DNA of 64,000 nucleotides from Ceratothoa steindachneri (Eukaryota; Arthropoda; Malacostraca; Isopoda; Cymothoidae): assembly GCA_963969495.1 (NCBI GenBank), contig OZ018320.1, forward strand, positions 71,771,745 to 71,835,744, in the 5' to 3' direction. Below are positions 1 to 64,000 of the stretch, in pieces. Each line of letters begins with the position of its first letter. Within the stretch, counting starts at the first letter, position 1. The notes below the pieces were generated by a model. That model had not been told where the DNA came from, did no database searches, and saw only the letters and a list, made by a program, of their open reading frames with translations. Made by a program: the position numbers and the translations under genes.

Positions 1-561
1 ATTTGTTACTTAATTGGGTGCGCCTGGATATGGTTGAGTCGCACCGTTTCCTTGGTCTTGTATTCGACCGACGCCTCACCTGGGAGGCTCATATTCGCAG
101 CCTTAGGGTCTCTTGTACCCGCTATGGACATTCTCCGTTCCGTGACGTTCAGCGCTTGGGGCGCTGATAGGGCTACCGCCTTACTTTTTTATTGATCCTT
201 TGTTCGTTCGAAGCTCGACTACGGATGCGAGTTTTATGCATCCGCAGCCGAGCGTTTATTGCGGAAGGTGGATTCAATCCACCACACCGGCCTTCGCAAT
301 GCGACCGGTGCCTTCCGCACTCTCCCCATTGAGAGCCTGTTGGTCAATGCTGGGGAGATGCCACTCGCTCTGCGCCGCGTGCAGTGCATCACTTGCCTGT
401 ACGCGCGAGCCCGGCGCCTTCCTCAGTCGCCAACAGCTCTCACTGCATCCGCAGCTGATCTCGATGGTGCCTATGCCACCGAGAGACGCCAGTCATACCC
501 TAAGCCCTTTGGGTTTAGGGCCAGGAAACTCCTTTGAGAGGTAGATATAGCTCTCGGGCCG

Positions 562-1551
562 GTGGCGCCCCTGGTTCTGCCCAGGACGCCACCCTGGAGG
601 GTACCACATTTGGCTATTTGTCGCCACGCCTCTGCTCCCAAAGCTTGTACTGCGCCGGGAGTATTACGTTCGACCTTTTTGGAGCACACATCGTGTCACG
701 CTGGTTCCGTGCCAGTGTATACGGATGGCTCCAAGTCCCAAGAGGGGGTCGGCTTCTACGCCGTATCCCCTCTGTTTGAAGTCAGCGGGGCTCTACCAGG
801 CGCTGCGTCTGTCTTCACGGCCGAGCTGGTGGCAATACACCACTCGGTACGGGAGATTACGCGACGTGCCCGGTTCGGAGACCGGATTGTGATCTATAGC
901 GACTCACAAAGCGCCCTGAGTGCTCTCGGGGCATTGGAATCTCCGCATCCCGTGGTTCGCGATATCCGTGACGCTACGGTTTTGGCGAGACGGGCAGATG
1001 TCGAGATTATCTTCTGCTGGGTTCCCGGACATGTAGGAATTGCGGGGAATCAGCGCGCCGATGAGGGCGCCAAAGAGTCCGCGAGGACTCTGCGACCGGA
1101 CCAGCGTTTCGCTCTTTCTCACACCGACTACATGGCAGGAATACGGGCAGCTCTTCGGACTGCTTGGCAAAGAAGATGGGAGACGGTCGAAGGGAACTTA
1201 AAGTTGCGTGCCATTGCGCCGCGACTGTTCCCATGGACCTATCCACCAATGCCGCGGCGGCTTCAGGTTGCTTTCTGTCGTCTTCGAATCGAACACACTC
1301 GTGTGACGCATCGCTATCTGATGGAGCGCTCGCCTGCGCCCTATTGCAGCGACTGCGTCGTCCCCCAGACTGTTCGGCACATTCTTGTCGAATGTCCAAG
1401 TCTGGGTGATCTTCGCGCACGATACCTGTCCCAGTACCGGGATGGGCGGGGTCGCTACCGCCTGTCCCTTGTGCTCGGGACAGATTCGTGCACATTGACT
1501 TGTGGACTTGTTGACTTCTTGGGGGAGGCCGGCCTTCTCCCTATTATTTAA
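562..1551 (+). pseudogene. family A ORF2 C-terminus: RNase H and CCHC tail
   Basis: The open stretch encodes 329 residues. RNase H motifs are clear: YTDGSK (Asp 55), a Glu in TAELVAIHH (88), YSDSQSAL (Asp 114) and WVPGHVGIAGNQRAD (His 157, Asp 167). These four acidic residues cleave the RNA strand of the RNA-DNA hybrid during reverse transcription. A C-terminal CX2CX7HX4C motif lies near residues 262-278. It is not an independent gene: the same frame is open upstream and broken by TGA near 537, where the copy at 56708-57949 reads Arg, so the start at Met 562 is artificial. The frame ends in the same place as the minus-strand copy. No promoter of its own is visible. Confidence 0.85.
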
Positions 1552-1682
1552 GCAAGGTTTGTTTGTTTTTTTTCCTTGAGTTACACGCTCCTGCGCCGGG
1601 GGGACCTCTCCCCGACGCACCAGCTTGCTTCCTTTCCCCCTTTTGGGGTGTTTTTTTTTTTCTCTTTAATTTTATTTTAAAG

Positions 1683-1741
1683 TAGCCTAGAACTAGGCCA
1701 GTTTTAATACGGCGACTAATGCCCAAGTAGGCAGTCGCCAG
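1683..1741 (+). other. family A 3' UTR paired hairpins
   Basis: Two inverted repeats sit just before the poly(A). One is an AGCCTAG/CTAGGC arm pair with an AA loop (1684-1698). The other is a GGCGACT/AGTCGCC stem with an inner GCCC/GGC helix (1711-1739). Both recur at the same place at 5385-5438 and, reversed, at 56564-56625. Such conserved 3' hairpins are plausible recognition sites for the element's own RT; that role is inferred. Confidence 0.6.
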
Positions 1742-1839
1742 ATGAGCTCTTAAAAAAAAACAAAAAAAAAAATCCTATTCAAATATCATTTGCAGGGCAA
1801 CTGCCGCTTGAGAACCCACCTCGATGGTGCCCTTCGCTG

Positions 1840-3470
1840 ATGCGGTGGCCTGCATTTCAGGAAATGACTGAATTCTTTATCTCAGTCGAAGAGTTTAGGT
1901 CGGTAGATGAGGCCGTTGAGTTCTCCTCCGACAACCTCATCTCCGCGGGCCTGACTACTATTCCTAGGACGTCAGGCCGTTTTGCTCGCGGACCACTCCC
2001 ATGGTCGTCTTGGAGTGTGAGTCGGCCCTCAAACAGAAGCGTTATGCCTACATGCGCTATAAGCGCCGCCTGAACGATTTCACTGTCAGTAAATTTCGTC
2101 CGGCTAGGTTCCGGTATATTTCGAAGCACACCCGCCGCTCTTCTTGGCGGGCATACATGTCTTCACTTACGGGCAATACCCCTCTAGCAGATGTGTGGAA
2201 GCGAGTCAAAAGGATTCGGGGCAAGTTCTCGCAGGACCCCCCTCCCGTTCTCCAGGAGAATGGGACTGCAATCTCGGACCCCGCGTCCGTGGCGGAATCC
2301 TTAGCGATCGCTTTTTCCGCATTCTCTAGCCGGGATGCTGCACCACCAGGATTCAATGCACGTCGTGATTTCGCGGAAGGCCACCTCCAAAGGCGGAGAT
2401 CCCTTCAACGACAGGTTTACTGTGAGTGAGTTGCGCTCCGCTCTTGCTTCGTGCGCGGACACCGCCCATGATCCGGAAGATGTCCCGTACGTCATGCTTC
2501 CACCCTTGGGTGAGCGAGGCATGGCCATTCTGTTAGATTTGTTCAACAGCATCTGGGTGGAGGGTCTTCTCCTAGATTCCTGGCGAATCGCTACTTTGCT
2601 CTCCTTTCACAAACCGGGGAGAGATCACTCTACTCCGACCGGTTTTTTCCCAATCTCTCTAACCTCTTGCGTGTGCAAGTTGATGGATAAATTGGTAAAT
2701 GTTAGATTAGCCTTTTTTCCTGGACAGCGGATGTCATCTGTCTTCTGCACAGTGCGGCTTCCGCAAGTTCGACTCCACGTCGGATGCTCTGCTCCGACTG
2801 GAAAATGCCGTCTGCGAGGCTTTCCTTCGTAGACAGGACTACGCCACGGTGTTTTTCGATCTGGAGAAGGCCTATGATACCGCATGGCGATAACGTATCA
2901 TGGAGACTCTCCACACGATGGGGGCGAGGGGACGCCTCCCAATGTTTATATCTGAATTTTTGCGAGATCGTCGATTCCGCGTACGGGTGAGGGGAGCCCT
3001 CTCCGGCCCAAAGGAGCTGGAAGAGGGTGTCTCGCAGGGAAGTGGCCGTCAGTGTCACACTCTTTGCCCTGAGCATCAACGGCATCACCTCGGTGCTGCT
3101 GGAAGATCTTCTCGCTACGCTCTACGTGGGCGACCTTTCGATCTCTTTTGGCGCGGCCCAGATGCCAACTCTGGAGCGTCGAATCCAACAGGCACTGAAC
3201 CTCGCCTCTCGATATGCCGAAGCGCACGGGTTTCGGGTTTTTTTGGCCAAGACTAAGGTGGCTTACTTCTGCCGCCATCCACGGCTCCACCCCGACCCAG
3301 TTTTGTTGTTTAATGGGGTGCGCCTGGATGTGGATAAATCGCACCGTTTTCTTGGTCTTGTATTCGACCGACGCCTCAGCTGGGAGGCTCATATTCGCAG
3401 CCTTAGGGTCTGTTGTACCCGCGCCATGGATATTCTACGTTCCCTGACGTTCAGCGCTTGATTCCCTGAT
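1840..3470 (+). pseudogene. family A reverse transcriptase (degraded)
   Basis: Frames shift repeatedly, but the RT fold can be followed. An endonuclease-RT linker (about 2000-2430) precedes the fingers region with SLTSCVCKLMDKLVNVR (about 2650-2710). A FFDLEKAYDTAWR block (2850-2890) carries the first catalytic Asp. A GVSQGS block follows near 3025, then the YxDD box at about 3121-3135. That box reads YVGD, so the second catalytic Asp is lost. The enzyme would have copied the element RNA by target-primed reverse transcription. In-frame stops and the lost Asp mean this copy is dead. Confidence 0.85.
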
Positions 3471-4053
3471 ATGGCTACTGCCCTACTTTTTTATCGATCC
3501 TTTGTTCATTCGAAGCTCGACTACGGATGCGAGTTTTATGCATCCGCAGCCGAGCGTTTATCGTGGAAGGCGGAATCGATCCACCAGTCCGTCCTTCGCC
3601 TTGCGACCGGTGAATTCCGCAGCACTGAACCTCGTCTCTCGATATGCCGAAGCGCACAGGTTTCGGTTTTCTTTGGCCAAGACTAAGGTGGTGCACTTCT
3701 GCCGCCATCCACGGCTCCACCCCGACCCAGATTTGTTGTTTATTGGAGCGCGCCTGGATGTGGTTAAATCGCACCGTTTCCTTGGTCTTGTATTCACCCG
3801 ACGCCTTAGCTGGGAAGCTCAGGTTCGCACCCTTAGGGTCTGTTGTACCCGCGCCATGGATATTCTACGTTCCCTGACGTTCAGTGCTTGGGGCGCTGAT
3901 AGGGCTACTGCCTTACTTTTTTTATCGATCCTTTGTTCATTCGAAGCTCAACTACGAATGCGAGTTTTTTGCATCCGCAGCCGAGCGTTTATTGCGGAAG
4001 GTGGAATCGATCCACCACACCGGTGCATTCCGCACTTACTCCATTGGCTGCCT
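3194..4053 (+). repeat. 430-bp tandem duplication inside family A copy 2
   Basis: Sequence from about 3194 to 3623 (RT thumb, from ACTGAACCTCG) is repeated from 3624 to about 4053. For example, the block starting CTACGGATGCGAG at 3521 recurs at 3951 with one change. The junction at about 3622-3624 falls inside a codon run. The two units differ by scattered substitutions, so the duplication is not recent. Confidence 0.8.
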
Positions 4054-5244
4054 GGTTGGTCGATGCTGGGGAGATGCCACTCTCTCTACGCCGCGAGCAG
4101 TGCATTACTCGCATGTACGCGCGAGCCCGGCGCCTCCCTCATTCGCCAACAGCTCTCACTGCATCCGAAACTGATCTCGACGGTGTCTATGTCGTCGAGC
4201 GACGCCAGTCATACCCTAATCCCTTTGGGTTTAGGGCCAGCAAACTTATTCGAGAGCTAGGTATAGCTCTCGAGCCGGTTGCGCCTCTGGTTCTGCCCAG
4301 TACGCCACCCTGGAGGGTACCACATTTAGCTATTTGTCACCACGCCTCTCCTCCTAAAGCTTGTACAGCGCCGGGAGTATTGCGTTCGACCTTTTTGGAG
4401 CACACCTCGTTTCACGCTGGAACCGTGCCAGTATATACGGATGGCTCCAAGTCTAAATAAGGGGTCGGCTTCCACGCCGTATCCCCTCTGTTTGAAGTCA
4501 GCGGGGCTCTGCCAGGCGCTGCATCTGTCTTCACGGCCGAGCTGGTGGCAATACAGCACTCGGTACGGGAGATTAAGCGTAGTACCTGGTTCTGAGACCG
4601 GATTGTGTTCTATAGCGACTCACAAAGCGCCCTGCGTGCTCTCGGGTTATTGGAATCTCCGCATCCCCTGGTTCGCGATATCCGTGACGCCACGGTTTTG
4701 GCGAGCCGGGCGGATGTCGAGATTATCTTCTGCTGGCTTCCTGGACATGTAGGAATTGCGGGGAATGAGGGCGCCGAATAGTCTCTGAACCGGACCAGCG
4801 TTTCGCTCTTCCTCGCACTTACTACATGGCAGAAATACGGGCAGCTCTTCGGACTGCTTGGCAAAGAAGATGGAAGACGGTCAAAGGGAACCTAAAGTTG
4901 CGTGCCATTGCGCCGCGACTGTTCCTATGGACCTATCCCCCAATGCCGCGACGGATTCAGGTCGCTTTCTTTCTTCTCCGAATCGGACACACTTATGTGA
5001 CGCATCGCTATTTGATGGAGCGCTCACCTGGGCCCTATTGTGACGACTGCGTCGTCCCCCAGACTGTTCGGCACATTCTTGTCGAATGTCCCAGTCTGGT
5101 TGATCTTCGCGCTCGTTACCTGTCCCGTTCTGGGATGGGCGGGGTCGCTACCGCCTGTCCCTTGTACTCGGGTCGAGTGCGTGCACCATGACTCGTGGAC
5201 TGATAGACTTTTGGGGGGAGGCCGGCCTTCTCCCTTTTATTTAA
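3880..5244 (+). pseudogene. family A RNase H and C-terminus, copy 2
   Basis: This matches the C-terminal protein of copy 1. The YTDGSK motif sits near 4432-4452, followed by a stop (TAA) after Lys. SDSQSAL lies near 4616, and LPGHVGIAGNEG (copy 1: VPGHVGIAGNQR) near 4738-4768. A deletion after that removes the final RNase H Asp region. The CX2C..HX4C tail (about 5030-5090) survives. The frame ends near 5244 in the same residues as the other copies. It is inactive. Confidence 0.8.
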
Positions 5245-5465
5245 CTAGGTTTTGTTATTGTTTTCTTTTTAGGTCGTACGCTCCTACGCCGGGTGGAGGA
5301 GGACCTCTCCCTGACGCCGGAGTTTGCTTCCTCATTGTCTTCTCTCTTTATCGTTTTCTTTTCAATTTTTTATTTTAAAGTAGCCTAGAACTAGGCTGTT
5401 TTTGTTTGCGGCGACTAATGCCCAAGTGGGCAGTCGCCAGATAAGCCCCTTTTTAAAAAAAACTC

Positions 5466-5960
5466 CCCAAAACTACCCATCCTGGGCGCTCTCCTGTCAG
5501 AGCGGGCAGCACAAAGTGATTAACCCAACCTCGGCTGAAAACCAGGGTTCCCCTAACCTCCCCAGGTATCGCCGTTTCCCGCAAGACGAAAAATTCGTGC
5601 GCCTGCACCGATTCGTTAGACTCGCAGGAAGCAACACTTTTGAATGAGGTCGTGAGGTCATCTTCCGGGGTTTATAAAGCTGTCTCCGAAAGGATGACAG
5701 CATCAAAGAAACTTCTGCCCCTACGCCTCCATCCTACGCTGGATGGGTGGCTTGGAGTCAGGGGATCTTCAAAGGAGGGACCCTAGCATCCTAAGTCCCC
5801 CCTTCCACCCCGAAGGTTTTGAGGCATAGGAAAGAAAAACTCCCATAGCGAGCCCAGCCTTCCGCGATAATTCCTCAAAGGAGACAACGTTCTCAGTTTT
5901 GTCTCCGGGAGGTGAAAAGAATCAAGATCTCAGCTCCCCTGTGCGCGGGCCACAAGAAGT
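5466..5960 (+). pseudogene. family A ORF1 (gag-like) C-terminal remnant
   Basis: No intact frame remains. Blocks such as the one around 5690-5760 and AGGTTTTGAGGC at 5814 align base by base with 62845-63010, which directly precedes the endonuclease in the fifth copy. ORF1 of I-like elements encodes an RNA-binding gag-like protein; no zinc knuckle is readable here. The assignment rests on co-linearity only. Confidence 0.5.
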
Positions 5961-5989
5961 GATTAATTGCCAAGCGGCTCAACATCAGG

Positions 5990-7005
5990 TAGATGACAGT
6001 CTTCAGAGTCGCGGATAGGCTCAATAACGGGAAATACCTCAAAGATCAACTCGTTCAGGTACACCTTAAATTGTCCACCGTTTGGCTGTGAGAAATGCGT
6101 TTGAAAGTGCCCCGAAGATCAAAATGACTGCGCTAGCCATGAAGAAGAACATCTCGCTGGCCGCAGTGTCCAGGGCCCCCAAGGAGGAGTGGGGTGAGAA
6201 ATTTAGGTGCGTCAAAAGGACTCTACTTATCGATCGAAGTATGTAACAACAACGTCAGGGAGCACTGTCGTTGCCTTTTCAACGACTTGAAGCGTCATGG
6301 CAATCGAAATCTCATATTTTTCTGACAAAAAAAACATTCACGGTCAATCCGGTCATCAAGAAGCATACCACTGTGTAGTAAGCTTCGGCCAGGACGTCTT
6401 CGAGGTCCACTACGTGTCCACAACCAAGCCCCTGGCCTCCGTGATGATATTCGGTGTCGTGGCTTCAAATTGCGAAAAGATGCCGCCAGTGTGATTCGCG
6501 GACGATTACAGTGACATCTTGGCGACAAGAGTACTTCTCTGGGTGAGAAAGATCACGAAGTTGCTGCACTAATTTTTTCAGCAGGACGGTGCCCTAGCCC
6601 ACACGGCTAAGACCGTGCAAGAGTGATTGGGATAAAATATGAATTTTTGTCCACCACAGACGCTCAACCTCAACTCCTTCGACTAAAATATGTGGCTGCA
6701 TTTCGAGGGCGAAGACTGCAAAGTCCGCTACATCAACATTGACGAGTTTAAGTCCTTCGTCACAGTGTGGGCCAGCATGTGGAAAGGACTTCGCCCACAA
6801 CGTGTGTGCGCCCTTCAAGTCTCGCCTGGACCGTGTACTCGCCGCCGAGATAGGACATTCATTATTATTACAATGTAAACACGTTTATATGTTAAAAAAA
6901 CACAAAACGTGTTTAAATGCATTAAAACTAGAATCGTGTCCTTTGTTGACCGCGTCGTAACGAGTGTAACAGGACCTTTGTAATACTCGGTACTGTATTT
7001 CTGCG
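5990..7005 (+). mobile_element. mariner/Tc1-like element remnant
   Basis: Broken frames carry DDE transposase hallmarks: a VMIFGVVASN block (about 6440-6470), a catalytic region reading QDGALAHTAK (about 6582-6612), an S-P-D-L-N block (about 6668-6685) and a C-terminal arginine-rich helix ending near 6860. The element interrupts family A copy 3 exactly where about 425 bp of the endonuclease start is missing. Terminal inverted repeats are not resolved, so the edges are approximate. Confidence 0.65.
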
Positions 7006-7010
7006 CTTAT

Positions 7011-8220
7011 TTCGACGCTCGTGACTTCCGGCGCATCGTAACACGGTTGACGTGGACCTTTCTGCTACTTGTGGATTTGAATGGTAGACACCCCCTCTCG
7101 GCAGACTACTCAATCAATCCTTTATGTCAGGTTCTGACCAACTTGATCGACGAGCTGGATATAGTTGTTCTAAATGTAGATAAGTTTACGCAACACTGCC
7201 CGAGAACCACTTCATTTTCCTATCTTGACCTATCCCTGTGCTTTCCGGCTGCATAGCCTGAATTTAGGTGGAAGGTGGTAAATGACTTCCATGGTATTGG
7301 CATTTTCCCATTCAAATATTATTTTCTGAACCGCTGCCGCCTGAGAGATTCGCCAGGGTGCTTGGCACGGTCGCAGGATTTAGGTCATTCTCAACGTCTT
7401 GCCTTTGCACGCTGACTGCGTCCGTGGTGGTCAGCTTAGCGTGAGACGACCCTCATTCAGAATAGTTATGACTACATGCGCTATAAGCGCCGCCCAAACG
7501 AAACAATTTCACTGCGGGGGAATTTCGTCGAGCTATGGCTAGGTATCGGTATGTTTCGAAGCAAGACCGTTTCTCTTCTTGGCGGGCATACGTGTCTTCA
7601 CTTAATGGAAGATCCCTCATGGAGAAGTATGGAAACATGTTATAAGGATTCGGGGCAAGTTGTTGCAGGACCAAACTCCCGTACTCTAGGAGAATGGGAG
7701 TAATCTCGGAACCGCGTCCATAGCCGAGTCTTTCGCAAACGCTTTATCCGCATTCTCTATCTGGGATGCTGCTCCCTTAGTATTGAATGCAAGTCGTGAT
7801 ATCGCTGTAGGAGGCCGACTGGACTTTATCTCCAGAGGCGGAGAATCCTTCAACGGCATGTTTACATTGAGTGAGTTGCTTTCAGCTCTCGTTTCCTTCG
7901 AGAACAACGCCCCTGGTCCGGATGATGTGCTGTATGCGATGCTTCAATGCCTAGGTGACTGAGGCATGGCCTTTTTTGTGAGATTTGTTCAACAGAATCT
8001 AGACAATGGGTATCTTCCCAAAATGCTGGGTAATGGTTATTGTTTTTGCTTTGTGCAAATCCGGGAGAGATCATCCTACCCCGGCAGGTATCCGCCCCAA
8101 TCTCTCTAACCTTTTACGTGTGCAAGTTGATGGAGCAACTGGTAAATGTTAGACCAGCTTTTTACTTGGACAGCGGAGGCCGTGGCTTCCGCCAGTTCCA
8201 CTCCTCGTCAGATGCTCTGC
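7011..8220 (+). pseudogene. family A endonuclease and RT remnant, copy 3
   Basis: Positions 7011-7260 align with 63468-63720 and encode an APE-type endonuclease core: a DLNGRHPL block (about 7076-7100) corresponds to the GDFN motif of the family, and SYLDLSLCF follows. Sequence from 7270 on matches the RT linker of copy 2 (for example ATGCGCTATAAGCGCCGCC at about 7474), and the fingers region LTFYVCKLMEQLVNVR lies near 8110. There are many stops and indels, and the catalytic RT boxes are deleted. Confidence 0.75.
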
Positions 8221-8369
8221 TCTTCTCCCCGACGCCGGAGCGTGCTTCCTTGTTGTTTTTCTTTTTCTTTTGTTCTGGAATTTTGTGACACCTATCATTA
8301 GGCGGAAGATTTTAATTACGGCTACTTATTTACCTTGAAGGCAATCGCCAGTTGTGCGTTAAAAAAACT

Positions 8370-8716
8370 AACTAATTCTCGACTTGAGGCTTTTTTCGAA
8401 AAGTCTCCGCCTCACTCTACGCGCTGAAACGTTCACACCTTTATAATCGTGAGCAAGCTTATCACTGAGGAGAACCCGATCCTGAACTGGGATCTTTGCG
8501 TTGATATAAAGCTCTTGGGCATCCAGAAGACTTCTTTATAGGAATGTAACCAGTCTTTTTAAGGTCATTAATGATCCTAAAGATGGCGTTGCTTGATGTA
8601 ATCCCCTTATTAATAATTCCTTTGCATTTCAGGCTACTTAGGTGTACAACAATAATGATTGCACGCTTTTCGTTGGATAAAACTATTTGTGAAATTGAAA
8701 AATATTCAAACATTTA
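8370..8716 (-). pseudogene. Tc1-like transposase N-terminal fragment
   Basis: Reading the minus strand, an 83-codon open stretch (8713-8462) followed by a frameshifted extension gives a Tc1-style DNA-binding domain: LSNEKRAIIIVVH (first helix-turn-helix), a recognition helix near ITSSNAIFRIINDLKKTGY, a GCPR motif in place of GRPR, and VNVSARRVRRRLFEKSLKSR (second helix-turn-helix). The catalytic domain is absent. The fragment stops at the A-rich end of family A copy 3, so that retroelement probably truncated it. Confidence 0.65.
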
Positions 8717-8739
8717 CTTTTCTAAAAATATGAGGAAAT

Positions 8740-10930
8740 AGATTATAATTACTCATATTTGGCATCATTTTATCGTTTTTATCGAATAGTAAAGTTCCAG
8801 AGACAAATTCACCTCCTTACAAGAACATGACCAGAGTGCCATTTGGGATTTGGTGAAGGAAGTTTTTATCATTTTGGAGATCAATTTGTAAAAAGCTCCA
8901 ATAATTTATATATTATAATTATTTCTATCTCGTAAATTTTAAAAACGAATGAAAAAAAACATATTAGTCTGAAAACCTTTGTCATGATTTATATATCTCC
9001 AGCAAGGTTCGAATAACCCCGCGCATATATAAACAAAGCTGCCACACATGCCCTTCCTCCAAGACGCCAAAATTACTGACCCGTTTAGGGAAGGAATTGA
9101 ATTTGTTTTCGGTAGACTACTGTGAGAAAAGCTGCCATGGAAAAATGTCGTTCAAGAGAAATCTGGTGCGACTTTTGGTCTCAAAGGGCACCTCTTGTGA
9201 TGAGAACGGTGAGGCACGCCTCCGAATTGACTCTGTGGTCTGTTTAGGTTGGTGCCGTCACGACTTGAGATTGCTGACAGCCATTTACCCAAGATCGGTT
9301 GAGCCTACTGAAACCAGAATGAATTTCGCTTGCGGACTTTTATGGAAAGGGGACCATTAGTTCTGTTAAGTAATTTAGGGGAGTTTTCATATTTCTAACC
9401 ATAACGGGGTACAAGTTGTAGATCGTTAGGAATGTGCCCCTTCTGAATGAAAGGGAGCTTATGCGATAACGCCAGTTGCAATTCGGTCACGTGAGGTTTA
9501 GGCATTTCGCTAATTTCCTGATGGGAATGGAGGCATCTATGGATTTGTAGACAGAGACGAATGGTGAAATCGTATAATGTCCGTGGTGGTTATGTACAAA
9601 AGTCCTTCGCTCTCTGAGATTGGCCTGAGAAACCGGCGTGGGAGGGCGTAGTCTGGGGTGCTATTGTGTGTATATAATGTTGGGTAGAATGCTTAACTAG
9701 GTGTTTACACAACCGGGGTGAGGTTAGGTTTAGAAAAGATTAGGAAGGGAGGCCTTTCGAACTTAGCACGTCAAGTCCTTGAACAGGTGCGTTAAAAATG
9801 AACCGTGGGGGCAAGTGCCGTGAGTAACGTTTCCGAATACACGGTCCGTGAGAGCATGCCCTTTGTAAGGGAAAGGGAAACCAAGAAGAATATCCCCTTC
9901 ATTTGTTCCATGAATTCCTTACCTATCTCTGTCTCCTAAGTATAACTCCACGTGGAATAATCTTTGAACCCCAAAGAGAGAAAAAAGAAGAAATAATTTG
10001 AATATCCGTCAGCTGCCTCACAGGTGCAGTTAATTAAGTTGGGAGTGCTAAAAGCTTTTACTTCGCGGAGGAAGCGCTAATCTCCGTAGTCGGGAAGCTG
10101 CGAGCCGAAAGTTTCCTGTCCACATCGTAAAAGCCATTAAAACTTCGGTTAGGCGACAAACGCTAATCCCCCATGCCGCCGGTAGTGGTCAGCCAGTTGT
10201 CTGAGTCTGCCAACAAGGAGAAACAACAACAAAATAAAATGTCCGTCATATAAATACCCTGTGTTTTCGAATATCTGCAGATTGCGTTTGAGAACCCGTC
10301 GCCTTCGGTTCAGATCGTTTTTCTTTCCCAAGTCTCTGGTATTCGCTTATACCATAGAGGTTGGATCTCACCAGGTAGATCCATCGCTTTTGTGAAGCCT
10401 TACTCTGTTCAGAGCAAGCCTCAAATCGTTTTCGTTCCCGAAGGATTGGCCGGGATTATTCTCGTCTCATCTGCCCCCCTGCCCTCCCACACACACACAC
10501 ACACTCAAGGATCTCCTGTTTCCCGTGTGAGACTTCGCGCCGAGCCGCTTCAGAGTCTTGATTTTTGGAGGTTGCACTTCTCTAGACTAGATGTGCCATC
10601 GTCCATCTTCAAGGAGGATCGTGAACTCGTTTTCTGGTCCCCCCTTTCGTTCATCCTCATCACCGTCAGGATATTCGGCCGAGAGTCACGTCCATTGTCC
10701 GTCTCCATTTCCTCGCGCCTAATCGCTAAAGGATTCCTCTTCCTCGAGGTGACTCCATTAAGGTAACCGACCCTTGCTTGTATCTCGCGTGAATCGACTC
10801 ACTTTCTGACATAAAAATATTCCCTCTGTATAACTGATTTATAATATCCCATTTAAAAGCTGATTAACGAGTAATTAACGTTACCTGATTGCCAATTAAT
10901 ATATATTCTGTCAGAATTGTCCTTATTTTC
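8740..10930. other. unassigned sequence
   Basis: I find no transposon protein, rRNA or tRNA here. The part 9000-10780 is less AT-rich than its surroundings and has no long reading frame with recognisable motifs (the longest is 124 codons at 10392-10766, of unlikely composition with a CA repeat inside). It contains a short (AC)n run at 10488-10503. It could be unique host DNA (intron or intergenic) or an uncharacterised repeat. Confidence 0.4.
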
Positions 10931-10945
10931 ATTACCTATATTTTC

Positions 10946-10948
<3 letters not shown>

Positions 10949-11017
<69 letters not shown>
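10949..11017. repeat. (TA)n microsatellite
   Basis: About 34 uninterrupted TA units. Open frames of Tyr-Ile repeats across it are artefacts. Confidence 0.97.
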
Positions 11018-11020
<3 letters not shown>

Positions 11021-11023
<3 letters not shown>

Positions 11024-11133
11024 TATAGCAATGCCCTCTGTCATTCTTATCAAATATTTAATTTATCAATATTCCATGTTATAGCAATGCCCTCTGGCAT
11101 TCTTATAAAATATTAAATTTATCAATATTCCAT
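11021..11133 (+). repeat. 56-bp tandem duplication
   Basis: Two units begin TGTTATAGCAATGCCCTCTG at 11021 and 11077, with three or four differences between them. The array directly follows the (TA)n tract. Confidence 0.9.
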
Positions 11134-12037
11134 TAGCATACTTTTTTAAATTCAGTGTAAAATTATCCATTATAAATAATCGATCCAAACTCTCAAAATA
11201 TTTTGTAAAATATAATTGCCCTTCAAAAATCAATGACTAAGATATTCTTTTCGGCAACACTTACTTTTACTAATACACACAAACGAACGCACCCCTTTAG
11301 CCGCCCGCTTTGAAGCAGTCACCCATCCATTCGTGCTCTAATTTACTTCGAATCTAGATCCCAATTCACAGTCCATCATAGTTACTTTACCACATCATAG
11401 CTACCATTTTTTAGTCATCACAATTACCACTTAGTTGCCACATCTTAGTTACTTTACATATCTTACATTTATTCTACTTTTCATTACTTTCATACCTAGC
11501 ATTACGTTATATTCCTTAGCAATTCTCAATTTAATTATATCATGCATTAATATATTTGTAATAACCGCTCACTAGATATTTCCTAATTCAATTCTCCCAT
11601 TGTGCATTCGTTGATTTTGTAAATATATTTATTTTGTTTATTGTCCGTTTTTCTTACAAACCTAGTTCAGAAGTTTTCTGAATTCATTTCACGTCAGTCG
11701 TTAGGCCTAAATATTAGCAGACGACTATTCCATCCAAATTCAACAAATTTATGGTAATGGTTTTCAATTGGCTATCTAGGCTGATTTATTAACTAAAATC
11801 AATCCCACTGATAACCAAATACCACAATGTTAACTAGTGAAATATTAAAATTATATTTTGATTTCACTCTTTAAATATAGCCTTGAATTGCAACTTAGTT
11901 AACTAATTAAACGCTATCGGCCCCTGTAGTAAATCTCACTCTTATACACTCTTATAGATGATATATGCATATATAATGTATATATACATATTTTCGTGGC
12001 TTTTATCTCTTTCCTCCCAACCAATAGATACATATAC

Positions 12038-12040
<3 letters not shown>
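11134..12040. other. AT-rich sequence without recognised genes
   Basis: Low-complexity, AT-rich DNA. Short motifs such as TTAGTTACTTTAC and CACATC(A/T)TAG recur at 11375-11460 as an irregular repeat. No protein homology is visible. Confidence 0.4.

Positions 12041-12098
<58 letters not shown>
12041..12098. repeat. (TA)n microsatellite flanking Tc1
   Basis: Twenty-nine TA units end exactly at the left end of the Tc1 element; a shorter TA run (13508-13521) resumes at its right end. Tc1 elements insert at TA, so the array was the target. Confidence 0.95.
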
Positions 12099-12101
<3 letters not shown>

Positions 12102-13507
12102 TGGCGGCAACAAAAAAAGTGACATGTGACAATTCGGGGAAAATGAAACAGAAAAATGTAACTTACATATTTTATTATGAATATTTCATGAAAGTTAATA
12201 CTTGATCATGTTGCCCTTGCACTTGATGACCATTCTGAGTCGATTGGGCATTGATTCAGCGTGGTTTGCGAAGTAGGTGGGGTCGATCGTAACCCAGATC
12301 TTCTTCAGTGATTCTATCAGGTCCTTGATGCTGCCGGATGCTGTCTCTTGAACTTTGGATTTCATCAGATTCCAAGCATTCTCAATAGGATTTAGGTCCG
12401 GGGAATTACCAGGCCACTCCAAAACACTAATATTATTATCATTGAAGAACCTTTTTACTAACTGGGACCTGTGAGCAGGGGCACCATCATGCATGAAAAA
12501 TTCACACCGATGAATTTCCCAAAATGGCAGCATGTGCTGCTTCAAAACTTCGAGATAGTTAGTCCCCCTCATGGTTACATTCTTGGGAAGGAAGTACAGA
12601 CCTCCTCTGCCCTTGTTTCCACTAAAGGCACCCCACACCATCACACTATCAGGGTGCTTCACAGTTTTCACGGTATATTTTGGGTCATACCGAGACACAT
12701 TGCTGGGACGACGCACGATCTTTGACTCTCCTCTGACCAGCCTAAAGGTGCTCTCATCACTGAACATCACCTTCTTCCAATGGGCAGCTGTCCAATGTTT
12801 ATAGGTCTTGCAAAAATTGAGCCTTTTCATCTTCATAGCCTTGGTAAGAAGTGGCTTCTTGGCAGCGCGGCGAGCCGGTAGGCCTAAGTCCTTCTGTAAG
12901 CGATGACGGATGGTCCTGAGGGCGACTTTCTGGAGAAGGTCTGGGTGTTTTTTCTTGATTGAAGCGGAGGTTACAGAAGGGTCTGACATCACTTCACGCC
13001 TTAGGATATTATCAGTCCTTGGAGATGTCTTCCTAGCTGCACCAGTGCCCTCCTTCCTCTTTGGTATGGTACCTGGTGGCAATAACTCAGCTGCCCGTTT
13101 TAGGCGATAAATCGTATTTCTTGAGGTTCCTAAATCTGCTGCTACATCAATAAAAGACTTTCCCTGCTCTAATAGGGTCAAGGCACGGCTTTTCTCTGTC
13201 ATAAAAAGCTTTTTCCGCCCCATTGTATCCACTTGCACAGAAGTTATAGCACGTCAAATGTAGGCACGAATGCAGGAAATCAGCACGCTGGAGCGTTGTA
13301 CACCAAAACCTCACTGTACGAGCTCAAACGAGACAGTGAGTTCCAATAAAGCGCAGTTCTGTTGTCTTAGCTCAGGAGAGTCATCAACTCGTGGCATAAG
13401 CCCCGCCCCTTTTCATTGGCTTGTTGGCAAGTAAAATCGTGAAAGCGATTTTATGTATCGATTTCTATTGCCAATATTCAATGTCACTTTTTTTGTTGCC
13501 GCCACTG
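12099..13507 (-). mobile_element. complete Tc1 (DD34E) transposon
   Basis: The element is 1409 bp. Both ends carry the same 27-bp inverted repeat (12099-12125 and 13481-13507), starting CAGTGGCGGCAACAAAAAAA, with no mismatch. It is flanked by TA on both sides and encodes one uninterrupted transposase on the minus strand. Perfect ends and an open frame suggest recent arrival and possible autonomy. Confidence 0.95.
12195..13238 (-). CDS. Tc1-family transposase
   Basis: This 347-residue nuclear enzyme would cut and paste its own element at TA sites; Tc1 transposases are usually about 340 residues. Two helix-turn-helix units occupy roughly residues 14-50 and 85-120 for TIR binding. Basic segments (KRKEGTG, PARRAAKKP) may carry nuclear-localisation signals. 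The catalytic triad is Asp 161 (MFSDES), Asp 251 (HDGAPAH) and Glu 286 (NPIEN), with exactly 34 residues between the last two, i.e. DD34E. Residues 278-283 read NSPDLN. The start at Met 1 is used here, but Met 6 (MGRKK) is an equally good start and is closer to typical family N-termini. No stop, frameshift or missing catalytic residue is seen. Transcription is uncharacterised. Confidence 0.93.
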   Translation of the reverse strand: MQVDTMGRKKLFMTEKSRALTLLEQGKSFIDVAADLGTSRNTIYRLKRAAELLPPGTIPKRKEGTGAARKTSPRTDNILRREVMSDPSVTSASIKKKHPDLLQKVALRTIRHRLQKDLGLPARRAAKKPLLTKAMKMKRLNFCKTYKHWTAAHWKKVMFSDESTFRLVRGESKIVRRPSNVSRYDPKYTVKTVKHPDSVMVWGAFSGNKGRGGLYFLPKNVTMRGTNYLEVLKQHMLPFWEIHRCEFFMHDGAPAHRSQLVKRFFNDNNISVLEWPGNSPDLNPIENAWNLMKSKVQETASGSIKDLIESLKKIWVTIDPTYFANHAESMPNRLRMVIKCKGNMIKY

Positions 13508-13521
13508 TATATATATATATA

Positions 13522-13755
13522 CGTATTGTCTAGGGAGGTGACCTATTCCTCGATACCCTTTTAAGTTTAAAGCAAGCGAGAACTTGATTCTCCTGGAGGA
13601 AGATGGACCTAGTGGTGCGGGCGGACGGCGCTGAAGGTCGGGTGTGGATAGGGTAGTCCCGCATGGGGGTAGCCTATTTGCACTTGGTACCTGGGGGAGT
13701 TGGACGTCCTCCCGGTCTGAGTTCAAATTAGGAAAGCCTTGTTACTGGGTTGACA
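13522..13755. other. GC-richer unassigned segment
   Basis: It lies between the Tc1-flanking TA run and the Gypsy 3' LTR. A minus-strand frame (13484-13726) has no recognised domain and runs into the Tc1 terminal repeat, so I do not treat it as a gene. It may be a fragment of an unclassified repeat. Confidence 0.3.
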
Positions 13756-13760
13756 TTATA

Positions 13761-14777
<1,017 letters not shown>

Positions 14778-14787
14778 CTCCCCCACC
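14778..14787 (-). other. polypurine tract
   Basis: On the minus strand GGTGGGGGAG directly precedes the LTR start. This is the expected primer site for plus-strand DNA synthesis of an LTR retroelement. Confidence 0.75.
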
Positions 14788-15062
14788 GAGGGAAAAGCTC
14801 GCACAACACAAGATATTTACATAAATCATATTCTATATAGCGGCGAGGCCTCATTACAACGCGTCCAGAACTGGTTATGGTGCTAATTGGCTAACTCAGA
14901 TTGCGGGTCAGGTGGCGATTAGTAGTGCCACTCGATTGATTTGGGAGATTGTCGCGAGCGAGGACCGGAGCGTTGGATGACGATTGTTCTGGACCACCTG
15001 AAAATGCGACTGTCGGGAGTTGCGCGTTGGTCGCTTGGTGTTGTTCAGCTGCTGTCGAGTAA

Positions 15063-15548
15063 TCATGCAACAAAATGGAAGGCAACAGCAGTTGGGAAGA
15101 AGAATTGGGGGGGTGTAGAGATGGTTAGCGGAGGGTTTGCGAGTAGAGAGGTGGGATGAAAAGTTGAAGTTTGATTAGAAAGAGCCGAATAAGGGTTCGG
15201 AAATGGAGTTAGTTTGTTGGGAAGTGTTGAAGGAATAGTTGGGTGCGGAAGGTAGGCTGGTATGACCACTGGACCTATATTAGTTGAAGAGAAAGGTAGT
15301 AGCTGTTCCAGATGAACGGCCTCTATGAAAGCGGGTTTAAGCCGATCGATGGAAACCGTATCATGCTTGTTGCCAAGATGCAGTACAAATAATTTCGGCT
15401 TCCTGGAAGCGATGAGAAAGGGTCCGTCGTAAACGGGTTGCAAGGATGTGCGACGGTCAAAAACATGAGAACAAGTTGCCATCTCCTTTGACACGAAAGG
15501 TTTCTGATTAGCAGGCACTCTTGTGGAGGTCGCCTTTACCTCAGACAT
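15063..15548 (-). pseudogene. Gypsy integrase C-terminal domain and pol tail
   Basis: The 161-codon open stretch contains LQPVYDGPF and VSIDRLKPAF, the usual C-terminal integrase-end motifs of Gypsy/Mag polyproteins. A Pro/Ser/Thr-rich tail ends about 50 residues short of the LTR region. It continues the integrase from 15607-16222 after a frameshift or short decayed linker. As part of integrase it would help bind DNA. It is not functional alone. Confidence 0.8.
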
Positions 15549-15606
15549 CGCCCGTACTAAATTGTGTACGTATGCAGCAGGATGTATGTCGGAAGTAAGA
15601 GAACAG

Positions 15607-16222
15607 TCAGCGGGAAAAAAATTGACCTGGAAGACAAAGTTGCGTACCAGAGACGAGGTCCGCAGCAGAGCAATTCAAATCCTCTTTCAAGGAGGCACGC
15701 ATTCCGAGGAGAATTAAGGGTAGCTTATCCACCCAAGCAAGTGATGTTGGGGTCAGTGGAGCGTAAGCATCCTTTGAGAGTCTTGTGTAAACGTTCCACC
15801 TTAGAGTTACTCTGGGGATGGTAGCTAGTGGTACGGAGACGAAAAGAGCCAAGCATTGACATGAGTGCATCCCATTGGTGGGATTCAAATTGGCTACCTC
15901 GATCAGTCATGATCGTTGATAGGACACCAAAACGAGCAACCCATGCTGCGACGAAGGCTCGAGTTACCATGGAAGCTCTGATGTCGGGAATAGGAACTGC
16001 CTCTGGCCAAGATGTAAAGGGATCTATCATGGTGAGAAGGTAAGTGCAACCACGCGAAAAGGGAAGAGGACCAACTAGATCGATGTGAACGGTGTCAAAA
16101 TGCGCTGATGGAAGTGATAAAGCAGCCAGATGGGACTTTGTGTGTCGTTGAACCTTTGCACGTTGATAAGAGAGACGTGCGTGGGTCCATTTGGCCACGT
16201 CGGCGTTCATATCTGGCCACAC
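15607..16222 (-). pseudogene. Gypsy integrase catalytic core
   Basis: Two overlapping frames (16222-15725 and 15888-15607) give the DDE core. The first Asp is in VHIDLVGPLPF, the second in IMTDRGSQFES and the Glu in SNSKVERLHKTLK, with 35 residues between the last two, matching DD35E. The second frame carries the downstream KEDLNCSAADLV..LCLPGQFF block. The upstream HHCC zinc finger is poorly preserved. Integrase inserts the cDNA into the host genome. All three catalytic residues remain, but the frame is broken near 15880 and before 16222. Confidence 0.88.
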
Positions 16223-16889
16223 ATAACGTTGTGTGATAAGCTTTCGAGTGGCTTAAAAATGTGCTGACGGTAAACGAGAGGAATGAGAGGACGAAGACAG
16301 TCAGGCATTGAATAATCAACGAGGAGGAAGTGTCCGGCAAGTCGATCTCGCGAACGACGAGTTGAGGAGAGTGACGCAGTGTTTGTGTGTCTTCATCTTG
16401 TTCCTGGGCAAGCGCTATTGTTGCATGATCGATGGGCGCAGTTTGGGAGAGTTGCGTACCCGAAATCGATGAAATGAGAGAGAGCGCATCTGGTACGACA
16501 TTTGAAGAACCAGGAACGTAGCGAATATCGTTTGTCATCTGCAGGATGAAGTCAAGGTGACGAGTATCAACTGCAGAGTAAACAGGGGAGGTGCTACTAG
16601 AGGCGAGCGCACCAACCAATGGCTTGTGGGCGGTAAAGACAGTGAATTCACACCCTTCCAAGTATTGTTGGAAGTGACGGAGTGCGAGGTATGTGCTCAG
16701 TGATTCACGGGAAAACGTACTGTACCTTTGTTGAGAAGGAAGAAGAGCTTTGGCGAAGAAAGCCCGTGGTTGCCAAGAGTCACCAACCTTCTGTTGTAGC
16801 GTCACACCGACATGAGTAGCAGATGCGTCCGAAGCAACGCTTATGGGAGCTCCTGGGCAAGGATGGGCCAGGGGGATAGCGAAAGCCAT
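16095..16889 (-). pseudogene. Gypsy RNase H domain and linker
   Basis: The open stretch (264 codons) encodes the Gypsy RNase H: VASDASATHVGVTL (first Asp), FSRESLSTYLALRHF (Glu) and TAHKPLVGAL, where the usual Asp before His-Lys-Pro is Ala. YVPGSSNVVPDALS ends the domain. RNase H degrades template RNA in the virus-like particle. The Ala substitution should impair activity if the reading is right. The tail after about residue 190 is out of frame relative to integrase. Confidence 0.85.
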
Positions 16890-17680
16890 AGCCTCTTTGG
16901 TGCGAGAGAAAGCCTCGCAAGCTTCGGGGGACCAGGAAAGAGGAAGGTATTCTTGGACTTGGAAAGCAATTCGTAGAGAGGTTGCATAATGTGGAAGATG
17001 TTGGAAATTAACCTGTGGTAAAAGTTTACCATCCCACAGAATCTACGAAGTTGCTTTAGCGAAGAGGGTCAGGAAAATCCCGATTACTTCAACTTTGTCC
17101 TCGAGAGGACGAATTCTCTCAGGAAAAATGTGGTATCCCAAAAAGGAGAGATGTGTGACACCAAAGATACACTTAGAAGTGTTGAGTACGATACCATACT
17201 CATCTAAACGTGCTAAAATCTGGCGAAGGTTAGAAAAATGCTCCTCTAAAGACGAAGATGCTATCAGGAGGTCGTCTATATAACAAAATACGAAGAGAAG
17301 ACCTCTCAGAACCTTATCCATAAAGCGTTGGAAGGTCTGACCAAGGTAACGAAGTCCGTAAGGCATTCGGTTCATGACGAAGGAACCGAATGGAGTGGTG
17401 ATATCCGTCTCAGAGATTTCAGCAGGGTGAAGCGGGATTTGGTTGAAAGCACGAACCAAATGGAACCGAGAAAAAATGGAGCAACCGAAGAGGGCGAAGT
17501 TAAAATCTGATAACAAAGGCAGAGGATATCTATTCGGAACTGTACAGGCATTGAGTCACATGTAGTCACCTACAGCTCTGAATTCTCACGAAGTAGACTT
17601 AGGTACTACGTGAAGCGGTAAAGCCCATAGGGAGGTGGATGGGGAAGCGATCCCGGCCTCCATCATGAACTTAAATTCCT
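16841..17680 (-). pseudogene. Gypsy reverse transcriptase
   Basis: Fragments in two or three frames join into one RT. The N-terminal block (around 17530-17680, RLALMKQEF style) is decayed. The palm at 17516-17043 contains FSRFHLVRAFNQIPLHP (first Asp of the family replaced by His in this reading), TPFGSFVMNRMPYGL, and a preserved YIDD box in FCYIDDLLIASSS. The connection region follows in 17032-16841. Family RT at this position is about 250 residues. It synthesised cDNA from the genomic RNA; stops and the altered first motif make it inactive. Confidence 0.87.
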
Positions 17681-17686
17681 GCTTCA

Positions 17687-18260
17687 TTAGGGCAAGTCTA
17701 TCAGAGGCCAGTCGACGGGGACGTGAAAAAGTGGTCCTCCTGTCATCTCTATTCTGTGCACCAGATTGTGCTTAATAGGTCTCTCCTTAGAAGGAAACAG
17801 ACAGAGGCTTGGGAACGCCCGCGAAAGTTGATGGAAGTGTAGGGAAGTTGCAGGGAAACGAACAAAGAGGAGAGAGCTGGTGGAAAGAAAAAATGAATTA
17901 GCAACTATTAGTATCGTAGCTCTGTCGATAAGCTTGCGGCAACGAGAATCGACCAAAAGGTCATGAGCGGAAAGGAAATCGAAGCCCCAAATTGGAATGT
18001 CGACGTTTGCTATGATGAATGTCCATGGGAAAACACGACGTAACCCTAGAGAGAGCTCGAGGATACGCCTCCCATAAGTCCTTATGTCCGATAAATTGGC
18101 AGCTTTAAGGAGCAGATCAGATGAAGTGCATGCTTTCTCGACTGAAGAGGCTTGAATAACTCTGCATTGAGTGCCAGTGTAAACCAAGAAGGAGAAACCA
18201 GAGAGTGGGTCATGAATACTAAATGGAAGATCGACCCGATGAAAGGATGAGGTTGCAGAT
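17687..18260 (-). pseudogene. Gypsy aspartic protease region
   Basis: The frame reads from the solo-LTR junction through SATSSFHRVDLPFSIHD and SGFSFLVYTGTQ. The latter is the retropepsin active site, with DTG changed to YTG. A downstream IWGFDFLSAHDLLVD block is the second protease motif. The following 90 residues lead into the RT linker (HRIEMTGGPLFHVP). The protease would release mature Gag and Pol proteins. The Asp to Tyr change abolishes the catalytic residue. The first eleven codons of the open frame lie in the inserted LTR. Confidence 0.8.
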
Positions 18261-19641
18261 TGTCGTAGAATAGACTCTCGACGATATACCATATATAACT
18301 ATTCGTTGAGGGAATTATTCAAATATTTCGAGTGCGTGGTAATCTGATTGACCGAGGTTATTTATCTTCAATATGCTTAAGAAGTGGAACTGAGCTCAAG
18401 GATAATAATATGGCTATCATTAATAAAATAGAGTTTTATTAATTAAACTATTAATAGCACACAAAAGAAAATGTTTACATAAACGGAGAATGGAAAGGGT
18501 CGTGGGAAAATCTGACTAATCCGAGGATTAAGATTAGGAGAGATTTAAAAAAGTAAACAAATAAAAATTAAAGGGATGGGATGGTTCGCTAAACCATTTA
18601 AAGCACAGGGTAGCGTTGACAAAAGGTTAAATAATTAAAGGTAATGCATCAGCTTACGTAATTACAAAGTTGTTGTCCAGGGGAAGAAAATGCGAAGGAA
18701 TCTTCGGTCCACTGGTGATTACCAGCAGAAGGGTTCTTTGGGGGTTGTCCTTAGCGAAGGGGAAGGACTGTCTTCGAAGAGTGAGAGCGAAGTGGGACTC
18801 GGAGATACGAGCGATCTTTGTGACAGCAAATCGGGGATGTTCTAGATGAACAATGGAGGTTATCGTTGAAACCAATCGTTCTCTTGAAGAACGTTAAAAG
18901 AGGGGGAATTAAATTATCCGGACGTGATGTCTTGGGAACGAGAACCGTTTCTTGACAAACGGGCTTGAAGAACAATGGCTGTTCTAACGTTGTTCTATTC
19001 TGAACAACAGAGGGGAAGGGGGGGGGAGAACCATCTCTTGTCAATGGGCTCAAAGAACAATGGCTGTTCTAACGTTGTTCTCTTTCTGAACAACAGGGGG
19101 GAAGGGTGAGAACCGTTTCTTGTAAAACGGGCTCAAAGAACAATGGCTGTTCTATCGTTGTTCTCTTTCTAAACAACAGGGGGGGCCTTATTGACTTGGC
19201 GTCTCGAAGGCACGAACCTTGGCACTCAAGGGATATTGTCCTCTTCTGCACAATAATGGTGGATCTCGAGGTGCACAAGGTGAGACCGGATCGGCGTGAT
19301 GCCTCGCGAAGATAATCTGGATCTGATCTGATATTATTGGGAAATGATCTTGTATAAGTACCAGGAGCCATCTCTATGGCGTAGGGAACAATTGAGTGGG
19401 AGGCTCGGGGAAATGCTCCGGTCGCGCCTAGGAAAATACCTTATCTGCTCGTAAGCCTAACTCAATCTGGCGAGATCGCCATATGGATGCGAAACGGGGA
19501 AATAACCTCCTTGGTTAAATATTGACTCAGGTGGCGATAAACGCGCCCTGCTTCCTCCCGCAGATGCACGTGGGTAGCATGTGTTCGTTTCTAACATGTG
19601 ATAGCGGCTGAATTTAAGCGGCCTCAGACCGTTCTATCACA
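18261..19641 (-). mobile_element. solo LTR (family S), copy 1
   Basis: This 1381-bp block begins TGTGATAGAACGGTCTGAGG on the minus strand and ends CTACGACA, i.e. TG...CA. The same block occurs reversed at 33006-34343, inside an unrelated element. It separates gag from protease of the Mag-like Gypsy, which proves insertion. No internal coding region accompanies it, so it is a solo LTR. The flanks do not show an exact target-site duplication. Confidence 0.85.
18940..19186. repeat. three-unit minisatellite in solo LTR copy 1
   Basis: Units starting GAGAACC at 18940, 19026 and 19108 repeat every 82-86 bp. Each contains AGAACAATGGCTGTTCTAAC followed by GTTGTTCT, an internal inverted repeat. The other LTR copy has only two units (about 33478-33636). 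Confidence 0.85.
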
Positions 19642-21062
19642 CATAGGTAACAGGCCCATATATCACTTGCAAATTCAGTTTAAAATTTGCTGCGCTGAGT
19701 TTTAAAGTTGGGTAAGAGAACCCGTAAAAGTTTGTAGGTTTGAAGGTGGTCAAGTTAGTCTAGGTGCCGGTTGAGATTAAAATTAAGCATTTTGATGGTA
19801 CGAGCTTTGGCTTGATCATTTTTATGCTCTTGCACCAAATTTGAGGTGGTACCAGCAAAAGCCTGAAGGCTGAAATATAGCAGTATGAGCAGCACGACCA
19901 GAATGAGGGTTAAAGTTGTGGGCATGAAATGATGCCTGGTAAAAACTACAAGGCTGAACACAGCAGACATCGTTGGTCCCATAATTAGAGTGGTACCAGA
20001 AGCTACCCTGAGAGTTGTCAGGATAGGGGGAATTAGGCCTAGGTTTGAAATTATACTGCTGTGCCTCACCTCTTTTGCTGGAATTCTCTCGTTGGTATTT
20101 TCTTTTTCGGGAGGAGGAACGACGTCTAACTCCTCCTTCCTGCTCACGATATTCTCTCGATGAAGACCCGTTCGCACCCTTAGGGCGCGAATATCCATTT
20201 CAATCCTCTCTCGAAAGGATAAAAGACCCGAAGCCTTAGAGGATTCATCCTGAAGTAGTTTTGGCCGGTTGTAAAGACATTCGGCCGGTGACCTAACGCG
20301 AGAAATAGATACATGTGAGTGATGTTTAACATTAGTGTTGAATGATGTACTACGCCCCCTATTTACATCGCTAAATGACCCATGGCCTGCATTTCCCCAG
20401 TTGATGAAAGGGTTGTTATACAGGGCGTCAACCGCCTCTGCCATATTCTCCACGTTCGCTGGAGAGGACATTAATATAAGGGACTTAATTTGATCCGGCA
20501 TCCCATGCATGGATATCTCAGTTATGGGTGGCTCGAGTTGTTCGAGCTGTGCTCCTTTGGCATGTGCCAGGGCCTTGAGATGGTTAAAAAAAATGCGTAG
20601 GACGCCTGCACCCAATCTCCTGCGTATTGAGAAGGATCCGCAGGTCCTCTATTTGCGATCTCCCAAATCCTTCCTTAAACGCCCTCTTGAACCTATCCCG
20701 AAAACCAGAAATTATCCCATTAAGCAGAATACCTTTAGAAGTGGAAAAATTACTTAGAGGTAATTTCTGGGCTACGACGATTGTTCTATGGTCCTCAGGA
20801 ACTACCTGGTGCAGGAGGATGAGCTCCACCATTTCTCACCAGCCAATGGGATTTTGTGGTTCGAATGGCCGAAGCTGAACCGATGATGGAAAGGTGAAAG
20901 GGCGTTGAGTGGAAGGAAAATGAGAGAGAATGCTTGCGTGTGGGGGTAAAGGGGGGGGGGTGAAGTGGTTGAATACGTCGTCGTTGTTGCTGGGGAGGAT
21001 GCTTGCGTGGTTGTTACTGTAGGCGAGGTTAGGGTGTAGCTTGGGGCTCCGTTATAATCCAT
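19642..21062 (-). pseudogene. Gypsy gag (Mag-like capsid)
   Basis: Three overlapping frames (21062-20802, 20832-20584, 20615-19755) make up one gag gene. A Thr/Ser/Pro-rich N-terminus is followed by a capsid-like region: EMVELILLHQVVPEDHRT-type helix, FKRAFKEGFGRSQIEDLRIL and HLKALAHAKGAQLEQLEPPI, then MPDQIKSLILMSS and VENMAEAVDALY. This is the Mag/Gypsy gag fold that packages the RNA. The C-terminal part (19755-20200) is Ser-rich, then hydrophobic, probably because the frame is shifted. No zinc knuckle is expected in this lineage. At least two frameshifts. Confidence 0.8.
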
Positions 21063-21079
21063 TTATAGAATAATAAAAA

Positions 21080-21105
21080 TGTGTGTGTGTGTGTGTGTGT
21101 GTGTA
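21080..21105. repeat. (GT)n microsatellite
   Basis: About thirteen GT units in the Gypsy leader between gag and the mariner. Confidence 0.95.
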
Positions 21106-21312
21106 TGCACAAATCCAATTCACGCGCTTGAACGTAAAAAAATTGAAAAAAAATATTGAAAGTTGGTCACTCTTTGTATATTATAATTAATTTTATGAAA
21201 TTGCTAAGGGAGAACTTAAGGATGGTAAGGTAAACTTAGGATAGAAAACGAGCACGTGTCGAAAAATCACTCGTGAAAAAAAATGGGACTGAGTGAGGCG
21301 ACGGAAATATTA

Positions 21313-22669
21313 GGTTGAGAAATAAGTTCGTGCGTTTTTTTAATGTTGTGTTGATTTAAGTTTTGTTCTCGTGATTTGTGCACATATTAAGAAACAATAA
21401 TAAATAATGAGAACAAAATTTGCAAAGGTTAGGCTACGTCTCTTAACAGCGTAGACTATTAGGCTTTTGCTTAGGCAACGTCTTGAAGTTGAGTAATAAG
21501 TCATTGCGGTTTATTTAAAAGTTGTCTTAATTTAATTTTTGTTCTGTACCCTCTAAATGGAATGTCAAGTTGAAAGAAAGGCACATTTTCGACACTTGTT
21601 TTTATTAATTTTCATTCGAGACGGGAACAATGCAGACGCAGCTAAAGCTCGTCGCGATATTTGGGCTGTGTGCAGAGAAAATGCTTTATCAGAAAGGACA
21701 GCTCAATGGTGGGTTTCACGTTTCTAAAAGGGCCATTTCAATCTTAATGAGGAAGAACGTTCTGGTCGCCCCATTAAGTGGGTGGAAATCGATTGAACGA
21801 CCTTCTTCATGAAAATCCTTTCAAATCGCCTAGATAATTGGCTGTACAATTGGCGTGTGATCTGAAAACTGTAGCGAATCACCTTCATTCGATAGAGGAA
21901 AGTTAAAAAACTCGGTGCATGGGTTCCACACGCTTTGAGCGAAAGCAACAAACTTCAACGCTTGGCGCATGTTTGCTTGCTCGTCACAAGGCTACTCGTG
22001 GATATAAGGACGAAAAGTGGTGTGTTTATGTTAACATGAACCATCGAAAACAATGGCTTAGCCCCAATAAAAAAACACTTTCGCGATTAAAGCAAGGACC
22101 TTATTTACGAAAGACGATGCTGTGTGTGTGGTGGGATTGTGAAGGCATCATTCTTTATGAGCTCTTTGCGAACAACGAGATTGTCAATGCAGAAATCTAC
22201 GCTTAACAAATGTATCGACTCGCCGAAGCTATTCGTGAAAAGCAACCTTATCGACGTTATGGAGTCCTTCTGCAACACGACAATGCTCGTCTTCACATTG
22301 CCAATATGATAACAGACGCCGTCCAAACGCTTAATTGGGAAATCCTGCCGCATACTTTATATTCGCCAGACTTAGCTCCATCGGATTTCTATCTGTTCCG
22401 ATCGCTCCCCAACAATTTGCGCGGCGTTTCATTCAATACTGATGTGGAATTAAGAACCTGGTTAGACGAATTATCGAGTCAAAATCTAGAGATTTTTATT
22501 GCAGAGGCATCGAAAAACTAGTTGAACGTTGGGAAGAAGTGGTAAAAAACAACGGAGAATACACTATTGATTAAATTTCATATTGTTATCAATTAAAAAT
22601 GAAGTTTTTCCAAAATTGTTAATGGTAATGAATAAATTTGATAAACCCGCAAGAACTTATTCCTCAACC
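21313..22669 (+). mobile_element. mariner (DD34D), copy 1
   Basis: Ends GGTTGAGAAATAAGTTCGTG (left) and, reversed, GGTTGAGGAATAAGTTCTTG (right) form imperfect TIRs, with TA at the left edge. Size is about 1.36 kb. It sits in the leader of the Mag-like Gypsy. A second copy lies at 35355-36673 in the opposite direction. A further TIR-like block lies inside at about 21492. Confidence 0.88.
21557..22573 (+). pseudogene. mariner transposase, copy 1
   Basis: From ATG 21557 to TAA 22573 is 1017 bp, exactly the length of a 338-residue mariner transposase, but compensating indels and stops break it. The N-terminal helix-turn-helix region (ALSERTAQWW type) is at about 21670-21730. A WVPHALSE block, which corresponds to the mariner WVPHEL motif, lies near 21925. 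LCVWWDCEGI lies near 22120. The catalytic Asp in LQHDNARLH and the final Asp in SPDLAPSDF (about 22370-22390) are 34 residues apart, so DD34D. Near 22490 the frame slips before the conserved C-terminus, which then reads VERWEEVVKNNGEY in another frame. Confidence 0.85.
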
Positions 22670-22740
22670 CAATATAACACACGTGACAGTAAAAATAAAT
22701 TTATTATTACGAATGAATGAATGAATAGGAGATAATTAAA

Positions 22741-22757
22741 CTATTCTGGGCACCATT
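22741..22757 (-). other. primer-binding site of Mag-like Gypsy
   Basis: On the minus strand TGGTGCCCAGAATAG follows the 5' LTR by a few bases. Such TGG-initial sites pair with the 3' end of a host tRNA. The tRNA is not identified. Confidence 0.6.
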
Positions 22758-22759
22758 TA

Positions 22760-23102
22760 ATGGGTTTTAAGGTGTATATTGCGTCAATACACTAGATAGC
22801 TCAGGTCACAATAAACCCCCAAGGGAATAAAATTTAATGCTACGCTAAGTCTAAATTTCTGCAGACGAATTTCTTTAGGCCTAAATCTCAGTGACGTCGT
22901 GGGAATACGTAAATTAAGAACAAAGAGCTACGAAATATATATATACTATGGAATGAACAGTTATGATTGAAAAGTGGAATTATACAGTTTATGATTGGAT
23001 TGAATTACGCGGGTGAATTAAATTTGCTTGAGTTGATGAAAATGGGGTTACAATTGATAAATATTAAATAGATTGTAAATTGGGAAATTGATTGAGACTT
23101 AG

Positions 23103-23176
<74 letters not shown>

Positions 23177-23524
23177 TAGTAGTTGGGTAATAGATAATTG
23201 ATAGATAGTAATTTGTAAATCAGTAGTTTGGTAAGTAGATTACTAATCTATAAAAGGTAATTGTTAATTTGGTAATTTGCTTGGTAATTATTAAATAGAT
23301 TATTGGTGTGATAAATAGATTATAATGGAGTTGGAAGGTCTGTAAATTAGAAAAAAATCACGTATTAATTCGAGATTCTTTTGGGACATATTTAGCGAAA
23401 AAAAATAATATTCAAATAGTACAGACCTGATTCACCGAGACGAGGACAACGAATGAACCTCGTGTTAATTTTAAGACCTCATGTTAATTTTAAGACGCTT
23501 GTAGGGGTATAGACCGCTACAACA
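22760..23524 (-). repeat. 5' LTR of Mag-like Gypsy
   Basis: It is homologous to 13761-14777. On the minus strand it starts TGTTGTAGCGGTC. It carries a separate (TA)n expansion at 23104-23172, where the other LTR has a short unexpanded TA-poor stretch (about 14118-14145). Confidence 0.85.
23104..23172. repeat. (TA)n microsatellite inside 5' LTR
   Basis: About 34 TA units in the middle of the LTR. Confidence 0.97.
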
Positions 23525-23690
23525 TGAACTCTGATGGGGCATGGGAAAGTTGTTGCTGCGCTTCCCCCTCGCTCCCTCTCAGCGCTACCTTATTATTTTC
23601 TTTACTCTACGACTTTCCCATAAATCTTTTGTCTACCTGCGCTTGATACCAAGAAGAACTTTCCCACCCGGACAAAGTGCAAATTAGAGA
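23525..23690. other. CR1-flanking repeat, left copy
   Basis: The first 65 bases starting TGAACTCTGATGGGG resemble 28268-28335 on the other side of CR1. Similarity starts precisely at the Gypsy border. No gene is seen. Confidence 0.5.
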
Positions 23691-23961
23691 CATAAGAACA
23701 TAAGAAAAGAAGAAGACTGGAAAAGACCATTCATGGCCTACACTTGGCAGCTCCTGTTCCAGTCAACACACAAAAGAGTTCCAGTCAACACACAAAAGAT
23801 TACCAGAGAAAAGTCATCAACATTGTCACCCTTTACAGGAGTTCGTCAGATCTAATCTACAATATACATAAAATGCATCCAGAGGATTATGTCCATTCAT
23901 GCAACCGCAAAATAATCTCCCCACTCCGCAGAAAAATATATACATATGTACATAAAAAAAG

Positions 23962-26896
23962 TCAGTCCCATTTAGCAGCTTCATTCATATATTTATCTAA
24001 TCTATTCTTAAAACTACCCAGAGAGGAGGCTTCTATCACATGTCTAGTGAGCCTATTCCATTCATCTACCACACGATTTGTAAACCAATTCCTCCCAATC
24101 TCCTTCCTAAACCTATACTTATCAAGCTTAAACCCATTGCTACGTGTCCTGTCATGTTCACTAAGTATAAGAACCTTACCTAGATCCCCTTTATTATATC
24201 CTTTTACCTATTTGAAGACTTCAATCAATTCCCCTCTGACTCTTCTCCTTTCCAATGTATGTAGATTTAGTTTTCTGAGCCTTTCACCATAAGGTAAGTT
24301 CCTTAGCCCACCAATCATCTTTGTCATCCTTCTCTGCACAGACTCAAGCAAATCAATATCCTTCCTATAATATGGTGACCAAAATTGTACTGCATAGTCT
24401 AGATGAGGCCTAACTAGCGCCAGATACAGTTTTAGAATGACTTCAGCACTCTTATTGCTTACACTCCTCCTAATGAATCCCAATATCCTATTAGCTTTAT
24501 TCTTAGCATTTAGGCATTGCTTTCTAGGACGAAGGTCTGAACTTACCAAAATACCCAAGTCCCTCTCACAATCGGTCCTCCCTAAATTTCTCCCATTTAA
24601 TTTATAACTATTCAGTGGATTATTTCTACCTATACTAAGTACACTACATTTGTCTATGTTAAACTTCATTTGCCATTTCTCAGCCCAATTGGACAGAATG
24701 GTCAATTCCTCCTAAATTACAACAGCATCAGAATCAGCCCTAATGGTCCTACCTAGCTTAGTATCATCAGCAAATTTACTCAGGTCACTACTTATACCTA
24801 TGTCAAGATCATTAATATAAATTAAGAATAGCAAGGGACCCAAAACAGATCCTTGCGGAACTCCACTGCTAACACCCCCCCACTCAGATTTAACTCCATC
24901 TATACTAACTCTTTGCTGTCTGTCACCAAGCCATGACTGAATCCACCTAAATATACTGCCATCGATCCCGTGTGCTTTAACTTTGCTCAGAAGCCGTAAG
25001 TGTGGCACTCGATCAAAAGCCTTACTAAAGTCCAAGTATAAAATATCATAGTTTTCATCCTTATCTGTTGCTTCATACACCTTACTATAAAAAGACAGCA
25101 AATTAGTCAGGCAGGATTTACCCTTACTAAAGCCATGCTGTGATTCTTTTATCAACTTATGCTTATCCAAGTGATCCCTAATATTCCTTGCTATAATAGA
25201 TTCCATCATTTTCCCTACCACTGATGTCAAACTTACTGGTCTGTAATTAGACATATTTGTTTTATCCCCTTTCTTAAATATAGGTATCACATTGGCTTTC
25301 TGCCATGCCACTGGCACAATGCCACTCTCCAATGATTTTCTAAAGATGCATGCTAGGGGCTCACTTAACACATCCTTACATTCTTTCAAAATTCTAGGAA
25401 AGACCTCATCAGGACCGGGTGCTTTACTACTTTTGATTTTATCAATTTCCTTTGTCACTATCTCCTTTGTGATCAAGATATCCTTTAATTTCTCTTCATC
25501 ATTACCCCGAAAGATCATTGACACCTCGGGTATATTTAGAGTATCCTCCTGTGTAAATACTGAGAGAAAAAAGTCATTTAGCATTCCAGCCATTGAGTCC
25601 CTATCACTCACTAATTCTCCATTGGAATCTATAAGTGGGCCTATTTTATCTCTAACCTTAGTTTTGTATAATTGATAAAAACTTTTAGGATCTTCCTTTG
25701 CCCTATTTGCCACTTTAATTTCATAATTTCTCCTTGCTACTCTAACTAACCTTTTAACATCTCTTGCTAGTTCATTATATCTCTGCCTTAAGTGATCCTC
25801 TCCATTTTTTATTTTCCTATAAATGCCCTTTTTAATGCCAATATAATGCTTAATTTTATCTGTCATCCATTTTGGGTCATTATTTTTAGTCCTAATCTCC
25901 TTATAAGGAATGTTTAATCATCTGACCTGTAATTAATTGCTCAATTATTCTTTCATACTCCTCTTCAATTGTAATCTCTTCCTCCTGGTGATTATTGTCT
26001 CCACTAACTGATATCATTGAATCTATTCCTGAATTGATTTCATTGCCTGGTTTCTGTACAACTGCCTCCAGGTAAGTCCTTAGCCCATTATAATTTGCTC
26101 TTCTAAAGTCAGGAATTTTAACATTGTTCATGCTACTATCAATACCATTCCATTTCATCTTGAATCTAATTTCACAATGGTCACTATTACCCAAATTTCC
26201 TCCAATCTCAGTATCCTTAATAACTTCTTCCCTATTTGTCAGAACTAAATCCAGTATATTATTACCTCTAGTGGGTTCGTTAATAATCTGCCTCAGAAAA
26301 TTATCTTGGACAACATTCAAAAATTCCTCAGCCTCCTGATCACCCACAAGAGCTTTCCAGTCTATATTTCTGTAATTAAAATCGCCCATTATACACACAT
26401 GCTTACTTCTACATGCCCGTTCAATCTCCTGCCACAGAAGATTTGAAGCTTCCTTACTAAGATTTGGTGGTCTGTATAATAATCCTATGACAAGCTTGTT
26501 TTTACCTTCCTTTACATTTAGCCATAATGACTCTGTGTTATCATCTAATTTAATTGTACTGTTTACACAACACTGGAGATTATCTTTAATATAAATAATA
26601 ACCCCTCCTCCTCTCTTCCTATTCCTATCTGTATGGAACATGTTAAAGCCCTCAATCTCAACCTCAGGTTTAAAGTGATTTCCTGCCAAATCAAGCCATG
26701 ACTCTGTTATCGCAATTATATCAAAATTCTCTTCACTCGCTAACGCTCTTAAGAGATCTATCTTATTCCTTATACTCCGACCATTTGTGTAGTATATTTT
26801 TAAGTTTTTTTTATTATTCCCATCTTCATTGCATCGTGCTTTTCTATTCCTAGTTATCTGCTCATTCACTTGTGCATTAGTCCCCCTATAACGCAT
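23962..26896 (-). pseudogene. CR1 ORF2: endonuclease and reverse transcriptase
   Basis: The reading spans about 978 codons, the usual CR1 ORF2 length. The APE endonuclease (26896-25901) has a YTNGRSIRNK start, ITESWL (catalytic Glu), MGDFNYRNIDW and GNSDHCEI (final Asp-His). A one-base frameshift near 25901-25915 leads into the RT (25866-24208): [36 protein letters not shown] (Asp), [20 protein letters not shown] and the FADD box. Two in-frame TAG codons interrupt it: 24712-24714, probably once CAG, and 24208-24210. After the latter the frame continues through DEWNRL to the TGA at 23962. The enzyme nicks target DNA and reverse-transcribes its RNA there. Only three lesions disable it. Confidence 0.92.
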
Positions 26897-26994
26897 CAGT
26901 ATGCCCTTTCCCTTAGCTATTCCTCTATCTCTGCATCCCTTCCATTTCCTACACCTGCCCTCTATTCCTGTTATTCCCTTACCTCTAACAGCTT

Positions 26995-28014
26995 CTAGTT
27001 TCCCACCCGTAAGGACCTAATCACACTATCCAGCTCCCCCCATAGAACCTCAACACCTGCCCGACTAAGATGGAGCCCATCCATCGCATACAACCTCCTA
27101 TTCCCGTAAAACCCTCCCCAGACATCTACAAACACCAATCCTAACTCCTCACACAGTCCTTTCACAAATTTATTCAAACCAATTGCACGCGACAACCATT
27201 CTACCCCCACATCCAATCTTGGAAGCACACCAGAAACAACACCTTTTACCCTGCTTTTACTCATCCTTTCAACTAACCTTTTATACTGCTCACGTAACTC
27301 ACATGTACCCACCTTCTTTACATCATTCACTCCCACATGCGTAATCACAACTGCATCCCTCTCACACCCAGAAACCAGTCTATCATACCTCTCACAAACA
27401 TCACTTACACCAGCACCCGGCAGACAAACTCTCATTCCCTTCCACTTGCTATCACTCAACTTCCTATCTAAATACCTAATCTGAGAGTCACCCATCACTA
27501 GCACCTCAGTCATTCTCCTATTCTGTCTTGGCCTAACATTACCCTCCCTCCTGCTCTCAGTCACACTACCACCCATCCTACTTTTATCCACAATCACACC
27601 AGGCAAATCACTTTCACACTCTTCCTCTCTCAGGACATTGAATCTGTTAGTCAACCTAACAGGTTCTATGTCCCTCTCATTCACACACCTAACCTGTCCT
27701 AACTTATCTATCCTATCCATTTTCACCCACCATTCATCATCACTCACAACTTCCACACTGTTCCCAGTCCTAGCCCTATCTTCCACCCTCTTAGCACTAA
27801 TCTCACCCTTCAATCGCACACTTGCATCTCTTCTCACCTCAAACACCAAATCATTCAACCTCTTACATTCCCCACTCAACCTCCTAACCTCCCCTTCCAG
27901 AAAACACACACGGCATTCAGTTACATTCACTCTCCTTTCAACTCCACATGCATCACACACCACATACACACTACTTTCAAACGGCATGCTCTCACCATCT
28001 ATACAAACAGCCAT
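26995..28014 (-). CDS. CR1 ORF1 protein with zinc finger, coiled coil and SGNH esterase
   Basis: An uninterrupted 339-codon frame precedes ORF2 by about 100 bp, as expected for CR1 ORF1. Residues 17-40 hold a CDACGVERRVNVTECRVC zinc-binding pair of CX2C motifs. Residues 38-75 are charged and heptad-like (likely coiled coil). From about residue 168 an SGNH/GDSL hydrolase fold is readable: VMGDSQIRYLDRK (Ser), HVGVNDVKK (block III Asn-Asp) and MDGLHLSRAG (block V Asp-His). CR1 ORF1 proteins bind element RNA; the esterase role in vivo is unsettled. Ser, Asp and His remain. The frame is open although ORF2 is broken. The start at Met 28014 is the first in frame; Met 10 (MPFES) is an alternative. 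Confidence 0.88.
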   Translation of the reverse strand: MAVCIDGESMPFESSVYVVCDACGVERRVNVTECRVCFLEGEVRRLSGECKRLNDLVFEVRRDASVRLKGEISAKRVEDRARTGNSVEVVSDDEWWVKMDRIDKLGQVRCVNERDIEPVRLTNRFNVLREEECESDLPGVIVDKSRMGGSVTESRREGNVRPRQNRRMTEVLVMGDSQIRYLDRKLSDSKWKGMRVCLPGAGVSDVCERYDRLVSGCERDAVVITHVGVNDVKKVGTCELREQYKRLVERMSKSRVKGVVSGVLPRLDVGVEWLSRAIGLNKFVKGLCEELGLVFVDVWGGFYGNRRLYAMDGLHLSRAGVEVLWGELDSVIRSLRVGN

Positions 28015-28267
28015 ACTCTCAGAAATTTACTAAGGAAAAAGTTAACACTCACCCCCAAAAATTCTTGCTCAGGATTGCTGCCAGTTATCTTCCCCAAAAG
28101 TATTAATCACTAATGTATTTATTACACAGTGATTGATGTATTAAATAAATACAAGAAAAACTATACACCCAAATCAGTATTATATCCCAATCTTACAATG
28201 AGAATCAAGAGCTTCCTGCAAGACAACCTTCCAGAACAAAGCCAGACGGCCCCTCACTTTGTTGAAT

Positions 28268-28985
28268 TGAACTCTCTGATGGGTCCTAGGGAACTTGTTG
28301 GTGCGTTTCCTTTTCGCTTCCTCTCAACATTCCTTTTTATCTATAACTATCTCTCCAAACCTATATCTAGGCCTAATGACCTGACCCACTATCCCATGCA
28401 GTGTCAGAATAAAGGATTTAGAACCCCTATAAACAATGCCCTTTAAATCATGCAGGTTGCAGGAGACCAGGGCTTGATGAGACCTGTGCATTTGGCCGTG
28501 AATAATATTAATATCGGTTTTAAACCAATAATGGGCTGACTACTTCCCTGTAGCCATTCTCTGTGCATAAGGCTCCACTGCTTGTGACCGACGAACTTTA
28601 CTGCATTGTTGTTACCAGACCCATTAAAAGTCTCGTGGTCCCATTTCTGGGTCTGCCATAACAGATATTCAGATTCTGGCCATCTTTTCGAGGATTACTA
28701 CGTCATAATAAGGACCCCTCCCTCTCTCTATGACCTTTTCATTTTGTTATATGTTTGTTGCAGAGAGGCTTTGGCTTTCTCTTGGCGGCAGGAGTCAGCC
28801 CCGTGGCCCTTTGGGGTCCCCAAGGTGCTGCGAAGCAGAATTTTATTATACCTCTTTACCCCCTCCCCAATTATTTCCATTATTGCCTTTTATTTCTACC
28901 TCTCCCTTCCTCCACCTATTGTTTCTGACGGTTACCTGACCTCTACCTGTTTTTTTCGGACTATTTCTAAATTATTTTTACATAA
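28268..28985. other. CR1-flanking repeat and unassigned sequence
   Basis: The first 65 bp match the left CR1 flank. The remainder shows no protein homology; it may contain the 5' leader of family B, whose ORF1 begins soon after. Confidence 0.35.
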
Positions 28986-29880
28986 ATGTCGGATGGTGAG
29001 CGTCTCCTTTGCCTTCGTTTGCCGATGTCCAAGGCGAAACCCACCATTATCCATTTTTCTCCCCGCGTAAAACTCATGCAGCCCATTTGGCTCATACAGA
29101 TAGTGTCGTGGATCCGTATCTATTCTCCGAGAGGACAGACCAACGCAACCGTTCTCGTGTTGCATTAGCGCCTGCCCTTTGGAGGCCTCTGTGGTGGGAA
29201 ATGTGAAGTTAATTTTGTTTGCTATAGCTTATCCTAATCCTAAAGCTTCCTCTTCTCGTAAAGCTTCTCGTGCCAAATGTTCTTCAGTTTCCCTGCTAAC
29301 TTTCCCTCGCTCGTTGGATTCCCATGCGAACGTTCTGGACCCAGATCTAGATTATACACGCTTTTTGGTCTTGAGTTCCTCATCTGAAAGCCCACTTGCA
29401 AAAGTGGACGTGTTTAATCTCAACGAATCGTTTGAGTGGTGGACACCGCCCGATGTGCTCAAGAGGTAGTGGTGATATTCTGGTTGTGTCATTTTTCTTC
29501 GATTGCCGAAGTTCTCGTAACCGTCTCGTCTCATGTACGTCAGAATGTCGCCAAAGGTGTCGTCCGATCGAATGAATTAAAGGATTACGATCTCACCCCG
29601 TGCTCAAGGCGTCACACTTGCATACACTAGAACTGTGGGCTCTGATCGAGTCCCAACTGCCATATCAAATTTAACGTTTGGACGCCAGTAACTAACCAAT
29701 TATATTAAAGGTAGGCACCTTCGTATCCAGGTAAGTCCATACGTTAACTACCCAGACGTTTTTTCAAATGCAACCAATTTGGACATGTTGGTCATGACTT
29801 TCGGCATCCCCGTTTTTAATAGGAATGTCCCAGAACCAGTGCCGGTTTAACCTAGTAGCTCATGTATCACGTGCTACAGG
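28986..29880 (+). pseudogene. family B ORF1 (gag-like), 5' part
   Basis: A possible start is MSDGERLLCL at 28986. Later blocks follow the gag of I/Jockey-type elements: YTRFLVLSSSSE (about 29350), a decayed middle, then about 29740-29815 reading PYVNYP and, after a frameshift, a zinc knuckle CNQFGHVGHD with the final Cys of the CCHC knuckle lost. ORF1 proteins coat element RNA. Several stops occur. The sequence breaks off at about 29880 and the next zinc knuckle is found at 36940, so the gene was split by the nested block between them. Confidence 0.65.
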
Positions 29881-31400
29881 CCCCGCTCGGATGTAAAAAA
29901 TAATAATAATTCAGTTTTTGCCCTTGGCACAGAAGGCTGAGACAAAATAATTATTCATTTTTCTGATTTTTTATATTATTATTATATATGATATTACTAT
30001 ATATAAGAAAAATATAGTAAACCTCACTAGATCATACTGCATAATATAATAAGTCTGGCATTATGTTATAGTAGCACACGGTGTTCTTAAGAAGGAATAA
30101 AAAGTGCACAAAATAAAACCCTCTTTGAGTCCTCTCAGGCATACTAGCAGTTCTTTTAAAGGTAATTTATATCGGAGATAGCGACGTCATTTCCAAGGTT
30201 TTAGAGCTTTCTAATGAAAAAAAGTTATAGAAGCAATATTATTTAGGGCATCGAATTGAATAAAATACGTATTTATTTATGCAATTCTGAAGAAATTTAT
30301 TTTTCGAAATTTTGTTAGTTTTTCTGATAAACCTGAAGATCCGTGGTCATGGTCGCATAACATTTCGTCCATGTTCCAAAATGTTTCATCTTTTTTAACT
30401 AATTTTGAGGGTCGGCTTGTGGGGGACAGGCTCGTAGAAGGGATGGCCCTGCGATTGCCCTGCGATTGCCCTGATATTTCAATTATTGGGGGGCGCAGCT
30501 CCCAACTATATAATCGGATTTTTTTAATAAAATGACTTAACTAACGTTAATTCTCACGTTTTTTTTTCAAAATCGCTTTTGCGACTCGTGGGGTAGGGCT
30601 GACGTCATCAATGAATGAATAATAAATTTTTGTTTTTTTTATTCCATTTAAGATCACTTTAATCACTGTATATTTATTTTTCCAGCCATATTTTTTTTCC
30701 ACTTTTATGACTATTTTTATCATTTTTATACATTTTAAAATACTTAGTTAGATCTTTTAGAGGAACTAGTTTTTGAGGACGAAAGACGATCCTTTATGCG
30801 GGAGTTTCAGTTTTAACATGGATTTCTTGTGTGCAACTTGCCCTAAAAATATTCTCGAACTTTCCGGGTTTTTTTTGCGATCGAGAAAAAATAATAACAT
30901 TTTTAGCCGATCATAAATTAATTAAAGTTCAAATTAATTGTGAAGAGTGTGGTCAAAAGTTAGCGATCCAAGATAATTTTTCTTTTAAATGTGCTAAAAC
31001 AAAACGTGATTCTGAGACAGGCGAGAGCAATCGCCATTATTTCTAAGTGGGATTTTTTTTTTTTAAATCACTTCCTCGCTGCTATTTCTGAGCTATACCC
31101 CACACAATAAAATAAGTGAAAAGCATTTTCCATTTTTTTTTCATTTTAAAAAATTGTAGTTAATTTCTGGGATTTTTTAAATGAATACAAAAATGCGCCT
31201 TGTAGATTTGAACTAGGACTCAAACGCGCATGGATATGCGCATTTGAACGAAACATAAACTTCGTCCCAATAGATTTCGGCTGAAAAACAAACATTAGCG
31301 GCTAAAATTTTTTAAAGTAGGCGGCGCTATCGTCATCTTAAATTAGTCCTTTAAATTCCTTAGATAATTTTTTTTTCCCTCTCTTGCAAAGGAAAATGAG
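29881..31400. other. AT-rich block inside family B
   Basis: Low-complexity sequence with homopolymer runs. Apart from the zinc-ribbon frame at 30831-31046 nothing is recognised. The origin of this 1.5 kb is unclear; it may be a decayed DNA transposon. Confidence 0.35.
30831..31046 (+). pseudogene. zinc-ribbon protein fragment, Merlin/IS1016-like?
   Basis: The 71-codon frame ends ITFLADHKLIKVQINCEECG, then a second Cys after FSFK (FKCAKTKRD) and SNRHYF. A leader helix followed by CX2C...C and an S-x-R-x-x-F end resembles the N-terminal zinc ribbon of Merlin (IS1016-type) transposases. The fourth Cys is missing and no DDE domain follows. It could equally be chance or another zinc-ribbon gene. 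Confidence 0.35.
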
Positions 31401-31418
31401 GTTGGGTGGGGGCGAGAT

Positions 31419-31421
<3 letters not shown>

Positions 31422-31477
<56 letters not shown>
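31422..31477. repeat. (TA)n microsatellite
   Basis: About 28 TA units, left of the Penelope-like inverted pair. Confidence 0.97.
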
Positions 31478-31481
<4 letters not shown>

Positions 31482-31494
31482 AACTCACAAAGTA

Positions 31495-31577
31495 GCGCGT
31501 GAGTAGAGCAATAAATGCCAAAAATCCCACAGGAAAATGAAAGGTGGATTCCAAGTACTTTCGAAATTGTTCACTTC

Positions 31578-31653
<76 letters not shown>

Positions 31654-32064
31654 AAACAGAAGAGCAATGGCCCGCCTATGTATACCGAAAGGACCCAAAA
31701 TAGAAAAATAATATCAAAGACGTATGTGAAGTATAAAACCAAATAGATAAGGTCTACTTCCGGAAAATTCCATCTGTGCGCAAATAATGTAGACATTGAT
31801 GTGACTAAACTAAGTACATATATACCCGATTGTGAAGACATAAAAATATACAAAAGAGACATAACTAAATTAATAAATCAATAAGATTTAAAATGGACAA
31901 TTTCGTTATAAATAAGCCTTTTAATAACAGGGTCTAGTTTAAAAAGACCAGAGGATATATAAAAATTAGGCGAGGAATTAATGAATGAGTATTCAACAAT
32001 ATCTCTTTAAATAGAGTCATTAGATTTGTAAATAATTTTAGTCGAATTCCAATTGGTCGGGTGC
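31495..32064 (-). mobile_element. Penelope-like element, left inverted arm
   Basis: On the minus strand 32064-31930 encodes the C-terminus of a GIY-YIG endonuclease (NWNSTKIIY, IVEYSFINSSPNF, SGLFKLDP), followed by a 3' UTR that matches 34964-35245 and, beyond a (TA)n array, a terminal block at 31495-31578 that matches 36690-36765 reversed. It forms one arm of a palindrome whose other arm starts at 32100. Confidence 0.75.
31580..31650. repeat. (TA)n microsatellite in Penelope 3' region
   Basis: About 35 TA units. The matching place in the other arm (35269-35339) also holds (TA)n. Confidence 0.97.
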
Positions 32065-32229
32065 ATCAGCGCTTCTTTGTCCATTTATCGGAAAACAGTC
32101 ACCCGATCGATTGTAATTCGGCTAAATTTATTTACAAATTTACTGGCCTTATTCATAGAAATATTCTTGAATGCTTATTCATTAATTCCTCGCCTAATTT
32201 GAATATATCCTCTGGTCTTTTCAAGCTAG
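32065..32229 (+). mobile_element. Penelope-like element, right inverted arm (first part)
   Basis: The plus strand reads HLSENSHPIDCNSAKFIY and ECLFINSSPNLN, then SSGLFKLG: the C-terminal half of the GIY-YIG nuclease, including the Glu-containing helix. It mirrors the left arm with a 35-bp spacer (32065-32099). At 32229 it is interrupted by an RT-bearing element and resumes at 34964. Confidence 0.75.
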
Positions 32230-32339
32230 GGATTGGAACCTGGCCAATGTTGTCCCCATATTCAAAATTTCAAAATGGTAGAAGTGAGGAAAAGGAGAAC
32301 TAATGGCGAGTAAGCTTAACTTCGCTTATATGTAAACTA

Positions 32340-34860
32340 ATGGAGTCAATTATTGATTTCAAATTACGCAATCATCTGAAGAGAAATCAACTCTTAGTAA
32401 ATAGTCAGCATGGTTTCAGGAAAGGGAGGTCTTGTGTCACTAGTCTGATCACATCTTCTGAACATGTAACAAAAGCTGTCGATTCAGGCTCTAGTTACGA
32501 TGTGGTGTATCTATATTTTTCTAAAGCCTTTGATAGACTCCCGTTCAATATCCTCCTTTCAAAGCTAAAAGCTATGCATATCCATGAGAAAACGATAACT
32601 TGGGTTAAAAATTGGTTGACAGATCGTAAGCAGAGGGTAATTTTGAATGGGGTGACATCCGATTGGCTGCCGATAACTAGTGGAGTTCCTCAAGGTTCCG
32701 TTTTGGGACCCCTACTCTTTATAATTTTCGTAAATACCTTAGGTTTTGGAATGAATTGCCAAATAAATTCATTTGCGGACGATACTAAACTTGAGCAGAT
32801 AATAAAGGATAAGGAAGACTCAAGATGTTTACAAAATTGCCTAAATATGTTAACTAAATGGTGCAACGAATCTGGTATGAAGCTTAATGCTTCCAAATGC
32901 GGCGTTTTACACTTCGGAAAAAATAATCCTAAATTTAAATATTATCTCCAAAACACCGAGATTATAGAAGTAAAAAAGCAGGTCGATCTAGGAGTTAAAA
33001 TAAATTGTGATAAAACGGTCTGAGGCCGCTTTAATTCAGCCTCTATCACATGTTAACTATGCTTTCATACATGCTTACCCACGTGTATCCTGCGAGAGGA
33101 AGCAGAAGCGCGTTATCTCCCATCATACCCAATGTTTAATCAAGGAGGTTCACTCCCCCGTTTCGCCTCCATACGTCGATCTCGCCAGATTGAATTAGGC
33201 TTATGGGCAGATAAGGTATTTTCCCAGGCGCCACCTAAACATCCCCCCGAAGTCCCCCACTCAATTATCCCCTACGCCATGGAGATGGCTCCGGCTATTT
33301 ATACCATAGCTTTTCCCAATTCAGGCAGATCCAGATTATCTTCGCGAGGCATCAAGCCAATCCGGTCTCCCTTGTGCACCTAGGAACTCTGCCGAGAAAC
33401 CCCTTATTGTCCAGAAGTGGACAATATCCCTTGAGTGCCAAGGTTCGTGCCCTTCGAGACGCCAAGTCAACAAGGCCTCCCTGTTGTTCAGAAAGAGAAC
33501 AACGTTAGAACAGCCATTGTTCTTTGAGCCCGTTTGACAAGAAATGGTTCTCACCCTCTCCCTGTTGTTCAGAAAGAGAACAACGTTAGAACAGACATTG
33601 TTCTTCAAGCCCGTTTGTCAAGAAACGGTTCTCGTTCCCAAGACATCACGTCCGGATAATTTAATTCCCCCCCTTTTAACGTCCTTCAAGAGAACGCTTG
33701 GTTTCAACAATAACCTCCATTGTTCATCTAGAACATCTCCGATTTGCTGTCACAAGGATCGCTCGTACTTCCGAGCCCCACTTCGCTCTCACTTCTCGAA
33801 GACAGCCCTTCCTCCTCGTTAAGGACAACCCCCCGAAGAACCCTTCTGCTGGAAATCGCCAGTTGGACCGAAGATTCCTTCGCATCGTCTTCCTCTGCAC
33901 AAAAACTTTGTAATTACGTAAGCTGAGCATTACCTTTAATCATTTAACCTTTTGTCAACGCAACCCTGTGCTTTAAATGGTTTAGCGAACCATTCCCCCT
34001 TTTTTTGTTTGTTTACCGTTTTAAATCTCTCCAAATCTTAATCCTCAGATTAGTCAGATATTCCCACGACCCTTTTCATCCCCCGTTTATGTAACCATTT
34101 TTTTGTGTGATGTTGATAGTTTAATTAATAAAACTCTATTTTATTAATGGTAGCCATATTATTTATCCTTGTGCTACGTTCCACTTCTTAAGCATATTGA
34201 AGATAAATAAGCCTCTCCAGCCCCCCCCCCCTCCCCATTTTGAACTAACCTCGGCCAATCAGATTACCACGCACTCGAAATATAGAAAATTCCCTTAACG
34301 AATAGTTATATATGGTATATCGTCGGGAGCCTATTCTACGACATAGATTATAAATTAAATCTCTCCAGTCGATGCGTTGCAATTAGAAATAAAGCAGCAA
34401 GTGTTGCATCATTTATCAGACAATCCGTCTCAACGCGTAATTAAGAGACAATGTTAAAACTATACACGTCATTGGTCAGACCTATATTAGATTATGCTCC
34501 TCCCTTCTGGTCTCCACGATTAACTAGAGATGTAAATATAATAGAACAAATACAGCGTCGCTATACGAAAAGGATAAGGGGAATTAAACATCTTAGCTAC
34601 AATGATAGGCTTAAGAAACTCAATCTCTTTTCCCTCGCACATACAAGGAAGAGGGGTGAACAAATAGAAACATATAAATTATTGATAAATATGAAAGATA
34701 CGGCAGAAAATATTTTTAATTTGACAGGCATTCAGCAACCGCATCGTTCGAGTTTGGAATAATCTACCACAAGAAGTAATCAGCGCTACAAACACAGAAT
34801 TTATGAAGACGAAATTTAATCAATACTTAAAAGAAAATAGAGTTAAAATAGCTTACAATT
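32340..34860 (+). pseudogene. reverse transcriptase of CR1/Jockey-like element
   Basis: The first segment (32340-33005) reads NSQHGFRKGRSCVTSL, VVYLYFSKAFDRLP (catalytic Asp replaced by Tyr in this reading), [17 protein letters not shown] and an intact FADD box. After the solo LTR the thumb resumes at about 34350: RNKAASVASFIRQSV, LKLYTSLVRPILDYA and RRYTKRIRGIKHLSYNDRLK. The domains fit a CR1/Jockey-type ORF2 lacking its endonuclease. It would have reverse-transcribed element RNA. The Tyr, a stop at about 34440 and the LTR insertion disable it. Residues after GVKIN in the first segment come from the LTR. Confidence 0.87.
33006..34343 (+). mobile_element. solo LTR (family S), copy 2
   Basis: It starts TGTGATAAAACGGTCTGAGG and ends CTACGACA, matching the minus-strand block 18261-19641 throughout. 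Flanks read TAAAT and TAGAT, a possible 5-bp target-site duplication with one change. It interrupts the RT gene between two thumb segments. It has two minisatellite units instead of three. No coding region is attached. Confidence 0.87.
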
Positions 34861-34963
34861 ATTAGAGGGGGCTCCACCTAATTTAGCCTTATTTTTAATA
34901 GGGCCTACCATCTATGAGCTCTTATAGCTCCCTGTAGGTACCAATAAATTGTTTGTTTGTTTG

Positions 34964-35242
34964 TTATTAAAAGGCTTATTTATAACGAAATTGTTCATTT
35001 TAAATCTTAGCCCTTTGATTTATTAATTTAGTTATGTCTCTCTTGTTTATTCTTATGTCTTCACAATCGATATGTATGTACTTAGTTTAGTCACATCAAT
35101 TTCTACATTATTTGCGCACAGGTTGGAATTTTCCGGAATTAGACCTTATCTATTTGGTTTTATACTTCACATCCGTCTTTGATAATATTTTTCTATTTTG
35201 GGTCTTTTCGGTATACATGGGTGAGGCATTGTTCTTCTGTTT

Positions 35243-35245
<3 letters not shown>
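34964..35245 (+). mobile_element. Penelope-like element, right inverted arm (second part)
   Basis: It matches the reverse complement of 31655-31935 closely, starting TTATTAAAAGGCTTATTTAT. It is 3' UTR without coding capacity and continues the GIY-YIG frame ending at 32229. It runs into (CA)n(TA)n at 35242-35339. Confidence 0.75.

Positions 35246-35339
<94 letters not shown>
35242..35339. repeat. (CA)n(TA)n microsatellite
   Basis: About 13 CA units followed by about 35 TA units. Confidence 0.97.
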
Positions 35340-35341
<2 letters not shown>

Positions 35342-35354
35342 TACCTTTGTGATG

Positions 35355-36673
35355 GGTTGAGGAATAAGTTCTTGCGGTTTTATTAAATTTATTCATTACC
35401 ATTAGCAATTTTAGATAAACTTCATTTTTAATTGATAATAATATGAAATTTAATCAATAATGTATTCTCCGTTGTTTTTTACCACTTCTTCCCAACGTTC
35501 AACTAGTTTTTCGATGCCTCTGCAATAAAAATCTCTAGATTTTGACTCGATAATTCCTCTAACCAGGTTCTTAATTCCACATCAGTATTGAACAAACGTC
35601 GCGCAAATTGTTGGAGAGCGATCGGAACAGATAGAAATCCGATGGAGCTAAGTCTGGCGAATATGGAATATGCGGCAGGATTTTCCAATTTAGCGTTTGG
35701 ATGGCGTCTGTTGTCATATTGGCAATGTGAGGACAAGCATTGTCGTGTTGCAGAAGGACTCCTTAACGTCAATGAGGTCGCTTTTCACGAATAGCTTCGG
35801 CGAGTCAATACATTTGTTAAGCGTAGATTTCTGCTTTGACAATCTCGTTGTTCGCAAGGAGCTCATAAAGAATGATGCATTCACAATCCCACCACACACA
35901 CAACATCGTCTTTCGTGGATGAAGTCCTTGCTTTAATGGCGGAAGTGCTTTTATATTGGGGCTAAGCCATTGTTTTCAATGGTTCATGTTGACATAAACA
36001 CAGTACTTTTCTTCGCCAGGGAGGATACAGTGAAGAAATATGTCCTTATATCCATGAGTAACCTTGTGAGGAGCAAGCAAACCTGCGGCAAGCATAGAGC
36101 GTTGAAATTGTTGCTTTCGCTCAAAGCGTGCGGAACCCTTGCACCGAGTTTTTTAACTTTCCCCATCGAATGAAGGTGATTAACTGCAGTTTTCGGATTA
36201 CACGCCAATTGTACAGCCAATTCTCAAGTCGATTGACGAGGATTTTCATGAAGAAGGTTGTTCAATCGATCTTCATCTTCTTAATGGGGCGACCAGAACG
36301 TTCTTCGTCGTTAAGATTGAAATGACCCTTTTTGAAACGTGAAAACCACCATTGAGCTGTCCTTTCTGATAAAGCATTTTCTCCGTACACAGCACAAATA
36401 TCGCGAAGAGCTTTAGGTGTGTTTGCATTGTTCCCGTCTCGATTGTTAATTAAATTAACACAACTTTTAAATAAACCACAATGACTTATTACTCAACTTC
36501 AAGACGTTGCCTAAGCAAAAGTCTAATAGTCTACGCTGTTAAGCGACGTAGCTTAACCTTTGCAAATTTTGTTCTCATTATTTATTATTGTTTCTTAATA
36601 TGTGCACAAATCACGTCAACAAAATTTAAATCAACACAACATTAAAAAAAACGCAAGAACTTATTCCTCAACC
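35355..36673 (-). mobile_element. mariner (DD34D), copy 2
   Basis: Ends GGTTGAGGAATAAGTTCTTG (left) and the same sequence reversed (right, ending 36673) are near-perfect TIRs, followed by TA. It is the second copy of the 21313 element in opposite orientation and lies within the Penelope-like right arm. Confidence 0.9.
35450..36430 (-). pseudogene. mariner transposase, copy 2
   Basis: The minus strand carries the same transposase as copy 1, with many stops. The helix-turn-helix region lies near 36290-36370, a RVPHALSESN block near 36120-36140, and a CGGIV block near 35895. The catalytic SPDLAPSDF region lies near 35645 with frameshifts. The C-terminus reads TDVELRTWLEELSSQNLEIF, then slips frame at the same AATCTAGAGATTTTTATTGC sequence as copy 1. 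Inactive. Confidence 0.85.
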
Positions 36674-36674
36674 T

Positions 36675-36762
36675 AATAAAAGTTTTTGTTATTCCTTGAT
36701 AATGAAATGAACAAGTTCGAAAGTCTTGGAATCCGCCTTTCATTTTCCTGTGGGATTTTTTG

Positions 36763-36765
<3 letters not shown>
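36675..36765 (+). mobile_element. Penelope-like terminal block, right arm
   Basis: TTCGAAAGTCTTGGAATCCG and TTTTCCTGTGGGATTTTTTG match the reverse of 31515-31560. It is therefore the mirrored end of the Penelope-like pair, displaced by the mariner. It carries a hammerhead-like core (see findings). Confidence 0.65.

Positions 36766-36848
<83 letters not shown>
36762..36848. repeat. (CA)n(TA)n microsatellite
   Basis: Six or seven CA units then about 37 TA units. Confidence 0.97.
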
Positions 36849-36849
<1 letters not shown>

Positions 36850-36884
36850 GTACATATACGGGGTGGGGGGGCGCTGTTTCTTGT

Positions 36885-37240
36885 GCTACGGGCCCCGCCC
36901 CGCAGCTTCTTAAACTGGCCCTGGCCAGAACACCGCGCTGTGCCAACTGCGGTGGTGCTAATAGTGCTGCGTCGAAAACCTGCCTAATCTTATACGAAAA
37001 AGAGGTCTTTGCTTTATGCGACTCTGAGTAAGGACGTGAGGAAAGATCTTCAACGTGCTCGAGCACAAACCTCACCTCTTGGCTCTCTTTTCTCAAATGT
37101 TTTACCTAACATTGAACTAAACCGAGCATTACGTTTGAGTTCCGACACACCTTTAGCTTTTCATCACCATCTATTGTTAACGTCAGAACTATTTCTGATA
37201 CATCTTTGAAGCATCGCAGTCACCCTGATGAAGGATTTAA
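36885..37240 (+). pseudogene. family B ORF1, 3' part (zinc knuckle)
   Basis: The frame reads [20 protein letters not shown], the last zinc knuckle of an I/Jockey-type gag (CX2CX4-5...C pattern), then YEKEVFALCDSE. After frame slips a Ser/Leu-rich tail runs to about 37210. It complements the first knuckle at 29770-29815. The knuckles bind nucleic acid. Confidence 0.7.
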
Positions 37241-37439
37241 GGAAGAAACTAATTATACAGTGCCGAATCTAAGTGATTCCAAATGGGACAAATTAATTAT
37301 AAAGAGGGAGAAAATTACAACTTCATAAAAGTTTTAAAAAATCAGGGTTTAAAAGATTCATTCCTCTACCAAAAGAAAATAAAGCCGCGACAGGCAAGTT
37401 ATAGTTGAAACGGTCGGGAAACAGGACGAGCGGAGCCAA

Positions 37440-37880
37440 GGGAAAATGTGGGGATTACAATAGAACATGGGCGACCACTAGCAGATATAAGATGGCCGTG
37501 AGTAAGTCCTGTGGCTGATTACAACGGAACAGAAGTCCACCTCTAGGGACCGTAGTCCCTGAAGTCTCTAAGGCTATGGACAAACAAGCTGTGATATTGT
37601 GTAAAGTAAAGGGCGAACACCCACTCCATTCATCCCGCCACAAATAAAATACATTATCCCTAATGGAGGGGAACAATTCTAGAAAAGGCAATACAGAGAT
37701 ATCCGGGCCTCCGGGATAGGCTAACGGGCAGCTGATCAGTCCTCTCTTGCCTAGGAACCCTACTTGTCCTAGAACTCGATAACAGTACGCATTCTGCATC
37801 AGCGAGTTGCAGATTTCTGCAGCTAAGGGATGGGAAGAACTAATAGAGAGAATTGCTTGTAAAACACCTAGCTAGAGTCG
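37440..37880 (-). pseudogene. inverted fragment of family B RNase H/C-terminus
   Basis: On the minus strand this segment matches the plus-strand sequence 41330-41660. For instance, the reverse of 37800-37870 corresponds to CATCCCTTAGTCGCAGAAAT at 41341, and an open stretch of 114 codons (37799-37455) covers the region after RNase H. It lies where the family B endonuclease should be, so it is an inserted or inverted piece of another family B copy. Confidence 0.65.
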
Positions 37881-37899
37881 ACTGTCGGAGAAAAACTCA

Positions 37900-39550
37900 A
37901 CCATGACCTGTTCGACCTCGGATTATTGGACAGCGGTTAAACACTACAAGTTAGCTCATTCCCGATTTCCGCGAAGGCCAACCTTGTGTAACAAGGTTGA
38001 CCAAAACCGAGCTCGGGCACTTCGTCAGAGAGCCCTTTACCAAGCTCAGTGAACTTCAGTGCCTCGCTACGTTTCATAAATTTCCTCTATAACTCCTAGC
38101 GCAAAGATGTGGAATTGGATTAAAAAGATTTGAAGTCATTTGGCTGGCCATAACACCCTCACACTCAATTTGCAGCGATCCTTTTTAAATGATAGCCTGG
38201 TGGTTAACAACGCCTTGGCTGACAATTTCCGTGCCATTAGCAGTGTCAGCCATTATATAATTCTTTTCTAGCCTATAAATAAAACAAAGAGTCTTATCCT
38301 CCCAATTTTACGACGAAATCCAACTTACCGTATAATGCCTTATCCTCTATCCACGAGTTGAATGCTGCAATGTCCCTTTGTGTGTCTACTTTCCCTAGCC
38401 TTGAAGGGATCCACTTTGATATGATTCAGCACCTCCATCCACTCTCTGTGATTTTCTTACTTGACTTATATGACCTTATATGTGTGAAGGGTTCTTACCC
38501 ATCATCATGGCGTGTTGGGATTGTCATCTCCTTTGTTAAAACGGGCAAGGACGGTTTGGTCGCATATCACTACCACCCTATAGTTCTTACCAGCTGTCTG
38601 AGCAAGTTGCTAGAGATGATGGTGTTGGTGCGGTTGAATTGTTAACTAGAAACAAATCACTTACTGTCTCCATTTCAGTGCGGTTTTCACAGAGGTCATA
38701 GTGTCCTTGATCTCTTAGTACGTTTCGAGGGATTGGTCCGGAAAGCTTTTTTGTTAAAGCATTGACTCTTGGCCATATTTTTCGACATTGAGAAAGCTTA
38801 GGATACAACATGGAGATACAGTATCTTAATGCATCTACACGTTTGTCGCAGGAGAGATCTTTTTCCCTCTATTATTCAGTTTCTTATCATCGCGATAATT
38901 TATGGTGTGTGTTGGAGATACCTACTGTTACCTGTAACTCAAAGAGGAGAAAGTTACTCAGGGCAGCGTTATAAGTGTTTTATGATTTTAATTACGAGCA
39001 ATGATATCATTTCCTCTCTCCCAGAGGTTGTATCGGCGACCTGTTCGTCGATAACTTGGTACTATACTGTTCCTCACCTCGCCTTCCATCAGCGGCTTGT
39101 CGTCTACAGCTGGCAGTCGATGCGGTTTCGAAAAGTGTACAACTTAGAGGATTCCGCCTTTCCACGAGCAAAATAATATTTCCTCTCTCCCAGAGGTTGT
39201 ATCGGCGACCCGGTTCGTTAATAACTTGGTACTATACTGTTCCTCCCTCTCCTCGCTTTCCATCAGCGGCGTGTTGTCTCCAACTGGCAATCGATGCGGT
39301 TTCGAAAAGTGTACAACTTAGAGAATTCCCCTTTTCTACGATAAAAATGAAGGCAATGCATTTCCACCGGGTAGAGGGGCTTTTGTTCAGCCATATATCT
39401 CCCTACAAGGTTCTAAAGATAGAGTTCGTCTCTGAGTTTGGTTCCTGGAGGTTACTTTTGATCACAAGCTATCCTGGTTACCACACCTACGCTGTTTTAG
39501 AACGAGCTGTATGCGAGTTTTAGACATTTTGAAGGTCCTCTCCCACACCT
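37900..39550 (+). pseudogene. family B reverse transcriptase (degraded)
   Basis: A linker with RRPTLCNKVDQNRARALRQR lies at about 37970-38030. The fingers (38358-38640) read FPSLEGIHFDMIQHLHPLS, SYPSSWRVGIVISFVKTGKD and VLTSCLSKLLEMMV. FQCGFHRGHSVLDLLV and IFFDIEK (first Asp) follow near 38675-38800. The YxDD region near 39045 has decayed to VDNLVLYCSS. The domain order matches family A, so it is an I-like element. Multiple stops. Confidence 0.8.
39010..39350 (+). repeat. 169-bp tandem duplication in family B RT
   Basis: Units starting TTTCCTCTCTCCCAGAGGTT at 39010 and 39179 are about 90% alike. They duplicate the region around the RT active site. Confidence 0.85.
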
Positions 39551-41850
39551 CGTGGGGCAGTGATCGTCGAACACTGTGGTTACTATGCACTGCCCTCGCC
39601 CAATCCAAATATGACTATGGGTGCTAAATCTACTCCTCAGCTTCACCCTCAATCCTCAAAATGTTGAACCCCATTCGCAACCTAGGAGTTCTTCTCTCCA
39701 GTGGAGCCTTTCGCACTTATCTCGTCAACAGCCTATACTGTAAGAGTGAGTTGCTCCCCTTGCCCTATCATCGACCCCAGATCTGTATGCGATACCTCTG
39801 TTATGTGCCAAAGGCCCCTGTATCAGAGGTTTACAGATGCCCTTATGCTGACGAGTCAACGGCGGATTCGAAAAATTGCCGTATTTAACCCAACCATTGA
39901 ACCTCCGGATAGGAAATCATCTCTCCAACTTGGGTGCTCTAACGCTCCTTACCCTTCCGTCATCGCCGATCCCTAGTTGGCGTGGTCTATCTCCCACAGT
40001 TTTTACCAGCCTGCACAAGTCATTCATAGACCCTTGCTCCCTTAAGAGCCTGTTCCTCGAGCATGCGACCTCATATACACATCATTGCCCGATATACCTA
40101 GACGGTTCCAGGTAGAGTTGGAAACCTGTTCTCAAAAACCCGGTTTTCAATGGGTTTTTTTTTAGAACCGAAAAATCGTATTTCCAGAACTGGTTCTTTA
40201 ATTTTGTTTCGAAATTTTTAATTTTAACAGACCTTTGAATTTCATTAGCGCATACGTTGATGAAAATCCTCATATGAACTTTACAGAATCCAAGCTCGTA
40301 AACCCCAAATCAGGAGAACTTCTAAAATGTCTCATGGATAGGTATTCTTCGAGAAGGCAAAAAGATAATGTGACGCTCCTTAGTTACTGGGTTAACCCAA
40401 ATTCAATCCAACACTAACCTAACAAAATGCTTCCATTTCCATCGCTTATAGCACTAAAAGAAAATGTGCCGAAAGCATATTTTCTAGACTTTTACCTCAG
40501 ATTTATTCCAATCTACAACGAGTCAAACGAGTCACTTTAGTGATATCACTTGCCTGCATTAATCTTATACAAAAATATATGAACTAAGTGAAAATAGTTG
40601 AATAAATTGTCACCAAAAATAATTCAGTAAACTTTAATGTGGAGTGAATTTAAACATTTTTTAATCTACTCAGACAAAAAGCAAGAATTTACAACTTTGA
40701 CACCGAGCCCTACTGACCATTAAAGCAACTAGTTTAGAATCAGTCCTTTTCAGCTGGAGGCTTTTTTAACTAAGATAAATGCAAATTTGTCGCAGAAAGC
40801 CTCAATGCTCTATGTTTTGTAATATCTTATATTCTAATTAAAAAAAAAGTTTTCAATTAGGTAATTTGGTTTTGTTAAAGGGTATTATTTTTTATTTGAT
40901 AGGATAAAAATTATTGTAAAATCACTTTTCCTTTTCAAATAAACATTTCAAATATTAAAGAAATATTCCTTCCTTTCGTTTTTAAATAAATTAAGATTTC
41001 AACATAATATGTAAATAAAATATTAAATTTAACTTCAAAACCGGTTCTACCCGGTTTTGAATGAGGAATACAATTCTAGAACCGGGTGTCAAGTTTCCGG
41101 TTTTTCCCAACCCTAGTTCCAAGTCACACAGAAGCGTGAGTGCTACAGCGTTCTAATCAGGAGAGTTTTTAACTTTGTCTTTACCATTAGCACCATTTTT
41201 ACCGCTGACACTATTTTTATCGCTGAACTTTTAACCATTCGTTTAGCTTTTAGACTGATGCCTTTCTTACATTTTAAAGATTTCGTTATTTTCTCCGACT
41301 CTAGGAGCGTTTTACAAACGATTCGCTCTTTTAGTGCTTTCCATCCCTTAGTCGCAGAAATCTGCAACTAGTTGGTCCAAAATGTGTCCCGTTATCGCGT
41401 TCTATTTTGTTTGGTCCCCTGGCAACGAGGGCTGATCAGATGGCCCGTTCAGCCTATTCTCGGTCCGAAGATAACTCTGCATTGCCTTTATATCTTTCAG
41501 TTGAGGTAGGGCGAATGGGATGGGTGTTCTTTATTAAAATTATATATAAAAAGTCCGTTCGTTCTTGGCGCTCGAGCCTTGGAGGTGGCCCTTTGCCTCG
41601 TTCGCATCGGCCACACGAGACTTACCCAAGGCCATCTTGTATCAGCTGGCGCTGGAATCAGCCCTTGCTGCCGTTTTTGTGGTGGGGACCAATAGGTTGC
41701 CCATCTTTTATTGGAATGCTCTCATTTCGCCATTCTCAGGCGTCCTGTTTCTCTGACCCTTTCAACTATCCCTCGCCTCTCACACCTTCGTTTTCTTCTG
41801 GCAGAGGAATCTTTTAAACCTTTATTTTTTTATCTCATGAATGTCTTCTT
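39540..41850 (+). pseudogene. family B thumb, RNase H and C-terminal zinc motif
   Basis: The thumb (39550-39900) reads SSASPSILKMLNPIRNLGV. The RNase H start IYLDGS is at about 40093-40110 and is interrupted by a MITE. The domain resumes at 41116 with IFTADTIFIAELLTIRL (Glu) and FVIFSDSRSVLQTI (Asp). The His/Asp end (LVPWQRG) is decayed. The C-terminus at 41570-41760 reads CLVRIGHTRLTQ, CCRFCGGDQ and LLLECSHFAIL in one frame, i.e. the CX2C..HX4C tail seen in family A. It ends near 41817-41850. Confidence 0.8.
40105..41123. mobile_element. hAT-type MITE with 8-bp target-site duplication
   Basis: The 1003-bp insert spans 40113-41115. Ends TAGAGTTGGAAA and, reversed, TAGGGTTGGGAAA are inverted repeats. 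The flanks GTTCCAGG (40105-40112) and GTTCCAAG (41116-41123) are an 8-bp duplication with one mismatch, typical of hAT. Removing the insert rejoins the RNase H codons Asp-Gly-Ser-Lys. A 60-codon frame (40235-40417) might be a scrap of a hAT C-terminal domain; otherwise it is non-coding and AT-rich. Confidence 0.82.
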
Positions 41851-41859
41851 CTTCTGTAA

Positions 41860-42430
41860 TTAATTTACCCCAATTTGTTTGTGCTGTCATTTAGAATCCA
41901 CCTGCATTGAGTAACTGTCCAATTCGCATTTTCCTTAGATCATATTAAAGATATCCGCCCTATCGCTTTGCTCCTCTAGGACTTCTAGAGGAGAAGACGT
42001 TCTCCCTCTTTATTTTAGACCGGTTTGGGGGCTTCTCTCTTACCCCATTTTGAAGCGTTGCCTCCAAGCGACTCTCCACTTGTGGCGAGTCTCGCTTTGC
42101 TTTCTCAGGGGCCCGGCAAGAAAGAGGACGCACCGACTCGGTCACTCTCCCATCCCGTTGGAAGCAGGTGAACCATCACAACCCGATAAAGGGGTAAGAA
42201 GCGTCATCGTCCCATGGGCCTTGTCGACGGACCTCGGAGACCTAAGCCTTGTCATGTTAATGGGAGCCGGCATGCATGCTTCCCTATTTTTCCAATGCTT
42301 GTTGGTATGCCGGCCCCAGTATAGCGCGGCATAGGCCCTCTTAGTCGCCGGTCGTGATACCTAACACCTTAGAGGTGGGGGAAGATAGAAGCCCCTCCTG
42401 AGGTGGAGATATTCAGGAGGTGATTCCATC
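41860..42430. other. unassigned, possible 5' leader of a non-LTR element
   Basis: GC-richer sequence leading to the gag-like frame at 42435. It contains an inverted repeat GCCGGCAT (42266) / ATGCCGGC (42307). Confidence 0.35.
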
Positions 42431-42434
42431 CCAG

Positions 42435-42881
42435 ATGGTACAAAGTAAGTCGCTATCGTGTATGGCTAAGTGTGTCAATTGCGGGGAGCAGCACACCGCT
42501 TCTTCCAATAAATGTGGTGCGTATCTCCTGGAGAAGGACATCCTGGCCGTTCAGGCCCAGGATCGTCTCGCTTTTGGCGGAGCTAAGGACGTGGTCCTGG
42601 AGCGCCCGGCGCTACCTGGGACGTATTACACCTCAATATTAAAAATGGACCCTCTGCTCTTAGCTACTTCAGGCCTACCAGAACGGTTACTTCTGCACCG
42701 ATTCAGAACCCTTCTGCGAGTTTTACCCACCCTTGGCACTCTTGTAGTAGAGCTGGTGGCGCAAAGGGTTCATGCCCATCTCGGAAAAAAACAGGATTCC
42801 CCTTTCTTCTCCAGCGTCGCCATTTCTCGTAAGGCAAAACGGCCTTTGGGTAGTCTCAAGACTACCCAAAGGTATTCATAA
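42435..42881 (+). pseudogene. gag-like ORF1 fragment with zinc knuckle
   Basis: The open frame starts at 42420-42435 and reads MAKCVNCGEQHTASSNKCGA near its N-terminus, a CX2C...H...C knuckle similar to the last knuckle of I/Jockey ORF1 (compare 36940). YLLEKDILAVQAQDRLAFGG follows. The rest has no known domain. The frame begins after where the main gag domain should be, so it is a remnant of a third I-like family or a diverged family B copy. Confidence 0.55.
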
Positions 42882-43379
42882 GACCTCTTTGGGGACTCCT
42901 AAACGAGTGCGGATATATAAACCCTTTCGGCAGTTTTTGGGAGGCCGGATCGATGTGTCGTGCATGTGAATGGAGGAAGAGGGAAGAGACTTCGGTGCTG
43001 AAATTGGCTATGTGTGTGATAACGTGTATGGATGGAGTTGCCTGCGCCCACGCGTCAGAGTCAACGTGCCGTCACTAAGCGACTAGCTCCCTATAAACGC
43101 ATTCAAGTGCAATGGCTTCGGCAAGGGCTGTGTGGATCATGAGTTTGCTTTTAAACACCTAGGTGGAGAGAGCCTCTGGTCGCGTTAATAGATAAGTGTT
43201 ATGGAAGGTTCAAAGGATGAAGGGAATTTGAGTCTGAAAGGGTTTTAGGCGCTGCGCGGACCCGGTAAGCAGTTAAAGGTTTTTAGGATTGCGAGAGGTG
43301 TGGAAAATGGAACGGTACAGTAGCTAGGTGGTATAATGAGTGAGATGCTAGAAATAGGCAGGGGGTCTATTATGGAATA

Positions 43380-43600
43380 GGTCTGGTGGTTGTATTAATT
43401 TGAGCCAAAATAGCGTTGTGGGCACAGCGAGCGAAAAGTTTTGATTGAGCGTGTAGGGTGGAAAGCAAGGAATATAAGATGTGAGGTTTATGTTGGACTT
43501 GGAGAGAGAGCGTATGATCGCGTGGATAGGGAAGTGCTATGACAGGTTCTAAGAAGGTATGGATGGGGTGGTAAACTAGTATGAAAAACATTTATGTATG
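43380..43600 (+). pseudogene. RTE-like reverse transcriptase scrap
   Basis: At 43480-43590 one frame reads FMLDLERAYDRVDREVL then VLRRYGWGGKL and FMYVGS. This is the catalytic block A of RT as found in RTE-type elements. The upstream ERKVLIERVGWKARNI block fits the preceding fingers. Two in-frame stops lie within 40 codons. Neither end is defined. Confidence 0.55.
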
Positions 43601-43609
43601 TGGGAAGTG

Positions 43610-43635
43610 ATGTGTGTGTGTGTGTGTGTGTGTGC
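43610..43635. repeat. (GT)n microsatellite
   Basis: About twelve GT units, following the RT scrap. Confidence 0.95.
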
Positions 43636-43639
43636 GCGA

Positions 43640-45731
43640 GTAAAAAATGGCTTGATTCGGAGGTTTGGTATATTTGGCGTTGTGTATCCAGGTGGGCGGT
43701 CATGTCACGCGGAAATATTGGAGGCACTTCTCAGGGGCCTTAAAATAGAGACTTGGATAAAAACACAAACCCAAATGAGAGATATAATGAAAAGAAATAA
43801 AGATGAAATGAGCACCGCACATCGCTCCAGAAGGTGAAACAAAGAAATCCAGAAGAGAACGCCACAGACGTTGAGAGGATGAAATTCGCTTAATGGCGGG
43901 AGTAACTTGGCAGACTCGTGGTTCTTGGGGAGGCATTTGCCCAGTAGAGAGATGAAATGTGTTGATGAGTTGTTTAATGTATTTATGCATGGGCGTAGTG
44001 AGAGAAGTAATAGTAGGATGATGGATAGAGGTGTGAGATTGGTGAGAAGTGCATTCTGACTAGAGTCTCGTTTTCTAATGATCTGGCGGGACTATTTTGG
44101 TACGCACCGACCCCATCCAGTGGGGGAAAACCTTCAGGTGATAAGAATACAAATAATGGTAAGGAGGGACCATGGACTGGTAGGGAGCCTAACTTTCTTA
44201 TGCGTCCATACCCTTCCGCAACAAAGGGAGGTGTTTGTCAAGGGTGAAACACGTGTTAGTAAGACCCTCATTGACATCCTCTCATGATTCCCCCTTCTTC
44301 CCCTGCGTCACCATTTCTCACACGTCAACGCCATTAAGTCCTCGCTCAGTCGGTATGAAAAGAAAAAAATAATAAAAACGGGGCCCCCTTCGCTCTAGGG
44401 CTGTTTGTCGTGCAATGCTCGAAATATATTCAGGAAAACCTGGAAATAAGTTGAAATTAGACTTAATAAAAATTATTTGAACTATCTCGCTTTGTTGATT
44501 GCGTCGTATTGATTGCTCAAATCCAGAGGTAGTTTTAATGAGAACAGAATTATCACCTGCCAAGCTTAGAGTGATGGTGAGAAGGTTGTGGCCTCTGGCC
44601 GTAGCTCTTGACTCTTAGCCAGTCACTTGATTAATTGACACGACCCAGGAATAGGATAGTTATTATACAAAGAGAGCAATAGTCTCTAAAAATTAAACCA
44701 CTGCATTCCAGAATGATTCCACAGCAATAAGAACACCAAATCTCTTACACATCTTTTTACTTATTGTGACGAAAATGTCTTGTAAAGACCGGCATTTAGC
44801 CCAAAGCTAGTTCGAAACTTCACGTCTCATCTTTTAGCTTTATACTAGCGTATGTAGCTTCGAACTAGGACTATCTATATTAATATAATCGCACATTACG
44901 ATTTTTTATATAATTGGACTTTTGCGGGAAATGTTACTCGAATGGCCGAGTATATGCAAGTCCGTGGTATCCTTTTGTTAATCAAGGTGAATTAAATATT
45001 TTATTTTAGCCGGAAAATATTGATGAGGAACATTTTATTGTACCATACAATGAATAACTAGGTAAATATTATTCGAGTTAAAATATCTTGTTTTAGCATT
45101 TGACTCCTCAAACCTTGCATTTGTCTATCTCACTTCTTGACTTTTGGAATAAGCCCTGTTGACTAAGCATGTACATCAGAGAGTCGGCCAGAGTCACAGA
45201 GATGTAGTTAGTTAACTCGGAGGAGGTCAGTTTTGTGTTTGGAGTGGCTGTGTTCGGTTGTATGTTCCCTTTTCTATCATGATTCATTTTTCGGGTGAAC
45301 CAAAATGAGTTGGGAACATGGATGGACATAAGGTTCTATTGACGTGACCTGGAAAAATGGCTACCGCGCATAACATTGCGTTATGCGAAACTATTTCGCA
45401 AGTAAGCTGTAATGTTTAAGTATAGGTCTCTTTGTTGTTATTTCAGGTTAAATGGTTTGAGGAAATCAATGAGAAATTAGATATTGACCAGTTCTCTTCT
45501 ATTTAGAATTCACTTTCGCCAAATTCGTTGATTCCTTTATGAGGTTTTCATTGAAATTGTTTCTTTCGTACCGAAAAAAGGTTAGTCACGTTGTATTTAT
45601 TTATTTATTTTTCCAAAATATAGTTTTCTGCATTTGCCATTTTGTTCGTGACTCGAAAGAGTCGGTCAAAGTCAGTAAATCGATAACATTCTATAATGTG
45701 TTCAGTTGAGAGCTTATGTTCCCAAACCACG

Positions 45732-45734
<3 letters not shown>
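43640..45734. other. unassigned sequence
   Basis: No reading frame with recognisable motifs. 43640-44330 is GC-balanced and might be decayed retroelement; 44340-45734 is AT-rich and featureless. Confidence 0.35.

Positions 45735-45794
<60 letters not shown>
45735..45794. repeat. (TA)n microsatellite
   Basis: About 30 TA units at the left edge of the Tc1 element 45800-47376. Confidence 0.96.
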
Positions 45795-45799
<5 letters not shown>

Positions 45800-45802
<3 letters not shown>

Positions 45803-47376
45803 TACCGAGCAAAATAAAAGAACGATTTTCCGAAATTAAAATATTTTCATAAATTTCCAAGGTACATAAAGGCATTCATTTATATATATTTTTTGAAGAC
45901 TTCATATGATACAATCGTATATTCAAGGAATTATACTAAATAAACTAACAAAATATGATAGGGACACGTGCCAAATAAGAGAACGCTCATTCACAGAATT
46001 GCTTAACAAGCAAATACTCTAGAAACAAACCGATATTTGATAACGATGAAACATTTAATATTTGGTGTTGAAGCCTTTGTTTCTATTACTTCGGCGCGAC
46101 GACAACCACAGGACCTAACCAGTTTCTGCAAAATTCTGATGTTATTTTGTTCAATTCTTCCTCAATTTTCGTCTATAAATCCGTCACAGTTAAAGGTTGC
46201 TGGTCTCGAACTTTGTTTCTAATGATCTTCCAAAGGTTCTCAATTAGGTTCAGGTCCGGGCTCTGAACAGGCCCCTTCATTACTTCGATATCTTCTTGTT
46301 CAAAATAGTATTTTACTTGCTTTGCACTATTGAAAGGCGGGTTATCATACTTAAATACTGCTGCCTGATCAAGAGCTGCTCAGAGTGATGGTATAACATG
46401 TTGTTGTATGAGGTTTAGGTACACATTCGCGTTTACCCTTCCAATTATACGAATTAGTAAACCAACTCCTACATATGAAAACATCTCCCATTCCATGATG
46501 CAGCCTTCTTCATGCTTGGCAGGTTTTTTAACACATTTAGGGTTACGTCTGTCGCCTGCAGAGTATCTAACAAGGCGTCCGCCATCAGATTCAAGTACAT
46601 TAAATTTACTTTCGTTGCTGAAATAAATTTCTCTAAATCTTCATACTTCCAAACACCATGAACTTCAGTATATTCGGGTCTTGCCTTCTGGTTCTTCTTA
46701 TTGATGATTGGTTTGGTTGTTGGAGAAGGAGCTTTAAAACCAGATGCATTGAGGCGACGGGAGAATGTGAAACGGCTCATTCCTTTGCCTACATTGGTCT
46801 TAAATTTTCGAGAAATTCCTGCTGCAGTCTCGAAGGGATCCTTCATAGAGAAGCGACTATTAACTCTGGCTTCCAGGCGGTGGTTATGCGGGGTCGATCG
46901 ACCCTTTCACGAGATTTATAGGTTGTATTTTCATTGTATAACTTCAGAACGCGCGAAATCGTATTCATGGATCACTCTATTTCTGTTGAAATCGATGAAA
47001 GAGTCCTCCACATAGTCTTCAAGCGAACAATTGTCTGACGTAGCTCAGGGGTCTTTTTCACGTGTGGTGACATCTCCGAAGAATGAGTACGACAATAATG
47101 GCGGTTGTACAGTTTTTAACTACTGAGCAAAATATTACCAGATAATTTAAAAAAACTTGTAGAAGGTTCTTAAAACAAATGTTCTCTTATTTTGTAGTGT
47201 AAATATTTTATCTTGTCAGTTTATTTTCTTGAATATAGAATTTTATCCTATGAAATCTTCATAAATTATATTAAGTGTATGCCTTTATGTACCATGGAAA
47301 TTTCATTACTGATAATATTTTAAAAAATATTTAACTAAAGGAAAAATCGTTCTCTTATTTTCCTCATAAGTGTTTA
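45800..47376 (-). mobile_element. Tc1-like transposon, decayed
   Basis: The left end AAAATAAAAGAACGATTTTC (45811-45830) and right end AAAATCGTTCTCTTATTTTC (about 47343-47362) are inverted repeats. TA repeats flank both sides. The interior encodes a broken Tc1 transposase on the minus strand. Confidence 0.8.
46050..47073 (-). pseudogene. Tc1-like transposase (DD34E, broken)
   Basis: Starting near 47073 the minus strand reads KKTPELRQTIVRLK (first helix-turn-helix), then INRVLKLY-like residues and RERVDRPRITT (GRPR-like linker). The stretch 46846-46469 holds FTFSRRLNASGFKAPSP (second helix-turn-helix). After a slip the catalytic domain reads MFSYVGVGLLIRIIGRV, a YDNPPFNSA block (second Asp) and QSPDLNLIENLW (Glu), with 34 residues between Asp and Glu. 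Two or three stops and two frameshifts are present. It would catalyse transposition at TA. Confidence 0.82.
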
Positions 47377-48337
47377 TATATATATATATATATGTTGTAG
47401 AATTGCTCATAGTCTGGTCCAATAATTATTCTAGTCCTTGATCTGGACACACCGCTTTTGTTTAAGTCGATGGTATTGACCCTATAACTCAATCTACGAT
47501 CATATATATATATATATATAGGCTTTAATTCCTACTGAAAGTGCAAAAGCTGGTTAGAGGCGGGTTGTGCCGTAGCCAGGATTCTCACTATAAAAGTCCC
47601 ACTTGTTACTGGGGGGAGGTTTGTGTTGTTGAATTCTAAGAATGCATAATACAGGTTGAATAAATTAGCCGAAGGGATTCTTAATTATAGTCTTGCCAAG
47701 GGTACGTCAAAAAGGAGGAGCCACAAATAAACACACGAACAAAAATAAACTTTACTTTACACAGATATAATAATTAGAAGCAATAGTTAAACGGGCATTT
47801 AGGTAAATAAGGATTAAATATTAAACACGGACGTTAAGCGTCTAGATTTATAATGACTCAATGGGAGTATCAATCACTGTTAATTAAATAGGTAATATAA
47901 GAATAGAGGGACACTGGGTTTACAGATTACCATTAATTGTGATGGATTGGAGAGACGACTACTCAAGTCCAGACGGGGCGGTTCGGGTGGCGTTAACCCG
48001 AGTTCTCGGGGAGAGGGTGGATGAGACAACGGGTTCAGGGCTACTGACTGCAGTTCCGGTTAGTTCACTCCTAAATGGATGTGACACTAACAAATAGTAA
48101 CTTCCAGTAACTATTTGGATGTTCCTTTTCTTTCTCAAGTTACGTTGAGCAACAGAGCGTATTCTTCTAGTCACAGACTCTGCGGGGCGGGATTTACTTC
48201 AGGAACACTTTGAGACAGCGACCAAGTTAACTCGGCGGCGCGTTTGCAGTCGATACGTTACGGCAACGACTCTCGTTCAACGTGAGGGTTACGCGAGTAG
48301 GTTTGGGACACTGCTCCAGAGGGGCGAACGGCGCTGT

Positions 48338-48340
48338 TAT

Positions 48341-48394
<54 letters not shown>
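48338..48394. repeat. (TC)n(TA)n microsatellite
   Basis: About 13 TC units then about 14 TA units, next to the inner inverted arm. A shorter TA run at 47501-47520 sits at the mirrored place. Confidence 0.95.
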
Positions 48395-48396
<2 letters not shown>

Positions 48397-48810
48397 TGTA
48401 GATTGAGTCATAGGGTGAATACCATCGACTTAAACAAAAGCGGTGTGTCCAGATCAAAGACATGAATTCATTTATTTATCTGACTCCATATTCTTGTTGG
48501 CTGTGTTAGTTCTTCTTTAAGTTGGCTGGGTTAATTCTTGATCTTCTTTTCTCGATGTATCTTCCTTTTAACAAGGATGTGATGATTCCTTCCAATTCTG
48601 ATGACGTGATGATTTCTTGAGAGTTGAGGAGGTCTTGATGCTTCTTGACGATTTTGATGGGATGAGACGAGTTAGCCCTTGAAAGTCGATTTCTTTCCGT
48701 TTTCCTTGACAGCGGTTTTCTCTTGAGTTGATTTCTTGAGTAGTCCTTAAAGCGTTTTTCGTGGTCTCCGTTTTCTTCGAGAATTTTATTTGTAAAAATT
48801 TGTGGACTTT

Positions 48811-48872
48811 GAGAATCGATCGTGGGTATTTTGAATCTCGACGCAAGCACTCTACCATTACGCCAAGGCGTA
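48811..48872 (-). other. tRNA-like segment with Pol III A and B boxes, copy 1
   Basis: Minus strand: TGGCGTAATGG fits the A-box consensus TRGYNNARNNG and GATCGATTC fits the B-box GWTCRANNC at tRNA-like spacing. The acceptor and anticodon stems do not fold cleanly, so it is a tRNA pseudogene or the head of a SINE. Confidence 0.5.
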
Positions 48873-49080
48873 GTCCGTGATGATTCCTTCCAATTTTGAT
48901 GACGTGATGATTTCTTGAGAGTTGAGGAGGTCTTGATGCTTCTTGACGATTTTGATGAGATGAGATGTGTTGAGACGAGTTAGCCCTTGAAAGTCGATTT
49001 CTTTCCGTTTTTCTTGACAGCGGTTTTCTCTTGAGTTGATTTCTTGAGTTGTCCTTAAAGCGTTTTTCCTTGTGGACTTT

Positions 49081-49142
49081 GGGGATCGATCGTGGGTCTT
49101 TTGAATGCCGAGGCAAGCACTCTACCATTACACCACGGCGTA
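49081..49142 (-). other. tRNA-like segment with Pol III A and B boxes, copy 2
   Basis: Minus strand: TGGTGTAATGG (A box) and GATCGATCC (B box), both exact to consensus. The middle reads GCTTGCCTCGGCATTC. Isotype cannot be assigned. Confidence 0.5.
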
Positions 49143-49274
49143 GTCCGTACTGATTTGTTAATTTAATGGGCTATTTATATTCTCGCTTTGGAAGGAAGTT
49201 GTTATCTTATATATCTTCACACCCCTACAAATTATTGGACCAGACTATGAGCAATTCTACGACATATATAAAAG

Positions 49275-49290
49275 TGGTGTCAGCTTTAAG
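49275..49290 (+). other. candidate primer-binding site
   Basis: TGGTGTCAGCTTTAAG lies 11 bp after the candidate LTR end. TGGTGTCAG-type sites are common in Gypsy elements. The tRNA is not identified. Confidence 0.45.
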
Positions 49291-49559
49291 GGGTTAAATT
49301 TTTGAGGAAGCGAACTCATATAGCCTAAAACTTGCCAACTTCCAAGGAAACCCAAATAAGCTAACGTAAATTTTAATAATTATAGTCTATTCCCCGAAGG
49401 AATATAAATAATAACCATTAATAATCCTTTCCAGGTAGTAAAAACAAAGCTAGGAAAATATTCGTTATTTTGGGGGTTAGTTATTAGATTGTATCGGTTA
49501 GGAACAATCGCAGCTTCTATTTCTCTTACCAGGTGCGTAAGTTCTTTCGTGAGTCACCA

Positions 49560-50396
49560 GTTGCGTCAGCAAGAGCAGCAATGGCTTCCTAATCGTTCGA
49601 AGTTTTCGTCAAGCAAAGACAAGCTCTCGGTCTCACAGGACAGGAACTTAAGGAATTTGTCCAAAGCGAACAGCGAAAGGAAAGAGCACGTGAAATGGAA
49701 GTAAGAAAAGAAGCGTTAGAATTGGAAGAAAGGAGAAGAAAAGAAGTGTTAGAATTGGAAGAAAGGAGAAGAAAAGAAGAGTTAGAATTTGAAGAAAGAG
49801 AAAGGATTCGAAAACATGAAAGGGAATTAAGCAGAGACTAAGTTGAAGTCAGTTCTGTTGGATCCCGTGATCACCAACCCAAGGCCCCCTCTATGAAATT
49901 TTCCCAATATAAAGACGAAGAAGATTTGTGCTGATACTTAACACATTTTGAAAAGATGTACGAGGTAAACAGATGGGCCATAGAATCCGAAGGAGTCAGA
50001 AGATTGCTCCCATTGCTTAGTCCGCACTTAAGAGAAATTTTCATCGCGTTACCACATGAAGCTACAATAGACTATAACACCTTGAAGGCCAAATTGCTAT
50101 CCACCTGCAACTTGAACCCTCAGTTCTACCGCACTAAGTTTAGATCGGCTAAAATCCAGCCCGGTCAAACTTACCGACATTTTGGATATATCCTGAAGCG
50201 AAACCTCCAGTTCTGGCTAGAATCCTCCAAAGTCAAATCGGAGTATGAGGCCCTGATTAACTTTATGTTAAAAGACCAGCTATTGTCCACCTTCCCCCAG
50301 GAGATCCGAGCATTCGTGCAAGACCGCCGAGCGTCTACCTTTCAAGAATGCATAGAGGAGGCTGATCTCCATGCGACAGGATACCCGGAAGAATAG
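49560..50396 (+). pseudogene. Gmr1-like Gypsy gag
   Basis: The N-terminus is a charged coiled coil (about 49650-49840) made of repeats of REMEVRKEALELEERRRKE style. After a TAG near 49840 and a TGA near 49930 the frame from 49956 (146 codons) encodes a SCAN-like capsid: SPHLREIFIALP, YNTLKAKLLSTCNLNPQFYR, FMLKDQLLSTFPQEIRAFVQ and CIEEADLHA. The SCAN domain of vertebrate proteins derives from this gag type. Gag assembles the particle. Two stops separate coil and capsid. Confidence 0.75.
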
Positions 50397-51210
50397 TCCC
50401 CCGTGCCCGAAGAATAAATTTAGTCAATGGAAGTCCCAACAAAGAAAACCCCCTCCATTGATAAAGACCACAGCCCTGTTCAGGCCAAAGAATAAGCCTT
50501 TTGTAGCCCACGAAGACAGAAAACCCCCAGTCTTCAATAACCAGCACCAGAATAAGCAGGTTATATGCTACTCCTGCGGTTTTCCCGGCAATTATAAGTC
50601 CCAGTGTGTACAGAATTCCAGCCTACGTCCCACCCAGAGCCAACAAGTTCACCAAGTAACCGCTACCCTTCCCCCGGAACAGCCGGCCGCGCTTACGTTA
50701 TCCCCCTCGTCTCCATACCTACAGGAATTTCAAGTGAACTTCCTGTTCAACAAGAGTACCCCCGGAGAACTAAATTTCGAAACCGGCTCGATCAATGGCT
50801 ATAAAGTGTCCACCCTCGTCAGAGACACAGGGTGCACATGCATTGTGATATCAGACAAATTGCTTCCCCCTGTCGACCCCCAACATAAGAAGTACGCAAT
50901 TGTACACGACTTCTTGGGTCGAGAAAATAGATTCCCGGTAATCCGCTGCCATGTACAGTGTAAATATTTTACTGGTTGGGCCGACGTAGTGGCAGCCCAC
51001 ATCAAATTTTGCTCGGTATTCATTGGCCAGAGCGCACTACTCTCCCCGAGTGAAGTGACTCAAGCTGTCGTCACTCGAGCGCAAGCTAGCTGTGAGGCCT
51101 CTCCCCCAACGCGCCTTTTCACCCCAGAGGCTCCTTTAGAGGTCCCAACGAGTAATGCACAATTTCTCAGAGCTCAGCAGAGCTGCCCTTTACTTCAATC
51201 CCTTTGGTAA
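50371..51210 (+). pseudogene. Gmr1-like zinc knuckle and protease
   Basis: The open frame (279 codons) overlaps the gag end. A zinc knuckle reads ICYSCGFPGNYKSQC, with the usual His replaced by Asn. The retropepsin has LVRDTGCTCIVIS (active-site DTG) and a later FIGQSALLSPSEV block. The linker AVVTRAQASCEAS leads towards integrase. The frame stops at TAA 51208-51210, but the same frame continues as integrase, so protease and integrase are collinear and separated by one nonsense codon. Confidence 0.78.
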
Positions 51211-51640
51211 AAGACCCGAAAGAACGAAGAGGTGATCGTTCGAGGGAACCGTCCCATAAGGTACATCATTAACAACTCCCTTCTGTTTCGCACCTCGCGA
51301 GATGAGTCTAACCCACCTTCCAAGGTCATGTGTATTCCGCGCACACATGTAGACCAAATCCTGCGAGGAGCACATGAAAGTCCCATGGCCGGTCATTTCG
51401 GTCATAACAAGACTTCTCAGCGAGTATTTAAATACTTTTTTTGGGCCCGGTGCAGCCAAAGATATTGCAGAATTCTGCAAAACGTGCGATTTGTGCCAGA
51501 AAACCACGGCAAAAGGTCGAATAGCCCCAGCTCCCCTGCAAAGAACCTTAGTTATTTCAGAACCATTCTCGAGAGTCGCCTTCGACGAAGAAACGGTAAT
51601 TGACGCCGTCCACCCAAACAACCCCCTAAATATTGTTAAT
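51211..51640 (+). pseudogene. Gmr1-like integrase N-terminus (core deleted)
   Basis: In frame with the protease: IVRGNRPIRYIINNSLLFRT, then CIPRTHVDQILRGAHESPMA and GHFGHNKTSQRVFKYFFW. After a slip near 51440 it reads IAEFCKTCDLCQKTTAKGRI. The His-His-Cys-Cys zinc finger (AHE, GHF, CKTC, CQK) is complete. EPFSRVAFD near 51565-51590 marks the first catalytic Asp. The rest of the DDE core is missing and RT coding begins about 100 bp later. Confidence 0.78.
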
Positions 51641-51649
51641 TCGATTTGC

Positions 51650-52605
51650 GTAGAGTCAAGCGAAGATTGTCCCCTCCCCGTCCTTCCGTCCAAGCTGCCC
51701 CCATAAAAGAACCTTTGCCCGAGTTGGATGTAAACTCCGACCTCACTCCTGCCCAAAGGAACCAAATGATAGCGCGTTGGAAGAATTTAGTGACGTCATT
51801 TCCGAGTCACCAGGATGCTCGACTCAGTTCGAACATGATATCGCCCTCACTACGCTCGAACCTGTGCGATTTAAGCCTTATCCCGTACCGGTGCTCCTAA
51901 GAGACGCTTTCAATGAGGAAGTCGACAATCTTTTGCAATTAGGGATTATCGAGCTATCTACGTCTGACTACTGTTCCCCAATAGTCATGGTCCGCAAGCC
52001 AGACCAGTCCTTTAGGATGTGCGTCGATTTTCGGAAGCTAAACACCGTCACCGTGCTCGACGCCGAGCCTCTTCCCCTACTTGAGCAAAATTTACATCTC
52101 TTCGAAGGAGCCGCCAACATCAGATCCCCCTAAAGGCATCAGCGAGGAAACTAACAGCCTTTCCTACAGACAAAGGTTTAATAGAATTCACTCGTCTGCC
52201 TTTTGGCCTAGTCACTGCCTGCAGTAGCTACAACCGCATAATGCGCGGTGTAATAGACGGTTTAAAAAGCGTTTCTTTTATTTTGATAACGTGTATGTGG
52301 CTACACGTTCATGGAACGACCATATCTTGTCCCTCCGCCCGCTTTTAGAACGCTTAAAGCATCATGGCTTGACGATTAAACATTCAAAATGCCATTTTTC
52401 TTATAAATCCATAGAATACCTTGGATTTTAAATAGGCGAAAGTCATCTGGCCCCACAGAAAGAGAAGGCAAAGGCTATTGTAAATATGCCCCTACCGCGC
52501 ACCAAGAAGCAATTACGGTCTTTCCTCGGTGCCGCTTCGTACCCCAATTCGCTTCTGTAGCAGCTCCTCTAAACGATATGCTAAAAAGAAACTCCCGGGC
52601 CCCCT
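51650..52605 (+). pseudogene. Gmr1-like reverse transcriptase
   Basis: The N-terminal part reads LTPAQRNQMIARWKN, FSDVISESPGCSTQFEHDI, VRFKPYPVPVLLRDAF and DYCSPIVMVRKPDQSFRMCV, then DFRKLNTVTVLDAEPLP. A short deletion near 52130 removes the first catalytic block. It resumes with FPTDKGLIEFTRLPFGL (52160-52205). The YxDD box near 52280 reads YFDNVYV, so the second Asp is Asn. The connection region (LRSFLGAAS) runs to about 52560. Cut by Tc1 at 52605. Confidence 0.82.
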
Positions 52606-52609
52606 CCAA

Positions 52610-53845
52610 AATAATTGGAACAGTAGAAATTTAACACCAATATTTCAATGAGCCATTATATTACGAATATACATCAAATTTCATTGTGAGTGTTTTGTTT
52701 GTATTGTTGATACATAGTTCTATTTATCAAGTTTAATGATTATTTGTATTTCTTTTTCAGATCGTGGTATAGATGCTAAGATGCGTGACTTCACTGTGTT
52801 TGAAAGAGGGCAAATCGTTGTAGCTCGAATTGCAGGAGCTTCCGTCGCCAGAACAGCTAAACTCCTTGGTTTTTCGATAGATACCATATCAAGGACCGTG
52901 ACATAATTTAATAAGCAGGCCAAAACCTCAAGCAGGAGGAGTAATTCCAGCGGGACTTCGAATCTCACTGAAAGAGACCGACGAGTGTTGAAACGCATTG
53001 TGATGAAAAATCCCCGAACATCTGCCCCTAATGTGACTGCAGACCTCAATCAACATCTCACTAGCCCAGTTTCGACCCAAAACTGTTCGCCGTGAGCTCA
53101 ATAAAGCCGGATATCATGGAAGAGCCGCCATCAAAAAACCTCTGCTTTCTCATCAAAATATTTAGAAAAGGCTGAACTGTTGTAGAGATTACAAGGGCTG
53201 GTCGACAGACCAATGGAAGCAAGTAATATTCTCCGACGAGTCCAGTTTTTCTCTTTTTCCCCACTGCAGGGCGAGTTTATGTGTGGAGGCAACCCGGGAA
53301 GACTTTAATCCTGATTACCTTCTTCCTTCAGTAAAGCACGGAGGATGGTCAGTGATGATTTTGGCAGGCATATCTTTGAATTGTCTTGGTTTAATCGTTG
53401 CCCTGCATGGTACGATCAACAGCAACGAATATCATAATATTTGGAAGATCAAGTCCATCTCATGATCCAGAGATTATTCCCTTTTGGTGAGTTTTTGTTC
53501 CAAGATGACAATGCCCCAATACATACCGCTCAAGTGTTTAAGAATTGGTATGAAGAGCATAGGAATGAGCTACAACACATAATGTGGCCCAACAATCTCG
53601 AGATCTTAATATTATTGATCATTTGTGGTGCCTCTTGGAGTGAAAAGTTAGAAGTCGTATCTAAAACAGCTGGAACAGGTATTGTAAGAAGAATAGCTCA
53701 AAATTCCTCTCAATGAATTCAGGAAGCTATATGAATCAATTCCAAGCCGCATCGACACTGTTCAGAAAGCAAAAGGAGGACCAATTACGTATTGAATAAA
53801 TATTCATTGAATTTAACACTTGTTCCAATTATTTTTTTATAACTC
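52610..53845 (+). mobile_element. Tc1-like transposon, decayed
   Basis: The left end AAAATAATTGGAACAGTAGA and right end, reversed, AAAAATAATTGGAACAAGTG are inverted repeats. The interior encodes a broken Tc1 transposase. It is inserted in the Gmr1-like RT/RNase H region. Confidence 0.8.
52781..53800 (+). pseudogene. Tc1-like transposase, broken
   Basis: Starts MRDFTVFERGQIVVARIAG with a helix-turn-helix (ASVARTAKLLGFSIDTISR), then a stop. The second binding unit (LKRIVMKNPRTSAPNVTADL) precedes a decayed catalytic domain: SDESSF-like residues near 53235, GGWSVMILAGIS near 53340 and FQDDNAPIHTAQVFKNWY (second Asp) near 53500. The Glu region has decayed near 53600. The C-terminus ESIPSRIDTVQKAKGGPITY is typical. 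About ten lesions. Confidence 0.8.
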
Positions 53846-54025
53846 CTGTATATATTACTTGTAATTGAAATTAATCTGTTTCTTGGAAATCTGATTCGTA
53901 GAAGGAATATGAAGATGCAGGAAATGCCTCTAAACATTTATTGACCGGACGTTTCGAACCTCAAATTGGATAATTATCAGCCACTAACGACATAAGGAAA
54001 AAAACTAACATTAAAAGTTTAAAAA
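53846..54025 (-). mobile_element. Penelope-like 3' region fragment (split by mariner)
   Basis: On the minus strand CTGATAATTATCC and GGTTCGAAACGTCCGGTC form a degraded hammerhead-like core typical of Penelope-like ends. No coding sequence. It may continue at 54951 after the mariner. Confidence 0.4.
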
Positions 54026-54950
54026 TACGAGGGGCGGTCAATAAGTTTTGCGAATCGGTAGGGCAAAACTGAGGAAGGGGGATGGCTGTTTGTGGAAGTG
54101 TTAGGACAAGTTATGACAAGTCAGGACCTGCAGCTGCACGCTCCTGCCTTGTCTATTTAAGAAGCAGTCAATGGTCGCAGATCGTCAGTCACAAATTTTT
54201 CAACAATGGAGAAGGTTGAGCACCACGCAGTGATCAAATCTTTGACCAAGGAAGGCAAAAATGCAAAAGAGATCCATGAACGCATGGTTGCAGTGTACAC
54301 TGACACCGCCTCTTTCTATGCTACCATTGCTCGCTGGAATAGGAAGTTCCACCATGGTCGTGAGTCCCTTGAAGATGAACCCTGTATAAGACGCCTGTCA
54401 GACGTGACCAACGATGACAATGTGGCCAGCATGGAGAGGATGATCCTCGAAATCGACGGGTAAAGGTCGAAGAAATCGAGCGAGAACTTGGAATATCACA
54501 TGGAAGTGTTATCAACATGATCCACGACAATTTGGCCATGACTAAGGTCTCTGCCCGTTGGGTCCCTAGAAACCTGACGCCCCATGATCGACTTCAACGT
54601 CGTCAAAGTCCACAAGGCCAGAGTTGCACAAGCTGCCCTGCGCGAGTGCAGATTTGAGGAGCTTAACGGTCCCCCCTATAGTCCAGATCTGGCCCCTAGC
54701 GACTACTTTTTATTCCGCCAAACCGGCGTGGACGCCGGTTTGGGGACGATGAAGATGTCCAGCTCGCCGTCCGGGAGTGGATTGAACAGCAGTCGGGAGA
54801 TTTCTGGTTGTCGGTAATTTGAAGCCTCAGGGACAATTGGCGCAAGTGCATTGAAGTCGAGGGTAGTTATATTGAAAAATAATTAAACAGTTTTCCTAAT
54901 ATCTCGTTTCTTTATATCCGAATTGCAAAACTTATTGACTTCCCCTCGTA
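54026..54950 (+). mobile_element. mariner with internal deletion
   Basis: TIRs TACGAGGGGCGGTCAATAAG (left) and, reversed, TACGAGGGGAAGTCAATAAG (right) start with the TA target. The element is only 925 bp because about 400 bp of the transposase are missing near 54600. Confidence 0.85.
54206..54840 (+). pseudogene. mariner transposase, internally deleted
   Basis: Starts MEKVEHHAVIKSLTKEGKNA with the mariner helix-turn-helix, followed by AVYTDTASFYATIARWNRKF. A slip gives KVEEIERELGISHG and RWVPRNLTPHDR (mariner WVPHEL motif as WVPRNL). Deletion of the first two catalytic Asp regions follows. PPYSPDLAPSDYFLF (final Asp) survives at about 54672-54717. A C-terminal frame slip follows. Inactive. 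Confidence 0.82.
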
Positions 54951-55214
54951 CCTTAAACAATTGTTTAAAATAGGGAAAAGGAAAGATAAATCAATAAAAT
55001 AAACAAATATTGTGTGGTATGTAAAAGAAAAATGACATTACATAAAAAATACTTAACAATATCCAAATTACACTGCATATTGTCAAGTACTTTTTATCGA
55101 ATGTTATTTTTGTTTTACATACCACTTCAGCTCCTCGCTGAACCATGTAAATTCAGAAGTAGTTTTAAGTCCAAGGTTCTTAATCCTCGCCTTATCTAGG
55201 GCGAAAAACAACTT
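54951..55214. other. AT-rich sequence before Penelope-like RT
   Basis: No motifs until about 55215. The frame ending at 55199 is hydrophobic and unrecognised. It may be Penelope-like 5' sequence. Confidence 0.3.
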
Positions 55215-56535
55215 AAAAATAACCTTATGAATAACATTCAGAAAGCAGATAAAGCAGGTATCTACGTCATTATAACCATACTCAATGATCAGACTAAATT
55301 TAAAAAAAAATTACGAGGAACCCAATCGACGACAATAAAAAGAACGTGAATATAATATTACTAGGCATTAACAAACAACCAGGAAACCCTGGTGACTTCA
55401 GCCCCGGTTATGTTAACGGTAATGTGAAGACCCACAAGGTAGGAAACCCTCTTAGACCAATAATAAGTCAGATCCCCACCCATACCTATGAGCTGGCCAA
55501 GTTTGTAAACAAAATATTTACACCCTACGTGCCACAACTTTACACTATAGAACCCGTCGACCGATTTCATTGACATTATTAGAGCTATTGCCCCTAAAGG
55601 AATAATAGCTTGTATGGATATTGAGTCTTTGTTTGCAAATGTTCCGTTTGCCGAAACAATAGAAATAATACTAGAACGTGTTTTTGACCAAAATGATCGG
55701 CCCCCTATTGGCATACCCAGAGCTGCCCTAAGACCCCGCCTGCACCTCGGAAGCCCCGTTCTATGGCTTCAATGGAGATGTGTACCGTTAAGTAGATGGA
55801 GTTGCTATGCGTTCTCCTCTTGGAGTCATATTCGCAAATTTTTACATGGGAGACGTCGAAGAATGAGTTTTCGCAAACTTATCCAGACCCCTTATTTACT
55901 GCAGATACATAGACGACATTTACATAAATGTACAATGGGAAGAAGAAATACAAACACTCCAACAAGTATTTAAAGAATGTTCGTCCTGCAATTATACAGT
56001 TGAACGAAGCCAAGACAACCAACTTCCATTTCTCGACACCTTAACTATAAAAAACAATGACAAGATTACGACGAAAGTATACATTAAAACCACCAATCCT
56101 GGCCTCTGCATGAATACAGAAAGTGAATGCCCAGAACGATACAAGAAATGGTTACGTCAACCATGCCTTCACCCACTGTCAAACTTGGAAAGATACACAC
56201 AATGATATTGAGAAAGCAACACAAGTACTCGTCAACAATGTATTCAGCAACCACGATGTACGGGTAGCCAGCAAGAAGAAAATGGACCAATTTTATTTCA
56301 AAGAATAGCAAAACAACGGAAACAATAAGATAGAAAGTAACATAAAACTCTTCTACAAGAACATGATGAACACAGCGTACCGAACAGACGAAAGGGTAAT
56401 TAAGGAAATTATTAACCGATCTATAAAGCCTACAAATACAGAACAAAAGATGTCGTTAACTATATATTATCAAACTAGACGCACCGCCAATCGCATCGTG
56501 AAAAACAAGCAGAAGCCCATACAAAACCTAAACAA
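55215..56535 (+). pseudogene. Penelope-like reverse transcriptase
   Basis: The start reads NNIQKADKAGIYVIITILND. The palm includes GNVKTHKVGNPLRPIISQ (55410-55480), CMDIESLFANVPFAETIEII (catalytic Asp, 55612-55665), a GVAMRSPLGVIFANFYMGD block (about 55800-55855) and CRYIDDIY (YIDD box, about 55900). The C-terminal part reads QLPFLDTLTIKNND and TTNPGLCMNTESECPERYKK. This is the Penelope order and wording. RT of this group is related to telomerase. Frameshifts near 55575, 55720 and 56120 break it. It is interrupted at 56535 by family A and resumes at 57992. Confidence 0.87.
56525..56535. repeat. target-site duplication, left (11 bp)
   Basis: AACCTAAACAA is repeated exactly at 57992-58002. Confidence 0.9.
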
Positions 56536-57991
56536 TTTTTTTTTTTTAATTAAGGGGCTATCTGGCGACTGCCGACTTAGGCATTAGTCGCCGTAAACAA
56601 ACAGCCTAGTTCTAGGCTACTTTAAAAATTAAACAGGAAACAATAAAAAGAAATAACAATAACAATAAAAAAGCAATAACAAAAACAACAACAACAATTA
56701 AACCGGGTTAAATGAAAGAGAGAAGGCCAGCCTTCCCCAAAAAGTCAATAAGTCCACCAGTCGATGTGCACGCACTCATCCCGAGTACAAGGGACAGGCG
56801 GTAGCGACCCCGCCCATCCCGGTACCGGGACAGGTGTCGTGCGCGAAGATCACCCAGACTGGGACATTCGACAAGAATGTGCCGAACAGTCTGGGGGACG
56901 ACGCAGTCGTTGCAATAGGGCGCAGGCGAGCGCTCCATCAGATAGCGATGCGTCACACGAGTGTGTCCGATTCGGAGACGACAGAAAGCAATCTGAAGCC
57001 GCCGCGGCATTGGGGGATAGTTCCATGGGAACAGTCGCGGCGCAATGGCACGCAACTTTAAGTTCCCTTCGACCGTCTCCCATCTTCTTTGCCAAGCAGT
57101 CCGAAGAGCTGCCCGTATTCCTGCCATGTAGTCGGTGTGAGGAAGAGCGAAACGCTGGTCCGGTCGCAGAGTCCTCGCGGACTCTTTGGCGCCCTCATCG
57201 GCACGCTCATTCCCCGCAATTCCTACATGTCCAGGAACCCAGCAGAAGATAATCTCGACATCTGCCCGGCTCGCCAAAACCGTGGCGTCACGGATATTGC
57301 GAACCAGGGGATGCGGAGATTCCAATGCCAGAAGAGCACTCATGGCGCTTTGTGAGTCGCTATAGATCACAATCCGGTCTCCGAACCGGGCACGTCGCGT
57401 AATCTCCCGTACCGAGTGGTGTATTGCCACCAGCTCGGCCGTGAAGACAGACGCAGCGCCTGGTAGAGCCCCGCTGACTTCAAACAGAGGGGATACGGCG
57501 TGGAAGCCGACCCCCTCTTGGGACTTGGAGCCATCCGTATACACTGGCACGGTACCAGCGTGACACGATGTGTGCTCCAAAAAGGTCGAACGCAATACTC
57601 CCGGCGCAGTACAAGCTTTGGGAGCAGAGGCGTGGCGACAAATAGCCAAATGTGGTACCCTCCAGGGTGGCGGCCTGGGCAGAACCAGGGGCACCACCGG
57701 CCCGAGAGCTATATCTACTTCTCGAAGGAGTTTCCTGGCCCTAAACCCAAAGGGCTTAGGGTATGACTGGCGTCTCTCGGCGGCATAGGCACCATCGAGA
57801 TCAGCTGCGGATGCAGTGAGAGCTGTTGGCGACTGAGGGAGGCGCCGGGCTCGCGCGTACAGTCGAGTGATACACTGCACGCGGCGCAGAGCGAGTGGCA
57901 TCGACCAACAGGCTCTCAATGGGGGAAGTGCGGAAGGCACCGGTCGCAAGGCGAAGGCCGGTGTGGTGGATCGAATCCACCTTCCGCACCG
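56536..57991 (-). mobile_element. family A copy 4, 5'-truncated recent insertion
   Basis: A poly(T) run (56536-56547, the poly(A) tail reversed) starts the element; the truncated 5' end is at 57991. Exact 11-bp duplications flank it. It interrupts the Penelope-like gene between RT and GIY-YIG. It has the cleanest family A coding sequence in the window. Confidence 0.93.
56708..57949 (-). pseudogene. family A ORF2 C-terminus, best-preserved copy
   Basis: An open 413-codon frame encodes the RT end, RNase H (YTDGSK, TAELVAIHH, YSDSQSAM, WVPGHVGIAGNERADEG) and the tail YCNDCVVPQTVRHILVECPS, with no stop. All four acidic RNase H residues and the CX2CX7HX4C motif remain. The upstream RT is absent because reverse transcription ended early, so the protein would have no genuine start; the first Met (57949) is internal. 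A small deletion near 57900 relative to copy 1 (LVNAGEM block) is present. Confidence 0.88.
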
Positions 57992-58380
57992 AACCTAAAC
58001 AAAGGACTCATCTAATATATGAGTATAAATGCAACCTAGGAGACTGTTAGTTCTTCCCCCACTCTTATATTGGGATGACGGAAACTAAACTATCAAGGAA
58101 AATGACAAACCAACCACCTAAGCACCGGAGCAAAAACAACAACAACCAAACACACAAGTCAAAACTATGCAACTATTCTCAACAGAAAAATGTTAGAAGA
58201 AAATACCACAATTATTGACTTTGAACAAGATCGTCGACAACTACTCTTCCTAGAAGCCATCCATATACAAGAAAAACAACCCAAGCTTAACATTCAATTT
58301 AGTTCGAATGGAATTCTGCCAAGCGGTAGAATTAGGAGCCGAACTACGAGGGATAGTTAATCTGCCCCTATGAAGGTCTA
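57992..58380 (+). pseudogene. Penelope-like GIY-YIG endonuclease
   Basis: It resumes after the family A insertion: YEYKCNLGDC (GIY strand, about 58020-58048), HSYIGMTETKLSRKM (YIG motif and following Arg, about 58062-58105), a decayed middle, then IIDFEQDRRQLLFLEAIHIQ (catalytic Glu) and QPKLNIQF near 58215-58300. GIY-YIG nucleases nick the target for Penelope-like insertion. Stops occur near 58050 and 58200. Confidence 0.85.
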
Positions 58381-58765
58381 ACATCTCCTTGGACGTGACC
58401 GCGCATTTGCCCCTTCGTTCCTAAGCCTACCACTTTCGACCTTGTCCTAACATGCTGATCTCTTTGTTTGTGTGTTCATTTCATTGATATATAAAACAAT
58501 GTTCTACTCTTTTTATTTGTATTAATACGAGGGTAACGAAACGCGTCAGATAAATAAAGTGTTTTGCTAAAGGAATCTTCTCCTATTCCCTCCTTTAAAT
58601 TTAAAATCCGTGTTTTAATGAATTTCGGAGAACTTATCCACGGTCTCAACCCAGACGGAAAGACAAATTGAAAGATGTGAAAAGCAAATCACAAATGCGA
58701 AATTAGGAATTAGCCGTCACTTTCAACAAAACTTGCTACAATGAAAATATATTGCACAACTTTAC
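58381..58765 (+). other. Penelope-like 3' region
   Basis: Non-coding; ends around ACGAGGGTAACGAAACGCGT (58527) and AATAAAGTG. Such sequence follows GIY-YIG in many Penelope-like elements. No other feature. Confidence 0.4.
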
Positions 58766-58789
58766 ATATATATATATATATATATATAT
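58766..58789. repeat. (TA)n microsatellite
   Basis: Twelve TA units at the 3' end of the next Penelope-like copy. Confidence 0.95.
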
Positions 58790-59939
58790 GCAACAAAGCC
58801 CACAGGGAAAATTAATACGAGGATTCCAAGTACTTTCGAACTTTATTTCGAGTTCTTTATCAAGGAATAACAAAAGTATTGAAAATTGTAATATTTATAA
58901 AGGTTATACAGAGGAGAGGGAACGCCCACAAAAAAGCAAAAACCAATCAACAAAATGAATTAATATGAAATGGAAACCTTAGGAGGAGCGGAGATAAATA
59001 CAAACTAAGATCATTAAATCAGGTACATTCAAAAGACTAAAGGTTGACAAGAGGATTAAAATAACGCCTAAGCAATTAGGGAGGGAGAAAGTCTGAGCGA
59101 GAGATTAACCTCAGAGGTCAGGATTGAAAAACCAAGGTAGAATAAGTATAAATGTTCTAAAGACTTTACTCAAATGAAAATAAATACACAGACATAAACA
59201 TAAGGCTACATAGATGCACAAAAAATAAAATTAATGGTTTATTAAGCTTAATATAAATATTTAGTCTCAAATTAAAAGTTTCGACAGTGCATTGTGAATA
59301 TAATTTAAAAAATAACCATCGAGTTTATATAAGCCAGGACTTAAATTAAAATTTAACAATTTACTAATAAAGGTCGATTCAATGATATTTCGTGAAATTG
59401 TATCGTTATTATGACAAATGATTTTAGCAGAATTCCAATCAATATTGTGATTAAGATATGACATATGAACATAAAACGAGCTGCTTTCTTCGTTACAACG
59501 AAAATTATATTTATGCTGAGAAATTCGTTTTTTTAAACATTTACCTGATTAGCCAAAGTAATATTTAGAGCAATCGATACATTTTAAGCAATATACATTA
59601 CCAATAGGGGAAGTGGCGTTCTTGACTAATAGTTTAGAGAGTATTACTATAAATAAATACTACACAAATGCCTAGAGATTTAAAAATATGAGGGAGAGAA
59701 GCAAAGCATGGATGAAAAGGAAGTACAAGAGTATTCTTGTTATTAAAAGGCGCGCGAGGCTCAACACGATAAAAAGACTTTTTAGCAAATTAGAGGCATT
59801 TATCAAGGAAATGAAAAGGAGAGCAAAGTTTATGACCGATGTCAAAAATTTTGGAAACTTCAGAGTCAAAGAATTCAGGACTAACCACACGAAGTGCACC
59901 GAGAAACATTGAAATAAAAATAGATCTTTTGACTTTATT
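58790..59939 (-). mobile_element. Penelope-like element, minus-strand copy
   Basis: The minus strand holds, from 59939 leftward, the RT C-terminus, a GIY-YIG domain and a 3' UTR ending in a block that matches 31537-31575 and 36675-36740. It belongs to the same family as the inverted pair at 31495-36765. A short plus-strand copy of the same region starts at the palindrome 59910-59966. Confidence 0.8.
59270..59910 (-). pseudogene. Penelope-like RT end and GIY-YIG nuclease
   Basis: Minus strand from about 59900: ALRVVSPEFFDSEVSKIFDI, KSFYRVEPRAPFNNKNTLVL, PFHPCFASLPHIFKSLGI (RT to nuclease linker), then VYCLKCIDCSKYYFG (GIY..YIG with YFG), GKCLKKRISQHKYNFR (catalytic Arg) and NIDWNSAKIICHNND, ending IIESTFISKLLNFNLSPG (catalytic Glu). 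Stops and slips occur near 59560, 59610 and 59810. It would nick insertion targets. Confidence 0.85.
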
Positions 59940-59966
59940 AAAGTCAAAAGATCTATTTTTATTTCA
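59910..59966. repeat. perfect 57-bp palindrome
   Basis: Two exact 27-bp arms flank a 3-bp centre (ATT). The arms begin TGAAATAAAAATAGATCTTT. It marks the junction of opposed Penelope-like fragments: 59640-59668 and 59964-59994 are also mirror images. Confidence 0.92.
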
Positions 59967-59999
59967 TTTGTGTAGTATTTAACTATAATAATACTATTT

Positions 60000-60734
60000 C
60001 TAAACTATGGTAGAGTACGGCGTCACACTCACATGCGTGCCATCAAGTGTTCGAACGGCACTAATCATGGCCGCCTCGGAGGGATTCGACGCATTCGTCA
60101 AAAGTGTCTCGTCCAAGAAACGGGTCAGCTTCGGCTCTCTACCAATCACACTAGCTAAAGCTCTCCTCTGATGGATCATGTTGCCCTTAGCCAACATGCT
60201 GCCATCAGTGGAGCGAATAACCAGGAAGCGTTTGAAGCACGCGGTCTCGAAAACGCCGGGTAGTCTCTGAATGAGGGTCCCCGACGTAATCGACGCTCCG
60301 CTCTGTGCACTTGTACTTTTGGTCTTTGTCTGCGACTCCGCAACCGGGGAAGAGGCAGTGGGGCTGGACGTGCCGATCTTGGCGTGGTCGCTTACCGAAG
60401 TAGCAGATCCATCCGTCCTTGCAGCTCTCGCGAATGGAGAGGAGACCCGAGTCTGTTTTGTCTTTTTTTTGTTTCTTTTCTTTTTTGAAAAGGAGGGCGG
60501 GGAATGAACCCGCTTCTCCCCTCCGCCAGCAAGAACCCTCAGGCCAGAGTAACAGGCCTCAGTAAGGTTCTTCGCCGAGATGGAGAAGGTCCTGGCGGTC
60601 GCAGGGGCACCGGGCGGAGGAGGAGATCCCTCCCCTCCTTGTACTGCATTGGAGACATTAGCCGTTTGAAGAGGAGCTTGCATAGGGGCAGACTCGGGTT
60701 CAGTGCTTGGCGTCGAGCCAGAATTCGCCCCCAT
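60000..60734 (-). pseudogene. ORF1 (gag-like) of another non-LTR element
   Basis: A 244-codon open frame. The N-terminal two thirds are Ser/Thr/Pro/Ala-rich with a basic stretch KKKRNKKKTKQTR (likely nuclear or RNA-binding signal). From about residue 165 it reads FKRFLVIRSTDGSMLAKGNM, HQRRALASVIGREPKLTRFL and SNPSEAAMISAVRTL, the gag domain of I/Jockey-type elements. It is cut off at 60000, before the zinc knuckles, against the Penelope-like palindrome region. Whether it belongs to family A or B cannot be decided; the wording differs from both. Confidence 0.72.
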
Positions 60735-61815
60735 GGAAGGTCCTACCGTCTAGGGCTGGGTTGCTTCAAATACTATGTCTATCTCGGGCGAAGGGCTCCA
60801 TGTGGCCATCTACCTCCCAGGACATCACAGGTCTTATTGGGAGCGGTCTCTCTAGTCGGGTTAGGGAGGGGGACGTGCCTTGACCCCCGCTAGGTTTAAT
60901 ATTCGAGCCAACAAGTCTTCTGAGAGAAGCGATCGATGGGTCCTGTTTTCCCTTTTCTCCCTAAGGGGGTTTGCCATACCGAGCTGCCTTAATGGGGAGC
61001 GGTCGGTTATGGGCTGCTTGCTGGCTTTATCGGCAGTCCCCTTGGAAAGTAAACGGGAGACTGCCGCTGGAAAGAAGGAGGCACCCGAGGTCACCTACAG
61101 ATAAGGGGGTGAGGGGGAGTCCCCTACAACCATAGGCAAAGGAAGGGAGTAACCTTCTCTGTTCAAAGAATTTTTGAGGTTTTCCTGTGAAAGCACAGGG
61201 AGGAGGACCTCCATTTTTTTCAGTGTAACTGCCCAAAGGCGGCTCCGTCAAAGAGGAGGAGGAAAGGTGAAGACCTTTTTTTAAAATTTTTATCATCGGG
61301 CATGGAGACCCTATTCTTTTCACAGGATGCAGACGCTAATCCCCCCTCTCAGTAGCCCACTCTGCAAGGAGTTCGTACGAGGCTGGCAGAGCCAGGTGCC
61401 TCCATTTTAGGCAACCCCTCTCGCCTGGTGACCTGGCATACCTTCGGCATGGCGGCTCCACCTTAGGCATGGCGTAAAAATGATAGAGTGTGAAGTGAGA
61501 AGGAAAGGGGATGTAAGGAAGGTATGGGTAAAGATGAAGCAGGTTTTTAAAAATCCACCATCTCAAACCGAAGCTCAGAGGTTAGGGAACATTGTGTCCT
61601 CCCCCTTCAGCCCCCATCTGGGATAGTTGGCTGAGAAGAAGGTCAGCATTTACTCTGTGAAAATAGAGGCTGACCAGAAAAATTTGTGGGAGAGGTTGTA
61701 GGGGAAGTTAGGAAGTAGGGGAGAAACATAGGCTGATTAAAGGAAGGAGAAGAGGCTAAGCTGGGGACGGACGGGGTGCTGAGTCCCGTCTGCACGGCGG
61801 CTAGGAAGGCAAGTG
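60735..61815 (-). other. probable 5' leader of the minus-strand non-LTR element
   Basis: GC-rich sequence upstream of the ORF1 start, without plausible coding, ending near CTTGCCTTCCTAGCCGCCGT on the minus strand (about 61815-61790). Internal promoters are expected in such leaders; none can be pinpointed. Confidence 0.4.
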
Positions 61816-62510
61816 GCCGCGCCCCTTACGAAGAAAAGAAGTGGCAGAAAACATCTTACATTATCCAGAGAAAACAGCTCTTTCATTCGTGCTTCACTTC
61901 ATAATCGCAGAACAATTAGAAAGAGACTTACAGAACAAAGAATAAAAGGATGCAAAGAGAAACTTACATTGTTTTTTTACATGCTGTTTATTTAATTCTA
62001 TACTTTTACTCTTGGGAGTCAAAGAGTTACAAAGGCATTTTAGCCTGCTTGCGTGCTACCAACTGTGTTTCGGTTCTCTTATGGTATGGGGTTGTATATC
62101 TTCATTATGCCAGGAAAATGTTTTTACGCTAGATAAGAATGAATATGACTTTACCACCATTTTCTCAAAAGTCTTATATACATATATTCAGCATTTGCAT
62201 CCTACTATCAAATAAATAAAATTATATTTCAGCAGGAAGATGCCCATGCCATACATCCAGCCACACCAATAATGGGTTGTGAGAAAAGAGGATCACTCTT
62301 ATGGAATAGCTCTGGCAGAGCTCAGACTTAAATCCAAAAAAACACCTGTACAGAGTGCTTGTAAAAGCAATAACAAGTACCACAAAACAGGATTGTATGA
62401 AAAATTACAAGCTGAGTGGGGGAAAATATCGTCAGAAATTTGTTAAAATTTGATTAAATATGTGCCACGAAAAGTTGAGCTGTAATTAAAGCAATTTAAG
62501 GGAGTCCAGT
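61810..62510 (+). pseudogene. Tc1-like transposase remnant
   Basis: The first frame reads LTLSRENSSFIRASLHNRRT and RLTEQRIKGCKEKLTLF (second DNA-binding unit). A deletion removes the first catalytic Asp. VLLWYGVVYLHYARKMF near 62070-62130 corresponds to the MVWGCIS block. The second Asp region reads QQEDAHAIHPATP (about 62231) and the end LWQSSDLNPKKHLYRVL (about 62305-62360) has lost the Glu (Lys instead). Stops in all parts. Confidence 0.7.
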
Positions 62511-62839
62511 CCAACGAAGTATCAAAAGAATTAAAAATAAATTAAAATATCTAGTGAATTGATCCAACCCTTTTACTTCTGTCATGCGAAAATATAAAAA
62601 AAACCTGATCAGTGCACATGGATTTAAATTTTTCAAGTGAAATTCTGAAAAGATTGTGTTATGGAAAAAGCTGTCCCCGAATCTCTGTTTGCCAAGCAGA
62701 ATTATCACCAAAACCGGGGCATGTTATTTGAAGTAAAATTTCTTTTTCGAAAGTCCCCATAAATAAATTACAAAGTATCGACGAGAGAGGATTGGACGTT
62801 CTAAAGCTATACAACTGTCGAATAAACTTATTTCCGGGG
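62511..62839. other. unassigned AT-rich sequence
   Basis: No motif recognised; it may include the 3' end of the Tc1 remnant. Confidence 0.3.
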
Positions 62840-62844
62840 TCCCT

Positions 62845-63150
62845 AAAGCTGCCCCCCGAAAGGAAGACAGCACCAAGTCAGCTTCCGCTTCTTCGCCCAC
62901 GCCCACTGATGGGCTGGGTGGCTCGGAGATGGTGGATCCTCAAAAGGAGGCCTCCCCGCCCGCCTAAGGTTTCGAGGCGGAGGGTGGAAAAGACTCTCAA
63001 GGCGAGCCCAACATCCCCCAATAAGTCCTCGAAAGCGACAGCGCCTTCAGCGCATTGTCCGACCAACAGCGCCCGGAGTTCTGCCTCCAAAAGGGTCTTC
63101 TCTTAAAAGAGGCTTTCGCATATCCCCCGAGCTAGGCCTGGATGGCATAT
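62845..63150 (+). pseudogene. family A ORF1 C-terminus
   Basis: Pro/Ser/Lys-rich region (KTAPSQLPLLRPRPLMGW; PPRPPKVSRRRVEKTL) preceding the endonuclease. It aligns with 5690-5960. No zinc knuckle is visible. Function in RNA binding is inferred from position only. Confidence 0.5.
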
Positions 63151-63960
63151 TCCTTCAATGGAATTGCCGCGGACTCCGGGTCAACTGGGTGGAGCTGCGG
63201 AGGCTCGTCTCCTCCAGTTCCCGTTAGCTATCAGTTTGCAGGAAACCATGCTGGGCGCATGCCCCCTGACCACCCTCCCGCGGTATAAGGGTTTCGAGAC
63301 TTCACCACCACAGGATAGGGGCCGGGTGGGAGGATGTGCGATTTACACCCGGCATAATGTTTCCGTTCTTCTCTTGGCTTTATATACTTTCTTTCAGGCA
63401 GTAGCATTGCAGCTGCACCTTGATAGGAGGTATACCGAAATTTCCGCGTACATTCTACCTTCCGCCGACTTCGACTCGGTGGACTTCCGCCACATCGTGG
63501 CACGGTTGCCGAGGCCTTTCTATTGCTCGGAAATCTAAACGGTATACACCCCCTTTGGGGAGACTACTCTATTAATCCCCGCGGTCAAGTCCTAGCCGAC
63601 CTGACCGACGAGCTTGAGATGGGTGTCCTAAATGTGGATGAGTTTAAGCATCACAGCCCGAAAATTGCTTCATTTTCCTGCCTCGATCTATCTTTGTGCT
63701 CTTCGGATGCACAGCCTAATTTAGATTGAGGGGTGGTCGATGACTTCCATGGCAGTGATCACTTTCCCATTCGAATATCATTTTCTGGGCCGCTGCCGCA
63801 CAAAATCCCGCCCCGGTGGTGCTTAGCGCGGGGGAGGTGGTCTGCATTTCAGGAAATGACTGAATTCTCTATCTCAGTCGAGGAGTTTAGGTCGGTAGAT
63901 GAGGCCATTGAGTTCTTCCCGGCAACCTCATCGCCGCGGGCCTAACTACTATTCCTAGAA
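63130..63960 (+). pseudogene. family A APE-type endonuclease
   Basis: Frames shift several times but the order is complete: FLQWNCRGLRVNWVELRRLV (first Asn, about 63150-63205), AISLQETMLGACP (catalytic Glu, 63229-63265), GRVGGCAIYTRHNVSVLLL (63320-63380), HLDRRYTEISAYILPSADFD, LLLGNLNGIHPLWGDYSINP (GDFN equivalent, about 63520-63580), FSCLDLSLCS (63672-63702) and DDFHGSDHFPIRISF (final Asp-His, about 63740-63785). It would nick genomic DNA to prime reverse transcription. Frameshifts near 63215 and 63525 and a TGA near 63727 disable it. Confidence 0.87.
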
Positions 63961-64000
63961 TGTCTGGCCGTTTTGCAAGCCGACCAGTCCCGTAGTGGTC

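Follow-up and report, generated by a model that had tools for sequence, protein, structure and literature searches.

In the window (the whole stretch of 64,000 nucleotides analyzed here), a six-frame reading combined with Pfam and BLAST searches places gag with a SCAN match, protease, an integrase zinc finger and reverse transcriptase (RT) in succession on the plus strand at about 49,863–52,613. The gag capsid region (49863–50375) contains a match to PF02023 (SCAN; E = 1.2×10−6, 28.7 bits against a cut-off of 27) at approximately 50121–50354, inside an open frame of 49935–50396, and aligns with residues 74–219 of L001, an intact element described below, at 27% identity over 147 aa (E = 1.5×10−18). 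The SCAN-like gag proposed in the first-pass annotation therefore stands, as the match exceeds the curated Pfam cut-off; the extent proposed there, 49956–52605, identifies the right locus but falls short at both ends, since in TBLASTN gag homology extends back to 49863, across a stop, and RT homology ends at 52613. Ahead of the capsid region, an open frame at 49593–49838 on the same strand is rich in E, R and K, carries a 33-bp tandem repeat and gave no match in a Pfam scan; it may encode an N-terminal coiled-coil stretch of gag, and repeats likewise lie directly ahead of the gag ORF of L001. Behind the capsid region, a decayed gag zinc knuckle (C-x2-C-x4-N-x4-C, plus strand, 50566–50607) can be read from the frame, with Asn where His is expected, and a zf-CCHC match in L001 likewise sits between gag and protease.

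The aspartic protease region (plus strand, 50743–51177) bears an RDTGC motif at 50821–50835 and is similar to L001 residues 403–553 (29% over 154 aa, E = 2.3×10−6). Pfam returned no protease match in the protease frame of the window or in L001, and a protein search with the protease ORF retained none of 572 candidates at E ≤ 0.001; the region is thus named protease because of its DTG motif and its position. The frame 50356–51210 carries both the zinc knuckle and RDTGC and closes with an in-frame TAA (51208–51210, plus strand) at the protease/integrase boundary, beyond which the same frame runs on to 51603, so that protease and integrase share one frame with this single stop between them. A single TBLASTN alignment also spans the two (window 50743–51471, L001 residues 403–655, E = 6×10−15). 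The integrase piece (plus strand, 51328–51586) comprises the HHCC zinc finger and the start of the core, up to the first core Asp. Integrase_H2C2 (PF17921) is matched in both of the frames concerned (E = 3.7×10−9, 37 bits against a cut-off of 25.5, and E = 1.4×10−5), with the H-H pair in the protease frame (51373–51405) and the C-C pair in another (51476–51496). A complete zinc finger had been claimed in the protease frame after one TAA; the TAA and the H-H pair are indeed there, but the C-C pair is frame-shifted. The piece corresponds to L001 residues 605–690 (matches 605–655 and 636–690) and to residues 3–31 of P0035, a protein of the sea cucumber Apostichopus japonicus (52% over 29 aa, pairwise E = 6×10−7), and the latter match stops at the same Asp at which the integrase of the window breaks off. 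A comparison of the integrase piece with solved structures gave no matches.

BLASTP found nothing in the window that corresponds to L001 residues 691–1029, a stretch of 339 aa with the C-terminal domain and most of the integrase core. Integrase similarity to L001 stops at 51586 and RT similarity sets in at 51777, leaving 190 bp, not the approximately 100 bp proposed earlier, against about 1017 bp in L001; some 0.83 kb would thus be missing if the spacing was alike. We regard the plus-strand interval 51587–51776 as the scar of an internal deletion and possibly as an integrase–RT linker. This linker shows weak similarity to P0001, a protein of Plakobranchus ocellatus, in a single pairwise comparison (E = 3×10−4), and no match at E ≤ 0.01 in a wider comparison with 125 proteins. 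The L001 stretches 220–402 and 554–604 likewise lack BLASTP matches, and the window has room for both.

RT (plus strand, 51777–52613) runs from fingers to thumb and is split over several frames, with five ordered matches to L001 residues 1030–1323 (E = 4×10−33 to 2×10−5). One piece matches RVT_1 below the cut-off (E = 2.8×10−5, 24.4 bits against 29.6), and no retroelement family was found in Pfam for the other two RT pieces scanned or for the protease frame. Among solved structures, the first RT piece matches 4ol8 (E = 2.5×10−10) and the Ty3-G chain 7q5b (E = 1.5×10−9). Where YxDD is expected, the window has YFDN, aligned to FVDD of L001. No match to the RNase H part of L001 (residues beyond 1323) was found on the plus strand of the window, beside the element or further on, and no flanking LTR was seen in a self-comparison of the window; a complete LTR retrotransposon is flanked by LTRs and has RNase H behind RT, and we read the absence of both here as loss. 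Adjoining the 3′ end of the element is a Tc1/mariner-like relic (plus strand, 52608–53835) with 15-nt inverted arms at 52608–52622 and 53821–53835 and a helix-turn-helix match. We take this relic to be of Tc1 type from the look of its frames, and its Pfam matches are to helix-turn-helix families only.

The window holds several other repeats. A fragment of a Mos1-type mariner transposase, with an HTH_48 match, lies at 54161–54460, and the minus strand carries, at 12195–13253, an open Tc1-like transposase frame of 352 aa that matches DDE_3 and HTH_Tnp_Tc3_2. Three copies of a LINE-type 3′ region (260–1767, 3993–5462 and 56536–57988) are 84–90% identical, the third being inverted, and the two that were scanned, the first and the third, both contain an RNase_H domain. 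Long open frames on the minus strand at 24712–28026 match endonuclease and RT and belong to a non-LTR element. At 48579–49155, a unit of about 300 bp is repeated in tandem at 80% identity; by eye it has a tRNA-derived look on the minus strand, and ARAGORN found no tRNA in it. Neither Rfam families nor tRNAs were matched anywhere in the window. The repeat set as a whole may be crustacean-like.

The pieces were compared with L001, one of five loci that an alignment of 10 relatives retrieved from bacterial and archaeal genome contigs. It is a 5441-bp contig (JAQRGB010000044.1) in a MAG of Candidatus Thiodubiliella and presumably represents contaminating DNA of the animal host of that symbiont. 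Its single intact ORF of 1476 aa encodes gag, protease, integrase, RT and RNase H, with Pfam matches to SCAN at 137–222 (19.7 bits, below the cut-off), zf-CCHC at 304–321, H2C2 at 607–663, rve at 683–779, SH3_Tf2-1 at 915–959 (23.1 bits, below the cut-off), RVT_1 at 1101–1259 and RNase H at 1351–1453. Pieces of the window that cover gag, protease, integrase and RT give nine matches, and these rise in order along the polyprotein (residues 74–219, 403–553, 605–655, 636–690, 1030–1140, 1144–1209, 1208–1256, 1262–1296 and 1299–1323), and neighboring matches overlap by no more than 20 residues. The real plus strand reaches 112 bits against L001, whereas the best of 200 dinucleotide shuffles reaches 25 bits.

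Integrase ahead of RT is also found in single natural proteins. P0035 has rve at 24–120 followed by RVT_1 at 260–363 in one chain, and matches an RT piece of the window as well (47% over 104 aa, pairwise E = 2×10−30); an integrase C-terminal match was looked for in it and not found. When the RT piece alone was run against 5.8 billion proteins, four of 25 candidates passed E ≤ 0.001. The best of them, P0001, is 45% identical with the window RT over 132 aa and has Integrase_p58_C at 7–37, then RT-type sequence. Among 10 relatives that were domain-scanned, six have both an integrase C-terminal domain and RVT_1, the integrase domain being first in all six; the remainder are P0035, with rve first, and three with only one of the two domains. 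In a larger set of 121 proteins (the four RT-piece relatives and 117 among the 120 listed of 3971 profile-search matches), the integrase C-terminal match lies before RT in all 73 proteins that have it and after RT in none, a count biased toward the integrase-first order because the profile-search query contained the integrase C-terminus; the other 48 have no such match. The HMM for this domain was built from 8 of the 121 proteins, which are counted within them, and RT positions were taken from BLAST matches, as a simple RT motif missed RT in 37 of the 121. Searches of viral contigs with the RT piece, the integrase piece and two alignments gave no confirmed relative, and nothing useful came of searching genome contigs with the RT piece alone, or of TBLASTN searches with the RT piece in phages and with the integrase piece in plasmids.

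An RT tree was built from 124 rows cut to the 113-residue segment of the window, with P0003 and P0084 of the 125 proteins dropped as too short. The window RT groups most closely with P0040 and P0034 (support 0.40); no integrase match lies upstream in either, although P0040 extends for some 148 residues ahead of its RT motif. The window RT falls within a group of 13 that includes P0001 (support 0.75), with integrase upstream in 7 of the 13, and its tree distance is 1.30 to L001 versus 2.28–2.42 to L002, L003 and L005, the last represented by one RT segment. Support is low at the deep nodes (0.04 at one of them), and the conventional controls are not monophyletic. As far as these sequences go, the tree, in which the window was compared without any named Gmr1 sequence, is uninformative on clade membership.

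It might be argued that a deletion or a nested insertion joined two conventional Gypsy copies, each with the order protease–RT–RNase H–integrase, and thereby brought the integrase end of one copy in front of the RT of the other. The interval 51587–51776 is a genuine scar, and a Ty3/Gypsy element of conventional order does exist in the same window on the minus strand at 15728–17555 (RT 17046–17555, RNase H 16098–17042 and integrase 15728–16252); beyond it, open frames without Pfam matches continue to about 20648. Such a fusion, however, would also need an in-frame protease–integrase fusion at nearly the spacing of L001, and both integrase and RT of the window match single natural proteins in integrase–RT order (P0035 and L001). 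The conventional elements fit less well. L002 has protease matches just below the cut-off, RT at 420–578, RNase H, H2C2 at 951–1006 and rve; on L002 and on L003 (compared by sequence search alone) the pieces of the window align with integrase behind RT. RT scores 70 and 76 bits with these two, as opposed to 111 with L001, and at E ≤ 10−3 neither the L002 pol, nor the L002 gag ORF, nor L003 yielded a match to gag or protease. The order at the window locus is thus not the conventional one, and it is real rather than a product of fusion, because the nine matches rise in order on one intact polyprotein; we reject two fused copies on the collinearity with L001 and P0035 and consider them very improbable.

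The gene order by itself would be compatible with a Ty1/Copia element, in which protease–integrase–RT is the default. Its RT, however, matches Ty3-type enzymes (7q5b) and Gypsy-type polyproteins, its integrase has the H2C2 domain PF17921, relatives have SH3_Tf2-1 or p58_C domains, and its gag has a SCAN match. The types of RT and integrase eliminate Copia as a candidate that we could seriously entertain, RVT_1 being the sole RT family matched in Pfam. Nor is it credible, beyond the slightest chance, that the locus is a host gene domesticated from a Gmr1-like gag or integrase: excerpts of published work trace the SCAN domains found in host proteins back to Gmr1-like gag (PMC4592553, PMC3424704, PMC3406341) and describe vertebrate genes of Gypsy origin (PMC3424704), but the stops, the frame changes, the lost integrase core, the YFDN in RT and the Tc1-like relic at the end of the element all speak of decay.

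We are highly confident that a single Gmr1-like Ty3/Gypsy LTR retrotransposon has decayed at this locus and that its ancestor had the order gag(SCAN)–protease–integrase–RT–RNase H. Of the first-pass annotation, the following is borne out: integrase precedes RT, as seen from Pfam and the collinearity with intact L001; the element is of Ty3/Gypsy type despite its Copia-like order, as seen from the RT matches; and its organization is Gmr1-like, given the order in L001, the SCAN match and the integrase C-terminal domain upstream of RT in P0001. LTR retrotransposons move by an established route, and by analogy the ancestor would have gone through transcription, packaging in Gag particles, processing by the protease, reverse transcription and integration, with integrase released from upstream, not downstream, of RT. 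On this reading the copy subsequently lost the internal part from just past the first integrase-core Asp to near the RT start, acquired stops and shifts of frame, and was deprived of RNase H and its 3′ end where the Tc1-like relic now sits. Judged from its sequence, the copy is probably inactive and incapable of moving by itself, because of the stops, the frame changes, the loss of most of the integrase core, the YFDN motif and the absence of RNase H and of any LTR-like flanking repeat.

Gmr1-like (Gmr1 clade) Ty3/Gypsy retrotransposons were reportedly treated by Goodwin and Poulter in 2002. Excerpts of later papers describe integrase upstream of RT in these elements (PMC3587641, PMC8220671, PMC6238403), and in frogs SCAN is stated to occur in more than 50% of Gmr elements and in Gmr elements only (PMC4131045). 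The first-pass annotation had suggested that such an element, in a presumed arthropod, would extend their range. In the available text of a 2013 paper, however, Gmr1-like elements are already recorded from decapod crustaceans (hydrothermal shrimps, a spider crab and a prawn) and are called the first from any protostome (PMC3587641); an arthropod record is thus not new. Excerpts also place such elements, later, in an annelid (PMC8220671) and list Gmr1 among the clades present in several phyla (PMC8556966), and the available part of an ostracod survey does not report the integrase-before-RT order (PMC7998251). If the host is an arthropod outside the decapod crustaceans, the copy could be a first Gmr1-like record for its lineage, with a SCAN-type gag kept outside vertebrates, which we consider unlikely. 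What the locus adds is one more instance of the rarer Gypsy gene order with a SCAN-type gag adjoining, and its remaining value lies in repeat annotation of the host genome.

Compared with its relatives, the window copy is collinear with L001 over gag, protease, integrase and RT at 27–49% identity, whereas in L001 one unbroken ORF still includes the integrase core and RNase H. P0035, which comes from a deuterostome and begins inside integrase, likewise has the integrase core and then RT, and matches both the integrase and RT pieces. From the members of the Gmr1-like clade the window copy differs in being fragmentary: it lacks LTRs, RNase H and most of the integrase core. It shares with that clade integrase before RT, Gypsy-type RT and integrase and a SCAN-type gag, and by description rather than by sequence it can be likened to GyRex4, Gychoro2, GyMaja1 and GyLiva4, the crustacean elements named in the available text of PMC3587641, which represent the Gmr1 clade in decapod arthropods.
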